64,000 bases of DNA from Geothrix edaphica. Lineage in GTDB: Bacteria > Acidobacteriota > Holophagae > Holophagales > Holophagaceae. A program made the translations under genes and the position numbers. The first letter of the stretch is position 1; every line of letters begins with the position of its first letter. The stretch spans positions 806,001 to 870,000 of the forward strand of contig NZ_BSDC01000001.1 of assembly GCF_030268045.1 (NCBI RefSeq), given 5' to 3'. Below, piece by piece: positions 1-64,000 of this stretch. The notes beneath the pieces are model-generated. The model did not search any database and was not told the DNA's origin. It saw only the letters and a list, made by a program, of their open reading frames with translations.

Positions 1-2
1 AG

Positions 3-839
3 CGCGAAGTTCAGTCCGCCTTCCCCCGCCTCGCCTGGCTCTACCACAAAGGCGAGGGGGTGACCCAGGACGACAAGCGGGCCGTGGCCTGGCTGAGGCA
101 GGGCGTCGAGAAGGGCTCGACCTATGCCATCTACCTGCTCGGCTGGTTTTCGCAGAACGGATGGGGCCTGGAGAAGGATGTCCCCAGAGCCCTGAGCTAT
201 TACCATCAGGCCGGCGAGCGGGGGTGGCCCCAGGCTTGGCTGCAGCTGGGCTTCTGCTACAAATTGAACGACGGCATCGAGAGGGATCTCTCCAAGTCGC
301 TGGAGTTCTTCCGCAAGGCCGCGGATATGGGGAACATCACGGCCCTGCATCAAGTCGGCTGGGCTTATCAAAATGGTGAAGGCGTGGCCGTGAACCTGAC
401 GGAGGCCATCCGGTGCTACCAGGCGGCCGCGGACCAGGGCAGTGATGCCTCCATGAACCAGCTCGGATGGTTCCATGCCCATGGGCTCGTCGTTCCCAAG
501 AGCCCTGAACTTGCCCTCAGCTGGTATCTCAAGGCTGGAGCCAAGGGGAGCACCAGCGGCTGGTGGAACGCTGGGCTGATCTATGAATCGGGGGAAGAGA
601 CGGTCCTTCGGGACCCCGCCAAGGCGAAGCACGCCTTCGCTGAAGGCGCGGCGCTTGGACATGCGGAGTGCATGCACAAGCTCGGCGAGTATGCGGAACG
701 CGGACTCGGGGGGCCCCGCGATATCGATCAGGCCCTCGCCTGGTACCGGAAGGCCATGGACAAGGGCAATGCCGAAGCCCGGGCGGCCTATCTGCGCCTG
801 ACGATGCCCCCGCCGCCCGAGCCCGACGACGAGGAGTGA
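3..839 (+). CDS. Sel1-repeat (TPR-like) protein, 5' truncated by the window edge
   Basis: The open frame runs without a stop from the first bases of the window. It already reads Sel1-like sequence (LAWLYHKGEGV) before the first possible internal start, a GTG at position 60, so the true start lies upstream. About seven 36-residue helix-turn-helix repeats are visible, with the family signature of G-x-G-V/L followed by A-x-x-W/Y-Y-x-K/Q-A (for example ALSYYHQAGERG, AIRCYQAAADQG, ALAWYRKAMDKG). The C-terminus is a short Pro/Asp/Glu tail. Sel1 repeats are protein-protein interaction scaffolds, so no enzymatic role can be assigned. The gene ends 44 bp before the convergent GNAT gene. Confidence 0.85.
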   Translation, partial: REVQSAFPRLAWLYHKGEGVTQDDKRAVAWLRQGVEKGSTYAIYLLGWFSQNGWGLEKDVPRALSYYHQAGERGWPQAWLQLGFCYKLNDGIERDLSKSLEFFRKAADMGNITALHQVGWAYQNGEGVAVNLTEAIRCYQAAADQGSDASMNQLGWFHAHGLVVPKSPELALSWYLKAGAKGSTSGWWNAGLIYESGEETVLRDPAKAKHAFAEGAALGHAECMHKLGEYAERGLGGPRDIDQALAWYRKAMDKGNAEARAAYLRLTMPPPPEPDDEE

Positions 840-883
840 CCAGCTCCCGTGCCGGGCGGCGGTGCGGGCGGGACGATGCCCGG

Positions 884-1417
884 TTACCGATTGCGGGTCA
901 TGAGGGCATGCACCAGCAGCCGGTCGCGGTCCACCTGTTCACCGACGCGGAAGGTGGCCTCCCCGGCATCGGCGAAACCGGCCTTGGCGTAGAACCGGAT
1001 GGCGCGGGGGTTCTGCTCCCAGACCTGGAGCCACACCCCGTCGTGGCCCGCGGCGGCGGCATGAGCCAGAACGGCCGCCATCAATTCCTGGGCGGCACCT
1101 TGTCCGTGCAGTGAGGCATCCACATAGAACCGGGCCACTTCGAGCGGCTTGACGAAGTGGAAAGGCGGGTTTTCATGTTCGGGGTGGCAGGCCCGGAGCA
1201 GGGCGTAGCCCAGGAGGGCGCCAGCGCGCTCGATCACCAGCATGCGGCAAGCCGGGTCGGCCAGCTCAGCGGCCTGCCGGCTCGGGCCGAAGGTCGCGGC
1301 CAGGTGCAGCTCCAGGTTCGATCCGGGGATGAGCCCAGTATAGGTCTCGCGCCAGAGGCGTTCGCCCAGCGCGGCAAGGGCCCCGGCGTCATCGGGAAGG
1401 GCAGGGCGGATACGCAT
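884..1417 (-). CDS. GNAT-family N-acetyltransferase
   Basis: A 177-residue single-domain acetyltransferase. The N-terminus ([17 protein letters not shown]) is the typical first strand and helix of the GNAT fold. The acetyl-CoA pyrophosphate-binding motif A is seen as [17 protein letters not shown] (Q/R-x-x-G-x-G/A type) near residues 96-112. The later [13 protein letters not shown] is the motif B segment common to this family. The substrate cannot be deduced; many close relatives act on amino acids, small amines or protein N-termini. It stands alone, divergent from glyQ, with about 58 bp between the two starts. Confidence 0.88.
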
Positions 1418-1426
1418 CCTGCCAGC

Positions 1427-1455
1427 TTATCAAGAGCCCGAGAACCCGCTAGAAT
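1427..1455 (+). promoter_or_regulatory. Sigma-70-like promoter of glyQS
   Basis: A -35 element TTATCA (1427-1432) and a -10 element TAGAAT (1450-1455) are separated by exactly 17 bp and lie just upstream of the glyQ ATG at 1476. They match the consensus hexamers at 4/6 and 5/6 positions. Transcription would start about 1462 and leave a leader of only some 14 nt, so little room remains for leader-based control. Confidence 0.55.
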
Positions 1456-1475
1456 ACTCGTTTTGGCGAGCCTCC

Positions 1476-2390
1476 ATGCACATCCAGGAACTGATCCTCC
1501 GCCTGCAGCGGTTCTGGGCTGACCGGGGCTGCCTCATCGGCCAGCCCTACGATCTGGAAAAGGGTGCGGGCACCATGAACCCGCTGACCTTCTTCGGGGC
1601 CCTCGGGAGCAAACCCTGGAACGTGGCGTACGTGGAGCCCTCGCGGCGCCCGGCCGATGGCCGCTACGGCGAGAATCCCTTCCGTGTCTACAAGCACCTC
1701 CAGTTCCAGGTGATCCTCAAGCCCAGCCCCGCCAAGGTGCAGGACCTCTACATCGAGAGCCTGGAAGCCCTCGGCATCGACCTCACCAAGCACGACCTCC
1801 GCTTCGAGGAGGACAACTGGGAGTCCCCGTCCCTGGGCGCCTGGGGCGTGGGCTGGCAGGTGGTGCTGGACGGCATGGAGATCAGCCAGTTCACCTACTT
1901 CCAGCAGGTGGGCGGCCTGGACTGCCGGCCCGTGAGCGCCGAGCTGACCTACGGCATCGAGCGCATCTGCATGTTCCTGGGCGGCTACGACAACATCTTC
2001 GACCTGGTGCACGGCGAGGTGAAGACGGACGACGGCGTGTTCCCCGTCACCTACGGCCAGATGCGCCAGCGCGAGGAGTTCGAGCTCAGCGCCTACAGCT
2101 TCGAGCATGCGGACATCGACCTGCACCGCTCCCTATTCGACGCCTTCGAGAAGGAGGGCTGGCGCCTGCTCAAGGACCATGGTCACTTCCTCAGCGCCTA
2201 CGAGCAGGCCCTCAAGATGAGCCACACCTTCAACGTGCTGGACGCCCGCGGCGCCGTGAGCACCACCGAGCGCCCCGGCATCATCAAGCGCGTGCGCGAC
2301 CTGGCCTGCGCCTGCGCCCGGGCCTACCTGGAGCACCAGGAGGGCACCGTCGCACCTGCGGAAGCCCCCGGGAAGGGAGGTGCGAAGTGA
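1476..2390 (+). CDS. glyQ: Glycine--tRNA ligase alpha subunit
   Basis: Catalytic alpha subunit of the heterotetrameric bacterial glycyl-tRNA synthetase, which forms glycyl-adenylate and charges tRNA-Gly in the cytoplasm. At 304 residues it is slightly longer than the usual 290-300. The start reads [19 protein letters not shown], and the family-typical [29 protein letters not shown] and [19 protein letters not shown] segments cover the class II active site. The C-terminal tail is Ala/Gly/Pro-rich and looks disordered. A recognisable promoter precedes it, and its stop overlaps the glyS GTG start by 4 bp (GTGA), so the subunits are probably translationally coupled for equal stoichiometry. Confidence 0.98.
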
Positions 2391-4459
2391 GCACCGCCAA
2401 GACCTTCCTGCTGGAGCTGCACTGCGAGGAGATCCCGGCGCGGTTCCTCACGCCGCTGACGGAGGAATTCGCGACGGCCTTCGTCGCCTGGTCCCAAAAC
2501 CAAGGCTTGGCCTCCGCCGCGCTGAAAACCTTCTACTCCCCGCGCAAGCTTGCCTGGCGCGGGCCCGGCCTGCCCGCCTCCCAGCCTGACCAGACCGAAA
2601 CCCAGGTGGGCCCGCCCCAGCGCATGTGCGTGGGGGAGGACGGCAAGCCCACGATCCAGGGCCTGAAGTTCGCGGAGAAGTGGGGCGTGGACTTCAGCGC
2701 CGTGCGCTTCGAGCAGCCCGCCGGGAAGAAGGAACCTTGCGCGGTGGTGACGATCACGAAGCAGGGCCGCCCGACCGTGGACCTGCTGGCGGAAGCCCTG
2801 CCGGGGCTCATCGCGGGACTGCATGTGCCCAAGGCCATGCGCTGGGGCAACTCCGAGTTCGAGTTCGTGCGGCCCATCCGCAACATCCTGTGCCTCTTCG
2901 GCGATCAGGTCGTGCCCATCACGGTGGATGGTGTCGCGGCCACCAACACCACCTGGGGCCACCGGCTCTACCACCGCGATCATCCGGCTCCAGTGACGGT
3001 CGCCACGCCCGAGGCCTATGAGTCAGCGCTGGAGACCGCAGGCGTCGTGGTCAGCGTGGAGGCCCGCCGCACCCGCATCGCCCAGCAACTGGAGACACTC
3101 GCTGCCGAGGTGAAGGGCCGCGTGGTGGCTGACGCGGAGCTGCTGGACACCCTCGCCGAGATCGTGGAGTTCCCCAAGATCGTGCGCGGCGAGTTCCCCG
3201 CCGACTTCCTGGAGCTGCCCAAGGAGGTGCTGGTCACCAGCCTGCGCGAGCACCAGAAGAGCTTCTGCATCGAGGGGCCGGATGGCGCGCTGCTACCCTG
3301 CTTCCTCACCGCCGCCAACCGCACGGACGATCCCGCGGGCTTCGTGAAGGCCGGCAACGAGTGGGTGCTGAAGGCGCGGCTCTACGACGCGCGGTTCTTC
3401 TTTGCGGAGGACCGGAAGCATCCCCTGTCCGACCGGTTGGAAAAGCTCATGGCGCTTACGTTCCAGCGGGAGCTGGGGAGCTACCACGACAAGACCGGCC
3501 GGGTGGTGGCGCTGGTGAAGAACCTGGCCTCCCGGATGTCGGACGATACCGACCACATCGACCGGGCCTTGGAGGCGGCCCGCATGGCCAAGTGCGACCT
3601 GCGCACGCTGATGGTGGGCGAGTTCCCCGAGCTGCAGGGCGTCATGGGCGGCGAGTACCTCCGGCACGAGGGCGCCCACGAGGAAGTGTGGATGGCCGTG
3701 AAGGAGCACTACCGGCCCGTCGGCGCCGACGATGCCCTCCCCGGCACGCCCATGGGCTGCCTGCTGTCGCTCTGCGACAAGCTGGACACGGTGGCGGGCT
3801 GCTTCGCCGTGGGGCTCATCCCCACCGGTTCCAAGGACCCCCTCGCCCTCCGCCGCGCCGGCCAGGGCATCGTGCGCATCCTGTGGGAGCGCGGCTGGGC
3901 CTTCACCCCCGCCGACCTGATCGAGGTTGCCCTCCGCGTCGTCGGGGCGAAAGCCACCAAGCCCGCTGCCGAAACCACCGAGGCCCTCCTGGCCTTCTTC
4001 AAGGACCGCGTGGCCTACCAGCTGGAACTGGCCGGGTACGCGGGCTCCGTGCGCCGTTCGGCCCTGGCCGCCGGCTGGGAGGATCTGGCGGACCTCAAGG
4101 CCCGCTGCGAGGCCCTGTCCGCCTTCGCCGAGGATGCCCGCTTCGCCAGCCTCGCCCAGAGCGCCAAGCGCATCGGGAACATCCTGAAGGACGAAACCGC
4201 CAGCGGCGATTTCGACAGCGCCCTGCTGACGCAGGACGAAGAGAAGGTGCTGGCCGAGCACTTGGGCAGGCTGGAAGCCACCGGCGACCAGAAGGCCCTG
4301 CTCGCGGCCCTGGCGGATCTCGCCGCGCCCCTGGAGGCTTTCTTCAATGCCGTCATGGTGAAGTGCGAGGACCCGGCCCTCCGCGCCGCGCGGCTCAGCC
4401 TGCTCCATCGCCTCCGCCTGGCTTTCCTGCGCGTGGCGGACTTCAGCCTCTGGCAATGA
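2387..4459 (+). CDS. glyS: Glycine--tRNA ligase beta subunit
   Basis: The beta subunit recognises and binds tRNA-Gly and partners GlyQ in the alpha2-beta2 enzyme. The 690-residue length matches the family. The N-terminus ([15 protein letters not shown]) and blocks such as [30 protein letters not shown] and [14 protein letters not shown] are characteristic. The middle HD-like region ([19 protein letters not shown]) and the C-terminal anticodon-binding DALR-like segment follow in normal order. The start is GTG inside the glyQ stop (GTGA). It ends 57 bp from the convergent LytTR regulator gene, with no strong terminator hairpin seen in between. Confidence 0.98.
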
Positions 4460-4516
4460 GGGTGGCCCCGACCGGACGGCCATTCGCAGGCTGAGCGTCC
4501 TCACCCGCGGTGGCCG

Positions 4517-5269
4517 TCAGGCCCGTCCCATCCATGCCGCGAGAAAGCGGTCCCGAAAGGTCCGGCTCAGCACCAGGGCGCTGCCGTCCTTCATCGTCAG
4601 CAGGCCGTCCCCATGGCCGTAGGGCTCCAGCCGGTCCACAAAGGCCAGGTTCACGAGGTCGCCACGGTGGACGCGCACGAACTGGGCAGGATCCAGCTGA
4701 CCCTCCAAGGTTCCCAGGGACTGCCGGAGGGGGCGGGCGCCCTCGGGGCCGTGGGCGAACACCTGTTTCCCCGCCGCGCGCAGGCGGCTCACCTGGTCCA
4801 GAGGGAGGACGGTCCATCCCTCCCCATGTCGCACGAGGAGGCGCCGGAGGGGGGATCGCGTGCCCAGATCCGCCGCCAGGGCCCGTTGGCTTGGATCTCC
4901 GCCGCCTGCGGTCAGCAGGGCCGCGCAGCGATCCAGGGCGCGGGACAGCCGCCGGCCGTCGAAGGGCTTGAGGAGGTAGTCCACGGCGTGGGCCTCGAAG
5001 GCCTGGAGGGCGTACTGGTCAAAGGCCGTGGCGAACAGGGCCAGCGGGGCCGAGGCCCCCAGGGATTGGATCACCTCGAAACCCGTGAGCCCCGGCATCT
5101 GGATGTCCAGGCAGAGCAGATCGGGATGGTGGGTGGCCACCAGGGCCAAGGCCTGGACACCATCCCTGGCCTCGGCCACGAGGGCGAACCGGGGATCCGC
5201 CGCGAGAAGGCGGCGGAACTTGGCCCGGGCCGGGGCCTCGTCATCCGCCAGGACGACGCGCCAACTCAC
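4517..5269 (-). CDS. LytTR-family response regulator
   Basis: A 250-residue DNA-binding response regulator. The N-terminal receiver has the acidic pair DD at 9-10, phospho-acceptor Asp55 in LCLDIQMPG and the conserved Lys in YLLKPF. The C-terminal half (about 145-250) is a LytTR DNA-binding domain, shown by FVRVHRGDLVNLAFVDRLEPYG and the following ALVLSRTFRDRF. Its start overlaps the stop of the upstream histidine kinase by 4 bp, so the two form a cognate pair. LytTR regulators commonly control cell-envelope, polysaccharide or virulence genes. The linked acyltransferase makes an envelope target plausible, but that is inference. Confidence 0.93.
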   Translation of the reverse strand: MSWRVVLADDEAPARAKFRRLLAADPRFALVAEARDGVQALALVATHHPDLLCLDIQMPGLTGFEVIQSLGASAPLALFATAFDQYALQAFEAHAVDYLLKPFDGRRLSRALDRCAALLTAGGGDPSQRALAADLGTRSPLRRLLVRHGEGWTVLPLDQVSRLRAAGKQVFAHGPEGARPLRQSLGTLEGQLDPAQFVRVHRGDLVNLAFVDRLEPYGHGDGLLTMKDGSALVLSRTFRDRFLAAWMGRA

Positions 5270-6384
5270 CGGCCCGCCTCGAGGGGGAAGCTCAGCAGGA
5301 CGGTGGCCCCGCCCCCCGGACGGGGGGCCACGGCCAGGTGAGCCTGGTTGCCATGCAGGAGACGCAGGGCCTCCCGCAGACCGCGGAGGCCGTGCCCATT
5401 CCCGGAGAAGGCCTGCTCGGGCGCCTGGAAACCTTCGCCGTCATCGGACACGGAGAGCTCGAGCCGGCCCTGGTCCTCCCGCGCCCGGACGATCACGGAG
5501 AGGGGCTCCCGCCGGCCCTGGTTGTGCTTTACGGCGTTCTCGACCAGGCGTTGAAGGGTGAAGCGGGGCACCTGGGCCTGGGGCGGCGCGGGGGAGAGGT
5601 CCACATCCACTTTCAGGCGGTCCTGGAACCGGGCGAGCAGGAGGGCATCGTAACGCTGGAGGTGGTCGCCCTCCTCCGCCAGGGTCCAGGTGGGACCGCG
5701 CCGCTCAAGGCCCGCCCGGAGGAGCTGCCCCAGGTCGGTGAGGAGGGCGTCGGTCCGGCCCAGGTCCTCGTACATCACCGAGCTGACGGTGTTCAGGGCG
5801 TTGAAGAGGAAGTGGGGATCCAGCTGCCCCGTGAGCTGGCGGAGCTGGGCATCGTGAAGCTCCGCTTCGAGGCGGGCTTGCCGGACCTGCTCTTCCTGCC
5901 GTTCCCGCCACACCCGGAGGGTCTGGTAGCCGAGGGCGAGTAGGCCGTAGGCCAGGACATCCTTCATGGCCTCCATGGCGAGGTGGGTGGGCCAGTCCCC
6001 GTAGTGGTAGGGTCCCCATCCGAGCCGGGGGTAGAGGGCGAACCGGGGCGCCAGCATCAGGGCGTTTTTCAGGGTGGTGTAGATGGCCCAGCCGGTGAGG
6101 TGGAGCCCCAGGAAGCGCCTCCGGTTCCCGCCGGGGCGGGGGGCGTTCAACACCACGGAAACCGGGATCCAGAGGACCGCCCAGGTGGCCAGCGCCCCCG
6201 TCAGTTCCCAGAGCAGGGGCCGGGTCCAGGGGTCTGGATTCCCGCTTGCCCGCATCTCCAGCGCCACCGTGCTTCCGAGCCAGAACCCCAGGGCCAGGAA
6301 GCCGGCGAGCAGGCCCAGCACCGGGCGGAGCTTCAGGCGGGGCCACCGCCAGGGGGTCGCGGGAGAGGAGGACATGGGTGGCAC
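5266..6384 (-). CDS. LytS/YehU-type sensor histidine kinase
   Basis: Membrane-bound sensor kinase of 372 residues. About four hydrophobic segments lie within residues 20-155, followed by a short coiled helix (WRERQEEQVRQARLEAEL). The His_kinase domain has phospho-acceptor His191 in LDPHFLFNALNTVSS, which is diagnostic of the LytS/YehU class. An HATPase_c domain follows, with an N-box (RLVENAVKHN) and a G-box (DDGEGF, GNGHGLRGL). The most upstream start is GTG at 6384; an ATG three codons inside (6375) is equally possible because neither has a clear ribosome binding site. It is co-transcribed with the acyltransferase (9 bp upstream) and the LytTR regulator (4 bp overlap). Confidence 0.92.
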   Translation of the reverse strand: MPPMSSSPATPWRWPRLKLRPVLGLLAGFLALGFWLGSTVALEMRASGNPDPWTRPLLWELTGALATWAVLWIPVSVVLNAPRPGGNRRRFLGLHLTGWAIYTTLKNALMLAPRFALYPRLGWGPYHYGDWPTHLAMEAMKDVLAYGLLALGYQTLRVWRERQEEQVRQARLEAELHDAQLRQLTGQLDPHFLFNALNTVSSVMYEDLGRTDALLTDLGQLLRAGLERRGPTWTLAEEGDHLQRYDALLLARFQDRLKVDVDLSPAPPQAQVPRFTLQRLVENAVKHNQGRREPLSVIVRAREDQGRLELSVSDDGEGFQAPEQAFSGNGHGLRGLREALRLLHGNQAHLAVAPRPGGGATVLLSFPLEAGR

Positions 6385-6393
6385 GAGTATGGC

Positions 6394-7539
6394 CTAGACT
6401 TCGGAGGGTTGGGGAAGGGCCGACCCTGCCGGTGCCGCTCTGTGCACGGGGCCCATCCCGAAGAGGGGCCGGAGCCAGGGCACCCGCGAGAGCCCCTCGC
6501 AGAGCGCCCAGGTGGCGAGGAAGGAGAGGAGGGTCACCCACCCCAGGCGCGCCCAGGGGTTCATGGCCGGGCGCATGAGCGGATAGCCGACGGCCAGGAT
6601 CACCGTCTGGTGCAGGATGTAGAACGGGTAGGCCAGGCTCTGGGCGTGCCGGAGCCGGGGTCCCTCCTGACGGATCCCCCGCCGCGCGAACCCGAGGATG
6701 GCGAGCAGGGTCGTCCAGCTGAACAGCCAGACGGCCACATGCTCCAGAGGGAAGGGGAACTCGCCGTCCGGAAGCAGGATGGCCAGCAGCAGGAGGCCCA
6801 GCCCGAGGAAGGTCCACCGGAGGGTCACCAGGCGCGCCCACACGGCGGAGCAGCGTGCCAGCAGATGCCCGGTCAGGAAGAGGTAGCCGTAGAACAGGAA
6901 TCCCTTGGGATCGTGGAGCAGATCGTTCGTCTCGGGCCGGTGGCGCAGAAAAATCCGGATGGCCAGAATGGGGACGACGAGCCAGAGCAGGTTCCAGTTC
7001 CTGGCGAGGAAGGCCTCGGTTCGCCGGAGGAAGGCCCTCCCGGAGGGGCGGTCCAGCCAGGCGAAGATCGGAAGGGCGAGCAGGCAGTACACGAAGAGGT
7101 AGGCCACGAACCAGAGGTGGTGCCAGCTCAGGCTGCCCTTCGGGTAGGGGACGAGCTGGAAGACGCTGGTCCAGAAGCCCCAGTAGCTTCCCGAAATGCG
7201 GCCCCGATCCAGGTACTCCAGGTAGATCTGGGGGGGCACCACGACGAGCATGCCGAACAACAAGGGCAGCAGCAGCCGCTTCATCCGGTCCCAGGCGAAG
7301 CCCGGCAGGCCGCGCCGCTCGATGGCATAGGCGGCGACGGCGCCCGCGATGAGCATGAGCAGGGGCATCCGGAGGATGTGCAGGATGTCCATCGGCTGGT
7401 TGAGGACCGGCAGGAGCTGGGGGGCCTTCAGATGCCAGGGATCGTCGGCATTGAAGAAGCGGCCGCAGTGGTAGAGGTGCAGCAGCAGGATGGCGGCCAC
7501 TCGCAGGAAGTCCAGGTCCGCCCGGCGTTCAATGATCAT
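6394..7539 (-). CDS. Acyltransferase-3 family membrane protein
   Basis: Integral membrane O-acyltransferase-like protein of 381 residues with about ten hydrophobic helices. The family-typical N-terminus RADLDFLRVAAILLLHLYH contains the LDxLR-type start of helix 1, and HLWFVAYLFVYCLLALPIF and YPFYILHQTVILAVGYPL are characteristic later segments. Relatives include OpgC, which succinylates periplasmic glucans, and enzymes that acylate exopolysaccharide or lipid carriers. The ATG at 7539 was chosen because GGAGG sits 5 nt upstream and because conserved sequence starts there; an in-frame extension of 27 residues is Pro/Gly-rich and unlike a signal. It heads an operon with the LytS-like kinase and LytTR regulator. 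Confidence 0.88.
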   Translation of the reverse strand: MIIERRADLDFLRVAAILLLHLYHCGRFFNADDPWHLKAPQLLPVLNQPMDILHILRMPLLMLIAGAVAAYAIERRGLPGFAWDRMKRLLLPLLFGMLVVVPPQIYLEYLDRGRISGSYWGFWTSVFQLVPYPKGSLSWHHLWFVAYLFVYCLLALPIFAWLDRPSGRAFLRRTEAFLARNWNLLWLVVPILAIRIFLRHRPETNDLLHDPKGFLFYGYLFLTGHLLARCSAVWARLVTLRWTFLGLGLLLLAILLPDGEFPFPLEHVAVWLFSWTTLLAILGFARRGIRQEGPRLRHAQSLAYPFYILHQTVILAVGYPLMRPAMNPWARLGWVTLLSFLATWALCEGLSRVPWLRPLFGMGPVHRAAPAGSALPQPSEV

Positions 7540-7735
7540 GGGGTCCTCCAGGGGCCATCCTGGCGTTCCGGAAGCTCCCAGGGCAGGCCCCCCGGGCGCA
7601 GGCCGGATTTCCCAGGGCACGAGTCGGACTTCCCCGCTGGCGGACTCCTAAAGCGGGAGGGGATCAGGCACACTGGTAGTCAGCCAGGCCTCCAGAACCG
7701 GTTTCCCCGGGGGGCGGCCGGGATCCAGAGGGCCC

Positions 7736-9265
7736 ATGCACCACGAACGCATCGCGATCATCGACTACGGCAGCCAGTACACGCGGCTCATCACGCGGCG
7801 GCTGCGGGAGCTGGGGGCTTTCGGGCTGGTCTACAGCAGCGGGGCCACGGCGGCGGAGATCGCGGGGCCGGACCTCAAGGGCGTGATCCTCTCGGGGGGT
7901 CCCAACTCGGTGCTGGAGCCCGGGGCGCCGGACCTGGATCCAGCCATCCTCGGCCTCGGTGTCCCCATCCTCGGCATCTGCTACGGCCAGCAGCTCCTGG
8001 CCCGCAACCTCGGCGGGCAGCTGCACCGCTCCGCCAGTCGGGAATACGGCAAGGCGGAGATCCAGGCCATGCCCGAGCAGTCCATGCTCTTCGAGGGTCT
8101 GCCCCACGCCCAGCAGGTGTGGATGAGCCACGGCGACCATGTGGAGGTGGCCCCGGCGGGCTTCGCGGTCACCGCGAAGACCCCCAGCGTGCCCGTGGCG
8201 GCCATGGAGGATCCGAAGCGCGGCATCTACTGCCTCCAGTTCCACCCGGAGGTCACCCACAGCACCCAGGGCACGCCCCTGCTGCTGAACTTCCTCAAGC
8301 ACTGCGGCATGGCCCTGGACTGGAACGCCGGCAACTTCATCGAGGAGAAGGTGAAGGTCATCCGGGAGCAGGTGGGGCAGGGCACGGTGGTGCTGGGCCT
8401 CAGCGGCGGCGTGGACTCCAGCGTGGCGGCGCTGCTGCTGCACAAGGCCATCGGCAAGCAGCTCACGTGCGTGTTCGTGGACCACGGCCTCATGCGCAAG
8501 GACGAGATGAAGCAGGTGCAGGCCTACTTCGCGCCCTTCGAGCTCAATGTGATCTGGGTGGACGCCTCAGACGAGTTCCTGGGGGCCCTGGCGGGCGTCA
8601 CCGACCCCGAGCAGAAGCGGAAGATCATCGGCGGGAAGTTCATCGAGGTCTTCGAGCGTGAGGCGGGCAAGGTGAAGGCCGATTTCCTGGGCCAGGGCAC
8701 CACCTATCCGGATGTCATCGAGTCGAGTGGCATTGGCGGCGCCATCCTGGTGAAGTCCCACCACAACGTGGGCGGGCTGCCGGAGCGCATGAAGCTCAAG
8801 CTGGTGGAGCCTCTCCGCGAGCTGTTCAAGGACGAGGTGCGCGCCACGGGCCTGGCGCTGGGCCTCCCCGAAGAAATGAACCAGCGGCACCCCTTCCCAG
8901 GGCCGGGCCTGGCCGTGCGCCTGCCGGGCGCCATCACCCGGGAGCGGGCCACCATCCTCCAGAACGCCGATGCCATCTTCATGCAGGAACTGAAGGACAG
9001 CGGCTGGTACCGCAAGACCAGCCAGGCCTTCGCCGTGCTGCTGCCCGTGCAGACCGTGGGCATCATGGGCGATGAGCGCACCTTCGAGTGGATGTGCGCC
9101 CTGCGGGCGGTCACCAGCGAGGACTTCATGACCGCCGACTGGGCGAGGCTCCCCCACGAGCTGCTGGAGAAGATCGCCCAGCGCATCGTCCGTGAGGTGA
9201 AGGGCATCAACCGCGTGGTCTACGACATCACCTCGAAGCCGCCCGCCACGATCGAGTACGAATAG
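7736..9265 (+). CDS. guaA: GMP synthase (glutamine-hydrolysing)
   Basis: Converts XMP to GMP with glutamine and ATP in purine biosynthesis. At 509 residues it has the full bacterial architecture. The class I glutamine amidotransferase domain has its nucleophile Cys in GICYGQQLLA and the His/Glu pair in QFHPEVTHS. The ATP-pyrophosphatase domain has the P-loop-like LSGGVDSSVAALL. The C-terminal dimerisation domain carries HPFPGPGLAVRLPG and ends in the family-typical TSKPPATIEYE. Its stop codon overlaps the GTG start of the following small gene (TAGTG). Confidence 0.99.
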   Translation: MHHERIAIIDYGSQYTRLITRRLRELGAFGLVYSSGATAAEIAGPDLKGVILSGGPNSVLEPGAPDLDPAILGLGVPILGICYGQQLLARNLGGQLHRSASREYGKAEIQAMPEQSMLFEGLPHAQQVWMSHGDHVEVAPAGFAVTAKTPSVPVAAMEDPKRGIYCLQFHPEVTHSTQGTPLLLNFLKHCGMALDWNAGNFIEEKVKVIREQVGQGTVVLGLSGGVDSSVAALLLHKAIGKQLTCVFVDHGLMRKDEMKQVQAYFAPFELNVIWVDASDEFLGALAGVTDPEQKRKIIGGKFIEVFEREAGKVKADFLGQGTTYPDVIESSGIGGAILVKSHHNVGGLPERMKLKLVEPLRELFKDEVRATGLALGLPEEMNQRHPFPGPGLAVRLPGAITRERATILQNADAIFMQELKDSGWYRKTSQAFAVLLPVQTVGIMGDERTFEWMCALRAVTSEDFMTADWARLPHELLEKIAQRIVREVKGINRVVYDITSKPPATIEYE

Positions 9266-9711
9266 TGGCCAAGCGACAGGAACCCGTCCGCAAGTCGGTG
9301 AAGGATGTGCTGGAGGATCTGCTGGCGGGGCACCGCGAGGCGGCCTTCAGCGGGCCGGAATCCGCCCTGAAGTACCTGCGCCGCACCTTCGAGGGGCAGG
9401 CCAGCCTGCCCAATGCCGTGAAGGGCGTCGCCTACGACCTGATGGCAGATGCCCAGGCCCAGTGTGGGGCGTGGGAGGACTGTGCCGCCTCCGTGGCTTC
9501 AACACTCGGGTATCTGGGGGACCTGGAAGCCGCCTTCCCCCACGAATACCGCCGAATGCTGGCGGGTCTGACCTGCTTCGAGCGGGGCATCCAGGCCCAC
9601 AGCGAGCTGGGGGACTTCCATGCGGCGCTGGCCCTCTGCGAGCAGGCCGTCGCCCTGGACCTGGGGGCGCACTACATGGCCAAGCGCGATTCCCTCGAGT
9701 GGGCCCGGTAG
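9265..9711 (+). CDS. Hypothetical alpha-helical (TPR-like) protein
   Basis: A 148-residue protein with no family I recognise. It starts with GTG overlapping the guaA stop and has a basic N-terminus (MAKRQEPVRKSVKDVLEDLL). The rest is helical, with a TPR-like pair near the C-terminus (GIQAHSELGDFHAALALCEQAVALD). No signal peptide or membrane segment is visible. Tight coupling to guaA suggests co-expression but not necessarily shared function. The reading frame keeps the strong third-position GC bias of its neighbours, which supports it as a real gene. Confidence 0.7.
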   Translation: MAKRQEPVRKSVKDVLEDLLAGHREAAFSGPESALKYLRRTFEGQASLPNAVKGVAYDLMADAQAQCGAWEDCAASVASTLGYLGDLEAAFPHEYRRMLAGLTCFERGIQAHSELGDFHAALALCEQAVALDLGAHYMAKRDSLEWAR

Positions 9712-9832
9712 ATCGGGAACGCGTCACTCGGGTTCCCTGGAGGAGGCTTCATGGATTATTCTGCCCATGTGATGATCTGCTGAGACAATCGTCGAATACA
9801 CATGCGGTTGAATATCGATCCGGGAACGGTCC

Positions 9833-10915
9833 ATGGGCGAAGATATCCAGGTGGTGCCTCAGCAGGTCAGCATCCTGATCGTGGATGACCTGCCCATCAT
9901 CCGTCTGTCGCTCGAGCGCATCCTCACCAAGGCCGGCTACCGCTGCCGTACCGCGGAGGATGTGCCGGGGGCCCTCAGGGCCCTGGAGGGGGAGGCCTCG
10001 GATCTGGTGCTCAGCGACATCCAGATGCCGGGCGCTTCGGGGCTGGATCTGGTGAAGGCCCTCAAGCCCCGGATTCCGGATGTCTCCGTGGTGATGGTCA
10101 GCTCCACGGAGGCGGCGGAGACCGCCATCGAGTGCCTGCAGCAGGGAGCCTTCGGCTACGTGCTGAAGCCCTTCCAGCCAAGGGAGATCCTGGTGCAGGT
10201 GAACGCCGCCTTGCGGCGGCGCATGCTGGAGATCGCCTTCCGGGATCGCGAGGCCCAGCTGGCCCGGAAGGTCCGGGAACAGACCGAGCAGATCCGGGCG
10301 TCACGGGAGGAGGTCGCGCTCCGGCTCATTTCCGCCAGCGAGCACCGGGACCACGAGACAGGCACCCACGTCCGGCGCATCGGCCTCTACGCCGCCGAGA
10401 TGGGGCGGCTGCTGGGGTGGGACGAGGATGCCATCGAGACCATCCGGGCCGCCGCGCCCATGCATGACATCGGGAAGGTCGGTGTGCCGGACGCCATCCT
10501 CCAGAAGCCCGGCGCCCTCACGGATGAGGAGTGGGTCACCATGAAGCGGCACACCTCCATGGGCGCCACCATCCTCAAGGGGTCGAAGGTCCCTTTCATC
10601 CAGATGGGGGCCCGCATCGCCTTCGGCCATCACGAGAAGTGGGATGGCACGGGCTATCCGAGGGGCCTCAAGGGTGAGGCCATCCCCATCGAGGCCCGCA
10701 TCACCACCCTGGTGGACGTCTTCGACGCGGCCAGCAGCCGGCGCCACTACAAGGACGCCTGGCCCGAAGACCAGGTGGTGGCCCTGCTCCAGAGAGGCAG
10801 GGGCGTCCACTTCGACCCCCGGCTGGTGGACCTCTTCCTGGCGAACCTGGGGTGCTTCGCGGAGATCCTCGTCGCGAACCCCGATGAGGATCGCGACGAG
10901 GATCCCGGGATCTAG
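9833..10915 (+). CDS. Response regulator with HD-GYP domain (RpfG-like)
   Basis: A 360-residue cytoplasmic two-domain regulator expected to hydrolyse cyclic di-GMP. The receiver domain (about 12-130) has DD at 18-19, phospho-acceptor Asp62 in LVLSDIQMPG and the conserved Lys in YVLKPF. A helical linker leads to the HD-GYP domain. It shows His211-Asp212 in MHDIGKVGVPD, then HHEKWDGTGYPRGLKG, which contains the GYP signature, and finally DVFDAASSRRHYK. All metal-ligand motifs appear intact, so catalytic activity is likely. No adjacent histidine kinase is seen; it is monocistronic and ends in a 4-bp overlap with the convergent nrfD-like gene. Confidence 0.93.
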   Translation: MGEDIQVVPQQVSILIVDDLPIIRLSLERILTKAGYRCRTAEDVPGALRALEGEASDLVLSDIQMPGASGLDLVKALKPRIPDVSVVMVSSTEAAETAIECLQQGAFGYVLKPFQPREILVQVNAALRRRMLEIAFRDREAQLARKVREQTEQIRASREEVALRLISASEHRDHETGTHVRRIGLYAAEMGRLLGWDEDAIETIRAAAPMHDIGKVGVPDAILQKPGALTDEEWVTMKRHTSMGATILKGSKVPFIQMGARIAFGHHEKWDGTGYPRGLKGEAIPIEARITTLVDVFDAASSRRHYKDAWPEDQVVALLQRGRGVHFDPRLVDLFLANLGCFAEILVANPDEDRDEDPGI

Positions 10916-12165
10916 ATCTCCTGGGGCGGGGCTTCCACCGGGGTCCGCCCCTTGGTGATGGTGAACTCGCCCAGCATCATGGGGACCGCAGCCTTCAGCA
11001 TGAGGGTGAAGGCCAGGAAGCCGATGGCGAAGATGCCCGCGGCCACGGCGATCTCCGTGAAGGAGGGACGGTAGACGTAGATGTCCCCCAGCACGTCGGG
11101 CGTGAGGCCCGGGATGATGAGGCCCATGCCCTTCTCGATGTAGACGCTGGCGTAGATCAGCACGCACCCGATGTTGAGCGTCACCCAGTTCGTGCGGGTG
11201 CGGGGCACCAGGAAGAGGATGAAGGCCACCAGGCCGCAGAGGATGGAGGCCCAGGCGTAGGGCACCAGCGTGGTGTGGCCCTTGAGGCCGAACAGCAGGT
11301 ACTGGAAGTACACCATGTGCTCCGTGCCCGAGTACAGCTCCTTGAAGGCCTCGGCGGCGGTGAGGAAGAGGTTGAAGCCCATGGTGTAGGCCATCAGCTC
11401 GGCCACCTTGAAGATGGCCTCGTCCTTGATGGTGAGCTTGGTGGTCTTCCGCAGCACCTGGAGCAGGATGAGCAGGATGGCGGGACCCGAGCAGAAGGCC
11501 GAGGCGAGGAACCGCGGGGCGAGGATGGCGGAGTTCCAGAAGGGCCGCGCCGCCAGGCCGTTGTAGAGGTAGGCCGTGACGGTATGGATGCTCACCGCCA
11601 TGGGGATGGAGAGCAGCACCAGGGGCAGCACCAGCTTCTTCACGTAGTGCCGCTCGGTGTAGGCGCAGAAGAGCAGATAGGTGACCACGAACCAGTTCAG
11701 CAGCAGGTAGAGGTTCAGCACGATCACATCCCAGGCCAGCATGGACTGGGGCCAGTTCAGGCGCCCCACCAGCGGGATGATGTGCCAGAACCGGTCGGGC
11801 CGGCCGATGTCCACCATGACGAAGCCCAGGCACATGATGAGGGCGCTGATGGCCAGCATCTCGCCCAGGATGGTGATCTCCTTGATGGGTTCCCAGTCGT
11901 AGATGTAGGCGGGGATGACCAGCATGATGGCGGCGGCGGCCACGCCCACCAGGAAGGTGAAGTTGCCGATGTAGAAGCCCCAGGAGACCTGGTCGCGCAT
12001 CTTCGTGACGATGAGGCCGTCCTTGAGCTGGCCGATGTAGGCGCCGGCGCCGATGGCGATGAGGAGCAGAAGGAAGCCCACCCAGGCGTAGTAGAGGCGG
12101 CCGCCCTTGGTGATGAGGCGGAGGGTGCCGGAGAGGAATCCCGAGAAGTTTCTCAGCGTGAACAT
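10912..12165 (-). CDS. NrfD/PsrC-like integral membrane quinone-interacting subunit
   Basis: A 417-residue polytopic protein of the NrfD/PsrC family with roughly nine to ten transmembrane helices. It begins MFTLRNFSGFLSGTL and includes LGEMLAISALIMCLGFVMVDIGRPDR, a region conserved in NrfD-type subunits near the quinone site (only part quoted here as a motif). The family exchanges electrons between menaquinol and an attached Fe-S subunit. It lies 4 bp after the four-cluster Fe-S protein gene and is the last gene of the cytochrome operon. The arrangement tetraheme cytochrome, Fe-S protein, NrfD resembles the Geobacter Cbc4 (CbcSTU) quinol oxidoreductase. Confidence 0.92.
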   Translation of the reverse strand: MFTLRNFSGFLSGTLRLITKGGRLYYAWVGFLLLLIAIGAGAYIGQLKDGLIVTKMRDQVSWGFYIGNFTFLVGVAAAAIMLVIPAYIYDWEPIKEITILGEMLAISALIMCLGFVMVDIGRPDRFWHIIPLVGRLNWPQSMLAWDVIVLNLYLLLNWFVVTYLLFCAYTERHYVKKLVLPLVLLSIPMAVSIHTVTAYLYNGLAARPFWNSAILAPRFLASAFCSGPAILLILLQVLRKTTKLTIKDEAIFKVAELMAYTMGFNLFLTAAEAFKELYSGTEHMVYFQYLLFGLKGHTTLVPYAWASILCGLVAFILFLVPRTRTNWVTLNIGCVLIYASVYIEKGMGLIIPGLTPDVLGDIYVYRPSFTEIAVAAGIFAIGFLAFTLMLKAAVPMMLGEFTITKGRTPVEAPPQEI

Positions 12166-12169
12166 GGCC

Positions 12170-13102
12170 TCACACCCCGTAGAAGTAGAAGAAGTTGGGT
12201 TGGGTGTTCAGGTCTTCCTTGAACTTGAAGACGCGCTTGTTCTCGAGGATGTAGCGGATCTCGCTGTCCTTGTCGAGCAGGTTCCCGAACTTGCGGGAGC
12301 CCGTGGGGCAGATCTCCACGCAGGCGGGGTACTGGCCGTTGCGGGTGCGCTGGATGCAGAAGGTGCACTTCTCCACGACGCCCTTGGGCCGGGGCCGGTT
12401 GCCGAGGTAGTGCGTCTTCGGATTGACCTCGTCCGCAGGCAGGTGGGGCTCGCCCCAGTTGAAGTGGCGGGCGCCGTAGGGGCAGGCGGCCATGCAATAG
12501 CGGCAGCCGATGCACCAGTTGTAGTCCACCACCACGATGCCGTCCTTGTCCCGCCAGGTGGCGCCCACGGGGCAGACCTTCGTGCAGGGCGGCTTCTTGC
12601 ACTGCTGGCACTGGACCGGCATGTAGAAGTGGCCCTCCTGGGGCACCTCCTCGGGGTTGTAGTAGGCGTCGGCATGCTGGACGTTGACGCCTTCCTCCTT
12701 GTCCATCTGGAGGACGCGGATCCACTGGATCTCGGGGTCTCGCGACTGGTTGTTCTCCTTCACGCAGGCATGCACGCACCGGCGGCAGCCGATGCAGCGG
12801 CTGAGATCCAGGGCGTAGCCGAAGATGACTCCGGGGATGGCGGGCGTGTTGGCGACCTTCACCTCTCGGCCGTACTTCGCCTGGTATTCCTTCTCCAGCC
12901 GGGCGATGACATCGAGCACCTCCTGCTTGGAGAGCTCGCGGAAGTTGTGCTGGAGGAACTCCTCTTTGCTGAGGGTGCCGCAGCCCGTGAGGGCGGTGGC
13001 CATGGCGGCCGTGGCCGCGCCGAGGAATTCCCGGCGGGTGCCGCCGATGGTGGCGGGGGGCTCACAGCCCCCGATGGGGCACTCGGGCTTGTGGTCCGTC
13101 AT
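12170..13102 (-). CDS. Tat-exported four-cluster [4Fe-4S] ferredoxin subunit (NrfC/CbcT-like)
   Basis: A 310-residue electron-transfer subunit. The N-terminus carries a twin-arginine signal (TRREFLGAATAAMATALTGC) whose end also looks like a lipobox, so it is probably a periplasmic lipoprotein exported folded. Four cysteine motifs follow: CIGCRRCVHAC, CQQCKKPPCTKVCPVG, CIGCRYCMAACPYG and CTFCIQ with a distant ACVEICPTG, as in NrfC/DmsB proteins with four cubane clusters. The start at 13102 (MTDHKPECP) overlaps the upstream cytochrome stop by 4 bp. An in-frame open extension of 96 codons upstream is only the shadow of the cytochrome gene. It should pass electrons between the tetraheme cytochrome and the NrfD subunit. 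Confidence 0.93.
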   Translation of the reverse strand: MTDHKPECPIGGCEPPATIGGTRREFLGAATAAMATALTGCGTLSKEEFLQHNFRELSKQEVLDVIARLEKEYQAKYGREVKVANTPAIPGVIFGYALDLSRCIGCRRCVHACVKENNQSRDPEIQWIRVLQMDKEEGVNVQHADAYYNPEEVPQEGHFYMPVQCQQCKKPPCTKVCPVGATWRDKDGIVVVDYNWCIGCRYCMAACPYGARHFNWGEPHLPADEVNPKTHYLGNRPRPKGVVEKCTFCIQRTRNGQYPACVEICPTGSRKFGNLLDKDSEIRYILENKRVFKFKEDLNTQPNFFYFYGV

Positions 13103-13671
13103 CGGGCACCCCCTTTCCGGGTCTGGATTTGTTCGGGCGGCGTCGGGGCCGGCATGGGTTTCAGCGCCTGGAATCTTGGTGTGTGCGGGTTGTGGCAGTT
13201 GACGCAGAGCAGGTACTGCTTGGGTCCGTTCCAGCTGCCGGTGCGCTTGCCGTGGACGCCCACGCGCCAGTCGCGCAGCTTGTCCCCATGGCACTGTCCG
13301 CAGAGCTGGTAAGAGGCGGTGAAGGGGACTTTCTCGCCGCTGGCCAGGTGGAGGCTGTCCCGGTTGTTGGCGTCGTGGCAGTCCAGGCACCAGCGGCTCG
13401 CCGGCCCGTGATGCAGGGCGATGTCCGTGTGCATGTCGGTGAGTTCGCGGCGCTTGAGGTTGGGCTTCATGCTCTTGCCGTCATGGCAGGAGGTGCAGGG
13501 GAAGATGCCCTCACTGAAGGGGGGCGAGGGCACCTGGAGGCCCTCCGGGGCCGCGGGTCCCTCCACCTTGGTTCCAGAGAGCGGCTTGGCGGCGGGCGGA
13601 TCCGCGAAGACCGCCGGTCCCAGGAGGATCAGCAGGCCTGCCGCCAGCGTGGACAGAGTCGGGAGGCGCAT
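13099..13671 (-). CDS. Periplasmic tetraheme c-type cytochrome
   Basis: A 190-residue secreted cytochrome with four CxxCH heme sites: CTSCH, CLDCH, CGQCH and CVNCH. Additional His residues (DMHTDIALHHG, VGVHGK) could be distal ligands. The ATG at 13671 gives a clean Sec signal peptide (MRLPTLSTLAAGLLILLGPA) and has AGGA about 8 nt upstream. An alternative ATG at 13752 overlaps the DUF2339-like stop (ATGA) and has GAGG, but would put a Pro-rich 27-residue extension before the signal. It is translationally coupled to the Fe-S subunit and, by analogy with CbcS or NrfB, connects the quinone module to other periplasmic electron carriers. Confidence 0.92.
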   Translation of the reverse strand: MRLPTLSTLAAGLLILLGPAVFADPPAAKPLSGTKVEGPAAPEGLQVPSPPFSEGIFPCTSCHDGKSMKPNLKRRELTDMHTDIALHHGPASRWCLDCHDANNRDSLHLASGEKVPFTASYQLCGQCHGDKLRDWRVGVHGKRTGSWNGPKQYLLCVNCHNPHTPRFQALKPMPAPTPPEQIQTRKGGAR

Positions 13672-13748
13672 GAGGGGGTCCTTTCGTGGAGCGGGGCCGC
13701 GGGGCGGCGGTGGAATCGGAGCGGGGGTCGCGGGCCGGAGGAGCTTCG

Positions 13749-15542
13749 TCATGGGGCATCCTCGCTGTCTTCGTCCACGTCCTGGGCCGCGGGATTCCTC
13801 AGGAGGCGCGGCGCGAGGATGAGCGTCGTCCCGAAGCCCATGAAGGCCAGGAAGAGGGTCAGGGGCCGCCCCACGGCCATGTCCTCGAACAGGAACTTGA
13901 GGGTGGTGACCGCCAGGAGCGGGTAGACCATCCACCGCAACTCCAGCACGGGCACGCGGCGGCCCAGCCAGGCCAGGGCGATGGCGAGGGCAGACAGCAC
14001 CAGGGTGCGGGCCAGCGCAAGGCCGCCGGGTTCGGGCGTGCGGCCGCCACAGCAGGCCCAGATGGCCACGGCGCCGAGGCCCGCGGCGGCGAGGGCCCCC
14101 AGCACGAGGATGGCCGGTCGCATGGGGATGGTGACGGGATCCGGCGGCCGCCGGAGCAGGAAATACGCCAGGGTGGCGAACAGCGCGAGCAGGCTGGCCA
14201 GCCCCGCCGAAGTCGCCGGCGCGGTGGGCCCCACGGAATCCATGAACACATGGAGGGCCCAGGAACCCAGGCCGGAGGCCAGGGCGGAGGTGACGAGGTA
14301 GAGGCCACTCTGCAGGACAAGGACTTTCCGGCGCAGGCGCAGCGCCGCGACCATGGCGGCCAGGCCCAGGACCCCGCTGAGGGTGGCGAAGACGGGCAGC
14401 GGCAGGACGAAGGGGCCGCCCAGCAGGAGGAAGACCAGGGCCAGGAAAGTGAAGAAGTTGAAGTTCGCCCGGGTCTCATCCTGGTCGTCCGCGAAGGGGA
14501 GGGCGGCGGCGTAGCAGCCCACCCCGGCCAGGGAGATCCCCGCGCCCAGGAGGGCCGTGCCCGAACCGGAGGCCAGGGCGACGCGCACGGCGCCCCCGAA
14601 ACCCACCAGGAGGACCAGGGCGGTCTGGATGATCTCGAAGGCGTTCACCACCCGGCGCCGCTGGAGCATCCTGACGGCGAAGCTGCCGATGTAGACCGCT
14701 GCGAGGGCCAGGGCCAGGAAGAGGGCGCGGTTCAGGGACAGCCCGCGGTAGAGGTCCCCGGGGCCTCCCGGCCAGGCGGCCAGGACGGTGAGGATCAGGA
14801 TGCCGGCATCCGCCGCCAGAGCCGTGGGCCAGCGGAGCCCGTGCCAGCGCCGCCCGTAGGTGAGCCACAGGGCCCCGGCGCCCAGGGCGAGGAAGGCCGC
14901 CGCGAAGGGTTCGATGGACCGGCGGGCCATCATCACGAGGAAGCCGGAGCCCAGGGCCGCCAGGGTGGCGGTCCAGAGGGTGGCGTGGAGGTCCCGGCGC
15001 CAGGCCACGGCGGCGTGGAGGACCGCGACGGCCACCAGGAGGAGGGCGGCCAGTCCCGGCGCCAGGATGCCGAAGCGGGTGGAGGCCTCCACGAGCAGCG
15101 GGTAGGCGATGAGGATGGATGCGAGGGTGGGGAAGGCGGCATCCAGCGGGCGCCGAGCGCGGTGCCCCAAGATCGCCCAGGTGGCGGCGTAGGCGAGCCC
15201 GAGCGCGACCCCCACTCCGCGGGGCACCGTGCCGGCATCCACCAGGGCCCGGATGAGGTAGGCCCCGCCGAGGATGAGGCAGACCCGTCCGACGAGCCCT
15301 AGGATGCGCGTCGGGCTCGGAAGGGCGGCGTCGAGCAGGGGGGCCTCCTCCAGCAAGGGGCCGGGTGCGGGCGTGGGAGCGGGCGTGAGGGCGGACGCCG
15401 GCGGCCGGGCTGCCTCCAGGGTCCCGACCCGGGCCTCCAGGTCCCGGACCACCTCTGCCAGGGCGGCGAGGCGGGACTCCAGTCCCGCCGGCGGAGCTTC
15501 GCCGGGCGCGGCCTTCAGGGGTGGGACCTGGGCGGTGGACAT
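13749..15542 (-). CDS. DUF2339-like polytopic membrane protein
   Basis: A 597-residue protein with an N-terminal coiled coil (LESRLAALAEVVRDLEARVG, about residues 20-45), a Pro/Ala-rich linker, then many hydrophobic helices (roughly 16 or more) to the C-terminus. This layout, with a helical cytoplasmic head and a long membrane barrel, is what DUF2339 proteins look like; their function is unknown. It is the first gene of the minus-strand group that continues into the cytochrome, Fe-S protein and NrfD genes. A possible ATGA overlap with an alternative cytochrome start hints at co-transcription. Assignment to DUF2339 rests on overall architecture, not on a single motif. Confidence 0.75.
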   Translation of the reverse strand: MSTAQVPPLKAAPGEAPPAGLESRLAALAEVVRDLEARVGTLEAARPPASALTPAPTPAPGPLLEEAPLLDAALPSPTRILGLVGRVCLILGGAYLIRALVDAGTVPRGVGVALGLAYAATWAILGHRARRPLDAAFPTLASILIAYPLLVEASTRFGILAPGLAALLLVAVAVLHAAVAWRRDLHATLWTATLAALGSGFLVMMARRSIEPFAAAFLALGAGALWLTYGRRWHGLRWPTALAADAGILILTVLAAWPGGPGDLYRGLSLNRALFLALALAAVYIGSFAVRMLQRRRVVNAFEIIQTALVLLVGFGGAVRVALASGSGTALLGAGISLAGVGCYAAALPFADDQDETRANFNFFTFLALVFLLLGGPFVLPLPVFATLSGVLGLAAMVAALRLRRKVLVLQSGLYLVTSALASGLGSWALHVFMDSVGPTAPATSAGLASLLALFATLAYFLLRRPPDPVTIPMRPAILVLGALAAAGLGAVAIWACCGGRTPEPGGLALARTLVLSALAIALAWLGRRVPVLELRWMVYPLLAVTTLKFLFEDMAVGRPLTLFLAFMGFGTTLILAPRLLRNPAAQDVDEDSEDAP

Positions 15543-15695
15543 CGACCTTCCTCCGGGGAGGTGGGACCGAATCTGGATAAGGGTTGTTTGGATCTCATGC
15601 TCACCCGGACCGCGGGTGCGTCAAGCCGGATGAAATCATTCCAAATGACGCATAAAGAAAACAATGAATGGTGTTATCACATAATCACGGCGGGT

Positions 15696-15794
15696 TGATG
15701 GCGCCATCACAGGAGGTCGTGGGAAGAAACAGATCGCGGCAGGTGTCGGGACCTTCCAGGCCACTGGGAGAGCATGTGCCCGCCATCACAGGAG
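15696..15794. repeat. Palindrome plus 14-bp direct repeat in a divergent promoter region
   Basis: The 287-bp gap between the divergent DUF2339-like and histidine-phosphatase genes contains a locally AT-richer stretch (about 15630-15690). It also has a perfect 14-bp palindrome TGATGGCGCCATCA (15696-15709) and a 14-bp direct repeat CGCCATCACAGGAG at 15702-15715 and 15781-15794. The palindrome overlaps the first repeat copy. The layout is what a dimeric regulator binding site could look like. No functional proof is available from sequence. Confidence 0.5.
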
Positions 15795-15802
15795 AGCCGG
15801 GC

Positions 15803-15824
15803 CTCCGTTAACCTGGGGACGGAG
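15803..15824 (+). promoter_or_regulatory. Hairpin that would sequester the ribosome binding site
   Basis: CTCCGT (15803-15808) can pair with ACGGAG (15819-15824). The second arm contains the GGAG ribosome binding site located 5 nt before the ATG at 15830, so folding would hide it. The stem is only six base pairs, so the effect may be weak. Confidence 0.35.
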
Positions 15825-15829
15825 TTCCC

Positions 15830-16360
15830 ATGACCCCCGTCCGATCCGGCTTCCTCCTTGCCTGGCTACTCCTCTCCGGCCCTGGGCTCGCAGCCCAGGG
15901 CACGACGGTGGTTCTGCTCAGGCATGCCGAGCGCCAGTCGCTCTTCGACGGGGATTCGCCCCTGGCCGAAGCCGGCCGGCGCCGGGCGGAGGCCCTGGTG
16001 CCCCTGCTGGCGGGCTACCATCCCGCGGCGCTCTACACCTCGGATCTGAAGCGCACGCAGCAGACCATGGCCCCCACGGCAATCAAGCTCGGCCTGGTCC
16101 CCATCGTGCGGCCGAAGGCTGGCAGCGAGGCCCTGGCGGCGGAGATCCTCCGGGAGCAGCGCGGGCGCACCGTCGTTGTGTGCTGGCATCACGACCTGAT
16201 GAAGAAAGTCGCGCGGGCGCTGGGCGTGAGGGGGCCTGTGCCCTACTGGTCGCTGGATACCTACGACCGGATCTGGATCGTGACCGTCCCCGCTCAGGGT
16301 GAGGCCCGATTGGTGGTGAAGGTGCAGGAGCTAGCGCCAGCTCTCGTCGCGGCGTCCTGA
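15830..16360 (+). CDS. Secreted histidine phosphatase-superfamily protein
   Basis: A 176-residue phosphoglycerate-mutase-like (histidine phosphatase, branch 1) protein. A Sec signal peptide covers about residues 1-21 (SGFLLAWLLLSGPGLAAQ). The catalytic RHG motif appears as LLRHAER, with the second active-site His in VVVCWHHDLMKK, and YTSDLKRTQQTM is the usual phosphate-pocket segment. RHAE rather than RHGE is common in the family. The substrate is unknown; periplasmic members often act as general phosphatases. Its 3' end overlaps the convergent FAD oxidoreductase gene by 30 bp. Its start is preceded by an accessible GGAG only if the upstream hairpin is open. Confidence 0.85.
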   Translation: MTPVRSGFLLAWLLLSGPGLAAQGTTVVLLRHAERQSLFDGDSPLAEAGRRRAEALVPLLAGYHPAALYTSDLKRTQQTMAPTAIKLGLVPIVRPKAGSEALAAEILREQRGRTVVVCWHHDLMKKVARALGVRGPVPYWSLDTYDRIWIVTVPAQGEARLVVKVQELAPALVAAS

Positions 16361-17938
16361 GGCAGCCAACACCTCTTCCGCGGCGCGGAGGCCATGATCC
16401 TGGGCCTCCTCAAAGAGGGCCAGGCCGCTGAGTTCCGTGTGGGCGAAGTGGATGCGGCCGAAGGGCCTGGAGAGCGCGAGGAAGGCGGGATCCCACAGGA
16501 GGCCCGGCGCCGGGCGGACCATGGCATGGCCCCAGCGCATCACGTCGAGCCGCGCCACCAGGCCTTCCAGATCCGGGTGGGCGGGGCGCAGGTCCTCCAT
16601 CACCAGACGCGCGCAGGCGGGCCAGTCCAGGGTGCGCAAGCGCACCCGTTCGGCGTCGCAGTCGGGGCCCGCGAAAGGCCGGTACCAGGTCCAGACCGAG
16701 GGGCCGTGGTCGCGCAGGCTCTGGTGGGTGGCGGCCACGTAGCCCAGGGCCTCGCTGTCCCGCAGCACATTGTCCCAGGCCAGAGGGAAGGTGGATTCCT
16801 TGGGGCGCGCCCGCAACGTGAGGTTCGCCACCAGCCAGGGGGCGTTGCGGATGCGGGCCGCGGCAGGTCGCGCTCCGGCCAGGCCCTCAACGACATGTTT
16901 CGCCACATGCTGCGGGCCCGCGAAGATCACATGCTTCGCCTTCCATCCCACTCGCCTCTGGTTCAGGTTGTCCCAGGCCGTGACGAGGAGGCCATCCTTC
17001 TCCTCGCGGATGGCGGTGGCCATCACGCCACAGTGCAGGCGGTCGCCGCAGGCCCGGCGCAGATGGTTGACGAGGAAGCCGTTGCCCTCAGGCCAGGTGA
17101 GCAGGGGCCGCGAGTCCTCGCCGGGCCCCTGCTTGCGGGCCGCGAAGTAGAAGAGGCCCGCCCAGGCACTGGTGGTGTCCAGCCGGGAGCCGTAGTCATC
17201 CCGGCAGGCGTAGTCCAGGAGCCAGCGCAGGCGGGGTGAGGAGAAGCCGCGCTGATCCAGCCAGGCGGCGAAGGATTGGCCATCCAGGGCCACGGCCTCC
17301 GGCGCGTCCGAGCAGCGGGAGCGGGGGATGCTGAAGGCCGGGCGGCCCTTCGCATCGCGGAACATGGCCCAGCGGTCCACCTCGTGGAAGAAGGCGTGGT
17401 ACTGGCGCTCGTCCTCGGCGCTGGCGCCGGCCCGCAGGTAGAGGCCCTCCCACCACTGGCCAAAGGCGAAGAGGCGCTCCTCCGGCGCCCGGACCGTGGC
17501 CTCTTCCGCGAAGACGGGATCGCCCTTGGCGTCGAAGCCCTCCAGCACGCCGCATTCCTTCAGCAGCCGGAGCACCGCGTGGTTGCCGCGGTCCGGAACG
17601 GGCAGGTAGTGGGCGGCCCAGGGGAAGGCGCTCACGTGGTTGCGGTCCGAGCGGGAGGTGCCGCCGGGCTCCCGCTCGAGCTCCAGCACCTGGAAGTCGT
17701 CCAGCCCGCCGCCCGCCAGCCGCCAGGCGGCGCTGAGCCCCGCCACGCCGCCGCCCACCACCAGTGTGGAAACCGGCGCGAAGCGCTCCGGCTCGGGGAA
17801 GTCGCCGCCGCGCAGCCAATGGCCCAGGGGCAGGTCCGGGCCCACCAGCTCGCCCGGGAAAGGGAACTCGGGCTTGCGGCGACAGGCCAGCGGAACCGCG
17901 GAAAGGGCGCCGGCGGCGAGGAAGTCGCGGCGCTTCAT
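16331..17938 (-). CDS. Tat-exported FAD-dependent oxidoreductase (amine-oxidase-like)
   Basis: A 535-residue flavoprotein. Its N-terminus MKRRDFLAAGALSAVPLAC combines a twin-arginine motif with a lipobox Cys, so it is probably exported folded with FAD and anchored as a lipoprotein. The dinucleotide-binding fold is clear: VVGGGVAGLSAAWRL, followed by ELEREPGGTSRS, as in monoamine/polyamine oxidases and phytoene desaturases. The middle and C-terminus show the family's substrate domain but no motif that fixes the substrate. It is the last gene of the operon and lies 10 bp after the spermidine-synthase-like gene, which suggests an amine or polyamine product as substrate. That link is inference. 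Confidence 0.85.
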   Translation of the reverse strand: MKRRDFLAAGALSAVPLACRRKPEFPFPGELVGPDLPLGHWLRGGDFPEPERFAPVSTLVVGGGVAGLSAAWRLAGGGLDDFQVLELEREPGGTSRSDRNHVSAFPWAAHYLPVPDRGNHAVLRLLKECGVLEGFDAKGDPVFAEEATVRAPEERLFAFGQWWEGLYLRAGASAEDERQYHAFFHEVDRWAMFRDAKGRPAFSIPRSRCSDAPEAVALDGQSFAAWLDQRGFSSPRLRWLLDYACRDDYGSRLDTTSAWAGLFYFAARKQGPGEDSRPLLTWPEGNGFLVNHLRRACGDRLHCGVMATAIREEKDGLLVTAWDNLNQRRVGWKAKHVIFAGPQHVAKHVVEGLAGARPAAARIRNAPWLVANLTLRARPKESTFPLAWDNVLRDSEALGYVAATHQSLRDHGPSVWTWYRPFAGPDCDAERVRLRTLDWPACARLVMEDLRPAHPDLEGLVARLDVMRWGHAMVRPAPGLLWDPAFLALSRPFGRIHFAHTELSGLALFEEAQDHGLRAAEEVLAASGRRDESWR

Positions 17939-17948
17939 GGCCGTGGGC

Positions 17949-19484
17949 TCACGACCACCGCCGCCACTCCCGGGCGTACAGGTGGACGAGCACCTGGTTG
18001 TCCAGGCGGTTCACTTCGGTGGGCACGCGGTCCATGTCCTTGGGGAAGGCGAACATGGCGGCGGTGGCCTCGTCGGACAGGTGCCGCAGGCCGGGCAGCA
18101 CGTGGGTGGGGATTTCGAAATCACGCTTTGAGGCCAGGGCGAAGCCCCAGACGCCGAAGGAGGGCACGGCCAGATGATAGGGATGCACCTTCAGGCCCGC
18201 GGCCTCCATGGTGGTGGCGATGCACCAGAAGGATTCCCGGGCCATCAGCGGAGAGGTGCTCTGCACGGCGATCATGGCGTCGTCGGCGAGGCGGCGCTGG
18301 AGCAGCCGGTAGAACCGCGAGGTGTAGAGCTTCCCCAGGGCATAGGTGTTGGGGTCGGGGAAGTCCACGAAGGCGAGATCGAAGGGCGCGCCCACCGGCT
18401 CCTGGAGCCAGATCATGGCGTCAGCATTGACCACCTTCACGCGGGGATCGTCCAGGGAGGCGCCGTTGAGCTGGCGCACCATGGGCTGCCGCCGCGCCAT
18501 GTCGGTCATGGCGGGGTCCAGGTCCACCAGCACGACCTCCTGCACCGCGGGGTGCTTCAGCACCTCCCGCACCGCCAGGCCATCGCCGCCGCCGCAGATG
18601 AGCACGCGCCTGGCATCGGGCCTCAGGGCGAAGGCCGGATGCACCAGGGCCTCGTGGTAGCGGTACTCGTCCGCGGAGGAGAACTGCAGGTTGCCGTTGA
18701 GGAAGAGCTGGAAGCTGCCCCGGCCGCGGGTGAGGACGATCCGCTGGTAGGCGCTGTCCTTGGCGTAGACGATCTCGTCGGCGAAGATCTCCTCCTCCAG
18801 GGCCAAGGTGAACTTCCCGGCGAACCCCAGCCCCACGGCCAGCAGGGCCATGACCGCGAGGCAGCGCAGGCGGATCAGCCGGGTGGGGCCCAGCTGGGAG
18901 GCCAGCAGGTAGGTGGACCACAGGCCCACGGCGGCGTTCAGCAGGCCGAAGAGGAGGCTCGTCCGCACCAGGCCCAGCTTGGGCATGAGGAGCAGCGGGA
19001 AGAGCAGGGAGGCGAAGAGGGCGCCCACGTAGTCGAGGGTGAGCACGCCGGCGATCAGGTCCTTGAAGCGCACCTGGTCCTTGAGGATGCGCATGAGGAT
19101 GGGGATCTCCAGCCCCACCAGGGTGCCTACCGCCATCACCACGCCGTAGAGCACGACCCGGAAGGCGTGGGTGTGGGCGAAGGCCTGGAAGAGGATGGGG
19201 GCCGAGAAGCCGCCCACCAGGGCCACCGCCAGCTCCAGGTCCACGAAGCGCCGCGCCAGGCCCCGCTGGAGGAACTTCGAGAGGTACGAGCCCAGCCCCA
19301 TGGCGCTGAGGTAGACCCCGATCACCGTGGAGAACTGCGTGACCGAGTCCCCCAGCAGGTAGCTCGACAGGGTTCCGGCCACCAGCTCGTAGATCAGCCC
19401 GCAGCTGGCGATGAGCAGTACGCTGATGAACAGCAGCGGCGCCTTGAGGGTCGATGGCGGCGCCTCAGGGCCGGGCTCACCCAT
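17949..19484 (-). CDS. Membrane-fused spermidine-synthase-like protein
   Basis: A 511-residue fusion. Residues 1 to about 215 form around seven transmembrane helices (starting LLFISVLLIASCGLIYELVA). Residues about 215-500 are a spermidine-synthase-type Rossmann domain with LICGGGDGLAVREVLKH, VVLVDLDPAMTDMAR and VVNADAMIWL. The active-site loop reads FVDFPDPNTYALGKLY rather than the D-x-S-D-P-x-G-P of classical SpeE, so it may not make spermidine. The aminopropyl donor would be decarboxylated S-adenosylmethionine, yet no speD is present nearby. Its start overlaps the DUF350 gene by 8 bp, so it belongs to the DUF4178/DUF350 operon. Confidence 0.88.
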   Translation of the reverse strand: MGEPGPEAPPSTLKAPLLFISVLLIASCGLIYELVAGTLSSYLLGDSVTQFSTVIGVYLSAMGLGSYLSKFLQRGLARRFVDLELAVALVGGFSAPILFQAFAHTHAFRVVLYGVVMAVGTLVGLEIPILMRILKDQVRFKDLIAGVLTLDYVGALFASLLFPLLLMPKLGLVRTSLLFGLLNAAVGLWSTYLLASQLGPTRLIRLRCLAVMALLAVGLGFAGKFTLALEEEIFADEIVYAKDSAYQRIVLTRGRGSFQLFLNGNLQFSSADEYRYHEALVHPAFALRPDARRVLICGGGDGLAVREVLKHPAVQEVVLVDLDPAMTDMARRQPMVRQLNGASLDDPRVKVVNADAMIWLQEPVGAPFDLAFVDFPDPNTYALGKLYTSRFYRLLQRRLADDAMIAVQSTSPLMARESFWCIATTMEAAGLKVHPYHLAVPSFGVWGFALASKRDFEIPTHVLPGLRHLSDEATAAMFAFPKDMDRVPTEVNRLDNQVLVHLYAREWRRWS

Positions 19485-19695
19485 GGATCGCGGCGGCGAT
19501 GATGAGGCTGATGCCCAGGATGAGGCTGCCGAGGACGATGCCGAGGGCGATGTTCTGGTCGTCCTCCATCTCCTTGCGGAGGGAGAAGGGCAGGATCTTC
19601 ACGAGCACCAGCCAGACCACGCCGAGGATGACGAGGCCGAGAAGGGAGAAGACGGCGGCGACGAGGAGCTGGTGGAGCAGCTGGTTCGTGATCAT
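19477..19695 (-). CDS. DUF350 small membrane protein
   Basis: A 72-residue membrane protein with two hydrophobic helices (about 10-34 and 48-70) separated by a charged loop (LRKEMEDDQNIA). This is half of the four-helix YjfL/DUF350 unit. The ATG at 19695 has GGAGG 6 nt upstream and overlaps the stop of the preceding 59-residue gene (TGATG), which rules out the much longer in-frame extension. DUF350 proteins are often found with DUF4178 proteins, PspA homologues and polyamine-type enzymes in envelope-stress gene sets; their biochemical role is unknown. Confidence 0.88.
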   Translation of the reverse strand: MITNQLLHQLLVAAVFSLLGLVILGVVWLVLVKILPFSLRKEMEDDQNIALGIVLGSLILGISLIIAAAIHG

Positions 19696-19874
19696 CACTT
19701 GCCTCCGTGAAAGCCGTTGTTGTGCAGGAAGGTGCGGTAGGCGCCGGGGGTCTGGCGCACACTGGGCGGCAGGTCGGCGCGGCGCCGGTTCCCGAAGAAC
19801 TCGCGGCCGAGGAAACCGTTGGCCACCATGAGGCTGAACCCGCCGCCGAGGAAGAGCAGATAGAGGATGCGCAT
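19695..19874 (-). CDS. 59-residue membrane-associated protein
   Basis: A short gene placed exactly between the DUF4178 and DUF350 genes, sharing TGATG stop/start overlaps at both ends (19874 and 19695). The product is 59 residues. It has an N-terminal hydrophobic helix (MRILYLLFLGGGFSLMVANG), then a basic/aromatic segment (FLGREFFGNRRRADLPP) and a soluble tail ending in HNNGFHGGK. It is predicted to be a single-pass membrane protein. I recognise no family. The seamless coupling at both sides argues strongly that it is translated and is a working part of the same system. Confidence 0.8.
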   Translation of the reverse strand: MRILYLLFLGGGFSLMVANGFLGREFFGNRRRADLPPSVRQTPGAYRTFLHNNGFHGGK

Positions 19875-21904
19875 CAGTCGTCACTCCCGGAGGCGCCCAC
19901 GTTCGGCGCGTACATGCTCTCCTGCCAGCGTCGGCTTTCGAACGCCGCCATGCGGAACACCATGAGCAGGGGCACCACGAGGATGGCCAGGAGGGCCAGG
20001 CCCGGATACAGCCAGCGCATGACGCCCTGGCGCAGGCGCACGTCGATGACCCGGACGGGCGGCACCTTCCCGTCCCACTGGGGGGCGAGGCGCAGCACAT
20101 AGCTGCCCGCCGGCACGGCGCTGAGGAACACGGTCTGGGCCTGGTCGCCCTCGGACCAGGACTCGCCGCCATCCACGCCGTGGTACCAGCTCGATTCCAC
20201 GAGGAAGAGCTCCGCCACGCCGGTGGTCTCGCTCACCAGGGCCCCTTCCAGGCCCACCCAGCTGTTGTTCACGGGGGCGCTGAGGGTGACGGCCAGGTTC
20301 CGGTGGGCATCCCTGATCTCGATGGGATCGGAGAAGAACACGGGTTCCTGGGCTTCTGCAGGGGCCGGCGCGGTCGAGCCCACCGGGGCCGGCGGCCTCC
20401 GGGCCGGAATGCCCTGCCGGGCGGCGCCCGGGGCGTCGGCCTGGATCCGGGCCAGGTCGTACAGGTTCAGCTGCCGGTGGAACAGCTCGGTGTTGCGGTG
20501 GGTGATGGACTCCACCATCACGAGCAGCAGCAGGAGGCCCAGGGCTCCCACGAGCCAGAGGGCGGATTTCGCCAGTGCCGCCTTGTGGGGATTGGGCTGG
20601 AAGGAGGCGATGCCGGTGGGCTCGGGCGGCACGCCTTCGAGCCTGAAGGCGGCCCAGACCTCCCGGGGCTCCAGGTAGGTGGAGAGGCTCCAGTTCACCT
20701 CACCGCCCCCGCCCTTGTGCGCCTGGCGCTCGCGGGTGAGGCTGCGGGGCGGCGCCACGAACTCGGCCACCTCCACCCGCTCGCCCTGCTCCACGGTCCA
20801 GTAGAACTCGCCCCAGACGCCCTCTACGACGGCCTCCACATCCTGGAAGCGCCGCCAGTTGTGACCCTGGGTCCAGAGGTTCTTCTGCCCGTCGCGGACC
20901 TGGGGGACCTCGCCCGGCGCCACGGCCACGGCCAGGCTCCAGTGGCCGTCGCTCTGCACCAGCCACTGGAAGCCGTGGTGGCTGTCCAGCAGCAGGTACT
21001 CGTTCCACGGGTAGTCGGTGCCCTCGACGTGGCAGCTCCGCCGCAGCTGGCCGATGCAGATGACGGACTCGCCGCGCAGGGTGCCTTCCGCGCCCAGGGG
21101 GATCACCACATCCTGGTGCGGCTGCTTCAGGCTCTTGAGGAAGGCCAGCTTGCCGCCCTCGGCCGCCAGCAGGCTGCCGCAGCTGGGGCAGCCCACGCGC
21201 AGCGTCTGGTCCGGGGCGCGGAGGGCCAGGGCGCCGCCGCACTTGGGGCAGTTGAGACTCTGGGTGCCCACCTTGGGCGGTTTGCGGGTTCCGCCCTGGA
21301 TGCCGAGCTCGGCCAGGGCGATCTCGCGGCCCAGGAAGAAGAGGGGCGGATCCTCGCCGTAGTCGAGGGTGGCGAAGGCGCCATTGCGGCCCGACAGGTC
21401 CGCGTAGCGGTAGCTGGCGCCGGGCTCCACGGCCCATGGGATCTCGCCCTCGGCGCTGTGGAAGGAGGCCTCGCTGACTTCCCCCACGGTCCAGAGGCCG
21501 TCGGGCCCCAGGTCCGCAAGCCCGCCGACCTGCAGGTCCGCCGGGGTGGGCAGCACGCCGTGGGGCGTCTGGGTGAAGGTCAGGTAGAAGCGGCCCTGCG
21601 CCTCCGCCAGCCAGCCCCAGCGGCCGTCGTCCAGGGCCAGGTACCACTCGTCCCAGATGCCACCCAGGGGATGCTTGAGCTGCACCCGGCCGGCGAGTGT
21701 GAAGGACCGTCCCGTGTAGCGTCCCGTGGCGCCCAGGCCCAGGGGTGAGCCCGTCTCCACCAGGTCGGCGACCTTGCCGATGAGCTCGGGATCCCGGTCG
21801 CGCCGGGCCGCCAGGGCCTTGCAGTACGAACAGACGGCCACCATGGTCCCGGGCCGGAAGCTCAGGGAGGCACCGCAGCTGGGGCAGGAGGCGAGGGGGC
21901 TCAT
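19874..21904 (-). CDS. DUF4178 protein with two zinc ribbons and a membrane-anchored C-terminus
   Basis: A 676-residue modular protein. Residues 7-28 form a zinc ribbon (CPSC...CSYC). A first DUF4178-like beta domain runs about 40-115 and contains GGIWDEWYLALDDGRWGWLA. A second ribbon (C219/C222, C239/C242) precedes a second DUF4178 domain (DYPWNEYLLLDSHHGFQWLV). Two transmembrane helices follow (ALWLVGALGLLLLLVMVES and LYPGLALLAILVVPLLMVF), with a periplasm-like domain between them. The ATG at 21904 was chosen because the first ribbon begins there; longer in-frame sequence upstream is antisense to the aminotransferase. It lies 26 bp after that gene and is coupled to the 59-residue gene by TGATG. 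Confidence 0.85.
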   Translation of the reverse strand: MSPLASCPSCGASLSFRPGTMVAVCSYCKALAARRDRDPELIGKVADLVETGSPLGLGATGRYTGRSFTLAGRVQLKHPLGGIWDEWYLALDDGRWGWLAEAQGRFYLTFTQTPHGVLPTPADLQVGGLADLGPDGLWTVGEVSEASFHSAEGEIPWAVEPGASYRYADLSGRNGAFATLDYGEDPPLFFLGREIALAELGIQGGTRKPPKVGTQSLNCPKCGGALALRAPDQTLRVGCPSCGSLLAAEGGKLAFLKSLKQPHQDVVIPLGAEGTLRGESVICIGQLRRSCHVEGTDYPWNEYLLLDSHHGFQWLVQSDGHWSLAVAVAPGEVPQVRDGQKNLWTQGHNWRRFQDVEAVVEGVWGEFYWTVEQGERVEVAEFVAPPRSLTRERQAHKGGGGEVNWSLSTYLEPREVWAAFRLEGVPPEPTGIASFQPNPHKAALAKSALWLVGALGLLLLLVMVESITHRNTELFHRQLNLYDLARIQADAPGAARQGIPARRPPAPVGSTAPAPAEAQEPVFFSDPIEIRDAHRNLAVTLSAPVNNSWVGLEGALVSETTGVAELFLVESSWYHGVDGGESWSEGDQAQTVFLSAVPAGSYVLRLAPQWDGKVPPVRVIDVRLRQGVMRWLYPGLALLAILVVPLLMVFRMAAFESRRWQESMYAPNVGASGSDD

Positions 21905-21930
21905 GGGATCCCGGTGATTATGCAGGCCGG

Positions 21931-23088
21931 TCAGAGGGAGGGGAAGATGCGGGCCAGCCCATCCCGGAAGGTTTCTTCCGGAGTGAGGAGGCTCAGCACC
22001 AGGTGGCCGTCGCCGGGGAGGTCGAAGAAGGACCCGGGATGCACCAGGACGCCACTCTGTTCGAGCAGGCGCAGGGCGCAGGCCTCGTCCCCATCCACGG
22101 CGGGCCGGCGGAGCAGGACGGACCAGCCGCCCTCCACAGGCAGCCTGGACAGGTGGGGATGGGCGGTCAGCGCCGCGTCCAGGCTGGCGAGGTTGGCCCG
22201 CAGGCGGGCCAGCACCTGGCCGCGGATGCCGGGCGCGAGGGCCAACAGCGCCGGGGCTGCGGCCTGCGCGGGGGCGGACACGGACAGGTACTGGTCCGCC
22301 AGGAAGGCCAGGGCGTCCAGGCATTCCGCCGCGCCGGGCCCGCGGGCGGCGATCCAGCCGAGCTTGAGCTGGGGCAGGGCCGCCACCTTGCTGAGGCCCG
22401 AGAGCAGGAAGACCGGACAGGGCGGGTCCGGGTCCAGGAGGGCCGTGGCCAGGCGGTCGGCGGGCGGCTCCAGGGCATAGTCCGCAAAGACCTCGTCCAC
22501 CAGGAGGGCCAGACCGAGCCTGCCGCAGAGTGCCGTGAGGGCGGACCATTCCGCCCTGGACAGGAAGTGGCCGGTGGGATTGTTGGGGTTCACCACCACG
22601 ACGGCCCGGGTCCGGGGGCCCGCCGCCGCTTCGAGGGCGCCGAGATCCAGGTGCCAGCGATCGTGGAAGTACGAGGGGACCGGGCGGGCCTGGAGGCCCT
22701 CCAGCCGCGCCAGCCAGTCGAACAGCGGATAGCTGGGGCTGGGCACCAGCACCTCGTCGCCGGGATCGCCCAGCAGCTTGAAGAGCAGGCCGTAGCCCTC
22801 GCTGGTGGAGGCCGTGAGCAGCAGCTCTCCGGCCCGCAGGCCGTGGCCGTGGTGCGTCGCGATGGCCTCGCGGGCGATCCGCGATCCCTGCGGGTCGGGA
22901 TCGTAGCCCAGCACCGCGGGGACCGACAGGGCCGCGCGGATGTCCGCCTCGGGGTAGGCGAATCCGCAGCGGGTGGGGTTGGAACCCGTCAGGTCGAGGA
23001 CCGGCCGGCCCTCCGAGCGCAGCCGCGCCAGCAGAGCCGACAGGGCGTTCAGCTCGAAGCCGGGCGGAAGACGGGAGGAGAGGCGCAT
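21931..23088 (-). CDS. PLP-dependent aminotransferase, class I/II
   Basis: A 385-residue fold-type I aminotransferase. Family marks include LDLTGSNPTRCGF near the N-terminus, VVVNPNNPTGHFL, the PLP-binding Asp in LLVDEVFADYAL, and the Schiff-base Lys in SGLSKVAALPQLKLGW. The start ATG at 23088 is the first after the divergent elbB leader; longer open sequence upstream is antisense to elbB. The substrate is unknown. It is divergent from elbB (75 bp between starts). It is followed by the DUF4178 gene after 26 bp, so it may be the first gene of that operon and could supply or remove an amino group in the same pathway. Confidence 0.9.
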   Translation of the reverse strand: MRLSSRLPPGFELNALSALLARLRSEGRPVLDLTGSNPTRCGFAYPEADIRAALSVPAVLGYDPDPQGSRIAREAIATHHGHGLRAGELLLTASTSEGYGLLFKLLGDPGDEVLVPSPSYPLFDWLARLEGLQARPVPSYFHDRWHLDLGALEAAAGPRTRAVVVVNPNNPTGHFLSRAEWSALTALCGRLGLALLVDEVFADYALEPPADRLATALLDPDPPCPVFLLSGLSKVAALPQLKLGWIAARGPGAAECLDALAFLADQYLSVSAPAQAAAPALLALAPGIRGQVLARLRANLASLDAALTAHPHLSRLPVEGGWSVLLRRPAVDGDEACALRLLEQSGVLVHPGSFFDLPGDGHLVLSLLTPEETFRDGLARIFPSL

Positions 23089-23163
23089 TCGACCAGGGTA
23101 GACGAATTGCCTGGGGCGCCTGTTCCCGGGGTGGATAATCGACCCATCCATCAGGAGGCTCCC

Positions 23164-23841
23164 ATGGCGAAGACCCCGAAGGTCGCGGTGCTGCTGGCCG
23201 GTTGCGGCCATCTGGACGGGGCGGAGGTACGCGAGGCCGTACTCACCATGCTGGCCCTGGACCAGCATGGCGCCGCCTTCCAGTGCATCGCCCCCAACGC
23301 CGACCAGCACCATGTGATCAACCACGTCACGGGCCAGCCGGTGCCGGGCGCCCGGCGCAACATCCTGGAGGAGTCCAGCCGCATCGCGCGGGTGGGCCAG
23401 TGCCTGGACCTGGCGGAGGCGAAGGCTGCGGACTTCGATGCCTTGGTGATGCCCGGCGGGTACGGCGTGGCCAAGAATCACTGCACCTTTGCCTTCAAGG
23501 GCGCCGAGGGCGAGGTTCGGCCTGACGTGGCGGCTTTCGTGAGGGCCTTCTTCGACGCGAAGAAGCCGGTGGGTGCCATCTGCATTGCCCCGGCCCTGGT
23601 GGCCCTGGCCCTGGCGGGCAAGGCTTCCGCGGACCTCACCCTGGGCAACGACGCCGGCTGCGCCGCCGCCGTGAACAAGCTGGGCCAGCACCACAAGGAC
23701 ACGCCCAGCGCGAGGGAGATCGTCATCGACGAAGCCTGCAAGCTCGTCACCACGCCCGCCTACATGTTCGACGACGCGCGGCTGAGCGATGTGTTCGTGG
23801 GCATCGAGCGGTGCGTGGCGGAAGTGCTGAAGAGGGTCTAG
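23164..23841 (+). CDS. elbB: Isoprenoid-biosynthesis glyoxalase ElbB (DJ-1/PfpI family)
   Basis: A 225-residue DJ-1/PfpI-superfamily protein. The N-terminus KVAVLLAGCGHLDGAEVREA and the block FDALVMPGGYGVAKN with the nucleophile-elbow segment GAICIAPAL match ElbB, for which weak glyoxalase activity has been reported. The AGGAGG sequence 6 nt before the ATG at 23164 fixes the start; a much longer in-frame upstream extension is antisense to the aminotransferase. It is probably cytoplasmic. Its 3' end overlaps the convergent hypothetical gene by 4 bp. Confidence 0.93.
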   Translation: MAKTPKVAVLLAGCGHLDGAEVREAVLTMLALDQHGAAFQCIAPNADQHHVINHVTGQPVPGARRNILEESSRIARVGQCLDLAEAKAADFDALVMPGGYGVAKNHCTFAFKGAEGEVRPDVAAFVRAFFDAKKPVGAICIAPALVALALAGKASADLTLGNDAGCAAAVNKLGQHHKDTPSAREIVIDEACKLVTTPAYMFDDARLSDVFVGIERCVAEVLKRV

Positions 23842-24542
23842 CCTTCACTCTCTCTTCGCGGATGCACCATCCGCCGCAGGGCCGGCGTCAGGATCCGGCT
23901 GGCGGCGAGGATGCGGGCGTCTTCGTCCATGGCCTTGATCCAGGGCGCCGCATGGCCCAGGGCGAGGCCTGAGTCTGGCAGGGCCAGGCTGCGGTCCAGG
24001 GCGCGCAGCACCTGGTCCGCCACCGGCCCCGTGTCGCGCCAGCGGGAGGCGGCCAGGGCCTCGACCTGGGGGGGGCGCAGGGGCGGCTGGATGAGGGCCA
24101 CCAGGGCTTCCATGCCCAGCTTCGGATTCTGGAGGAAGGCGGCCAGCACGCCGAGGTCCGGCGCCCGCCACACCAGGGCCCACAGCGGCCGGGGCGCGTG
24201 CAGGGCCAAGCTGCGGCGCTCCCCCGTGGTCATGACCGCCCAGAGCCGCTGGAGCTTTTCCGTGGCCTGCTGGCGCGCCTGGGGATGGGCCTCCGCATCC
24301 ACCGCCACCGCCGCCAGGGCGCGCCAGGGCAGGCGGACCATGAGCGCGGAGCGCAGATGGGCCGGGGCCTTTGGGTGCTGGGCGATCCAGCGCAGCAGGA
24401 GGGGGCGCTTCCGCAGCTCCGGCAGCTCCGCCGCGGCTTCCAGCCACCCCCGGGGCGGCTCCGGATGCCGCAGCAGCCGGCAGAACCGCGGCCACGGCAT
24501 CTCAGGTGGCAGGGCCCAGGGGGCGGGGGAAGTGCGGGGCAT
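23838..24542 (-). CDS. Hypothetical helical-repeat protein
   Basis: A 234-residue protein of unknown family, rich in Ala, Leu, Arg and Pro. Regularly spaced helical pairs (RKRPLLLRWIAQHPKAPAHL, LPWRALAAVAVDAEAHPQAR, LGVLAAFLQNPKLGMEALV) look like HEAT-type or similar solenoid repeats. No signal peptide, membrane segment or catalytic motif is evident. It is transcribed alone, divergent from the DUF2520 gene and separated from it by a short-tandem-repeat region, and ends in a 4-bp overlap with elbB. The coding bias matches its neighbours. Confidence 0.7.
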   Translation of the reverse strand: MPRTSPAPWALPPEMPWPRFCRLLRHPEPPRGWLEAAAELPELRKRPLLLRWIAQHPKAPAHLRSALMVRLPWRALAAVAVDAEAHPQARQQATEKLQRLWAVMTTGERRSLALHAPRPLWALVWRAPDLGVLAAFLQNPKLGMEALVALIQPPLRPPQVEALAASRWRDTGPVADQVLRALDRSLALPDSGLALGHAAPWIKAMDEDARILAASRILTPALRRMVHPRRESEG

Positions 24543-24576
24543 GGGGGAAGTCTAAGGGAATTGAGTCTGGAGTCCG

Positions 24577-24618
24577 GACTGAGGACTGAAGACTGAAGAC
24601 TGAAGACTGAGGACTGCA
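24577..24618. repeat. Six tandem 7-bp repeats (GACTGAR)
   Basis: Six consecutive heptamers GACTGA[A/G], the last degenerate as GACTGCA, occupy the 101-bp gap between two divergent genes. The lower GC of the units stands out from the surroundings. Such slippage-prone arrays near promoters can change spacer length. Confidence 0.85.
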
Positions 24619-24643
24619 GGCTGATTTGCGCCACACTGTCCCC

Positions 24644-25279
24644 ATGGCTCCCGAGTTCACCATCCTGGGTCGTGGCCGCGCCGGCCGCGCGCTGGCGGCG
24701 GCCTGGGGGCCGCGGGTGGCGCTGCTGGACCACGACGCCCGGCCCGGGGGGCTGGTGCTTCTCGCGGTGCCGGATCGCGCAGTGGCCGAGCTGGCCGCGG
24801 CCTTCCCGGGCCGCTGCGTGCACCTGGCCGGCAGCCTGCACCTGCCGGGGATTCCCTGCGCCCACCCTCTCACCAGCTTCGATGGCGAGCCCCGGGACTG
24901 GACCGGCACGCCCGTGGCCGTCACCGGAGCCGTGCCGGACCTCCTGCGCCGGGCCTTCGGCGATCTGGGCTTTGCAGCCTTCGATCTGCCCGGGGAGCTG
25001 AAGCCGCTCTACCACGCGGCGGCGGTCCTCAGCTCGGGTCACGCGGCTTCGCTGTGGCTGGGGGCCGAGGCCCTGCTGCGCGCCCACGGTGTGGCGCTGC
25101 CGGGTCGGGGTCTGCTGCCGCTGGCGGAAGCCACCCTGCACAATGTGGCGGCCCTCGGGGCCGCCGGGCGCACGGGGCCCTTCGTCCGCGGCGACGAGGC
25201 CACCATCGCCCGGGACGCGGAGGCCCTGCCGGATCCCTGGCGCGAGATCTTCCTGAAGCTGGGGCGAAGCCTCGGCTGA
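24644..25279 (+). CDS. Rossmann-fold DUF2520 oxidoreductase-like protein
   Basis: A 211-residue protein. An N-terminal nucleotide-binding fold begins FTILGRGRAGRALAAAWG, a G-x-G-x-x-G motif, and continues with VLLAVPDRAVAELA and AGSLHLPG. The C-terminal helical half (ELKPLYHAAAVLSSGHAASL) matches the DUF2520 domain. Together they resemble ketopantoate-reductase or 6-phosphogluconate-dehydrogenase-like enzymes, although the substrate is unknown. The ATG at 24644 is preferred to an upstream TTG at 24626. EamA transporter and miaE genes follow at 24 bp and with a 4-bp overlap, which makes a three-gene operon. Confidence 0.85.
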   Translation: MAPEFTILGRGRAGRALAAAWGPRVALLDHDARPGGLVLLAVPDRAVAELAAAFPGRCVHLAGSLHLPGIPCAHPLTSFDGEPRDWTGTPVAVTGAVPDLLRRAFGDLGFAAFDLPGELKPLYHAAAVLSSGHAASLWLGAEALLRAHGVALPGRGLLPLAEATLHNVAALGAAGRTGPFVRGDEATIARDAEALPDPWREIFLKLGRSLG

Positions 25280-25303
25280 ATCCGCCACCTCCCACGGAGT
25301 GCC

Positions 25304-26152
25304 ATGTCCCTGCTGCTCATCGTCTCGATCCTCTGGGCCCTGTCCTTCGGCCTCACGGCCCAGGTGAGCGGCCTGGGGGCCCCCTTCGTGACCGCGGCAC
25401 GGACCCTCCTGGCGGCCCTGGTGTTCCTGCCCTTCCTGGATGTGAAGGGGCTGTCCCGGGGCCAGGTGCTGGCCTTCGCGGGCATCGGGGCGCTGCAGTT
25501 CGGCCTCATGTACCTGCTCTACATCGCCTCCTTTCGCTGGCTGCAGTCCTCCGAGGTGGCGCTGTTCACGATCTTCACGCCCCTGTTCGTGACGCTCACG
25601 GCGGATCTCCTGCGGGGGCGGTTCTCCTGGCTGTTCCTGCTCACGGCGGCCCTGGCGGTGCTGGGGACGGGCATCTGCGTCTGGTCCGGGCTGGGCCGGA
25701 AGGGGATCCTGGCGGGCTTCCTGCTGATGCAGGGGGCGAACCTGTGTTTCGCCCTGGGCCAGGTGCTCTACCGGCGCTTGGCCCCGGCCTCGGGCAAACG
25801 GGACCGCGACCTCATGGGCCTCCTGTACCTGGGCGCCTCTGCGGTGGCCGTGGCCATGGCGGCGCCCACCATCCCCTGGGCCAAGGTGGCCGCCATGGAT
25901 AGTCGGCAGGTGGCCGTGCTCGTCTACCTGGGCGTGGTGGCCTCGGGGCTGGGATTCTTCCTCTTCAACGCCGGGGCGCGCCGGACGGACATCGGCACCC
26001 TGGCCGTCTTCAACAACATGAAGATCCCCCTGGCCATCCTGGCCTCGGGCCTGGTGTTCCGCGAAGCCGTCGACTGGCCGAGGCTGGCCGCTGGCGGGGC
26101 GGTCATCGCCTGCGCCCTGGGGCTGAACGGCCTCTCCGGAGCCCGCCCATGA
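25304..26152 (+). CDS. EamA/DMT-family transporter
   Basis: A 282-residue inner-membrane protein with ten predicted helices in two EamA halves, beginning LLLIVSILWALSFGLTAQVS. The second half has the family-typical YLGVVASGLGFFLFNAGARR and ends with a hydrophobic helix (AAGGAVIACALGLNGLSG). Drug/metabolite transporters of this kind export or import small metabolites. The sequence does not show which. The start has GGAG upstream, and the stop overlaps the miaE ATG (ATGA). Confidence 0.92.
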   Translation: MSLLLIVSILWALSFGLTAQVSGLGAPFVTAARTLLAALVFLPFLDVKGLSRGQVLAFAGIGALQFGLMYLLYIASFRWLQSSEVALFTIFTPLFVTLTADLLRGRFSWLFLLTAALAVLGTGICVWSGLGRKGILAGFLLMQGANLCFALGQVLYRRLAPASGKRDRDLMGLLYLGASAVAVAMAAPTIPWAKVAAMDSRQVAVLVYLGVVASGLGFFLFNAGARRTDIGTLAVFNNMKIPLAILASGLVFREAVDWPRLAAGGAVIACALGLNGLSGARP

Positions 26153-26745
26153 CCCCCTTCACACCGCCGCTGGCACTCCGGGCCGAGACCCCCGCCGCCT
26201 GGGCCGAGGCGGCCCTGGCGGATCCCGAGGCCCTGCTGTCAGACCATGCCCACTGCGAGAAGAAGGCGGCCCTCACGGCCATGAATCTGGCCCGGCACCT
26301 GGGCGACCAGGCCCACGCCTCCGGCCTGCTGAGCCGGCTGGCGGACGAGGAGCTGGACCACTACCGGCGGGTGCTGGAGGGAATCCAGGACTTTGGCTGG
26401 ACCCTGCAGCCCGACCGGGGGAACCCCTACGCGCACGAACTCCACCGGCTGGCCTCGAAGGGCCTGCTGGACCAGCTCCTCATCGCCGCGATCATCGAGG
26501 CCCGCAGCTGCGAGCGGCTCTGGCTGCTGGAGCAGGCCACGGCCGGCCATCCGACCCTGGGGGCCGCTCCCTGGCTGGCCTTCCTGCTGGAGCTGGAGCG
26601 TTGCGAGGCCGGCCATGCCCACGCCTACCGGAGCCTGGCGGAGGAGCGGTTCGGCCGCGCGGTCGTCCAGCAGCGGTTGGACTGGTGGCTGGACCGGGAG
26701 GCGGAGACCATCCAGACACAGCCCTGGCGATCTGCGGTCCATTAG
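26149..26745 (+). CDS. miaE: tRNA 2-methylthio-N6-isopentenyladenosine-37 hydroxylase
   Basis: A 198-residue ferritin-like diiron protein that hydroxylates the isopentenyl group of ms2i6A at position 37 of tRNAs. The diiron ligands can be placed in DHAHCEKKAALTAM, DEELDHYRRV, EARSCERL and ELERCEAGHAHAY, giving the E, E-x-x-H, E, E-x-x-H pattern. The length fits the family (about 200). It is coupled to the EamA gene by a 4-bp overlap. Partner genes miaA and miaB are not in this window. Confidence 0.9.
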   Translation: MTPFTPPLALRAETPAAWAEAALADPEALLSDHAHCEKKAALTAMNLARHLGDQAHASGLLSRLADEELDHYRRVLEGIQDFGWTLQPDRGNPYAHELHRLASKGLLDQLLIAAIIEARSCERLWLLEQATAGHPTLGAAPWLAFLLELERCEAGHAHAYRSLAEERFGRAVVQQRLDWWLDREAETIQTQPWRSAVH

Positions 26746-26804
26746 GTCTCTTGACCAGAGGTAAGCCCAACCGTGGCATCCTGGAGTGTCCTCCGAGGCA
26801 GCCT

Positions 26805-27506
26805 ATGTCCACAGTTCCCGACCACGGTCTCAAAGAGATGGTGCCGGTCTTCGGGCCCGACGCGCTCGGGGCCCATGCCGGTGCGAGCTTCCACCAGGCG
26901 CTGGCACGGCTCAGCGAGGGCGGCGACCTCAAGGCCCGCCTCCTGCTGTCGGCCCTGTCCCACTTCGCAGCCAAGGGCTACGACGGTGTGCAGGTGAAGG
27001 AGGTGGCCGAGGAGGCGGGCGTCTCGAAGCCCACCCTCTACTACCACTTCGGCAGCAAGGAGGGGCTCTTCCGCCAGCTCTGCCTGGTTTCGCTCTCGGC
27101 CATGGCCGTGCGCATCCAGGCCCTGGTCGAGCCCTTCCTGGCGGCTCCCATCCGGGGCACCAAGGCCATCGACGAGGCCTGTGTGAAGCTGGTCCAGGCC
27201 TACCTGGATCTGCTCCTGGAGAGCCAGGAATTCACCGGTTTCATCCTGCGCTCCATCGCCGTGCCGTCGCCGGATTCAGGCTTCCGGGACCTCATGCCCC
27301 TCGTGGAGAAGGGCCTGAGTCCGCTGGGTCTCTTCATGAACCACGTGTTCGGCACGGGCCTGGAGCAGGCCCGCAAGGAAGTGCTGCTGTTCACCTCCCT
27401 GGTGGGTGCCCTCATCGAGGAGAAGCTCCGGGATCCGCAGTACCAGATCTCCGGGGACGAGGTGCGCTGGGTGGCCCGCCGCTGGCTGCACGGCGTCCAG
27501 GGCTGA
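26805..27506 (+). CDS. TetR/AcrR-family transcriptional regulator
   Basis: A 233-residue regulator. After an atypical leader of about 40 residues comes the TetR DNA-binding domain: LLLSALSHFAAKGYDGVQVKEVAEEAGVSKPTLYYHFGSKEGLFRQL region (positions about 45-92), with the recognition helix SKPTLYYHF. The C-terminal ligand/dimerisation half is divergent, so the inducer is unknown. The ATG at 26805 begins the conserved-length protein; in-frame sequence upstream overlaps miaE. It is followed after 20 bp by the M61 peptidase gene, so it may autoregulate that operon. Confidence 0.92.
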   Translation: MSTVPDHGLKEMVPVFGPDALGAHAGASFHQALARLSEGGDLKARLLLSALSHFAAKGYDGVQVKEVAEEAGVSKPTLYYHFGSKEGLFRQLCLVSLSAMAVRIQALVEPFLAAPIRGTKAIDEACVKLVQAYLDLLLESQEFTGFILRSIAVPSPDSGFRDLMPLVEKGLSPLGLFMNHVFGTGLEQARKEVLLFTSLVGALIEEKLRDPQYQISGDEVRWVARRWLHGVQG

Positions 27507-27526
27507 CAGATCCGAGGAAGGACATC

Positions 27527-29326
27527 ATGGCCAAGCTCGCCCCGATCCGGGCCGTCCTCCGTCCGCTGGACCTGGCCCAGCACCTCTTCGAAGTGACGCT
27601 GACACTGCCCCCGGAGGCCCTGGCCTCCGGCGCTGTCGCGGCGATGCCCGCCTGGACGCCGGGTTCGTACCTGGTGCGGGACTACGCTCGCCTCGTGGAT
27701 CGGGTGCGCCTCCTGGAGGGGCGGAAGGAACGTCCGCTGGACAAGCTCGACAAGCAGCGCTGGCAGCTGCCGCCCTCGAAGCGGGAACTCACGGTGAAGT
27801 ACCGCGTGTACGGCAACGACCTCACCGTGCGCACCAACCACCTGGACGCCAGCCACGCCCAGATCATCCCCGCCGCCACCTTCCTCTACCTGGAGGGCCA
27901 GCTGGACCGGCCCGTGGAGGTGCGCTTCGAGGGCTTCCCCGCGGACTGGAAGGTGGCCTCGGCCCTGCCGCAGGAGCAGGGCGGGTACCTGGCGAAGGAC
28001 TTCGACACGCTGGTGGATTCGCCCTTCGAGCTGGGCGCGTTCCGCACCCGCAGCTTCAGGGCCGGCGGCACAGTCTTCGAGCTGGTCTTCACAGGGCGGC
28101 ACAACGGCGACGAGGGCCGCATGGTCGAGGCCACCCGCCAGATCGTCGAGGCCGCGGGTGCCATCTTCGGCGGGTTCCCCTTCAGGCGCTACGTCTTCTT
28201 CTTCACCTTCACGCCCAAGCTGCGCGGCGGGCTGGAGCACAAAGACTGTACCAGCCTCATCGCGGACAGCCACGCCTTCGACAAGCCGGAGGGCTACTAC
28301 GCCTTGTTCCAGCTGGTGGCCCACGAGTTCTTCCATGCCTGGAACGTGAAGCGCCTCCACGACCCGGTGCTGGGCCCCTTCGACTACAGCCGGGAGAACC
28401 CCACGAAGATGCTCTGGTTCCACGAGGGGCTCACCTCGTACATGGAGCATGTGATCGTCCTGCGGGCCGGCGTGGTGCCCTGGAGCCATGCCTCTAAGGA
28501 ACTGGCCAAGTGCTGGAGCGAGCAGGTGCAGCGCCCCGGCCGTCTGGAGCAGAGCCTGGAGGAGGCCAGCTGGGACGCGTGGATCCGCTTCTACAAGCAG
28601 CACGAGTTCAGTCCCAACAGCTCCGTCAGTTACTACGACAAGGGTGAGATGGTCGCCTGGCTCATGGACGCGGCCCTCCGCGAGGGGAGCCGGGGCAGGG
28701 CCGGCCTGGCGGACCTCTTCGCGCAGCTCTGGGCGCGGCATGGCGAGGACGGACTCACTGATGCGGATGTGCGCCGGGCCTTCCGGGAGCTCTCGGGAAA
28801 AGACCCTGCGCCCTTCTGGGATGCCTACATTTCCGGGCGCGCCGAACTGGATTCCGCCCAGCTGCGCCGGGCCTTCGGCCTGGTCATGGAAGCCAAGGCG
28901 CCCTGGGAAGGCCTCTCCATCGAGGAGGCGAGTGATCCCGCGGCGCAGCGACGCGCCCGTGCGTGGACGGGTCTCGTGCTGGCCTCCAACGGGCCCGTCA
29001 TCCAGAACGTCATTCCCGGTAGCCCCGCAGCGGGAGCCGGCCTCAGCTTCGGCATGGAGATCCTCGCCGTAGAGGGGTGGCGCACCACGACCGCAGCAGA
29101 GGCCCAGCGGTGCCTGGCGGAGCCTGGGCCCGGCGGGAAGGTGGCGGTGCTGGTCGCGGATCGCGGGCGGGTCTTCCACGTGGAAGTGGCCTTGGCCGAG
29201 AATCCCGAACGCACCTACCGGCTGACGCCGGATCCCCGGGTCGGCGCCGCCCAGCGGGCGGCCTTCGCCGCCTCCTACGGCCAGCCCCATCCCGCCGCCC
29301 CGGTCAGGCGGGGCGTGCGCCGGTGA
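27527..29326 (+). CDS. M61-family metallopeptidase with PDZ domain
   Basis: A 599-residue glycyl-aminopeptidase-like enzyme. The N-terminal beta domain is followed by a gluzincin catalytic domain with the zinc motif HEFFH (266-270) and the third ligand Glu in WFHEGLTSY (near 304). GGLEHKDCTSL is another M61 block. The C-terminus (about 470-570) is a PDZ domain (GLVLASNGPVIQNVIPGSPA). No clear signal peptide is seen, so it is probably cytoplasmic like many M61 enzymes. The ATG at 27527 has GGAAGGA upstream. Its stop overlaps the glycosyltransferase GTG (GTGA). Confidence 0.94.
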   Translation: MAKLAPIRAVLRPLDLAQHLFEVTLTLPPEALASGAVAAMPAWTPGSYLVRDYARLVDRVRLLEGRKERPLDKLDKQRWQLPPSKRELTVKYRVYGNDLTVRTNHLDASHAQIIPAATFLYLEGQLDRPVEVRFEGFPADWKVASALPQEQGGYLAKDFDTLVDSPFELGAFRTRSFRAGGTVFELVFTGRHNGDEGRMVEATRQIVEAAGAIFGGFPFRRYVFFFTFTPKLRGGLEHKDCTSLIADSHAFDKPEGYYALFQLVAHEFFHAWNVKRLHDPVLGPFDYSRENPTKMLWFHEGLTSYMEHVIVLRAGVVPWSHASKELAKCWSEQVQRPGRLEQSLEEASWDAWIRFYKQHEFSPNSSVSYYDKGEMVAWLMDAALREGSRGRAGLADLFAQLWARHGEDGLTDADVRRAFRELSGKDPAPFWDAYISGRAELDSAQLRRAFGLVMEAKAPWEGLSIEEASDPAAQRRARAWTGLVLASNGPVIQNVIPGSPAAGAGLSFGMEILAVEGWRTTTAAEAQRCLAEPGPGGKVAVLVADRGRVFHVEVALAENPERTYRLTPDPRVGAAQRAAFAASYGQPHPAAPVRRGVRR

Positions 29327-29994
29327 GGATCGCCGCGATCCTCGCCGCCCACAATGAGGCGGATCGCATCGGGCCGGTGCTGGAGGGGTTGCGGCCCTTC
29401 GGCCTCCACCGCGTGCTGGTGGTGGATGACGGGTCCGCGGACCGCACCGGCGCCGTGGCCGCCGGCCACGGCGCCGAGGTGCTGCGCCTGGGGCCCGGGC
29501 AGGGCGGGGGCAAAGGTCAGGCCCTGCGGGCGGGCATCGCCCGGCTGCGCCCCGATGCCTTCGACTTCTATCTGTTCCTGGATGCCGACGGCCAGCACGA
29601 TCCGGCGGATCTCCAGCGGTTCCTGGAGCATCTCGCCGCCCATCCCAGGACCGACTTCCTCATCGGCTCCCGCTTCCTGGACCGGGCCAAGATCCCGCCC
29701 AAGCGCTGGCGCACCAATGCGCTGGGCACCTGGACGCTGGGCCGCATCGCGGGCGTGACCTGGGAGGACAGCCAGAGCGGCTTCCGCATGATCCGCAAGA
29801 AGGTGCTGGACCGGCTGGACCTCCGCTCCACAGGCTTCGCCATCGAGATGGAGATCTCGATGAAGGCCGCGGACTGGAACCTGCGCTGGGCGCACATCCC
29901 CATCCGGGCCATCTATCAGCCGGGGCCTGTGAGGAGTCATTTTCGAGGGGTGATGGATACTTGGCTGATCGCCTGGGAGTCCCTGAAGTGCTAG
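29323..29994 (+). CDS. Family 2 glycosyltransferase (polyprenyl-phosphate type)
   Basis: A 223-residue GT-A-fold transferase with no transmembrane segment. The start GTG lies inside the M61 stop (GTGA). Key elements are IAAILAAHNEADRIGPVLEG, VLVVDDGSADRT (nucleotide-sugar binding), KGQALRAG, and the DxD-type metal site FLDADGQHDPADL. DSQSGFRMIRKKVL contains the conserved acceptor-side segment. It resembles dolichyl/undecaprenyl-phosphate glycosyltransferases, with an unknown sugar. The last 34 bp of the gene are repeated exactly 109 bp downstream. Confidence 0.92.
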   Translation: MRIAAILAAHNEADRIGPVLEGLRPFGLHRVLVVDDGSADRTGAVAAGHGAEVLRLGPGQGGGKGQALRAGIARLRPDAFDFYLFLDADGQHDPADLQRFLEHLAAHPRTDFLIGSRFLDRAKIPPKRWRTNALGTWTLGRIAGVTWEDSQSGFRMIRKKVLDRLDLRSTGFAIEMEISMKAADWNLRWAHIPIRAIYQPGPVRSHFRGVMDTWLIAWESLKC

Positions 29995-30101
29995 CTGGCT
30001 TCAACCCGGTCAGGCCTTGTCACTTGACGCTGCCCCGCAGCGCCAAGCTCGGGCCCGATCCGGGTTGACTTGGCTGATCGCCTGGGAGTCCCTGAAGTGC
30101 T
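29959..30101. repeat. 34-bp perfect direct repeat, 109 bp apart
   Basis: The 34 bp at 29959-29992, which encode the C-terminal residues of the glycosyltransferase, recur without mismatch at 30068-30101. The second copy lies between that gene and the convergent protease gene. The copies bracket a 75-bp spacer that carries inverted repeats. The second copy is non-coding, since it is out of the gene's frame and after its stop. Confidence 0.95.
30001..30068. repeat. Nested inverted repeats in the spacer
   Basis: TCAACCCGG (30001-30009) pairs perfectly with CCGGGTTGA (30060-30068). Inside it, CTTGACGCTGC (30023-30033) pairs with GCAGCGCCAAG (30037-30047) across a CCC loop with one mismatch. No T-run follows, so it is not a typical intrinsic terminator; a Rho-assisted or convergent-stop role is possible. 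Confidence 0.75.
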
Positions 30102-30104
30102 GAG

Positions 30105-32147
30105 CTAGCGCGCCGCGGCGGGTGCGGCTGGGGCCTGCGTCCGCACCACCTGGATTCCGGACGCTCCGTTGACGGGAGTGATGGCCCGGAGCAGCGCCTG
30201 GATCCGGGTCTGCATCTCCTTGTCGTCCACCTTGCCCACACGGGCCAGGTAGAGGGTATACAGGTCCGGGCTCTCGGCCGGAGCGGCGCCGGGCTTGAGG
30301 AAGGCGGGATGCACCGCGGCGATCCGGCTGGCGCCGTCCTCCTCGAAGGTGCGCTGGGTGTAGGGATGCCGCTGCTTCGCGATCTCCTTCCAGTGCTTCT
30401 GGTCCCCCTCCGGCACGCCCGGCGTGGGATGGATGTGCTTGAGCACGACGAAGTAGTTGTCCTCCTCGTCCTCCGAGATGCTCACGCGGCGCAGGTCCCA
30501 GGCGACGTCCTCTCCTCGTCGGGAAAAGCCCATGTTCAGGATGAGGAAGGCCTTGGGCGACAGGTCCACGTGGGAGGCATCCAGGTCCAGCTTCGCCCAG
30601 AGGGCCTGGAGATGGAGGGAGCGGCCCTCCTTGAAGGTGAAGGCCATGTCCTTGAGCGCGGAAGGGACCTGTTCGCGGTGCTGAAGATACTCCACCCAGT
30701 CGCTGAGCTTGCCGCCGTAGGGCACGTAGGTGTAGTCCAGGAACTTCGACAGGTCGTAGAGCCAGGGCATCAGGGACGAGGAATCCACGAACTTGACGGC
30801 CATCACCACGCCCGAGGGCACGACGGTCGTGTAGGTGAGAACCGTGCCGTCGTCGTAGGGCGTGAACCAGATGGCCTGCTGCCAGGGGCGGCCGAAGCGG
30901 TCGATGTGGGGCTGGATCTGGTAGGGCTGGCCGAACGAGGTCACGCGGATGTCCTGCCCGCCGACGGTGCGCGTGACCTGGGCGCCCTTGAGCAGGAGGT
31001 CCATGGTGAGCTTCGGCTTCGCGAGGAGGTCGGCGAGGCTGACCCCGTCCGGGCGGTGGATCCTGAAGAGGTACACGCCGTTCGCCTGGGCGTAGCGGAG
31101 GCGGCCGTTCTTGGGGATCTCGTTGCTCTTGTACTCCAGGCCGGAGATGCTCCAGGTCTTGGTGGTCTTGTCCCGGAAGATGACCTCGGGATCCGTGCTG
31201 GTCGGGATGTCGCCGATGGCGGCCTCACTGGCCTCGCCCCCCGGAAACAACTCCGCGCCGAGGCTGCTGAAGAGATTGTCCATGGACTGGGTGTAGAACG
31301 CGGATTCCCGGGCCGCGAGCTCCTTCCGGAGGTCGGCGTAGCGGCGGGGCAGGGGCAGGTTGAACGTCCGGTCGAGGGCCTTGGAGTTTTCTGGGAACAG
31401 CGCGAAGGAGAAGCTGATCTTGTTGTCGAAGGCCGCGGTGTTGGCTTTCACGGCCTTCAGCTCGTCGGTGGGGAGCGAATAGCAGATGTTGTCCTTCTTC
31501 CCTTGCACCAGGCCCACCACGCGCCCCTGCGGGTCCACCAGCGGGCCGCCGGAGTTGCCGGGGTTCACGCCGGCGCTGCTCTTCAGGATGCTCCAGGCGC
31601 CGCGCATGGGCTCGGGCAGCGTGCCGATCACTTCGCCGGGGCGGATCACGAGGCCCTCGCCATAGGCATTGCCCACGGTGAACACAGTCTCGTTGACCTG
31701 GAATCCGGGTCGGAGGTCCAACCACCGGTCGAAGGTCCGCCCCTTGACCGTGAACCTGATCACGTCCCGCTGCTCGTCGAGCGCGAGGATCTGGTCCACC
31801 TCCCAGACGTTCTGCTTGGCGTCCCGGATGAAGCAGGTTTGGTAGCCCATGGAGGCATGGACCGGCTTGAAGACGTGGTGCGCGGTGACCAGCTCGGTCT
31901 TCGAGACGGCGAAGGCAGTGCCGATGGAGATGTAGCGGTCATTGCGGATGTTGAAAGGCACCAGGTCCCAGGGCAGCTCCTTCTCGTAGGAGACGGGATC
32001 CTTGTCCGGGTCGGGACGGAGGACCACCACCTCGAAGCTGGCTTCGGTGACCCGCGCCTTGACGGCCGGAGCCAGGGCCGTCTCCTGGGCCCGGAGGATG
32101 GGCCCGAGCAGAAGCGCGGGGAGGAGCAGGGCGGCGAGGAGTCTCAT
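30105..32147 (-). CDS. Secreted trypsin-like serine protease with long uncharacterised C-terminus
   Basis: A 680-residue exported protein. The signal peptide (MRLLAALLLPALLLGPILRA) starts at the ATG at 32147; 19 further in-frame codons upstream do not fit a signal. The catalytic domain covers about 30-230, with the His in LVTAHHVF (90-91), Asp128 in DEQRDVIRF and Ser199 in GVNPGNSGGPLVD, an HtrA-like S1C pattern. No PDZ domain is evident. The remaining 450 or so residues match nothing I recognise and probably form a beta-rich substrate or partner domain. It is monocistronic and convergent with the glycosyltransferase gene. Confidence 0.86.
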   Translation of the reverse strand: MRLLAALLLPALLLGPILRAQETALAPAVKARVTEASFEVVVLRPDPDKDPVSYEKELPWDLVPFNIRNDRYISIGTAFAVSKTELVTAHHVFKPVHASMGYQTCFIRDAKQNVWEVDQILALDEQRDVIRFTVKGRTFDRWLDLRPGFQVNETVFTVGNAYGEGLVIRPGEVIGTLPEPMRGAWSILKSSAGVNPGNSGGPLVDPQGRVVGLVQGKKDNICYSLPTDELKAVKANTAAFDNKISFSFALFPENSKALDRTFNLPLPRRYADLRKELAARESAFYTQSMDNLFSSLGAELFPGGEASEAAIGDIPTSTDPEVIFRDKTTKTWSISGLEYKSNEIPKNGRLRYAQANGVYLFRIHRPDGVSLADLLAKPKLTMDLLLKGAQVTRTVGGQDIRVTSFGQPYQIQPHIDRFGRPWQQAIWFTPYDDGTVLTYTTVVPSGVVMAVKFVDSSSLMPWLYDLSKFLDYTYVPYGGKLSDWVEYLQHREQVPSALKDMAFTFKEGRSLHLQALWAKLDLDASHVDLSPKAFLILNMGFSRRGEDVAWDLRRVSISEDEEDNYFVVLKHIHPTPGVPEGDQKHWKEIAKQRHPYTQRTFEEDGASRIAAVHPAFLKPGAAPAESPDLYTLYLARVGKVDDKEMQTRIQALLRAITPVNGASGIQVVRTQAPAAPAAAR

Positions 32148-32354
32148 GGGATATCCGTGAATGATGGAGGGGCAAACCTTCATCCTGCCTATGGGGCGGG
32201 ACACCGACGCTTACTGGTCTTGAAGGTCCCCAGTGTATCGCAGATGAGGTCCGCCGGATTCGCGGTACCTTGGGCGCATGGACAGGCCCGATTCTGGATT
32301 TCCGCAACCATCCCTCCCGCCGGGGGAAGTTCCCGTTCCTCTCCGGGTGATCCT

Positions 32355-33164
32355 GTGAATCCCCTGGACTGGGATCTCGGCAACGTGCCGCCGGGCGTGG
32401 CCTGGGGCGGCGTGGACGAGGCGGGCCGTGGCGCCTGGGCGGGCCCGGTGGTGGCGGCCTGCGCGGTGCTGGATGCGGACACCGTGCGGCGGTGGGGCCA
32501 CGTGCTGAGGGGCGTCCGGGACAGCAAGCAGCTGACGCCGGAGAAGCGCGAGGTCCTGGCGGCCGAGCTGAAGGCCATCCTGCCGGCCTACGGCATCGCC
32601 GAGGTGGAGCCCATGGCCATCGACCGGGAGAACATCCTGGAAGCCACCCTGATGGCCATGCGGCAGAGTGTGAAGGACCTGTCCCTCCGCCCCCGCCTCC
32701 TGTTCATCGATGGCAACCGTGGGCCGAAGACGGGCCTGCCGGAGCGCCTGGTGGTGGACGGGGACGCCATCAGCTGCGCCATCGGGGCGGCCAGCATCCT
32801 GGCCAAGGCCCATCGGGATGCCTTCATGATCGCCTTGGAGGAGGCCTACCCGGGCTATGGCTTCGGCCAGCACAAGGGCTACGGCACGGCCCTCCACCGG
32901 GCCCGGATCGTCGCGCTGGGCGTGTCTCCCGTCCACCGCATCAGCTACGCGCCCGTGGCCGCCCTCCAGCGCGTGGACGAGGAACTGCGCGATGCGCTCC
33001 ACCACAGCCTCGACCACTGCGCCAGCGTGGCGGAGCTGCAGGCCTGGGTGGGGACCGATCTGAGGCCCGCCTACGGCCGGCTGAAGCTGGTGTGGGTGGA
33101 GACCCTGCGCCGGCGCTATGCAGACCGCCTGGCCCAGTTCGCGAACCGGGAAGGCCTGGAATGA
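32355..33164 (+). CDS. rnhB: Ribonuclease HII
   Basis: Cleaves RNA in RNA/DNA hybrids, including single ribonucleotides in DNA. The 269-residue product shows the active-site block GVDEAGRGAWAGPVV (first Asp-Glu pair), IDGNRGPK with the next acidic residue, and AISCAIGAASILAKAHRD containing the later Asp, all in family order. KGYGTALHRARI is the conserved C-terminal element. The GTG at 32355 was chosen; an in-frame ATG about 110 bp upstream would add a non-conserved leader. The C-terminal extension after the catalytic core is longer than in many homologues. The gene overlaps the next one by 4 bp (ATGA). Confidence 0.95.
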   Translation: MNPLDWDLGNVPPGVAWGGVDEAGRGAWAGPVVAACAVLDADTVRRWGHVLRGVRDSKQLTPEKREVLAAELKAILPAYGIAEVEPMAIDRENILEATLMAMRQSVKDLSLRPRLLFIDGNRGPKTGLPERLVVDGDAISCAIGAASILAKAHRDAFMIALEEAYPGYGFGQHKGYGTALHRARIVALGVSPVHRISYAPVAALQRVDEELRDALHHSLDHCASVAELQAWVGTDLRPAYGRLKLVWVETLRRRYADRLAQFANREGLE

Positions 33165-33544
33165 CGGAGGTGGCCCTGGCTCTGATCGGCCGGGAGGGAC
33201 GCTGGTTCCTCCAGCGCCGGGCGGGCTCGAATCCGGTGCTCCCGGGCCTGTGGGAATTCCCGGGCGGGAAGGTGGAGCCTGCGGAGACGCCGCTCGAGGC
33301 GCTGCGCCGGGAGCTCCTGGAGGAGATCGGGCTGGAACTCGAAGCGGCCACCGCGCTGCCGGTCCTGGAAGGGCCGGTGCGCCTCCACCCCTTCCTGGTC
33401 GAAGCGCCGGGCCGGCCGCGCACGGACCTGGCCTGGGGCTGGTTCTCGCCGGGAGAGATGGCGAACCTGCCCGTCCCGCCGGCCAATGAAAGCCTCATCC
33501 ACCGGCTGGGAGACCCGCAGGCCGGGCGTCAAAACCCGATCTGA
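33161..33544 (+). CDS. mutT: NUDIX hydrolase (MutT-like)
   Basis: A 127-residue NUDIX protein. The Nudix box is complete: GGKVEPAETPLEAL, then RRELLEEIGLE, fitting G-x5-E-x7-R-E-U-x-E-E-x-G-U. The start MTEVALALIGREGRWFLQRR is typical of 8-oxo-dGTP diphosphatases that sanitise oxidised nucleotide pools, but other NUDIX substrates cannot be excluded. It is translationally coupled to rnhB, so both repair-related genes are co-expressed. tolB follows 33 bp downstream. Confidence 0.85.
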   Translation: MTEVALALIGREGRWFLQRRAGSNPVLPGLWEFPGGKVEPAETPLEALRRELLEEIGLELEAATALPVLEGPVRLHPFLVEAPGRPRTDLAWGWFSPGEMANLPVPPANESLIHRLGDPQAGRQNPI

Positions 33545-33577
33545 TAGGCTGGACTCTTCCCCAGGCCCGGAGCTGTC

Positions 33578-34858
33578 ATGCCGCGATTCCTCGTTCGGAC
33601 CTTCCTGCTCGCCCTCACCGCGCTGGCCCTCCAGGCCCAGCAGACGGAGGTGGTGCTGAGCGCTTCCAGCAGCGCCAAGCTGGTGCTGGGCATGGCCCCC
33701 CCGAAGGTATCCGGGCTCGATGATGCGCAGGTGGCTTCGGAGTTCACCGCGGTGCTCAAGCGCGATCTGGACGAGACTGGAGTCTTCGCGGTGCTGCAGG
33801 AGAGGCTGCCCGCCGGCTCCGCGCCGGCGAAGGCCTGGAAGGAGGCCGGGGCCCAGTGGCTGTTGAACGTCGGGCTCACCAGGGCGGCCGCGGGCGATCT
33901 CCAGCTCGAAGCCTCCGCTCTCGACACCGCCGCGGAGAAGGCGGTCTTCACCAAGCCCTACAAGGCCGATCGGATGGTCCCCCTCCGCCGCCTGGCCCAT
34001 GCCCTCGCCGATGATCTCGTGGCCCGGCTCACTGGAGAGCGCGGCGTGGCTTCCAGCCGGGTGGTCTTCGTCCGCCAGATCGCGCCGGGTGTGAAGGAAC
34101 TGTTCCAGATCGACCGCGACGGCGCGAACCAGGTCCAGCTCACCCGGCACGGCAGCCTCACCCTGTCTCCCACCGTGGCGGCGGACGGCCGCCTGGCCTA
34201 CGTCACCTACAAGGGCGGCGCGCCCGAGATCTGGGGCCAGCGCCGCCGGGATGGCGCCCACGAGAAGCTCTATCCGGCCACCGGTTCGGGAGCCATGGTC
34301 TCCACGCCGGTGTGGTCTCCGGACGGCCGCCGCCTGGCCTTCGTCCAGGGCGACCGGCGCGGCAACAGCGACATCATGGTGCTGGATCTGGACTCAGGAC
34401 GCGCACGGCGTCTGACCGACGGTAATGGCATCAATACTGAACCAAGCTGGAACCCCAACGGAACCCAGATCGCATTCACCTCGGATCGGGAAGGGGGCCC
34501 CCAGGTGTTTCTCATGCAGGATGATGGCTCCAACCTCCGCCGGCTGACCGGCGAGGGCATGTACAACGCCAGTCCGGCCTGGAGCCCCAACGGCGCCATG
34601 ATCGCCTATGTGTCGCGGTTCGAGGGCAAGTTCGATCTTTTTATCTATAAATTGGGAGAAGGAAAGGCCTATCAGATCACGACCGGCGTGAGCACCTCGG
34701 AGTCGCCGGCCTGGTCGCCGGATGAGCGCAGGCTTGTGTTTACGAGCAACCGGTTCGGCTCCATGCAGATCTTCACTACGGACCTCTCCGGACGGCAGGT
34801 GGTCCGGATGACCGAGCTTCCCGGCTGCCAAAGCCCCAAGTGGACGCGAGGGCGTTAA
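33578..34858 (+). CDS. tolB: Tol-Pal system periplasmic protein TolB
   Basis: A 426-residue periplasmic protein of the Tol-Pal envelope-constriction system. A signal peptide (FLVRTFLLALTALALQAQ) is followed by the N-terminal TolB domain, then a six-bladed beta propeller with WSPDGRRLAFVQ, WNPNGTQIAFTSDREG, WSPNGAMIAYVSRFEG and WSPDERRLVFTSNRFG repeats. Pal, its binding partner, is encoded 66 bp downstream and cpoB follows; tolQ, tolR and tolA are not in the window. Local AT-rich codons near 34640-34660 are slightly unlike the surrounding sequence. Confidence 0.96.
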   Translation: MPRFLVRTFLLALTALALQAQQTEVVLSASSSAKLVLGMAPPKVSGLDDAQVASEFTAVLKRDLDETGVFAVLQERLPAGSAPAKAWKEAGAQWLLNVGLTRAAAGDLQLEASALDTAAEKAVFTKPYKADRMVPLRRLAHALADDLVARLTGERGVASSRVVFVRQIAPGVKELFQIDRDGANQVQLTRHGSLTLSPTVAADGRLAYVTYKGGAPEIWGQRRRDGAHEKLYPATGSGAMVSTPVWSPDGRRLAFVQGDRRGNSDIMVLDLDSGRARRLTDGNGINTEPSWNPNGTQIAFTSDREGGPQVFLMQDDGSNLRRLTGEGMYNASPAWSPNGAMIAYVSRFEGKFDLFIYKLGEGKAYQITTGVSTSESPAWSPDERRLVFTSNRFGSMQIFTTDLSGRQVVRMTELPGCQSPKWTRGR

Positions 34859-34924
34859 AAAATAAATGACAATTTCCTGAGTGTCATCCATCTATACTCA
34901 GGCTCATCCAGGAGGAACAATCCC

Positions 34925-35650
34925 ATGAGATACGGAACCTACCTCGTCCCCGCTGCCATCGTGCTCACGCTCGGCAGCCTCGCTTGCAAGCCCCCCAAGA
35001 CCGCCGAGCAGATCAAGCAGGAGACCCAGGCGGCCTTCAACGAGGGCTACCAGGCTTTCAAGGACGGTAAGGCCCGCGAGACCAATCCCTATCTGAGCGC
35101 CAAGGAAGCCAAGGAAAACCCGCACAAGATGCAGGGTTGGTACGATGGCTGGGACAAGGCCAAGGCCGACAAGGATGCCGCTGACAAGGCCGCCGCCGAC
35201 AAGGCCGCCGCCGACAAGGCCGCCGCCGAGGAAGCCGCCCGCAAGGCCGCCGCCGAGGAAGCCGCCCGCAAGGCCGCCGCCGAGGCCGAGAAGGCCGCCG
35301 CCTACAAGAAGGCCGCCGAGGCTGCCCTCAAGACCATCCACTTCGACTACGACAAGTCCGACATCAAGGAAGCCGACCGCGCCCTCCTCCAGGGCATCGC
35401 CGACTTCATGAAGGCCTTCCCCGCCGCCAAGCTCGAGATCGAAGGCCACTGCGACGAGCGCGGCACCAACGAGTACAACCTGGCCCTCGGCAACCGCCGT
35501 GCCGCCGCCGCCCTGGCCTACCTGAAGACCCTGGGCGTCGACGAGGCTCGCTTCACCACCATCAGCTATGGCAAGGAGAAGCCCCTCTGCACCGAAGCCA
35601 AGGAGATCTGCTGGAGTCAGAACCGCCGCGGCGAGTTCAAGCTCAAGTAA
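34925..35650 (+). CDS. pal: Peptidoglycan-associated lipoprotein Pal with RMF-like N-terminal motif
   Basis: A 241-residue outer-membrane lipoprotein that binds peptidoglycan. The lipobox is LGSLAC (Cys21). Residues 40-82 contain GYQAFKDGK, then NPY, then WYDGWDKAKADK, a pattern very like E. coli ribosome modulation factor (GYQA-x3-G, PY, W-x2-GW-x2-A-x-A-D). Residues 78-135 are an Ala/Lys/Asp/Glu-rich helix built of DKAAA and EEAARKAAA repeats. The OmpA-like domain (136-241) has the diaminopimelate-binding EGHCDERGTNEYNLALGNRR. Usual Pal proteins are near 170 residues, so the motif and helix account for the extra length. An RBS (AGGAGG) precedes the ATG, and a strong terminator follows. Confidence 0.95.
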   Translation: MRYGTYLVPAAIVLTLGSLACKPPKTAEQIKQETQAAFNEGYQAFKDGKARETNPYLSAKEAKENPHKMQGWYDGWDKAKADKDAADKAAADKAAADKAAAEEAARKAAAEEAARKAAAEAEKAAAYKKAAEAALKTIHFDYDKSDIKEADRALLQGIADFMKAFPAAKLEIEGHCDERGTNEYNLALGNRRAAAALAYLKTLGVDEARFTTISYGKEKPLCTEAKEICWSQNRRGEFKLK

Positions 35651-35667
35651 GCGTTCCGCATCACGCG

Positions 35668-35693
35668 AAGCGGGGGCCTCGGCCCCCGCTTTT
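35668..35693 (+). terminator. Intrinsic terminator after pal
   Basis: A 10-bp GC-rich stem AAGCGGGGGC / GCCCCCGCTT with a short CTCG loop is followed by TTTT. It starts 18 nt after the pal stop and should separate pal from cpoB or lower cpoB expression. Confidence 0.88.
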
Positions 35694-35725
35694 CGTTTAG
35701 GATGAACAGGCACCCCGGAGGCCCC

Positions 35726-36439
35726 ATGACTGCCCGCACGCTGCTCCTTCCGGCCCTGACCGCCCTCCTCACCATCGGATGTAGTTCCGAGGATCAGCTC
35801 CGCCGCGTGGAGCAGGAAGTGGGCGACCTCAAGCTCGAAGTCTTCAAGCTGCGCCAGCAGGTCGAGGACGGCAACAAGCGCTCCGAGGCCGAGCAGAAGG
35901 CCGCCCAGGAGGCCCGCACCCAGGACCGCCGCTTCCAGGCCGACCTGCAGGAGAGCCTGCGCCAGGTGCAGGACACCACCCGGGTGCTGAACAATCGCCT
36001 GAACAGCCAGCCCAGGGCCGGGGCGCGGCCGCCCGCCGAGAGCCAGCCCGCGGCCCAGGCCTCCGAGGATGAGCGCGCCTTCAACGTCGCCGTGCTGGAC
36101 TACAACCGCGGCAACTATCCTCTGGCCGCCGAAGGCCTCGACCACTTCCTGAAGAACTACCCCCAGAGCGCCAAGCGGCCGGACGCCCTGTTCTTCCTCG
36201 GCCTCTGCCACTACAACCTGCGGGCCTTCGACAAAGCCCAGCTGGCCTTCGATCGCATCATCAAGGACCACGCCGCCTCGCCCCAGTTCCTGCCCGCCAA
36301 GCTCAAGCGCGCCCAGTGCCTCCTCAAGCAGGGGCTGAAGCCCGCGGCTGTGAAGGCCTTCCGGGAGCTGGTGGATGGCTTCTCAGGCAGCGCCGAGGCC
36401 CGCACGGCCCAGCAGGAACTGAGCGACCTGGGGCTCTGA
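35726..36439 (+). CDS. cpoB: Tol-Pal cell-division coordinator CpoB/YbgF-like lipoprotein
   Basis: A 237-residue exported protein. The signal ends in a lipobox (LLTIGC). A coiled-coil segment (EDQLRRVEQEVGDLKLEVFK to about residue 95) leads through a Pro/Ala-rich linker to C-terminal TPR-like repeats (AFNVAVLDYNRGNYPLAAEG, ALFFLGLCHYNLRAFDKAQL, AKLKRAQCLLKQGLKPAAVK). This order of coiled coil then TPR is that of CpoB, which links Tol-Pal with peptidoglycan synthesis. The ATG at 35726 has GGAGG 5 nt upstream; an upstream ATG at 35702 lacks one. Being a lipoprotein is a difference from E. coli CpoB. Confidence 0.88.
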   Translation: MTARTLLLPALTALLTIGCSSEDQLRRVEQEVGDLKLEVFKLRQQVEDGNKRSEAEQKAAQEARTQDRRFQADLQESLRQVQDTTRVLNNRLNSQPRAGARPPAESQPAAQASEDERAFNVAVLDYNRGNYPLAAEGLDHFLKNYPQSAKRPDALFFLGLCHYNLRAFDKAQLAFDRIIKDHAASPQFLPAKLKRAQCLLKQGLKPAAVKAFRELVDGFSGSAEARTAQQELSDLGL

Positions 36440-36443
36440 GCGC

Positions 36444-37427
36444 ATGGAACCGGAAAGCTGGCGGGTTCCCGTCCGCATCGACTTCGCGGGCGGCACCCTC
36501 GATCTGTGGCCCATCTACGCCATGATGGGCGGCTGCCTCACGGTGAACGCCGCCGTGGATCTGTGGATCGAGCTGGAGGTGGTGCGCGGGGGCCCCGGCC
36601 ACCGGCTCACCAGCCGGGACCTGGGGATCGACCTCGCCTTCGACGCCTGGCCCGCGGGCCCGCCCAGGGGGCTTTCCTGGGTGTGGCGGGTGCTGGACGG
36701 CTCGGGCGCACCGCCGGCGGCCCTGTCCATCCACAGCCCCGTGCCGCAGGGCTCGGGCCTGGGGGTGTCCTCCTGCCTCGGAGTGGGCCTGCTGGGCAGC
36801 GCCCTGGGCGAGGAGGCCGGTGAAGGTCTGGCCCGCAAAGTGCCGATTCTGCGTGACCTGGAAAGTCGAGAACTTCAGACTCCGGCGGGCTGGCAGGACT
36901 ACTATCCGGCGGCCCTGGGCGGGGCCCTGGCGCTCCACTGGGACGGCCCCGCCCCGCGCTGGGAGCAGCTGGACCCCCACCCGACCCTGCTGGCGGATCT
37001 GGTGGTGTTCTACACGGGCAAGCCGCACCACTCGGGCATGACCAACTGGGAGGCCTACAAGCGCTTCATCGAGGGCGACGCCCAGACCCGGCAGGCCCTG
37101 TCCGACATCCGGGGAATCGCCGGGGAGATGGCCCGGGCCCTGCCGTCGGACCCTGCCGAAGTGGCCGTGCTGCTGGAGCGGGAAGGGCAGGCCCGGGTGC
37201 GGCTCTCACCGGCGGTGGAGACGGACGCCATGCGCGCCGTGCGGGAGCGCGGCCGCCGCGAGGGCTGGTATGCGGGCATGAAGCCCTGCGGGGCCGGCGG
37301 AGGTGGCTGCTGCCTGCTGGTGGTGAAGGACGGCCACCGGGAGACCGCCGAGGCCGCCTTGCGAGACATGAGCCTGCCCCCCCTGGATCTGCGGATCACG
37401 CCGAAGGGGCTGCACAGGCTCCGATGA
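36444..37427 (+). CDS. GHMP-family sugar kinase-like protein
   Basis: A 327-residue ATP-dependent small-molecule kinase of the galactokinase/homoserine/mevalonate/phosphomevalonate fold. The N-terminal RIDFAGGTLDLWPIY block is like that of heptose-7-phosphate kinase HddA-type enzymes. The ATP-binding motif 2 is PVPQGSGLGVSSCLGVGLLG, and the C-terminal motif 3 is MKPCGAGGGGCCLLV. It starts 4 bp after cpoB, and its last 32 bp overlap the convergent mutY gene. The substrate could be a heptose or other sugar for envelope glycans, but no biosynthetic partners are nearby. Confidence 0.85.
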   Translation: MEPESWRVPVRIDFAGGTLDLWPIYAMMGGCLTVNAAVDLWIELEVVRGGPGHRLTSRDLGIDLAFDAWPAGPPRGLSWVWRVLDGSGAPPAALSIHSPVPQGSGLGVSSCLGVGLLGSALGEEAGEGLARKVPILRDLESRELQTPAGWQDYYPAALGGALALHWDGPAPRWEQLDPHPTLLADLVVFYTGKPHHSGMTNWEAYKRFIEGDAQTRQALSDIRGIAGEMARALPSDPAEVAVLLEREGQARVRLSPAVETDAMRAVRERGRREGWYAGMKPCGAGGGGCCLLVVKDGHRETAEAALRDMSLPPLDLRITPKGLHRLR

Positions 37428-38487
37428 GGGCGAAGGGATCCGGCGCCTCGAGGGGTCTCTGCCCCGGCGTGGCGAGGAGATCGCGCAGGCGCTGGTCCCG
37501 CTTGCCCAGGGGCAGGGCCGGGAGGTCGCCGATGGGAATCCAGCGCAGTCCCTCCGCCGCCTGGAAGCGCCTGTCCAGGCGCAGGTGCAGTGGGCTCACG
37601 CTCTCTCGGCGGTGGGTGTAGACCTGGATCCAGCCGGGCCAGGCGGTGAGGGACGCGGCGCCGCGGCCAGCGGGGACCGCCTCCGCATCCAGCGCCGGCC
37701 AGCGCCAGAGGCCGGCCAGCAGGCCCTTCGCCGCCGGGGCATGCAGCAGCACGTGGCCCTCGGCTTCCAGGGCCACCAGCCAGAGGGAGGAGGCCTTCGG
37801 CTTGGCCCGCTTCGCCACGGGCGGAATCTCCCCGGTACGGTCAGCCCGCCGCGCCCCGCAGCGATCCGCCAGAGGGCAGCCCCCGCAGGTGGGCGCCGGG
37901 GTGCAGACCGTGGCGCCCAGTTCCATAAGCGCCTGCGTCAGGCGGGAGGGACCGTGGGCTGCGAGGGCGGGGGCGAGCCAGACCCGCAAGTCCGTGGCCC
38001 GCGCCTTGGGATCGCCCTCGATCAGCAGCAGCCGGGCCAGCACGCGGAAGGCGTTGCCATCCAGGGCGGGGGCGGGCCACTGGAAGGCGATGGAACCCAC
38101 GGCGGCGGCGGTATAGGGGCCGAGGCCCGGCAGCCGTGCGAGCCCCTCCAGATCGCCGGGCCAGCCTTCCGCGGCGATGGTGCCGGCGGCGGCCTTCAGG
38201 AACCGGGCGCGGCGGTAGTAGCCGAGGCCCTCCCAGGCCTTGTGGACAGTGTCCTCGCCGGCCTCAGCCAGGGCCTCGGGGTCGGGAAACTGTTCCATCC
38301 AGCGCGTGAAATACGGAATCACCGTGGCCACCTGGGTCTGCTGGAGCATCAGCTCCGACACCAGCACCGCGTAGGGATCCGGGTGGGGTGCGTCGAGGTC
38401 CCCGGCCCGCCAGGGCAGGTCCCGCCGCGCGACCTCGAACCAGGGAGCCAGGGGGGCGAGGAGGGTGGGAGCAGACGGCCAGAGCAT
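37396..38487 (-). CDS. mutY: A/G-specific adenine glycosylase MutY
   Basis: Base-excision-repair glycosylase that removes adenine opposite 8-oxoguanine. The 363-residue protein has SELMLQQTQVATVIPYF with the catalytic Glu region, the helix-hairpin-helix GLARLPGLGPYTAAAVGS, and LDGNAFRVLARL downstream with the catalytic Asp. The [4Fe-4S] cluster ligands are in CTPAPTCGGCPLADRC (C-x6-C-x2-C-x5-C). The C-terminal 120 residues are the NUDIX-like 8-oxoG-recognition domain. It is transcribed alone against the GHMP kinase gene. With mutT about 4 kb away, two arms of the GO system lie close together. Confidence 0.96.
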   Translation of the reverse strand: MLWPSAPTLLAPLAPWFEVARRDLPWRAGDLDAPHPDPYAVLVSELMLQQTQVATVIPYFTRWMEQFPDPEALAEAGEDTVHKAWEGLGYYRRARFLKAAAGTIAAEGWPGDLEGLARLPGLGPYTAAAVGSIAFQWPAPALDGNAFRVLARLLLIEGDPKARATDLRVWLAPALAAHGPSRLTQALMELGATVCTPAPTCGGCPLADRCGARRADRTGEIPPVAKRAKPKASSLWLVALEAEGHVLLHAPAAKGLLAGLWRWPALDAEAVPAGRGAASLTAWPGWIQVYTHRRESVSPLHLRLDRRFQAAEGLRWIPIGDLPALPLGKRDQRLRDLLATPGQRPLEAPDPFALIGACAAPSA

Positions 38488-38611
38488 ACCCAGACCCTAC
38501 CATTCCGGGGCCCGGCGACCCCTGGCGGGACGGGCTGTTTCCAGGTGCGAATTGGGGGGTTTTCGGAAAGCCGAGTCCGTTTTAGACTCATTCTTTTTTC
38601 ACGGATGACGG

Positions 38612-40018
38612 ATGAAAACCATGACCCACACATCCCGTTCAGCACTGCTGTTCCTTGGCTTGGGGCTGGCCTCCTTCTGGGCCTGCGGCGGCGGCTCCAG
38701 CTCCGGCACTGTCGGTTCCCCGGCCCCCTCCGCGCTGAAGCTCCTGCCCGCCACCGGCGACATCAAGGTCGGCGGCATCCTGCAGGTGTGGGCGGAGGAC
38801 GTCCAGGGCCACACGATCCCGGCAACCTTCTCAGTGGTGGAGCCCCAGGGGGGCACGGTGGACGCCAGCGGCCGCTACCAGGCGCCGACCACAGCCGGGA
38901 CCTACCACCTCCGGGCCACGAGCAGCCAGGTTCCCGGGGCGGTCGCGGAGGTGCCCGTGAAGGTCTCCGCCTACCTGGCTGCCCTCAGCCAGGCGGCCTC
39001 GACCCAGTTCTCCCGCTCCGACCACAGTGCCACCCTGCTGCCGGACGGCAGCGTGCTGCTGGCGGGCGGGATGGAATCCAGCCAGCTTGAGCGGTACCTG
39101 CCCGCAGCGGGCACCTTCGTGTCCGCTGGCGACCTCGGAACCAGGCGCTGGGCCCACCAGGCCTCGGTCCTCCCCGGTGGCGGCGTGCTGCTGACGGGAG
39201 GTGTCTACGGCGTGAGCGTCCTGGCCACTGCCCAGGTCTACGAGGCGGGGACCGGCTTGCGCACGGTCGGGCCCCTGACCGCCACGCGGATGCTCCACGC
39301 CGCGGCGGAGCTGGCGGACGGGCGCATCCTGCTGACCGGCGGGCTGCCCGCCACGGGCTCGGATGTCTACGCGACCTCGACCTCGGAGCTCTTCAACCCC
39401 GCCACCGGCGGGTTCACGGCGTCAGCGTCCATGGCTTCGCCCCGGACCGGCCACACGGCGACCCGCCTCCCGGACGGGAGGATCCTCATCGCCGGCGGAC
39501 GGAACAGCACCTGCTGGTACGGCTGCCCGGAGCTGATCTGGGCCTCCGCCGAGCTCTATGACTCCGCCACGGGCACGTTCACGCCGACAGGGAGGATGGC
39601 CCAGGCCAGGTACGGGCACACGGCGACGCCGCTTCCAGATGGCCGCATCCTGATCACCGGAGGCACCACGCCGGACCTCCCGAACACGGATGTGTCCTCC
39701 TCCGTGGAGATCTACGACCCCGCCACCGGGGCCTTCACCGCGGCAGGGACCATGCTCCGGCCCCGGAGCCACCACACGGCCACCCTTCTCACCGATGGGC
39801 GGGTCCTCCTGGCCCACGGGCGGACCCAGGGCGAGGGCTCCCTCGCGTCGGCCACGCTGGAAGTGTTCGATCCGCTCCTGGCCAAGAGCATGCTGCTGAC
39901 CTCCAACCTGACCACCCGCTACCGCCACACGGCGACGCGCCTCCTGTCGGGCGACGTGCTCCTGGCCGGCGGCACCGAGGGCGGCGGCGGCATCAAGCTG
40001 ACCGAAGTGTTCCGGTAA
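38612..40018 (+). CDS. Exported kelch-like beta-propeller lipoprotein
   Basis: A 468-residue secreted protein. The signal ends ASFWACGGGSSS, a likely lipobox followed by a Gly/Ser linker. Residues about 40-125 form an Ig-like (Big_2-type) domain. Seven repeats of about 45-60 residues then follow, each with the kelch-like core HTAT-x-L-x-D-G-R-[IV]-L-[IL]-x-G-G, for example GHTATRLPDGRILIAGGR and RHTATRLLSGDVLLAGGT. Seven repeats predict a seven-bladed propeller. The ligand is unknown; such proteins are often adhesins or sugar-binding surface proteins. A hairpin-like GAGTC/GACTC followed by a T-run precedes the gene (38573-38600), and a strong terminator follows. Confidence 0.85.
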   Translation: MKTMTHTSRSALLFLGLGLASFWACGGGSSSGTVGSPAPSALKLLPATGDIKVGGILQVWAEDVQGHTIPATFSVVEPQGGTVDASGRYQAPTTAGTYHLRATSSQVPGAVAEVPVKVSAYLAALSQAASTQFSRSDHSATLLPDGSVLLAGGMESSQLERYLPAAGTFVSAGDLGTRRWAHQASVLPGGGVLLTGGVYGVSVLATAQVYEAGTGLRTVGPLTATRMLHAAAELADGRILLTGGLPATGSDVYATSTSELFNPATGGFTASASMASPRTGHTATRLPDGRILIAGGRNSTCWYGCPELIWASAELYDSATGTFTPTGRMAQARYGHTATPLPDGRILITGGTTPDLPNTDVSSSVEIYDPATGAFTAAGTMLRPRSHHTATLLTDGRVLLAHGRTQGEGSLASATLEVFDPLLAKSMLLTSNLTTRYRHTATRLLSGDVLLAGGTEGGGGIKLTEVFR

Positions 40019-40045
40019 GCCTGGAAGCCGGTCCCCGAAACGGTA

Positions 40046-40071
40046 AAACGAGCGCCCGAAGGCGCTCGTTT
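40046..40071. terminator. Bidirectional intrinsic terminator
   Basis: An 11-bp perfect stem AAACGAGCGCC / GGCGCTCGTTT with a CGAA loop. It lies 27 bp after the kelch-like gene on the plus strand and 4 bp after the tRNA-Leu 3' end on the minus strand. Both strands end in short T-runs, so it can stop both transcripts. Confidence 0.9.
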
Positions 40072-40075
40072 CGTT

Positions 40076-40161
40076 TGGTGCCCGCGAGCAGACTCGAACT
40101 GCTACGGCTTGTGGCCACCACCCCCTCAAGATGGCGTGTCTACCAATTTCACCACGCGGGC
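40076..40161 (-). tRNA. tRNA-Leu(GAG)
   Basis: An 86-nt tRNA gene on the minus strand with an encoded CCA end. The acceptor arms GCCCGCG / CGCGGGC form seven pairs followed by discriminator A73, the leucine identity base. The D-arm has AATTGGTAGAC, the anticodon stem CCATC/GGTGG encloses the loop TTGAGGG with anticodon GAG (reads CUC/CUU), and a long variable arm and the T-loop TTCGAGT follow. It lies 66 bp downstream of secG, the same gene pair as secG-leuU in E. coli. Confidence 0.96.
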
Positions 40162-40227
40162 ACGTGGAACAACCATCTTCACTCAAAGCGCTGACGCGGT
40201 CAATGCCCCGTTTCGCGCGAGGCGCGG

Positions 40228-40572
40228 CTACTTCTTCGCGGGCGCGGGCGCGTGGGCAGGCGCGGGAGCGGGCGCAGGCACGACTGGCGCCGGCACGGTG
40301 ATCGCGGGCTTGTCGGAGATCTTCTCCAGCACCGAGCGGTTGCCGCGGATGATCAGGACTTCGATGAACAGCGTGGTGCCCAGGAAGCCCGCGGCCAGCC
40401 AGTAGGTGGCCTTGGAGAGGAACGGCGTGGCGCCCTGGGCGCCGAAGGCCGAGTTCGCGCCGCCGCCGCCGAAGGAGGCGCCGAGGCCGCCCTTCGTGCC
40501 GGGCTGCAGGAGGATCGTCCCGATGAGCAGGACACCGAAGAGGATCAGAAGCGCGAGGGCGAGGCCATTCAT
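40228..40572 (-). CDS. secG: Preprotein translocase subunit SecG
   Basis: A 114-residue inner-membrane component of the SecYEG channel. The two helices are LALALLILFGVLLIGTILLQ and ATYWLAAGFLGTTLFIEVLI, with the family signature KGGLGASFGGGGANSAFG between them. The start at 40572 follows a GGAG ribosome binding site; longer open sequence upstream is antisense-like. A Pro/Ala-rich C-terminal tail (VPAPVVPAPAPAPAHAPA) extends beyond the usual end and should be cytoplasmic or disordered. It lies 38 bp after aroF and before tRNA-Leu(GAG). Confidence 0.96.
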   Translation of the reverse strand: MNGLALALLILFGVLLIGTILLQPGTKGGLGASFGGGGANSAFGAQGATPFLSKATYWLAAGFLGTTLFIEVLIIRGNRSVLEKISDKPAITVPAPVVPAPAPAPAHAPAPAKK

Positions 40573-40610
40573 GGAAACTCCGAACCTCCTAGTCTTACAC
40601 AGGGCGGGGC

Positions 40611-41642
40611 CTACATCCATAGCCCAGTGAGGCTGGGCGCCTGCAGGGCGCGATGCACGGCCTGGGCCCGTTCCACGAGGCGGATGAAGTCCGAGGGCAG
40701 GAGGGCCTGGGGGCCATCGCTCAGGGCCTTCTCGGGGTTGCAGTGGGTCTCCACCAGCAGGCCGTCCGCGCCCGCGGCCACGCCTGCCAGGCCGCAGGGG
40801 ATCACCAGGTCCCGGCGCCCCGTGGCGTGGCTGGGGTCGACCATGACCGGCAGGTGGGTGAGGACCTTCGCCGCCGGGACCACGCTGACGTCCAGCGTGT
40901 TGCGGGCGTGATCGGACCAGGTCCGGATGCCCCGCTCGCAGAGCACCAGGTTGCGGTTGCCCTCGCCCAGCACGTACTCGGCGGCGTAGAGCCATTCCTC
41001 CAGGGTGGCCGAGGGGCCCCGCTTGAGGAGCACGGGCTTCTCGCAGCGTCCGGCCCGGCGCAGCAGGGCGAAGTTCTGCATGTTGCGGGCGCCGATCTGC
41101 ACCATGTCGGCGCTGCGCTCCACATCGTCGAAGGTCTCGACTTCCGTGGCCTCGGTGACGATGCCCAGATCGAACTCGGCGCGGGCCTCCTCCAGCAGCC
41201 GCAGGCCCTCCAGGCCCAAACCCTGGAAGGCATAGGGGCTGGTGCGGGGCTTGAAGGCGCCGGCCCTCAGCAGCTTCACGCCGGCCTCGGCCACGTAGCG
41301 GGCCACGGTGAAGAGCTGCTCGCGGCTCTCCACGCCACAGGGCCCGCCCACCAGCGCCAGCTCGGGGCCGCCGATCCGCACCCCCCGCACGTCCACCACA
41401 GTGCGACCCGCCGCCGCGTCGGCACTGGCCAGCTTGTAGGGGCTGGTGATGGGCACCACGCGCCGGACGCCTGCCATGGGCTCGATGCGGTCCGGTTTCA
41501 GGGCCTTGGAGGCGTTCGGCGCCACGATGCTGAGCGCCCCGGGCGTCTCGTTCACCTGGCTGCGGATGCCGGCGGCTTCCAGCAGGGCCAGGACTTCACC
41601 CACCTGGTCACGGGTGGCGGCGGGTTCCATAAGAATGAGCAT
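40611..41642 (-). CDS. aroF: 3-deoxy-7-phosphoheptulonate synthase (type I-beta)
   Basis: First enzyme of the shikimate pathway, condensing PEP with erythrose-4-phosphate. The 343-residue protein has an N-terminal ferredoxin-like regulatory domain (MLILMEPAATRDQVGEVLAL, about 1-70) and a TIM-barrel domain with VGGPCGVESREQ, LRAGAFKPRTSPYAFQG, MVQIGARNMQNF, VLLKRG and VMVDPSHATGRRD. This is the Thermotoga/Bacillus type, in which the N-terminal domain mediates feedback inhibition by aromatic amino acids. No other aro genes are nearby. It is followed 38 bp later by secG. Confidence 0.96.
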   Translation of the reverse strand: MLILMEPAATRDQVGEVLALLEAAGIRSQVNETPGALSIVAPNASKALKPDRIEPMAGVRRVVPITSPYKLASADAAAGRTVVDVRGVRIGGPELALVGGPCGVESREQLFTVARYVAEAGVKLLRAGAFKPRTSPYAFQGLGLEGLRLLEEARAEFDLGIVTEATEVETFDDVERSADMVQIGARNMQNFALLRRAGRCEKPVLLKRGPSATLEEWLYAAEYVLGEGNRNLVLCERGIRTWSDHARNTLDVSVVPAAKVLTHLPVMVDPSHATGRRDLVIPCGLAGVAAGADGLLVETHCNPEKALSDGPQALLPSDFIRLVERAQAVHRALQAPSLTGLWM

Positions 41643-41738
41643 GCGGCCTCGCGAAGGAGCCTGATTCTACCGCCCGGAAAGATCGAGCCGCCTGGACAGG
41701 GAACGGACCCGCCCCCAGACTTGGGCCCGGAGGTCCCC

Positions 41739-42485
41739 ATGCGGCGCGCTCCCATCCTGCTCCTCGCACCCCTGATGCTGGTACTGGCCTGCCAACGGCC
41801 CGAGGTGGAGGCCTTCCGGCAGCATCCCGGGCCCGTGAGCGTGTCGGTGAGCCTGCCCGAGGGCCTGGCCGACCGCGAAGGCTTCCAGAAGGAATACGCC
41901 TCGGCCCTGCGCGCCCGGCTGGCCACCCGGGTGGTGGTCGTTCCCGAGGGCGTGAAGCCGCCCATGGGGGCCGTGGAGCTCCAGGTGGACATCCGCGACA
42001 TCTCCCCGGCCCCGGGCCAGGCCAGCCCCGCCACGGTCGGCGTGGCCGTGGGCGCAACGGTGGGGGCCCTGAGCGCCGCGTCGGGCAACCGGGGCTGGAG
42101 CGTGGTGGATGGTCTCTTCTGGGGCCTGTGGGCCGGTTCCCACGCCGCCATGGCGCAGGAGCACACCCGGGACCGCCTGGGCTACCGGCCCCAGGTGGTC
42201 CGGGCCCAGGTCCGGCTGGTGCAGCCCGGGAATCCCGAGCCCCTCTGGACCGAGGCCATCGAGCCCCAGGAGGTGGTGGAGGCCATGGATCCGCTGCCGC
42301 CCGGGGCCCGAGATGATGACGGCCGCATCCGCGAGGAGGAGGCCAAGGGCTTCGCCCGGGTGGTGGTGCAGAAGCTGTCCGCCGACTTCCGGTGGACGCG
42401 GCGCTCGGAACAGCGGTTCTACGAGGATCCGTCCGCGAAGCGGGACGAGGCGCCAGCGCCGGCACCCGAGCCGAAGAAGGACTGA
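41739..42485 (+). CDS. Hypothetical lipoprotein
   Basis: A 248-residue predicted lipoprotein: the signal MRRAPILLLAPLMLVLAC has a lipobox Cys18. The region TVGVAVGATVGALSAASGNR is a glycine-zipper-like hydrophobic stretch, and the C-terminus is acidic/Pro-rich (APAPAPEPKKD). I recognise no named family. The start ATG at 41739 has CGGAGG 6 nt upstream; the long in-frame extension upstream is antisense to aroF. Its stop overlaps the ATG of the zinc-ribbon gene (TGATG), so the two are a coupled pair. Confidence 0.8.
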   Translation: MRRAPILLLAPLMLVLACQRPEVEAFRQHPGPVSVSVSLPEGLADREGFQKEYASALRARLATRVVVVPEGVKPPMGAVELQVDIRDISPAPGQASPATVGVAVGATVGALSAASGNRGWSVVDGLFWGLWAGSHAAMAQEHTRDRLGYRPQVVRAQVRLVQPGNPEPLWTEAIEPQEVVEAMDPLPPGARDDDGRIREEEAKGFARVVVQKLSADFRWTRRSEQRFYEDPSAKRDEAPAPAPEPKKD

Positions 42486-43225
42486 TGGAAGCCCAGACCC
42501 TCCGCTGCTCCGGTTGTGGCGCTCCGGTACCTCCGGATGCGCCCCAGTGCCCGTACTGCCAGGCCCAGCTGGCCACGGTGGCCTGCGCGGCCTGTTTCGC
42601 GCTGGTGCCGCTGTCAGCCAGCCACTGTCCGGCCTGTGGAGCGGCCCTGGCCCCGCGAGTGCCCCTCGTGGCCGAGGGAGCCCCCTGTCCGGCCTGCGCC
42701 AAGCCCCTGGCCGCCAGTCGCGTGGGGGACCTCGAGACCCGGGCCTGCCTGGCCTGCGGCGGCCTGTGGCTGGACCGGGCGGTGTTCGAGCAGCTGGGTG
42801 CCAGCCGGGAGCGCCAGGGCGCCGTGCTGGGGGCCCTTCCCACGCCCCCGGTCCCGCCGGTGGCGGCCCTGGAGCCGGTGCAGTACCGCCCCTGTCCCGC
42901 CTGCGGAGAGCGCATGAACCGGGTGAACTACGCGCGCCGGTCGGGCGTGGTGCTGGATGTCTGCAAGGCCCACGGCCTCTGGTTCGACCGGGACGAGCTG
43001 CGGCGGCTGCTGACCTTCATCGCGGGAGGCGGCCTGGACCGCGCTCGGGAGCGGGAACTGGAGGACCTGAAGGAGGCCAAGCGGGCCGCGGTCCAGCTCC
43101 CCGGGCACCCGGCGTCCTCGCATGAGTTCACCCAGCAGGCGGACGCCTCGGGGCACTGGCTCACGGCGGCGGGTTTGGTGGGGCTGGCCATCGAGGTGGC
43201 CGATCACTTGTTCGGCAGGGATTGA
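42485..43225 (+). CDS. Multi-zinc-ribbon protein with zf-TFIIB domains
   Basis: A 246-residue cysteine-rich protein. Five CxxC-type pairs occur in the first 100 residues (CSGCG, CPYCQ, CAACF, CPACG, CPACA). These are followed by a zf-TFIIB-like half-site CLACGGLWLDRAVFEQL, and later CPACGERMNRVNYARRSG with CKAHGLWFDRDELRRLL, the second TFIIB-like ribbon. A hydrophobic stretch near the C-terminus (HWLTAAGLVGLAIEVADHLF) may be a membrane or hydrophobic helix. The function is unknown; such proteins are thought to bind zinc for structure. It is translationally coupled to the lipoprotein gene and ends 1 bp from the tpiA stop. Confidence 0.85.
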   Translation: MEAQTLRCSGCGAPVPPDAPQCPYCQAQLATVACAACFALVPLSASHCPACGAALAPRVPLVAEGAPCPACAKPLAASRVGDLETRACLACGGLWLDRAVFEQLGASRERQGAVLGALPTPPVPPVAALEPVQYRPCPACGERMNRVNYARRSGVVLDVCKAHGLWFDRDELRRLLTFIAGGGLDRARERELEDLKEAKRAAVQLPGHPASSHEFTQQADASGHWLTAAGLVGLAIEVADHLFGRD

Positions 43226-43960
<735 letters not shown>

Positions 43961-44222
43961 GGGGATCTCCTGTGTAACGGGGCCGGCAGCATGATCGGAG
44001 CATGACCTGCGGGGGGAGACGGAAAGGCTACCAGTGTGGCGGCAATCTGGCATGGCCGGGTGATGGCCGGGGATGGGTCATGCCGATGCGTACGGCTCGC
44101 CTCGCGGGTGATTTTTCGGATTTCATCATTCATCCTTTGTGCAGTATCTTTGGCGTCTTTCTACAATACCGTCATCTACTTCAAGACGAGTTCCAGTCCC
44201 GCCTGCCGATCAAGGAGGGTCC

Positions 44223-44741
44223 ATGCCCGCACCACCCGTCCTGAGACCAGCCCTCGTCCTGCTGGCCTGCCTGCCGCTTGGTGCGGCGATGCCGGTCCCA
44301 CCCGATTCCGCCACCCCCGGAAAGGAGGCCCGTGTCACTGCCCAGGCCAAGGGCTCCTTCGAGGTCAAGGTGGTGCCCCTCGCGGAAGGGGCCCAGGCGG
44401 GCGCCTGGTCCCCTGGGCGGATGTCCATCGACAAGCGGTTCAAGGGGGATCTGGACGGGGCCAGCCAGGGCCAGATGCTGACGGCCATGACGGAGGTGCA
44501 GGGCTCGGCGGGCTACACGGCGATCGAGCAGGTGCGCGGGACGCTCCTGGGTCGCAGCGGCAGCTTCCTGCTGCAGCACTTTGCCGTGATGACTCGCGGG
44601 GTGCCCGGCCAGTGGACCGTGATGGTGGTGCCGGACTCGGGTACCGGAGAACTGAAGGGGCTGGCCGGGACGATGACCATCGTCATCACCGGTGGCCGGC
44701 ACACCTACACGCTGGACTACACGCTGCCCGCCAGGCCTTGA
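44223..44741 (+). CDS. DUF3224-like secreted protein
   Basis: A 172-residue protein. A signal-like hydrophobic N-terminus (APPVLRPALVLLACLPLGAA) precedes a compact beta domain: AQAKGSFEVKVVPL, RMSIDKRFKGDLDGASQGQM, GYTAIEQVRGTLLGRSGSFL, FAVMTRGVPGQWTVMVVPDSG and GTMTIVITGGRHTYTLDY. This matches the DUF3224 (allene-oxide-cyclase-like barrel) fold, whose bacterial role is unknown. A near-perfect AAGGAGG precedes the ATG at 44223. It is inserted between pgk and tpiA on the opposite strand and starts 263 bp from the divergent tpiA start. That gap holds a low-GC stretch (about 44105-44170), with TACAAT at 44162 as a possible -10. Confidence 0.8.
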   Translation: MPAPPVLRPALVLLACLPLGAAMPVPPDSATPGKEARVTAQAKGSFEVKVVPLAEGAQAGAWSPGRMSIDKRFKGDLDGASQGQMLTAMTEVQGSAGYTAIEQVRGTLLGRSGSFLLQHFAVMTRGVPGQWTVMVVPDSGTGELKGLAGTMTIVITGGRHTYTLDYTLPARP

Positions 44742-44760
44742 CCGGCGGACCGACCGGCCA

Positions 44761-45957
44761 TCAGCGCTGAAGCGCCGCCACGCCAGGCAGCTCGAGGCCG
44801 CTGAGGAACTCCAGGCTGGCGCCCCCGCCCGTGGAGACGTGGCTCATGCGGGAGGCCACACCGGCCTTGTTCACGGCGGCCACGCTGTCGCCGCCGCCCA
44901 CCAGCACGAAGGCGCCCCTGTCCGCGGCTTCGGCCAGTTCCTCGGCCATGCTCAAGGTGCCGGCCGCATAGGACGCCATCTCGAAGACGCCCATGGGGCC
45001 GTTCCAGAGGAGGGTCTTCGCGGCGCGGATCTCAGCCACGTAGGCGGCCACGGTCTCGGGGCCGATGTCCAGGGCCATGCGATCGGCGGGGATGTTCTGG
45101 TCCACGGTGATGGCGCAGTCCGCGTCCTCCTTGAACTCGGGGGCCGCCACATGGTCCAGGGGCAGCAGCAGGCGCGTCCCCTTGGCCTCCGCCTGCTTCA
45201 GCAGCTCCAGAGCCAGGTCCAGCTTGTCCTCCTCGCAGAGGCTCTTGCCGATTTCGAAGCCCTGGGCCTTGAGGAAGGTGTAGCTCATGGCGCCGCCGAT
45301 GAGGATGGCATCGGCCTTGCCGAGGAAGTTCTGGATGAGCTCGATCTTGTCGCTCACCTTGGCGCCGCCGAAGATCACCACGAGGGGCTTGTCCGGGTTG
45401 TCCGTGACCTTGCCCAGGGCCTTCAGCTCCTTCTCCATGAGGAAGCCCGCGGCCACGCGGTCCTTGGGGAAACGGCCGACCATGCCGCTGACCGAGGCGT
45501 GGGCCCGGTGCGCCGCGCCGAAGGCGTCATTCACGTAGGTGTCCGCCAGCTTCGCCAGGCTGGCGGCGAAGTCATCGTTGTTCTTGGTCTCGCCCTTCTC
45601 GAAGCGCAGGTTCTCCAGCAGGAGGATCTGGCCCGGCTGCAGGGCCGCGGCCTCGGCTTCCACGGCCGCGCCATTCACGTAGCTGGCCAGGCGGCAGTCG
45701 AAGCCCTGCTCCTTCAGCCAGGCTGCCACCGGCGCGGCGCTGAAGGCGGCCTCGAAGCCCTTGCCCTCGGGCCGGCCCAGGTGGGAGGCCAGCACCACGG
45801 AAGCGCCGCCGTCCAGCAGGCACTTCAGCGTGGGCAGCGTCTCCCGGATCCGCGTGGCGTCCGTGATGCGGCCCTCCTTGAGCGGCACGTTCAGATCCGC
45901 CCGGAGGAAGACGCGGTGGCCCTTGACGTCGAGATCCCGCACCGACTGGAAGCCCAT
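44761..45957 (-). CDS. pgk: Phosphoglycerate kinase
   Basis: ATP-generating glycolytic kinase. The 398-residue length is standard. The substrate-binding [20 protein letters not shown] and VLASHLGRP, the Lys/Asp-containing [10 protein letters not shown], and the nucleotide-binding [10 protein letters not shown] and [10 protein letters not shown] are all present; it ends THV-like [11 protein letters not shown]...GVAAL. The start at 45957 is conserved; 33 further in-frame codons upstream are not. It is the most upstream member of the minus-strand pgk-tpiA-aroF-secG-tRNA order. Confidence 0.99.
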
Positions 45958-46013
45958 GGCTGCTCCTTGCAAATGGAAGGCTCCATTCTGACGGAAGAGG
46001 GGGCTATCAGCTA

Positions 46014-46784
46014 TCAGCTGTCGGCGGCCGGAGCCTTCCCGAAGATGCCGATCCATCGCGGGCTGTCCTCGGTGAAGGCATCGCCCGCGTAGGTGCCCAT
46101 GACGCTGCGCAGGCGCAGGCCGGCGGGAGCCGCCATCTCCAGGAGGGCCGATGGGGGATAGAGACGGACGCTTTCCATGGCCTCGCGGGTCTCGCCGGTC
46201 GCCAGGCGCGTAAGCGTCATGCGCTTCACGATGCGGTCGCCTTCGATGGCGCGCCGGCTCAGGACCCGCATGCCCGCGCGTTCCAGCGTGTCCTCGGGCA
46301 CCAGGGAGCGCGCCACCAGCCCGGCGTTGAGGTAGTCCATCACGAGCACGCCGCCGGGGCGCAGGAGGCGCCCCAGATCCAGCATCAGCGCGCGGTTCTG
46401 GGCATCGGGGAAATAGCCGAAGGGCGTGAACCAGAGGCAGATGCCGGACAGGGCCTCCGGCCGCACCGGGATTCGCCGCATGTCCCCTCTCAGCAGCCAG
46501 GGGCGCAGCCCCGCGGGAGCCAGCCTGAGGAGGGCAGGGGAGAGATCCATGCCGAAGGCCAGGGGGTTGGTCTGGCGCAGGATCTCCAGGTGGCGCCCCG
46601 CACCGCAGCCCAGATCCAGCACCGGGCCCTGGCCCAGCTCCGGGGCTTCACGCAGGGCCCGGCCCACGGCCAGGCGCGCCTCGTCCGCGTCGCGGTGGGC
46701 GTACAGCAGCGCGTAGTCGTCATCGAACCATGCTTCGAACCAGTCGGCCAAGGTGGCGCCCTCTGAATGATCCAGAGTATCCAA
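46014..46784 (-). CDS. Class I SAM-dependent methyltransferase
   Basis: A 256-residue methyltransferase. Motif I is VLDLGCGAGRHLEIL, with the ligand-contacting FGMDLSPALLRLA and the acidic RGDMRRIPV. LLRPGGVLVMDYLNAG is motif IV/post-II, giving the standard Rossmann-like order. The substrate cannot be told; SAM-methyltransferases of this length act on metabolites, rRNA or proteins. It lies 56 bp upstream of pgk in the same direction and is divergent from rbfA (72 bp between starts). Confidence 0.9.
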   Translation of the reverse strand: MDTLDHSEGATLADWFEAWFDDDYALLYAHRDADEARLAVGRALREAPELGQGPVLDLGCGAGRHLEILRQTNPLAFGMDLSPALLRLAPAGLRPWLLRGDMRRIPVRPEALSGICLWFTPFGYFPDAQNRALMLDLGRLLRPGGVLVMDYLNAGLVARSLVPEDTLERAGMRVLSRRAIEGDRIVKRMTLTRLATGETREAMESVRLYPPSALLEMAAPAGLRLRSVMGTYAGDAFTEDSPRWIGIFGKAPAADS

Positions 46785-46856
46785 CCGGCGGCCCGGGGGG
46801 CCCGCCGGCCGGGCGAAAACCCAGGTCGGCTACAATGGAGCCTGAAAAGGAATCGC

Positions 46857-47249
46857 ATGCAACGCCCCGAACGCCTTGAAGACCAGGTCCACTTTCTCCT
46901 CTCCACCCTCGTGCAGCGTGAGCTCCGGGACCCGGAGCTGGGCTTCGTGACGCTCACCGCAGTCCGCCTCTCGCCGGATCGCAGCGTGGCGAAGGTGTAT
47001 TTCACCGTGCTGCCCGCCAACGGCGGCGACCAGGAGGCCCAGGATCTCCTCACCCGCAAGGCCCTGGGCCGCGCTGCGGGGTTCCTGCGCAGCCAGCTGG
47101 CCAACCGCCTCAAGATGCGCCGGGTGCCCGAGCTGCGGTTCTTCCCGGATGGCACCCTGGAAGACGGCAACCACATGGAGACCCTCCTCGCCGAGATCGA
47201 GAAGGAGCGGGCCGCGCGCCCCGCAGACCCGGCCTCGGAAGAAGGCTGA
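46857..47249 (+). CDS. rbfA: 30S ribosome-binding factor RbfA
   Basis: A 130-residue late 30S maturation factor acting near the 5' end of 16S rRNA helix 1. The KH-like fold elements are visible: MQRPERLEDQVHFLLSTLVQ, LRDPELGFVTLTAVRLSPDR, VAKVYFTVLPANG, and RRVPELRFFPDGTLEDGNHM. The ATG at 46857 follows AAAAGGA; upstream in-frame sequence is not conserved. truB starts directly after the stop (TGA followed by ATG), the widespread rbfA-truB pairing for ribosome and tRNA maturation. Confidence 0.95.
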   Translation: MQRPERLEDQVHFLLSTLVQRELRDPELGFVTLTAVRLSPDRSVAKVYFTVLPANGGDQEAQDLLTRKALGRAAGFLRSQLANRLKMRRVPELRFFPDGTLEDGNHMETLLAEIEKERAARPADPASEEG

Positions 47250-48143
47250 ATGGTCGAGTCCGGCATCCACCTCGTCCACAAGGCCGTGGGCCAGAGCAGC
47301 TTTGACGTGATCCGGGGCTTCAAGCGCCGGGCCTTCGAGGCGGGACAGAAGAAGCTGGCCCTGGGTCACGGCGGCACGCTGGATCCCTTCGCGGACGGGC
47401 TGCTGCTGGTGCTGGCGGGCCAGGCCACGCGGCTGATGGAGCTGCTGCACCCCCTGCCGAAGACCTACGTGGCCGAAGTGGCCTGGGGCGTGGAGACGGA
47501 CACCTGCGACCTGCACGGGAAACCGGTGGCGGAGTCGGACGTGCCGCCTTCACAGGCGGCGCTGGACGCAGTCCTGGCGCCCTTCCTGGGCTGGACCGAC
47601 CAGGTGCCGCCCGCCACCAGCGCCAAGAAGATCGATGGCGAGGCCGCCTACAGGAAGGCCCACCGGGGCGAGGACGTGGTGATGAAGCCCTGCCGCGTCT
47701 TCCTGCTGTCGGCGCGCTGGATCGCCCACGACTTGCCGGGACGCAGCACCCTGGAACTGACCTGCCGGGGCGGTTTCTACGTCCGCAGCCTGGCCCGGGA
47801 TCTGGGCCGCGCCCTGGGCTGCGGGGCCCACCTGACGGCCCTCCGCCGCACGGCCATCGGCCCCTGGGCAGATCCCGGCGAAGGTCGGGAGCGGCTGCTC
47901 ACCGGCGCCGAGCTGCTGCCCTGGTGCCCGTCGCGTCTGCTCTCCGACGAGGAGGCGGATCACCTGGGCCACGGCCGGAGCATCCCCGCGGGGGAGGCTC
48001 TGCCTGCCACCTGGGCCCTGCCCGAGGGTTTTCCCGACCCCGGCGCCCCGCTGCGGGCCCTGCATGACGGACGTCTCGTGGCCCTGCTGAAGCCCGCCGA
48101 AGCGGGACTGCGGACCTTCGCCAACCTGCGGGGCGGGTTGTAG
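47250..48143 (+). CDS. truB: tRNA pseudouridine(55) synthase TruB
   Basis: Makes pseudouridine 55 in the T-loop of tRNAs. The 297-residue protein has GIHLVHKAVGQSSFDVIRGF, the active-site block GHGGTLDPFADGLLLVL with the catalytic Asp, and KTYVAEVAWGVETDTCDLHG. The later CRGGFYVRSLARDLGRALGC is the conserved KYV/R-type motif. A C-terminal PUA-like region follows. It begins one base after the rbfA stop. Its stop precedes an inverted-repeat region. Confidence 0.97.
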   Translation: MVESGIHLVHKAVGQSSFDVIRGFKRRAFEAGQKKLALGHGGTLDPFADGLLLVLAGQATRLMELLHPLPKTYVAEVAWGVETDTCDLHGKPVAESDVPPSQAALDAVLAPFLGWTDQVPPATSAKKIDGEAAYRKAHRGEDVVMKPCRVFLLSARWIAHDLPGRSTLELTCRGGFYVRSLARDLGRALGCGAHLTALRRTAIGPWADPGEGRERLLTGAELLPWCPSRLLSDEEADHLGHGRSIPAGEALPATWALPEGFPDPGAPLRALHDGRLVALLKPAEAGLRTFANLRGGL

Positions 48144-48158
48144 TGAAGCGCATTTGCT

Positions 48159-48251
48159 GGGACAGGATTAACAGGATGAACTGAAGGGGTAACAGGATTT
48201 CAAAAGAATTGATCCTGTTAATCCGGCCTTCAATCCTGTTAATCCTGTCCC
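48159..48251. repeat. Nested inverted repeats of a CAGGATTAACAGGAT unit
   Basis: A perfect 19-bp inverted repeat GGGACAGGATTAACAGGAT (48159-48177) pairs with 48233-48251. A smaller perfect pair TAACAGGAT (48190-48198) and ATCCTGTTA (48212-48220) is nested inside. The same 9-mer family occurs four times in 93 bp. AT content is high compared with the rest, so it stands out as a mobile or structured intergenic element of REP-like type. Confidence 0.9.
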
Positions 48252-48271
48252 CGCATTATTGGAGTGTTGCC

Positions 48272-48535
48272 TCAGTCCTGAACAGGCACGCGCGCCGCCA
48301 GGTCGTCGAGGACCGCCAGCATGTGCTGGCACTCCTCGCAGCTGGTGTGCGGGCTCCCGCAGGGGAAGCCGTCGCTCTGCATGCCGAGGCAGCGGGGCTG
48401 CTGGATGAAGCGCGCCAGCTCGGCCATGAGGCCGGAGACCTTCGTGCGGAGCGGGCTGTCCGGGATCTCCCGGAGGGCCATGACGAGCTTCCATTCCTCG
48501 GCGCTGAGGGTGGTCTGGATGGCGGTGTCCGTCAT
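48272..48535 (-). CDS. Small cysteine-rich protein
   Basis: An 87-residue protein. A helical N-terminal half (LSAEEWKLVMALREIPDSPL) is followed by a cysteine cluster CLGMQSDGFPC-x6-CEEC, with spacing C-x9-C-x6-C-x2-C. This could bind zinc or an Fe-S cluster. AGGAGG lies 6 nt before the ATG at 48535. It sits 31 bp after the 2-oxoacid:ferredoxin oxidoreductase beta-gamma gene and is probably co-transcribed. No named family is recognised. A redox or assembly link to the oxidoreductase is inference from position alone. Confidence 0.78.
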   Translation of the reverse strand: MTDTAIQTTLSAEEWKLVMALREIPDSPLRTKVSGLMAELARFIQQPRCLGMQSDGFPCGSPHTSCEECQHMLAVLDDLAARVPVQD

Positions 48536-48566
48536 GGCTGCCTCCTGGGGGATGGGGGATCCGGGC

Positions 48567-49997
48567 CTATCTGTCGAGCGCTTCCACGGACTTGATGCCC
48601 CAGGCGAAGGCTTCTTCGTTGAGGGGGATCAGGGCGCACTTGTCCTTCAGGGCCACACGGATGGCCGTGAGCATGGTGTCCTTGGGGAAGATGTTCGTGG
48701 CGGCCTGCAGGGCGCCCAGGGCCACGATGTTCTTCACCACGGCCTTGCCCAGGTCGGTGGCGATGCCCGTGAAGGGCACGGGGAACAGCTTGATGCTGGG
48801 ATCGAGCACGGGCGCCTCGGTCACCACGGAGCTGTCGTAGATCACATAGCCGCCCTTGCGGACCGTGGGGCCGAACTTGACGAGGCTGGGGGTGTTGAAG
48901 GCGATGAGCACCTGTGGATCGGGGGAGCCGGGGTTCAGCACCTCCTCCTCGGCCACGTGGACATCGGCGTAGGACGTGCCGCCGCGGCTCTCAGGGCCGT
49001 AGCTGGGGATGTGGGTGGCGTCGAAGCCCTCGTTGATGGCGGCCCGGGCGATGAGCATGGCCGCGGTCTGGGCGCCGTCACCGCCGGAGCCGGCCAGCTT
49101 CAGCGAGATGTCATTCAGCGCCAGATGCGTGGGGAAGCCCTTGCAGAAGCGCTCGGGGTGCTCGGAAGTGGCACCGGCCAGGCTGAGGATCTTCTCGCCC
49201 TTGAAGCAGGGCGGGTTCCGCTTGAACCAGGGGTCGACGGTGACGTCCTTCTTCACGCCCAGCGGGTACACGGGCTCCATGCACTCCTTGACCCACTTCT
49301 CGGTGTCCTCGGGATTCATCTTCAGGTGCGTGGGGCACTCCGCCAGCACTTCGATGAAGGAGTAGCCGCGGCCTTCCACCTGGAGCTTGATGGCCTTCTG
49401 GATGGCCTTCTTGGCCTTGATGCGCTGCTTGGCGTCATAGAGGGCCACCCGCTCGACGTAGATGGGGCCGTCCAGACCGGCGATGAGCTCGGCCATCTTC
49501 ATGGGCTGGCCGTTATACTCGTTGCGGCCGGAGGGGCTGGTGGTGCTGCTCTGGCCCATCAGCGTGGTGGGGGCCATCTGGCCGCCGGTCATGCCGTAGA
49601 TGGCATTGTTGATGAAGATGACGGTGATGGGTGCGCCGAGCTGCGCTGTGGCCACGGTCTCGGCCAGGCCGATGGAGGCCAGGTCGCCGTCGCCCTGGTA
49701 GCTGATGACCACGCTCTCGGGGTTGGCGAACTTGTGGCCGAGGGCGACTACGGGTGCGCGGCCGTGGGCGGCCTGGCTGTTGCCCACATCGAAGTAGTAG
49801 TAGAGGAAGACCGAGCAGCCCACGGGACTGATGGCCACCGTGCGGTCCTGGATGCCCAGCTCGTCGATGGCTTCCGCCAGGTACTTGTGGGCCAGCCCGT
49901 GGCCGCAGCCGGGGCAGTAGTGGGTGGCGTGGCCCTTGAGGCCCTCGCCGTGGGAGTGGCGCTCGAACTTGTCGTAGAAGACGCTGGCCTTGCTCAT
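48567..49997 (-). CDS. korB: 2-oxoacid:ferredoxin oxidoreductase, fused beta-gamma subunit
   Basis: A 476-residue fusion. Residues about 1-290 are the TPP-binding beta subunit: HYCPGCGHGLAHKYLAEAI with cluster or metal cysteines, SYQGDGDLASIGLAET and FINNAIYGMTGGQMAPTT for TPP-Mg binding. Residues about 290-476 are the gamma subunit: GSGGDGAQTAAMLIARAAI and SYGPESRGGTSYADVHVAEE. Elsewhere these are usually separate (korB and korC). The alpha subunit gene lies immediately upstream with a 4-bp overlap. The enzyme makes or consumes 2-oxoglutarate or a related 2-oxoacid with reduced ferredoxin and CoA; substrate class is by homology. Confidence 0.93.
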   Translation of the reverse strand: MSKASVFYDKFERHSHGEGLKGHATHYCPGCGHGLAHKYLAEAIDELGIQDRTVAISPVGCSVFLYYYFDVGNSQAAHGRAPVVALGHKFANPESVVISYQGDGDLASIGLAETVATAQLGAPITVIFINNAIYGMTGGQMAPTTLMGQSSTTSPSGRNEYNGQPMKMAELIAGLDGPIYVERVALYDAKQRIKAKKAIQKAIKLQVEGRGYSFIEVLAECPTHLKMNPEDTEKWVKECMEPVYPLGVKKDVTVDPWFKRNPPCFKGEKILSLAGATSEHPERFCKGFPTHLALNDISLKLAGSGGDGAQTAAMLIARAAINEGFDATHIPSYGPESRGGTSYADVHVAEEEVLNPGSPDPQVLIAFNTPSLVKFGPTVRKGGYVIYDSSVVTEAPVLDPSIKLFPVPFTGIATDLGKAVVKNIVALGALQAATNIFPKDTMLTAIRVALKDKCALIPLNEEAFAWGIKSVEALDR

Positions 49998-51394
49998 GCG
50001 AGCACCTCCTTCCGGCCCAGGACCCGGGTCATGATTTCGCTCTGCTGGGGCAGGACTCCGCCCATGCGGCGGACGTTTTCGATGTCGGGGAACTGCCGGA
50101 CGCCCGCCTTGCTGAGGGCGAGGCGCACCTCATCCTCCAGCTGCCCGGCGCTGGCTTCCACCACCACGATGCGCTGGGCGCCGCGGATGGCCGTCTTCAG
50201 CTCTTCCACCGGGAAGGGCCAGAGGGTGATGGGCCGGAAGAGGCCGGCCTTGATGCCCTGGTTCCTCAGGTCCTGCACGGCGCCCTTGGCCGTGCGGGCC
50301 GGAGTGTTGCAGGCGATGAGCACCACCTCGGCGTCGTCGCACAGGAAGGTCTCGGCGCGGGCCTCCACCGCCATGGCCTCGTACTTCGCGTTCAGGTGGA
50401 CGTTGTGGGCCTCGAGGTCGCTCTCCGTGAGGAAGATCGAAGACACGAGGTTCTTGCGGTGCATGGCATCGCCGTAGACCGCCCACTTGGGGATGCCGGG
50501 CTTGATCATGGTCTCGGGCAGCTGCACCTTGCCGGTCATCTGGCCCAGGTAGCCGTCGCCGAGGAGGACCACGGGGTTGCGGTACTTGAAGCTCAGCTCG
50601 AAGGCCAGCATGGTGAGGTCGAGCATCTCCTGGGGCGTCGAGGGCGCCAGGGTGATGGCGTGCGTGTTCCCGTGGCCGAGGCCGTGGCAGGCCAGCTTGA
50701 TGTCGGACTGCTCGGGGGCGATGTTGCCGAGGCCCGGCCCGCCGCGCATGACGTCCACGAAGACGCCCGGCAGCTCTGCGCCGATCATGTAGGACACGCC
50801 CTCCAGCATCAGGCTGAAGCCCGGCGAGGAGGTGAAAGTCATGGTGGGCAGCCCCGCGCCGGCGGTGCCGTACATCATGTTCACGGCGGCCACTTCACTG
50901 ACGGCCTGGAGGAAGGTGCCATCGAGCTTGGGCAGGAACTTGGCCATCAGCTCGGCGCCCTCGGTGGAGGGGGTGATGGGGTAGCCGTAGACGTGGCGGC
51001 AGCCGGCCAGCAGGGCGCCCAGGGCCGAGGCGTAGGTGCCCTTGATGACCAGGGGCTCCGTGCGGGGCAGGGGCAGGGTCTCGTCGGGGATGTCCACCGG
51101 CACGGGCGCGTCGCTGGGCTTCACGCCGAAGAGCTTGGCCGGATCCTCCAGCTCGAACTCCTCGATCTCGCCCTCGTGGGCGGGCCGCAGGCCGTAGGGC
51201 TCGGGGCAGGCGTCCATGCAGAGGCCGCAGGCATTGCAGTTGCTCAGGTCCAGCTCCACGGGCACCAGGCCCGTCAGCGGGTTGATCTGATCGCTGAGGG
51301 TGATGCAGTCCTTGGCGCAGGCGTCGAGACACCGGCCGCAGCCCTTGCAATACTCCGGCAGCAGAAAGGGTTTGGGTCGTTCTTTGAGGGCCAT
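49994..51394 (-). CDS. korA: 2-oxoacid:ferredoxin oxidoreductase, ferredoxin-alpha fusion
   Basis: A 466-residue fusion. The N-terminal part has two [4Fe-4S] motifs, CKGCGRCLDACAKDC and CNACGLCMDACPEPYG, equivalent to the delta (KorD) subunit. The rest is the alpha subunit: GTYASALGALLAGCRHVYGY, PITPSTEGAELMAKFLPK, EVAAVNMMYGTAGAG with its substrate-binding residues, and TMTFTSSPGFSLMLEG. The beta-gamma gene follows with a 4-bp overlap, so a four-subunit enzyme is encoded in two genes. The 155 bp upstream (to nadK) holds a hairpin and no gene. Confidence 0.93.
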   Translation of the reverse strand: MALKERPKPFLLPEYCKGCGRCLDACAKDCITLSDQINPLTGLVPVELDLSNCNACGLCMDACPEPYGLRPAHEGEIEEFELEDPAKLFGVKPSDAPVPVDIPDETLPLPRTEPLVIKGTYASALGALLAGCRHVYGYPITPSTEGAELMAKFLPKLDGTFLQAVSEVAAVNMMYGTAGAGLPTMTFTSSPGFSLMLEGVSYMIGAELPGVFVDVMRGGPGLGNIAPEQSDIKLACHGLGHGNTHAITLAPSTPQEMLDLTMLAFELSFKYRNPVVLLGDGYLGQMTGKVQLPETMIKPGIPKWAVYGDAMHRKNLVSSIFLTESDLEAHNVHLNAKYEAMAVEARAETFLCDDAEVVLIACNTPARTAKGAVQDLRNQGIKAGLFRPITLWPFPVEELKTAIRGAQRIVVVEASAGQLEDEVRLALSKAGVRQFPDIENVRRMGGVLPQQSEIMTRVLGRKEVLA

Positions 51395-51526
51395 GGGGAC
51401 TCCATGCAGGGACGCAGGTCCTACTAGGGGGAAGTGTCAGGCCCACCCCATGTGCGCGCGGTCACAAGCGGGCCTGAGCGCAGACCAGCGCCGACCAGAT
51501 GGTCAAGAATGGTGTGGGGACAGGGC

Positions 51527-51545
51527 GGTCTGTGGGGGACAGACC
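51527..51545. terminator. Hairpin after nadK without T-run
   Basis: A perfect 7-bp stem GGTCTGT / ACAGACC with a GGGGG loop on the plus strand lies 4 nt downstream of the nadK stop in the minus direction. No T-run follows, so it may be a Rho-assisted terminator or an mRNA 3'-end stabiliser between nadK and korA. Confidence 0.45.
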
Positions 51546-51549
51546 GGAT

Positions 51550-52428
51550 CTATCGATCCCCCCAATGCAGCTTCTGCTGGAGCAGGGCGAAGAAGTCGAG
51601 GCCGGGGCGCTGGAGGAGGGTGATGCGCGTGCGGGCCTGGCGCAGGCGCACCTCGTCTCCGGGCAGCAGCTGGTGGCCGATCTGGCCGTCCAGGGTGAGG
51701 TGGGCATCCTCGGCTTCCTCCAGCGTGATGGAGATGGGCTGGGAGGCGGGCACCACGGAAGGCCGCAGGGTCAGGGTGTGCGGGCAGATGGGGGCAATGA
51801 CGAAGGCCTCCAGGCTGGGATGCAGGATGGGGCCGCCCGCGGACAGCGCGTAGGCGGTCGAGCCCGTGGGCGTCGCCACGATGAGGCCATCGGCCTTGAT
51901 GGGCCCGGCGTCCTGGTCGCCCACCCGCAGGTGCATGTCCATGATGCGGGCCAGGGCGCCCTTGGCCACCACCGCGTCGTTCAGCACCGTCTGCTGCGCC
52001 AGCAGGCGTTTGCCGCGCCAGAGTTCCACTTCCAGGGTGGGGCGCCGGTCCGCGACGAGGGTTCCCGCCAGGAAGGCCTGCACGGTGCTGGCGGCCTCGG
52101 AGACGGGATGGGCCGTGAGGAAGCCCAGGGAACCGAGGTTGATGCCCAGGATGGGCGTGCCCCGCATGCCCACGCGCCGGGCCGCGTGGAGCAGCGTCCC
52201 GTCGCCGCCGAGCACCAGGCACAGGTCCGCCACAGGATTCGAAGCGCCCAGGTCCTGGTCCAGGTCCAGCCGGGCGGGGGCCAGGCCGGCCAGGGCCCAG
52301 GCTTCGGCCATCGCCGGCTCGCCCGTCACGATCCAGCCCCGGTCGAGGAAGGGTGGCAGGGCCGCCCGCAGGGTGGAACCCAGGTGCGGGGATTTGACCT
52401 TGGCCACGAGGATCAGTCGCTGGGGCAT
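51550..52428 (-). CDS. nadK: NAD kinase
   Basis: Phosphorylates NAD to NADP in the cytoplasm. The 292-residue protein has the catalytic GGDG motif in CLVLGGDGTLLHAARRV, the NLGSLGFLTAHPVSEAAS segment, DAVVAKGALARIM (NE/D motif region), and SAYALSAGGPILHPSLEAFV with the conserved GSTAYALSAGGP. The start MPQRLILVAKVKSPHLGS is the first ATG that keeps the N-terminal beta strand. It is divergent from the PBP gene by 28 bp, so their promoters must overlap. Confidence 0.97.
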   Translation of the reverse strand: MPQRLILVAKVKSPHLGSTLRAALPPFLDRGWIVTGEPAMAEAWALAGLAPARLDLDQDLGASNPVADLCLVLGGDGTLLHAARRVGMRGTPILGINLGSLGFLTAHPVSEAASTVQAFLAGTLVADRRPTLEVELWRGKRLLAQQTVLNDAVVAKGALARIMDMHLRVGDQDAGPIKADGLIVATPTGSTAYALSAGGPILHPSLEAFVIAPICPHTLTLRPSVVPASQPISITLEEAEDAHLTLDGQIGHQLLPGDEVRLRQARTRITLLQRPGLDFFALLQQKLHWGDR

Positions 52429-52456
52429 GCGACCACTCTAACGCTATCCTTTCTGC

Positions 52457-54940
52457 ATGGCTTCCACCCAGGCATCCTCCTCCTCCCCCACGCGCCGGTG
52501 GCTCGGCCGGGCGCTGTGGGCCTTCGTGGCCCTCGCGGTCGTCGGCGGCACCACCCTGGCGGTGTCCTGGTCCGTGCTCTCGCGGGACGCGGACAGCTTC
52601 CTCACGCTGTTCGCCCTGCGCGTGCCCAAGACCATCACCAAGGTGCTGGACCACGACGGCAACGTCATCGGGATCTTCGCGGAGGAACACCGTGTCGTGA
52701 TCCCCTACGGCGACATCCCCAAGGCCTTCGTGAACGCGCTGGTGGCCACGGAGGACTCGGATTTCTGGGGGCACAGCGGTGTGTCGGGCCGGGGTCTCAT
52801 GCGCTCCGGATGGAATTTCGTGACCAGCTTCGGCCGTCGCCGGGAGGGTGCCTCGACGCTCACCATGCAGCTCATCCGCACCGTCACCGCGAAACGCCAG
52901 AAGCGCCTGGACCGCAAGCTGAAGGAGATCATCCTGGCGCGCAAGCTGGAGAAGGCCTACTCCAAGAAGCAGATCATGGAGATGTACGCCAACGAGGTGT
53001 ATTTCGGCGGCGGACGCTATGGCATCGAGGCCGCGGCTGAGTTCTATTTCGGAAAGAGCGCCCCCCAGCTCAACGTGGAGGAGTGCGCCCTGCTGGCGGG
53101 GCTGGTCCAGAATCCGAACTGGTACAACCCCTACAATCCGGACCCCAAGGCCCGGGCGGCGGCCAGATCCCGGCGCAACCACGTGCTGCTGCGCATGGTG
53201 AAGGAGGACTACCTGAAGGCGCAGGAGGCCAGCCTGCTGGTCGAGAAGCCGATCCGCCTGGCCCGCGAGAACGCCCGTGAAGAGGCCGTGGCCCCCTATG
53301 TGGTGGAGGAGGTCCGCAAGTACCTCTATGAGAAGTACGGCCGGGAGCAGGTCCTGAACGGCGGCCTGGAAGTGACCACCACTGTGGACAGCTTCTGGCA
53401 GGAGGCGGCCAATGGGGCCGTGCGCGCCGGGTTGAAGGTCGTGGACCGGCGCCGAGGGTTCCGGAAGGACGCGGTGCAGTTCGTGACCGATCCCGAGACG
53501 ACGCAGCTCAACGGATGGAAGCGCTACTTCGAGACCGGCGACAGCATCCGGGGCGTCGTCCTCGGCTGGAAGGCGGGCAAGGCGCAGGTGCGGATCGGCA
53601 AGGCCGTCCTGGAGGTGCCGGAGAGCGCGTTTGCCTGGGCCGGCAAGGATCTCCAGAAGCTGCTGCCCCGCGGGGCCGCCCCGCTCTTCCTGGTGAAGTC
53701 CGCCGAGGACGGCACTCCGAAGACTCTGGAGCTGGACCAGGAACCCCAGGTGGAAGGCGCCCTGATGGCGCTCGACCCGAAGACCGGCGAGATCCGCGCC
53801 ATGGTGGGCGGCTACGACTTCAACCGCTCCAAGTTCAACCGCGCGACCCAGGCCCAGCGTCAAGTGGGCTCCACCATGAAGGCCTATGTGTACGGCGCGG
53901 CCTTCACCGCGGGGAAGACGCCCGCCAGCATGGTGCTCGACGTGCCCACGCGCTTCCTGGACACCGTGGACTTCCTCACGGTCACGAACCCGGACGGCAC
54001 ATCGGAATACAAGCCGCTCCGCGGCGGCGTGAAGCCCTACGAGCCGAAGAACTACGAACGGGACTTCTGGGGGCCCATCCCCATCTGGGAGGCCCTGCGC
54101 GATTCCCGCAATGTGCCCGCGGTGCGCACGCTCGAGGAGACCGGAATCCTGAACGTCATCGACTTCGCCCGCAAGTGCGGCATCACGAGCAGCATCCCGC
54201 CCTATCCCAGCATGGCGCTCGGCTCCGCGGACCTGACCCTCAAGGAGATGGTGCGGGGCTACGCCACCATCGCCAACGACGGCCTCCAGGCCCCCTTGCC
54301 CTTCTTCATCAAGAAGGTGGTGGACCGCAACGGCCGCGTCCTCGAGAGCCACAGCGGCGCGGCCACGGAGCAGGTGCTGGATCCCCAGAGCACCTACCAG
54401 CTCATCCAGTGCCTCCAGGGCGTGGCCACCAGCGGCACCGGTGCGAAAAGCAACGAGCTGGGGTGGCCCGTGGCGGGCAAGACCGGCACCACGGACGACC
54501 ACACGGACGGATGGTTCATCGGCTTCTCGACCCGGGTGGTGTGCGGCGTGTGGGTGGGCCTGGACGAGAAGAAGACCATCTTCCGGGGCGCCGATGGCGC
54601 CAAGGTGGCCCTGCCCATCTGGGTCGATTTCATGAAGGCGGCCCTGCCCACCACGCCCCGCGAGGAGTTCCAGGCTCCAGAAGGCCTGGAATGGGCGGAC
54701 ATCGACCGCTACACAGGGTTGCTGGCCACTTCCGCGACCGTGGACCGGGTGCTCCACCTGGCCTTCAAGCCTGGCACCGTCCCCAAGTCCGGCAGCGATG
54801 CCGAGGCCATCCAGAAGGTGAAGGAGGCCCGTGACAAGGCCAATGTGCAGCCCGTGGAGAACCGCATCTGGGGCCGCCCGAAGGTGGTCGAAGAGGCCCC
54901 CAAGCCGGTGGATCTCAACGCGACGGATCCGAACTCCTAG
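52457..54940 (+). CDS. Class A penicillin-binding protein (PBP1A-like)
   Basis: An 827-residue bifunctional cell-wall synthase. One transmembrane helix (about 18-40, LWAFVALAVVGGTTLAVSW) anchors it. The glycosyltransferase domain (about 60-250) has ATEDSDFWGHSGV with the catalytic Glu and GASTLTMQLIRTVTA. The transpeptidase domain has the catalytic SxxK as QVGSTMKAYVY, SxN as DSRNVPA and KTG as VAGKTGTTDD. EIRAMVGGYDFNRSKFNRAT is the family-typical approach to the active site. The C-terminus is Lys/Asp/Pro-rich. It is convergent with the DEAD-box gene across a long terminator hairpin. Confidence 0.95.
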   Translation: MASTQASSSSPTRRWLGRALWAFVALAVVGGTTLAVSWSVLSRDADSFLTLFALRVPKTITKVLDHDGNVIGIFAEEHRVVIPYGDIPKAFVNALVATEDSDFWGHSGVSGRGLMRSGWNFVTSFGRRREGASTLTMQLIRTVTAKRQKRLDRKLKEIILARKLEKAYSKKQIMEMYANEVYFGGGRYGIEAAAEFYFGKSAPQLNVEECALLAGLVQNPNWYNPYNPDPKARAAARSRRNHVLLRMVKEDYLKAQEASLLVEKPIRLARENAREEAVAPYVVEEVRKYLYEKYGREQVLNGGLEVTTTVDSFWQEAANGAVRAGLKVVDRRRGFRKDAVQFVTDPETTQLNGWKRYFETGDSIRGVVLGWKAGKAQVRIGKAVLEVPESAFAWAGKDLQKLLPRGAAPLFLVKSAEDGTPKTLELDQEPQVEGALMALDPKTGEIRAMVGGYDFNRSKFNRATQAQRQVGSTMKAYVYGAAFTAGKTPASMVLDVPTRFLDTVDFLTVTNPDGTSEYKPLRGGVKPYEPKNYERDFWGPIPIWEALRDSRNVPAVRTLEETGILNVIDFARKCGITSSIPPYPSMALGSADLTLKEMVRGYATIANDGLQAPLPFFIKKVVDRNGRVLESHSGAATEQVLDPQSTYQLIQCLQGVATSGTGAKSNELGWPVAGKTGTTDDHTDGWFIGFSTRVVCGVWVGLDEKKTIFRGADGAKVALPIWVDFMKAALPTTPREEFQAPEGLEWADIDRYTGLLATSATVDRVLHLAFKPGTVPKSGSDAEAIQKVKEARDKANVQPVENRIWGRPKVVEEAPKPVDLNATDPNS

Positions 54941-54970
54941 GGTGTGTCCCACCCCATCTTTGCCGCATAG

Positions 54971-55008
54971 GCACAAAACGAGGGCGCCTTCGCGCCCTCG
55001 TTTTGTGC
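54971..55008. terminator. Bidirectional terminator with 17-bp stem
   Basis: A perfect 17-bp stem GCACAAAACGAGGGCGC / GCGCCCTCGTTTTGTGC with a CTTC loop lies between the convergent PBP and DEAD-box genes. TTTT lies on the outer face of each arm, so both strands can terminate here. Confidence 0.93.
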
Positions 55009-55033
55009 CTTGGGTTGACGCCAGCCAGAGCTG

Positions 55034-56644
55034 CTACTTCTTCTTCCACGCCTTGGCCGGAGCGGCCTTCCAGGGGCGGGGCGTGTCCTTGGGAGCGGGG
55101 CGATCCTCCCAGGTCCGGCTCGGGCGCGCTGCGGTCTCCGGCTTGGGCTTCTGGTAGGGGCGGGGCTTCTCATCGAACTCGCGGCGGGGCTTGAAGCTGC
55201 CGTCGGGGCGGGTCTTGGAGAAGGCGGAATCGGGCCGGGGCGCCTCGCCGCGGGCAGCGCTGCGTTCCGCGTAGGTGCGCTGGGGGCGGGGGCCGCCCTC
55301 TTTGCGCTCGCGGGTGGAGTCGAAGCGGGGCTTGGCCTTCTTCTCCGGCTCATTCGGCAGGTCGAAACCGGCGGACTTCTCGGCCTGGACCAGGCCCAGC
55401 AGGCCCGCCACGAGGCGCACGGGATCAGCGTCCTTCAGCATCTGGGTGGCCTGGGCCAGGAGGGCGGCGCTCGCGGCACCCTGGATGCCATCCAGGAGCT
55501 TGGCGGCCTGGGCTTCGCGGATCTCCGCAGGGGTGGGAACGGCGCGCCAGTCCAGCTTGAGCCCGCCGCGGCGGCCCCAGGCCAGGAGGATGCGGCTTTC
55601 CTTCCAGCCCACGAGGGCCAGGCTGGTGCCCTTGGCGCCGGCGCGGCCGGTGCGGCCGCTGCGGTGGATGTAGTTCTCGAGCTGCGTGGGGATGCCCACG
55701 TGCACCACGAGCGGCAGGCCGGTGATGTCGAGCCCGCGCGCGGCCACGTCGGTGGCCACCAGGTAGCGCAGCTTGCCGTCCTTGAACTGGCCCAGGATGC
55801 GGGTGCGGGTGGCCTGGGCGAGATCGCCGTGCAGGAAGGCCGCGGGCAGGCCCGACACCGTCAGCTCTTCCGCGACCTCCTCGGTCTGGGCCTTGGTCTT
55901 GGTGAAGATCAGGGCGGCGCTGGGCTGGTCGCGGAGCAGCAGGTTCACGAGGGCCCGCACATGCTGGTGGTCGGGCACCAGCACGGGCGTGTGGGCGATG
56001 TCGGCATGCACGGCATGCTCGCCGGCATCGGCCAGCTGGATCTGCACGGGGTCTTTGAGGAAGCGCTTCGCGAGCTTGGCGATGGGGGCGGGCAGGGTGG
56101 CCGAGAACAGATAGGTCTGCGGACCTTCAGGCACCTTGGCGAGGATGGTCTCCACGTCCTCGAGGAAGCCCATGTTCAGCATCTCGTCGCACTCGTCGAG
56201 GACGATCATGCTCACGCGGCTCAGGTCGAGGGTACCGCGGTCCAGGTGATCCTTCACCCGGCCCGGCGTGCCCACGACCACGGGGGAGCCCATCTGCAGG
56301 GCCCGGAGCTGGGGCGGGTAGGCCACGCCGCCGACGAGGTTGGCGATGGGCAGCTTGGGCATGAGGCTGTGCAGCTCGGCACCCACCTGCTGGGCCAGCT
56401 CCCGCGTGGGCGCGAGGATGAGGGCCTGGGTGTGGCGCTCATCGGAGAGCCGGTGCAGCAGGGGCAGGCCGAAGGCCAAGGTCTTGCCCGAGCCGGTGCG
56501 GCTCTGCACGAGCAGGTCGCGACCTTCGAGGCCCGGCTTGAAGGTCTGGGCCTGGACGGGCATGGGGGTCTCGAAGCCGCGCTTGGCCAGGGCGGCCAAA
56601 AGCACTTCGTTGCAGCCGAGGGCTGCAAAGGTCGTCTCACTCAC
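55034..56644 (-). CDS. DEAD-box RNA helicase with basic C-terminal tail
   Basis: A 536-residue ATP-dependent RNA helicase. Q-motif region GFETPMPVQAQTF, Walker A SRTGSGKTLAF, PTRELAQQ, GTPGRVKD, motif II as DECD (VLDECDEMLNMGF) instead of DEAD, SATLP, TDVAARGLD and HRSGRTGRAG are present. The C-terminal 120 or so residues are Arg/Lys/Pro-rich (for example RPYQKPKPETAARPSRTW), as in RhlE/CsdA tails that bind RNA. The GTG at 56644 has GGGAGA upstream; a longer frame has no conserved sequence. It is likely to act in ribosome biogenesis or RNA decay. It is convergent with PBP. Confidence 0.94.
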   Translation of the reverse strand: MSETTFAALGCNEVLLAALAKRGFETPMPVQAQTFKPGLEGRDLLVQSRTGSGKTLAFGLPLLHRLSDERHTQALILAPTRELAQQVGAELHSLMPKLPIANLVGGVAYPPQLRALQMGSPVVVGTPGRVKDHLDRGTLDLSRVSMIVLDECDEMLNMGFLEDVETILAKVPEGPQTYLFSATLPAPIAKLAKRFLKDPVQIQLADAGEHAVHADIAHTPVLVPDHQHVRALVNLLLRDQPSAALIFTKTKAQTEEVAEELTVSGLPAAFLHGDLAQATRTRILGQFKDGKLRYLVATDVAARGLDITGLPLVVHVGIPTQLENYIHRSGRTGRAGAKGTSLALVGWKESRILLAWGRRGGLKLDWRAVPTPAEIREAQAAKLLDGIQGAASAALLAQATQMLKDADPVRLVAGLLGLVQAEKSAGFDLPNEPEKKAKPRFDSTRERKEGGPRPQRTYAERSAARGEAPRPDSAFSKTRPDGSFKPRREFDEKPRPYQKPKPETAARPSRTWEDRPAPKDTPRPWKAAPAKAWKKK

Positions 56645-56792
56645 TGGTATCTCCCGGGGCTGTCCCTGCGCGAGTGTGCCGAATGGCAGTCTCTGTTGGC
56701 GGACAGCGCCAGCCGGGAGGGGCCCAAACAATCAGCATCCCATGAAATGCCTTGATATTCCAGGAAGAATCGCGAGTCGGGCATACTGGTCC

Positions 56793-57851
56793 ATGGCCCT
56801 CCCCCCTGATCGCATCCTCACCCTTCCCCTCGGCTCCGACCCCTCCCTGCGCCGGCGCTACATGCTGCTCGACGAGGATCTCCCGGCCAACGTGCGCTTC
56901 GGGCTGATCCTGGAGGTGCTCGACAAGGTGGCCGAGGAGTGCGCCCTCGACTACGCGCGGCAGGCCCATCCCCAGGCCCGGGTGGTGACGGCGGCCATCG
57001 ACAACATCTATGTGCGCAGTGCCGCCGACGTCCACCGCGATCTCGTGTTCCGCGCGCGGGTCAATTTCGTGGGCCGCACGAGCCTGGAGGTGGGCATCCG
57101 CGTCGAGCACGCTGCCGGCGCCGATGGCAGCCCACCCGCGCACATCGCCTCCTGCTACTTCACCATGGTGGCCCGCAGCACCACGGGAGCCGCTGCGGAG
57201 AGCCTCGTGCTGCCGGCCTTTGAACCCGACGACGCCCTGGCGGTGCGGCGCTGGGAGCGGGCCATCGCGCGGCGGGAAGGCTACCGGCACCAGCTGCATC
57301 AGGCCCAGGAACCCCCCAGCCGCGAGGAATACGCCCTGCTGACGTCCCTGCATGCGGCCCAGGAAGAGCCCGCGTTCCAGGGCCTCATGGCCGCGGACTG
57401 CGTCACCAGCGGCTGGGAGCGCACCTATCCGGAGCACGAGAACGTCCCCACCAAGATCTTCGGCGGGCACCTGATCCGCCAGGCGTTCGAGCTGTCTTCC
57501 ATCTGCGCCGAGCAGGTGGCCCCGCACCGGCCTGTCATCGTGGCGGTGAACCGCATCAACTTCGTCCAGCCTGTGCGCATGGGCGACAAGCTCCAGTTCC
57601 TCAGCCGGGCGGTCTACTCCGGGAGCACCAGCGTCTGCGTGGAGACGGACATCATCCGCATCAGTCGCGACCGCACCCAGACGAACCTCTCCAACAGCTG
57701 CGTCTTCACGTTCGCGAACGTGGACGACGAACTGCGCCCCCAGCCGGTGCCGCCCATCTATCCCACCACCTACGCCGAGGATGCCCGCTACCTGGCCGCC
57801 CACCGGCGCCGCGCGGCACGGCTGGCCTGGAAGGCGTCCCGGGGACGGTGA
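56793..57851 (+). CDS. Double-hotdog acyl-CoA thioesterase-like protein
   Basis: A 352-residue protein with two hotdog-fold domains. The first (about 30-145) has VVTAAIDNIYVRSAADVHRD, LVFRARVNFVGRTSLEVGIR and CYFTMVARST. The second (about 220-330) has VPTKIFGGHLIRQAFELSSI, IVAVNRINFVQPVRMGDKLQ and FLSRAVYSGSTSVCVETDI. This matches acyl-CoA hydrolases of the ACOT/BFIT type. The ATG at 56793 was chosen from the conserved start; an upstream ATG at 56742 is in frame but neither has a clear ribosome binding site. The region between the divergent helicase and this gene is 148 bp. The sixA-like gene follows after 24 bp. Confidence 0.85.
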   Translation: MALPPDRILTLPLGSDPSLRRRYMLLDEDLPANVRFGLILEVLDKVAEECALDYARQAHPQARVVTAAIDNIYVRSAADVHRDLVFRARVNFVGRTSLEVGIRVEHAAGADGSPPAHIASCYFTMVARSTTGAAAESLVLPAFEPDDALAVRRWERAIARREGYRHQLHQAQEPPSREEYALLTSLHAAQEEPAFQGLMAADCVTSGWERTYPEHENVPTKIFGGHLIRQAFELSSICAEQVAPHRPVIVAVNRINFVQPVRMGDKLQFLSRAVYSGSTSVCVETDIIRISRDRTQTNLSNSCVFTFANVDDELRPQPVPPIYPTTYAEDARYLAAHRRRAARLAWKASRGR

Positions 57852-57875
57852 GCCCGAGGGCGGTAAGATCGCCTC

Positions 57876-58352
57876 ATGACCACGCTGCTCCTCATCCGCC
57901 ATGGCATCGCCGAGGACCTCCGGTCCGGCCAGCGCGACGCGGACCGCGCGCTGACCCGCGAAGGCTGGACCAAAACCCGCGCGGCCATGCAGGGCCTGGT
58001 GGCCCAGGGCCACGTCCCCACCCGGGGCTTCAGCAGCCCCTACCGCCGCGCCATGGAGACCATGGCCTGCCTCCAGGAGGCCGCAGGGGCCTTCCCCATG
58101 GAGACTTCCCTGATGGTGCTGCCGGAGAGCCGCCCTCCCCAGGCTGACCTCTGGCTGCGGGGCCTGGCGGCGGAGGCGGAGGGCACCCTCGCGGTCATCA
58201 GCCACCAGCCCTTCCTCGGGGAGCTGATCTTCCACCTCACGGGCCGCAGCCTCGAGGTGAAGAAGGCCAGCTGCGCCGTCATCCGCTGGGAGGCCGGTGT
58301 CTGGCGCTTCGAGCGGCAGTACCAGCCGTCGGAACTGAGGCATGGATCATGA
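57876..58352 (+). CDS. sixA: SixA-like phosphohistidine phosphatase
   Basis: A 158-residue cytoplasmic histidine phosphatase. The catalytic His is in LLIRHGIAEDL, the arginine-bearing substrate loop in ALTREGWTK, FSSPYRRAMETM is the typical phosphate-pocket segment, and VISHQPFLGEL has the second His. Short size and lack of signal fit SixA, which dephosphorylates phosphohistidine on HPt or PTS proteins. Its stop overlaps the next ATG by 4 bp (ATGA), which couples it to the alpha/beta hydrolase. Confidence 0.9.
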   Translation: MTTLLLIRHGIAEDLRSGQRDADRALTREGWTKTRAAMQGLVAQGHVPTRGFSSPYRRAMETMACLQEAAGAFPMETSLMVLPESRPPQADLWLRGLAAEAEGTLAVISHQPFLGELIFHLTGRSLEVKKASCAVIRWEAGVWRFERQYQPSELRHGS

Positions 58353-59185
58353 GGCCCCAGGCCACCTTCGTGACCCTGGCCTCAGGCGTGAAGCTCCACT
58401 ACCGCGTGCAGGGGAATCCCCAGGGCCCCTGGCTGGTGCTGCTGAATGGCCTGCTGTCGGACACCACCATGTGGGCCGGGGTGCTGCCGGGCCTGGCGGA
58501 CCGCTACCGCGTCCTCACCTTCGACAGCCGGGGGCAGGGGAAGTCCGACGCGCCCGAGGCGGGGCCCTATGCCACGGCCCTGCTGGCGCAGGAGGCCTGG
58601 GAGCTCTTCGGCGCCCTGGGTGTGGAACGTCCCTGGCTCGTGGGCCTGTCCAACGGCAGCGCCATGAGCCTGGAGCTGCTCACCACCCATCCCGGCGCCT
58701 TCGCCGGGGCGATCCTCACCAGCGCCATGTGCCGCATCGACTTCGCCATGGCCCTCAAGACCGAGCACTGGGCCCGCTGCCTGGAGGTGGGCGGCCCTCT
58801 GATGCAGTTCGACGCCGTGGCGCCTTTCCTCTGGGGCGACGCATTCCTGGAGGCCCGCCACGGCGTGCTGCGGGCCTACCACCAGGTGGTGACGGGTGGC
58901 GCCGGGAAGCCTCTGCACGGCAACCTGCACCAGATCCGGGGGATCCTCGGCTGGGACATCCGGGAGCGCCTGAGTCTCATCCAGGATCCGGTCCTGCTGC
59001 TCTCCGGCGCCGAAGATCTGCTGACGCCGCCCTGGAAATGCCTGGAGACCGCCCGGCGCATTCCCGGGAGCCGCTTTGAGATCATTCCGGGTATCGGGCA
59101 TGCCTACCCCGTGGAGGATCCCAGGAAATTCGTGGCATTGATTCGGGCCTTCATGGATAAAGTCGACGCCGGGTTTGGCCGATAG
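58349..59185 (+). CDS. Alpha/beta-fold hydrolase
   Basis: A 278-residue alpha/beta hydrolase. The oxyanion-region motif LVLLNGLLSDTTMW, the TFDSRGQGKSD block and the nucleophile elbow GLSNGSAMSLEL (G-x-S-x-G) with candidate Ser are present. Asp in LLLSGAEDLLTPPW and His in IPGIGHAYPVEDP complete a probable catalytic triad. The substrate is unknown; similar proteins act as esterases, dienelactone-type or chlorohydrolase enzymes. It starts inside the sixA stop (ATGA). rho follows after 66 bp. Confidence 0.92.
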   Translation: MRPQATFVTLASGVKLHYRVQGNPQGPWLVLLNGLLSDTTMWAGVLPGLADRYRVLTFDSRGQGKSDAPEAGPYATALLAQEAWELFGALGVERPWLVGLSNGSAMSLELLTTHPGAFAGAILTSAMCRIDFAMALKTEHWARCLEVGGPLMQFDAVAPFLWGDAFLEARHGVLRAYHQVVTGGAGKPLHGNLHQIRGILGWDIRERLSLIQDPVLLLSGAEDLLTPPWKCLETARRIPGSRFEIIPGIGHAYPVEDPRKFVALIRAFMDKVDAGFGR

Positions 59186-59251
59186 GGGAATCTGGCCTAC
59201 CATACATGCTTCCCCGAGCCACTTCCGACTCGCCCTGCCCCGAGGTGACCT

Positions 59252-60544
59252 ATGGCCACCCCTTCTCAGTCTCCCGCCATCTTGAGCTTGCAAGAGCTCA
59301 AAGAGCTCTCCATCGGCAAGCTGGCCGAACTGGCGAAGGATCTGCAGATCGAGAGCCCGCTGTCCATGCGCAAGCAGGAGCTGGTGTTCCGGGTGCTCCA
59401 GGCCCAGGCCGAGCGCGAGGGCCAGTTCTTCGCCGAGGGCGTGCTGGAGGTGCTGCCGGAGGGCTTCGGCTTCCTGCGCAGCCCCGACCAGAACTACCTC
59501 GCCGGGCCCGAGGACATCTACATCTCGCCCAGCCAGATCCGCAAGTTCAACCTGCGCACCGGCGACACGCTCTCCGGCATGATCCGCGCCCCCAAGGAGG
59601 GCGAGAAGTTCTTCGCCATGCTGCGGGTGGACGCCGTGAACTTCGATCCGCCGACGCTGGCCAAGGAGCGCATCCACTTCGATGACCTGGTGCCGCTCTA
59701 CCCCAAGCACCATCTGCGCATGGAGCGGGACGCCCAGGAGCTGAGCACCCGCGTCATGGACCTGATGACGCCCCTGGGCAAGGGCCAGCGCGCCCTCATC
59801 GTGGCCCCGCCGCGCACGGGCAAGACCGTGCTGCTGCAGAACATCGCCAACTCCATCACCGCCAACCACCCGGAAGTGTTCCTCATCGTGCTGCTCATCG
59901 ACGAGCGGCCCGAGGAAGTCACCGACATGGAGCGCAGCGTGAAGGGCGAGGTGGTCTCCAGCACCTTCGACGAGCCCGCCACCCGCCACGTCCAGGTGGC
60001 CGAGATGGTCATCGAGAAGGCCAAGCGCCTCGTGGAGCACAAGAAGGACGTGGTGATCCTGCTGGACTCCATCACCCGCCTGGGCCGGGCCTACAACACC
60101 GTGGTGCCCCCCAGCGGCAAGGTGCTCTCCGGCGGCGTGGACTCCAACGCGCTGCAGCGGCCGAAGCGGTTCTTCGGCGCGGCACGCAACATCGAGACGG
60201 GCGGCAGCCTGACGATCATCGCCACGGCCCTCATCGAGACCGGCAGCCGCATGGACGACGTGATCTTCGAGGAGTTCAAGGGCACCGGCAACAGCGAGAT
60301 CGTGCTGGACCGCAAGCTCAGCGACAAGCGCATCTTCCCGGCCATGGACATCCAGAAGTCCGGCACCCGCAAGGAGGACCTGCTCATCGACGCCGCCAAG
60401 CTCGCCAAGATCTGGGTGCTCCGCAAGATCCTCAGCGCCAGCGGCCCCAGCGAGAGCATGGAGCTGTTGGTGGATCGGCTCGGGAAGGCCAAGACCAACG
60501 ATGAGTTCCTGGCCAATCTCCAGGAGCCGCCCCCGCGGCGCTAG
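59252..60544 (+). CDS. rho: Transcription termination factor Rho
   Basis: A 430-residue hexameric helicase. The N-terminal helical and cold-shock-like RNA-binding region includes [35 protein letters not shown] and [18 protein letters not shown]. The ATPase core has Walker [51 protein letters not shown] and the Q/R-loop. Length is standard, so it is the short type without an acidic insertion. GAGGTGA lies 3 nt before the ATG. The 66-bp leader shows no structured attenuator that I can see. Confidence 0.98.
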
Positions 60545-60546
60545 CC

Positions 60547-61158
60547 ATGACCGGCATGGCGCAGCATTGGGAGAAGATCCACGCCACGAAGGGCAATGCC
60601 GTGAGCTGGTACCAGCCCACCTCAACGGAATCCGCGCGGCTGATCCGGGCCTGCGGGTTGCCACCGGGGGCTTCGGTGCTGGATGTGGGCGCCGGAGCCT
60701 CGGTGCTGGTGGATGAGCTGCTAAAAGCGGGCTATCGGCCCACCTTGCTGGAGATCGCGGAAGCGGCCTTCGTCCGGGTGAAGGACCGGCTGGGGGCGAG
60801 GGCTGCGGAGGTACGCTTCATCCTGGGTGACATCACGGGGACGGAATTGCCCGAGGCCGCCTACGATCTGTGGCACGACCGGGCGGTCTTCCACTTCCTC
60901 ACGGAGCCGGCCCAGCGCACGGCCTACGTGCAGGCCTTGCAGCGGGCTCTGAGACCTGGCGGCTTCGTGGTGCTCGCCGGATTCGCACCCGACGGCCCCG
61001 AGAAGTGCAGCGGCCTGCCGGTCTGCAGGTACGATGCGCAGGGCATCGCGGAACAGCTGGGGGCTGAGTTCGAGTTGCTGGAATCCGTGAGGGAGCTGCA
61101 CCCCACGCCTTCCGGTGCCACCCAGGCCTTCCAATACACGCGGTTCCGGCGGCTCTGA
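60547..61158 (+). CDS. Class I SAM-dependent methyltransferase
   Basis: A 203-residue methyltransferase. Motif I is SVLDVGAGASVLVDELL. TLLEIAEAAF, ILGDITGTELPEAAYDLWHD and DRAVFHFL resemble thiopurine/tellurite-type and small-molecule methyltransferases. ALRPGGFVVLAGFAPDG is the post-motif segment. The N-terminus AQHWEKIHATKGNAVSWYQP is typical of this family. The start lies 2 bp after the rho stop, so it is coupled. The substrate is unknown. A palindrome begins within its last codons. Confidence 0.88.
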   Translation: MTGMAQHWEKIHATKGNAVSWYQPTSTESARLIRACGLPPGASVLDVGAGASVLVDELLKAGYRPTLLEIAEAAFVRVKDRLGARAAEVRFILGDITGTELPEAAYDLWHDRAVFHFLTEPAQRTAYVQALQRALRPGGFVVLAGFAPDGPEKCSGLPVCRYDAQGIAEQLGAEFELLESVRELHPTPSGATQAFQYTRFRRL

Positions 61159-61273
61159 ATCCGGCTGCGCCGAATCCAGAGTTGGAAACGCTTCGCGTTT
61201 CAACAGAGCAATCGGTTATGCGGGAGGCGCCAGCCTCCCAGCTCTGAATTTGGCCGCAGGCCGAATTCAGAGC
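61151..61273. repeat. Chain of four palindromes (BIME-like)
   Basis: Four hairpins lie in 123 bp. They are an imperfect CTCTGAATCCGGC / GCCGAATCCAGAG pair (61151-61183), GAAACG/CGTTTC (about 61185-61201), GGGAGGC/GCCTCCC (61222-61239), and a near-perfect GCTCTGAATTTGGCC / GGCCGAATTCAGAGC pair (61241-61273). The first and last share the unit CTCTGAATYYGGC, so the element looks like two related palindromes around a variable centre. Confidence 0.85.
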
Positions 61274-61309
61274 CCCGGCTAAACTGAAAGGTCGTTTGAA
61301 AGCCCAACC

Positions 61310-62290
61310 GTGACCTTCCCCCACAGCCCCTTCCACATCCGCGACATCGAGGTGCCCAACCGCCTCGTGATGGCGCCGCTCCACGAGATCACCGACCAGC
61401 CCTTCCGGAAGTTCATCCGGGAGATCGGCGGGGTGGGGCTCACGGTGTCGGAGATGATCAGCAGTGAGGCCCTGATCCGGCATGCGGTGAAGGCGGAGCG
61501 GATGATGGCGGCCACTGGCGAGCGGCCCCTGTCCATGCAGATCTCCGGGGGGCGCCCCGAAGCGCTGGCGGAGGGCGCGGCCCTGTGCGAAGCGGCGGGC
61601 GCCGACCTGGTGGACCTGAACATGGGCTGCCCGGCCAGCAATGTCACGAAGGGCGGCGCGGGCTCGGCGCTGCTGAAGGACATCCGCCTGGCGGAGCGCT
61701 GCGTCACGGCCATGGTGAAGGCGGTGAAGGTGCCTGTGACGGTGAAGATGCGGGCGGGCTGGGACGCGTCACAAAAGGAGCGGGGCGAGTTCCTGGACTT
61801 CCTGCGCATGTTCGAGGCCGTGGGCGTGCAGGCCCTGGCGATCCATCCCCGCACCCGGGCCCAGCAGTACGAGGGCCACGCGGACTGGGGCATCATCGCC
61901 CGCGCCGTGGAGGCCGGCACGTCCTATCCCATCATCGGCAACGGAGACGTGAACGCCCGGGAGGATGCCTACCGGATGGTGGAGGAGACGGGCTGCGCCG
62001 CCGTGATGATCGGCCGCGGGGCGCTCTACAACCCCTTCCTCTTCCGCCAGATCCTGGAGCCGGAGTTCGTGGTGACCACGGAGATGCGCATCGACGCCAC
62101 CCTGCGGCTCTTCCAGATCCTGCTGGATCTGCTGGAGCCCCGCGAGGCCCTGCACAAGATCAAGAAGATCGGCGCCTGGTTCACCAAGGGCGTGCCCGGC
62201 GGCCACGGCTTCCGCCAGAACCTCCACGCCGCCAGCGACCCCCAGGCCCTCATGGCCGCCATCGACGCCCTGAGGCATCAGGCGGCCTAG
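61310..62290 (+). CDS. dusB: tRNA-dihydrouridine synthase (Dus family)
   Basis: A 326-residue flavoenzyme reducing uridine in the tRNA D-loop. The FMN-barrel start is [20 protein letters not shown], the signature is [20 protein letters not shown] with the catalytic Cys, and [30 protein letters not shown] and [15 protein letters not shown] follow in normal order. [18 protein letters not shown] is the phosphate-binding end. Paralogue assignment (DusB versus DusA/C) is by overall pattern and is tentative. The start is GTG. It overlaps the convergent DUF853 gene by 4 bp. Confidence 0.9.
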
Positions 62291-63759
62291 CGCCTGCGCC
62301 CTCCGCCGCCGAAGATGGACCCCATGACGCCACGGATGATCTGGCGGCCGATGGAGCTGCCGGCGGCGCGGATGACGCTCTTGCCGAAGGCCTCGACCAT
62401 GCTGTCGGAGCGGCGGGTGGGTTCCTTCGCGGCCTTGGCCTCCGCCTTGGCCTGGGCCTCGGCGGCCTCCTGCTGCATGGCCACCTCGGCGCGGGCCTTC
62501 AGCTTCTCAAAGGCGCTCTCCCGGTCCACAGCCTGCTCGTAGTGGCCGGCCAGCAGGGAGCTCTTGATGACCTGCTGCCGCTCCTCGGGCGTGATGGGCG
62601 CCAGCTGGCTTTCGGGCGGGCAGACGAAGGCGCGCTCCACCACGGTGGGGCGGCCCTTCTCATCCAGCAGGGAGACCAGGGCCTCGCCCACGGCCAGCTC
62701 GGTGATGGCCGTGGCCACGTCGAGCTCCGGGTTGGCGCGGAAGGTCTCGGCGGCGGCCTTCACGGCCTTCTGGTCGCGGGGCGTGAAGGCGCGCAGCGCG
62801 TGCTGCACCCGGTTGCCCAGCTGGCCCAGCACCTTCTCGGGGATGTCCAGCGGGTTCTGGCTCACGAAGTAGACGCCCACGCCCTTGGAGCGCACCAGGC
62901 GCACCACCTGCTCGATCTTGTCCAGCAGGGCGTCGGGCGCATCGTTGAAGAGCAGGTGCGCCTCGTCGAAGAAGAAGGCCAGCTTGGGCTTCTCGGGATC
63001 GCCCACCTCGGGCAGGCGCTCGAAGAGCTCCGACAGCAGCCAGAGCAGGAAGGTGGCGTAGAGCTTGGGGGCGTTGATGAGCTTGTCCGCCGCCAGGATG
63101 TTGATGACGCCGCGACCCTTGGCATCGGTCTGCAGGAGGTCGTCGAGGTCGAGGGCCGGCTCGCCGAAGAAGGCCTCGGCGCCCTGGCTCTCCAGCTCCA
63201 GCAGGCCGCGCTGGATGGCGCCGATGCTGGCGGCGGAGACATTGCCGTACTGGGTCTTGAACTCGGCGGCATGGTCGCCCACGAACTGGAGCATGCTGCG
63301 CAGGTCCTTGAGGTCCAGCAGCAGCAGGCCGTTGTCGTCGGCGATCTTGAACACCAGATTCAGCACGCCGCCCTGGGTGTCGTTCAGGTTCAGCAGCCGC
63401 GAGAAGAGCAGGGGCCCCATGTCGCTGATCGTGGTGCGGACCGGGTGGCCCTGCTGGCCGTAGAGGTCCCAGAAGGCCACCGGATAGCCCTTGTACTCGA
63501 AGCCCTCGAGCTTCAGCTGCCCGACGCGCTCGGTGACTTTCGGGTTGTCGCCGCCGGGCTTGCAGACGCCTGGCAGATCGCCCTTCACGTCCGCCAGGAA
63601 GACCGGCACGCCGATGGAGGAGAACCGCTCGGCCATGGTGCGCAGCGTCACCGTCTTGCCAGTGCCCGTCGCGCCCGCCACCAGCCCGTGGCGATTGGCC
63701 ATGCGGGGCAGCAGGACGAGTTCTGAGGTGCCTTTGGCGATCAGCAGGGGCTCGGGCAT
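62287..63759 (-). CDS. HerA/DUF853-type ATPase (YjgR-like)
   Basis: A 490-residue FtsK/HerA-clade ATPase. Walker A is [20 protein letters not shown] (GATGTGKT near 28-35), Walker B is near [12 protein letters not shown], and [20 protein letters not shown] is the helicase sensor region, as in DUF853 proteins such as E. coli YjgR. The C-terminal part is Ala/Glu-rich and ends in Gly-Gly-Gly-Arg-Arg-Arg. The function is unknown; a DNA or RNA translocase role is suggested. It lies upstream of nothing else in the same direction within the window, and dusB converges on its 3' end. Confidence 0.92.
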
Positions 63760-63795
63760 GGGGGCCTCATGACAGTGGTACGAGTGTGGTGAAGC

Positions 63796-64000
63796 TCAGG
63801 CAGGGCCTGCGGCCGTGGCCTCTTCCAGGGCGAAGGCCACTGCCTCGGTCTGGGGAGAGCGCCGGATGGCGCAGGTCTCGGCGGGGCAGCGCTCGCAGTA
63901 GAGGCGGCCGCAGGGATCCACGTGGGTGTGGACTTCGCCCTCGATGTCGGCCTCTTCCAGCGTGCGCTTGCCGAAGCTTTCGCAGAGGTCATGGGCCTGG
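63796..64000 (-). CDS. Cation-efflux-like protein, 5' truncated by the window edge, Cys-rich tail
   Basis: Only the last 67 codons are inside the window, and the frame is open to the edge. The sequence begins AHDLCESFGKRTLEEA, then EGEVHTHVDPC. This resembles the cytoplasmic C-terminal domain of cation-diffusion-facilitator transporters, which typically ends in a metal-binding EVxxHVEP strand. An unusual tail follows, CGRLYCERCPAETC, with four cysteines, and then an Ala/Glu-rich end. The gene is 36 bp upstream of the DUF853 start. Without the N-terminal membrane domain the assignment remains tentative. Confidence 0.55.
   Translation of the reverse strand, partial: QAHDLCESFGKRTLEEADIEGEVHTHVDPCGRLYCERCPAETCAIRRSPQTEAVAFALEEATAAGPA

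Follow-up and report, generated by a model that had tools for sequence, protein, structure and literature searches.

A gene end repeated behind a hairpin

The window, by which we mean the whole 64-kb stretch of DNA that was analysed, belongs to a genome of 3.16 Mb in 6 contigs that is 99% complete (G000). A gene for a family 2 glycosyltransferase (PF00535) occupies positions 29326 to 29994 of its forward strand; the start codon is approximate, with the frame open from 29077, and the TAG stop codon lies at 29992-29994. The functional end of this gene, comprising the last 11 codons (TWLIAWESLKC) and the T of the stop codon (29959-29992; copy 1, or X), recurs outside the open reading frame at 30068-30101 of the same strand (copy 2, or X′). 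Direct comparison found the copies identical over all 34 nt at an offset of 109 nt, just as an earlier note on this DNA had described them, and the pair is the sole direct repeat of at least 24 nt in the window (18-nt exact seed, no more than 400 bp apart). Copy 2 abuts the 3′ edge of a hairpin, and the GA that follows it gives an in-frame TGA. The stop codon of a convergent trypsin-like peptidase ORF (30105-32204, reverse strand), a neighbor that lies outside the element, is found 3 nt past copy 2.

The spacer between the copies measures 75 nt (29993-30067), and nearly all of it is taken up by the hairpin element on the forward strand (H; 29995-30067), which begins with CTGGCTTCAAC and ends in GGGTTG. 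Its outer stem of 9 bp (30001-30068) pairs TCAACCCGG (30001-30009) with CCGGGTTGA (30060-30068) and carries a bulged T at 30059; the last base of this inverted repeat (30068) is also where copy 2 begins. The inner stem-loop, CTTGACGCTGC-CCC-GCAGCGCCAAG (30023-30047), has 11-nt arms (30023-30033 and 30037-30047) around a 3-nt loop. Both the spacer and its 9-bp outer inverted repeat are therefore where the earlier note had placed them, and its 11-bp inner hairpin has arms of the right length with one A-C mismatch between them. The spacer has a folding energy of −38.4 kcal/mol; 200 shuffled versions average −26.9 (z = −3.7), and none of them folds as well.

Two ready identifications of the hairpin were rejected. 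There is no terminator-like T run after the GC hairpin at the window locus, which discards an intrinsic terminator, and an Rfam RNA family is discarded by a search of the window that returned no match at the gathering score and two chance-level matches by E value. The search for further spacer copies that the earlier note had proposed gave a divided answer: the sequence of 29940-30130 matches nowhere else in the window's genome at an E value of ≤0.001, but a hairpin of a different group (G000:C2:80462) scores with the covariance model R1 introduced below (E = 4.5e-4).

The glycosyltransferase locus across Geothrix

The end of the glycosyltransferase gene was read in 45 of the 47 Geothrix genomes (none from G026 and G039) and in 3 outgroups. 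Nineteen of the 45 Geothrix genomes, the window's among them, carry the hairpin at this locus, five hold remnants recognized by eye (G005, G013, G015, G022, and G024), and 21 have nothing. The hairpin is intact and accompanied by a second copy on one contig in 18 of the 19 carriers; in the remaining one, G008 (G. fermentans), the locus is split over two contigs. The draft assembly of G008 breaks exactly within the hairpin (at the start of C6 and the end of C16), which points to a longer tandem array at this position.

Carriers are scattered on the gene-body tree (47 rows, G030 being too short for inclusion) and are present in both deep clades. At least 8 changes are required by the starred branches, and shuffling the carrier label gave a value as low in 116 of 500 trials, which means no clustering beyond chance. 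The hairpin has thus been present at this gene for a long time or been re-acquired often, and losses have been frequent. The earlier note had read the repeat as a recent insertion or slippage event and had taken conservation of both copies in distant relatives as speaking against this. Such conservation is what the strain comparison gave, with hairpin and second copy in 19 of 45 genomes and in both deep clades, so that a recent event is unsupported as such, and a private recent slippage in the window's genome is rejected because the locus is conserved within the genus. The note's further argument, that the lack of mismatches implies a recent origin or conversion, holds for the last insertion or homogenization in the window, which was recent, but not for the hairpin at the locus, which is old. 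An identical gene-end repeat need not be the product of private recent slippage.

Several genomes illustrate how the locus changes. G017 has no hairpin, sits beside the filled G025 and G006, and continues after its single gene end with the DNA that follows copy 2 in filled genomes. Either an empty site or a precise loss would give this picture, a loss being indistinguishable from a site that was never filled. G013 and G015, which have lost the hairpin, retain a diverged copy 2. G034, G020, G001, and G007 hold part of a second hairpin or a third gene end, and these second-unit remnants show that the unit of gene end and hairpin has stood in tandem more than once. In G035 and G030 (L010 and L011), copy 2 runs into the next gene (rnhB, named by reading), which may start at a GTG from the copied gene end.

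Divergence and possible homogenization of the two copies

Over 32 nt, X and X′ show 0 differences in four of the 18 carriers compared and 1 to 8 nt in the other 14. X′ tends to track the X of its own genome, with distances that sum to 58, whereas shuffling gives 120.7 on average and never as low a value in 10,000 trials (relatedness not removed). The tracking holds in G020 and G001, whose last codons (KFSLRC) are unlike those of other carriers. The X of the same genome is nearest or tied nearest to X′ in 10 of 18 genomes and strictly nearest in 5. The eight genomes in which it is not the nearest are G012, G030, G035, and G014; G003, G007, and G041, which look decayed; and G025, which is one nucleotide short. 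In the first four, the copies differ by synonymous changes alone (4 to 7 nt), and X′ lies 1 to 2 nt from the working end of another genome.

Differences that are only synonymous also occur in some genomes with 1 to 2 changes, and the pattern is one of single genomes. Pooled over all carriers, the differences (36 synonymous and 22 other nucleotides) are what is expected for one constrained and one free copy, with no codon excess over that expectation (P = 0.49 for all 18 and 0.10 without the frameshifted G009). A subset of 10 genomes gave a P value of 2e-5 and is not relied on, as it was picked after seeing the data. The genomes are heterogeneous in their codon changes, as judged from 0 of 20,000 shuffles for the full set, a P value of 0.00035 without G009, and a P value of 0.0008 when G030 is also left out.

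Much of this could be explained by one old tandem duplication of gene tail and hairpin behind the glycosyltransferase gene, homogenized by hairpin-stimulated slippage or unequal crossing-over, with no mobile element involved. The tracking of X′ with its own gene, the partial extra units in four genomes, the divergence of copy 2 where the hairpin is lost, and the agreement of the pooled codon counts all argue for such a history. The pairs with synonymous changes alone in G012, G014, G030, and G035 and the heterogeneity among genomes argue against it. As a complete account, it is further weakened by hairpins of similar form that have an edge copy at rimO, glmS, and elsewhere (described below) and by the differing affinity of the two rimO tails. 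We therefore consider an old tandem duplication possible but, on balance, unlikely as the sole explanation.

A hairpin family of Geothrix and close relatives

Covariance model R1 was built from 23 hairpins; a search of 77 genomes of the family with it located hairpins at a number of sites in Geothrix and in two sister genera. Most of these hairpins keep the CAAC...GTTG edges and the bulged base, and there are few copies per genome. Across the phylum, 12 of 396 genomes contain an R1 match at an E value of ≤1e-5 under strict filters, namely, 11 Geothrix and one of a sister genus. An exact core pattern was found in 10 stretches among 84,980 species (one genome each), all labeled Geothrix, Holophagaceae, or Acidobacteria and all assigned to the Holophagaceae from their title or contig, and viral contigs gave 0 matches to the 25-position core pattern. 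The hairpin is so far confined to Geothrix and its close relatives. Named cultured species that carry the core pattern are Geothrix fermentans (DSM 14018), G. paludis (SG195), and G. fuzhouensis (SG12), which makes the insertion step testable.

Copies at the hairpin edge at other loci

Four Geothrix genomes have a similar hairpin behind rimO; a sister genus has such hairpins behind glmS, and further sites lie in two sister genera. We considered 23 further hits, which are those fetched from an R1 list that also had unlisted matches; hits on the mirror strand, those in G115, and weaker ones such as G005 C152, G027 C8, G019 C1:2476684, and G039 C253 are not among them, nor are the glycosyltransferase locus, the array at glmS, and the first hairpin of G103 C125 (which has no upstream flank). 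At 8 of the 23, upstream sequence is copied exactly at the hairpin 3′ edge, with an offset of −3 to +1 from the end of the model. These edge-positive hits are the four rimO loci (G044, G041, G007, and G015), G103 C125, G103 C172, G049 C6, and G049 C7.

The upstream copy starts 98 to 107 nt before the hairpin at six of the eight, 60 nt before it at one, and 163 or 250 nt before it at G049 C7, which is situated in locally repetitive DNA. Over all loci, this distance ranges from 36 to ∼107 nt (G049 C7 apart), and identity mostly covers just the first 22 to 57 nt. The hairpin ends in (G/A)TTGA within a few bases of the copy in six edge-positive hits and in CGCG in G103 C172 and G049 C6, the two with weak R1 scores (E = 0.12 and 0.003, respectively) and no GTTG end. 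The duplicated piece at G103 C172 reads as the start of a gene that points the other way, and the edge rule is for this reason not bound to gene 3′ ends or to the direction of transcription.

The glmS gene of G049 (named by reading) has the same edge-copy anatomy, also by reading. Two contigs terminate in a tandem hairpin array, which glmS precedes on one and a second glmS end follows on the other, and we infer that the two contigs meet at the array.

The edge copy is absent at 15 of the 23 hits, nine of which belong to another hairpin group (L116, L117, L120 to L123, L125, L126, and L128) and six of which are others. The nine lie behind a gene ending in SWMAML* and do not follow the edge rule; an 11-nt edge match 308 to 376 nt upstream of L123 and L128 was taken as chance. 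Also counted as negative were L124 (G023:C75), which has a 70-nt near-identical flanking repeat 111 nt from a weak hairpin hit, and L113, whose sole repeat, of 14 nt, is not at the edge.

Two tails of different affinity at rimO

The rimO gene, named from its UPF0004, radical SAM, and TRAM domains, was matched in 45 of 47 Geothrix genomes; 30 ends were read, and the 4 carriers were compared with the 26 others. Its tail is variable across the genus. The front tails (X) share identities of 0.86 to 0.96 among carriers G041, G044, and G007, of 0.74 to 0.78 with G015, and of at most 0.69 with the 26 others. The closest noncarrier to X for three of the four carriers is G038, itself remnant-like. The rear tails (X′) share only 0.42 to 0.71 between carriers and resemble hairpin-free native ends in two cases (0.96 for G041 and G024 and 0.86 for G044 and G013); no close native-end match was found among the 26 other genomes for G007 (0.72) and G015 (0.60). 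Because X is alike among carriers and X′ unlike between them, it is clear that the front tail goes together with the hairpin. The rear tail is likely the native one, and G024 without the hairpin and G041 with it would represent the empty and the filled state, an emptied site looking the same as one never filled.

The rear tail could itself be imported, since G024 and G013 rank 10th of 26 by identity of the rimO body to their respective carriers, and the genome whose rimO body comes closest (G000, at 0.95 to that of G041) ends in a dissimilar tail (0.55). On the glycosyltransferase tree, however, G024 and G041 form a pair. The first 36 to 57 nt behind the rimO hairpin repeat the variants of the same genome.

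These tails raise the possibility of gene-end swapping, in which a mobile unit of host gene tail and hairpin would home into the corresponding site of that gene in other species. The fixed 3′ edge of the hairpin would serve on one side and homology on the other, so that the gene would gain a new C terminus and its native end would be pushed behind the hairpin. If this were true, protein termini, such as that of RimO, would have been diversified across the genus. Some integrative elements that target gene 3′ ends restore the gene in a comparable way, with one tail carried in front and the other displaced behind; in contrast, the hairpin loci read have neither integrase nor cargo, and similar hairpins occur at unrelated genes. 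We regard gene-end swapping as a doubtful but attractive extension of the rimO result.

A candidate mobile element of the Holophagaceae

The reading to which we give roughly even credence is that the spacer is one of a set of small (∼73- to 80-nt) palindromic nonautonomous mobile elements of the Holophagaceae, nearest to the YPAL type, whose insertions leave long host duplications that later undergo exchange or homogenization. The edge duplication at several genes, the hairpin-free sites, and the rimO tails of different affinity are observed directly. The suggestion of the earlier note that the repeat is the duplicated target of a small nonautonomous element fits the similar hairpins at other genes and the hairpin-free sites.

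Under this proposal, the element would settle near a gene end (or start), with one gene-end copy standing in front, which would keep the ORF intact, and another directly behind the hairpin 3′ edge. That edge would be the joined end of the inserting DNA, while the other side may be explained by extended duplication of the target or by joining through homology. Later homologous exchange and turnover of tandem units would carry the gene tail and hairpin from one lineage to another and maintain the similarity of the copies. A search covering integron integrases and RVT_1 identified no mobilizing enzyme. Small palindromic repeats are usually viewed as intergenic; here, one is tied to gene-end duplication and, at rimO, to apparent replacement.

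The nearest kind found is YPAL/RU-2 of Yersinia, which is described as an abundant nonautonomous element of ∼168 bp with inverted repeats that is not A+T-rich, has variable target duplications of 3 to 26 bp and both filled and empty sites, and might affect the RNA stability of upstream transcripts (PMC2229807). Compared with it by anatomy alone, the Holophagaceae hairpin is alike in its palindromic copies dispersed at nonhomologous loci and in its empty and filled sites, but it differs in its size (73 to 80 nt), its few copies, its duplication anatomy of 34 to ∼107 nt, and the tail carried at rimO. The exact copy of 34 nt in the window and the upstream copies 36 to ∼107 nt away fall outside the range of 3 to 26 bp. 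MITEs and RUP- and Correia-type repeats (PMC2229807 and PMC10969869) are likewise short, structured, and nonautonomous with direct repeats at their ends, but the Geothrix element has no TA ends, its duplication is long and variable, and the search for integron integrases and RVT_1 revealed no parent transposase. No publication describing the Holophagaceae hairpin element was found in the literature searched, the scope of which excluded most subscription journals.

Stem covariation and a possible RNA role

Scored on a structure that was derived from them, the 18 hairpin sequences of the glycosyltransferase locus are 97.9% paired and give 15 double-change cells, compared with 4.2 on average after shuffling (0 of 500 as high). 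One stem pair shows all four Watson-Crick types, and slid partners score lower; a covariation measure that counts further pair types does not exceed chance (385 of 500). The covariation shows a maintained palindrome. By itself, it is no proof that the hairpin works as RNA, since self-correction of palindromes at replication can likewise yield covariation.

These compensatory stem changes, together with the position of the hairpin directly after the stop codon, are consistent with a conserved 3′-untranslated RNA structure selected for mRNA stability or processing, to which the repeat would be incidental. Against such a role stand the results of the Rfam search, the missing T run, and the 21 of 45 genomes that have no hairpin at the same gene, and it leaves the gene-end copies unexplained. 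We consider it improbable.

Integron integrases and reverse transcriptases

Integron integrases score above the curated cutoff in 24 of the 37 Geothrix genomes searched, repeat arrays adjoin two of them, and the hairpin shares with attC sites an imperfect DNA fold, AAC...GTT edges, and a bulged base. It could accordingly be an integron-like single-strand site, with gene tail and hairpin forming a cassette moved by IntI. The attC R-box consensus is RYYYAAC/GTTRRRY. The edges of H read TCAAC/GTTGA, whereas the array repeats beside Geothrix integrases are 135 to 144 nt long with CCTAAC/GTTAGG edges, and the one compared has no 8-mer in common with a typical H. Identity with these attC-type repeats was rejected on length, edges, and sequence. 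R1 found no match with an E value of <0.1 in eight integrase loci, all of its matches there being at an E value of ≥0.11. Integrase presence is not linked to the hairpin (11 of 17 carriers and 13 of 20 others, the latter including remnant genomes and one genome unread at the glycosyltransferase locus), and the first 36 to 57 nt of X and X′ at rimO are alike within a genome, contrary to the insertion of a whole cassette. An integron-like origin is thus hard to credit.

Least probable is retrohoming-like copying, in which an RNA ending at the hairpin would be reverse-transcribed from priming at the gene, with the hairpin edge fixed and the other side set by homology: rimO does have one fixed edge and one apparently homology-dependent side, and RVT_1 genes are found in 7 of 17 carriers versus 4 of 20 others, but the piece at G103 C172 is, from reading alone, an oppositely oriented gene start, and a reverse transcriptase of the retrohoming or diversity-generating kind is unsupported as the driver, with no RVT_1 match at an E value of ≤1e-5 in the window's genome (99% complete) or in carriers G001, G007, G008, G010, and G025 (some of them drafts).

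Other repeats beside hairpins and integrases

Several repeats of other kinds were noted at the loci read. The SWMAML* hairpin group of Geothrix, whose copy in the window's genome is G000:C2:80462, overlaps the stop codon of its gene, and some members partly repeat their own arm. Just upstream of two hairpin copies in G103 (L112 and L113) lies another repeat (gggcgatgtggggcaagga...gccc), and the flanking repeat of L124 includes a terminator-like inverted repeat. The small sister-genus genome G115 (L130 to L149) holds many copies of an element of ∼230 bp with inverted ends (tatagtgaaacaactttaaa...) that matches R1 via the core alone; the 32 R1 matches in this genome were left uncounted because most of the 21 read belong to this separate element. 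The integron integrases (L216 to L223; e.g., G000:C3:557586-558482) include several near contig ends, and the repeats at their side number 10 of ∼135 nt in G025 (61 to 100% alike) and four of ∼144 nt in G013.
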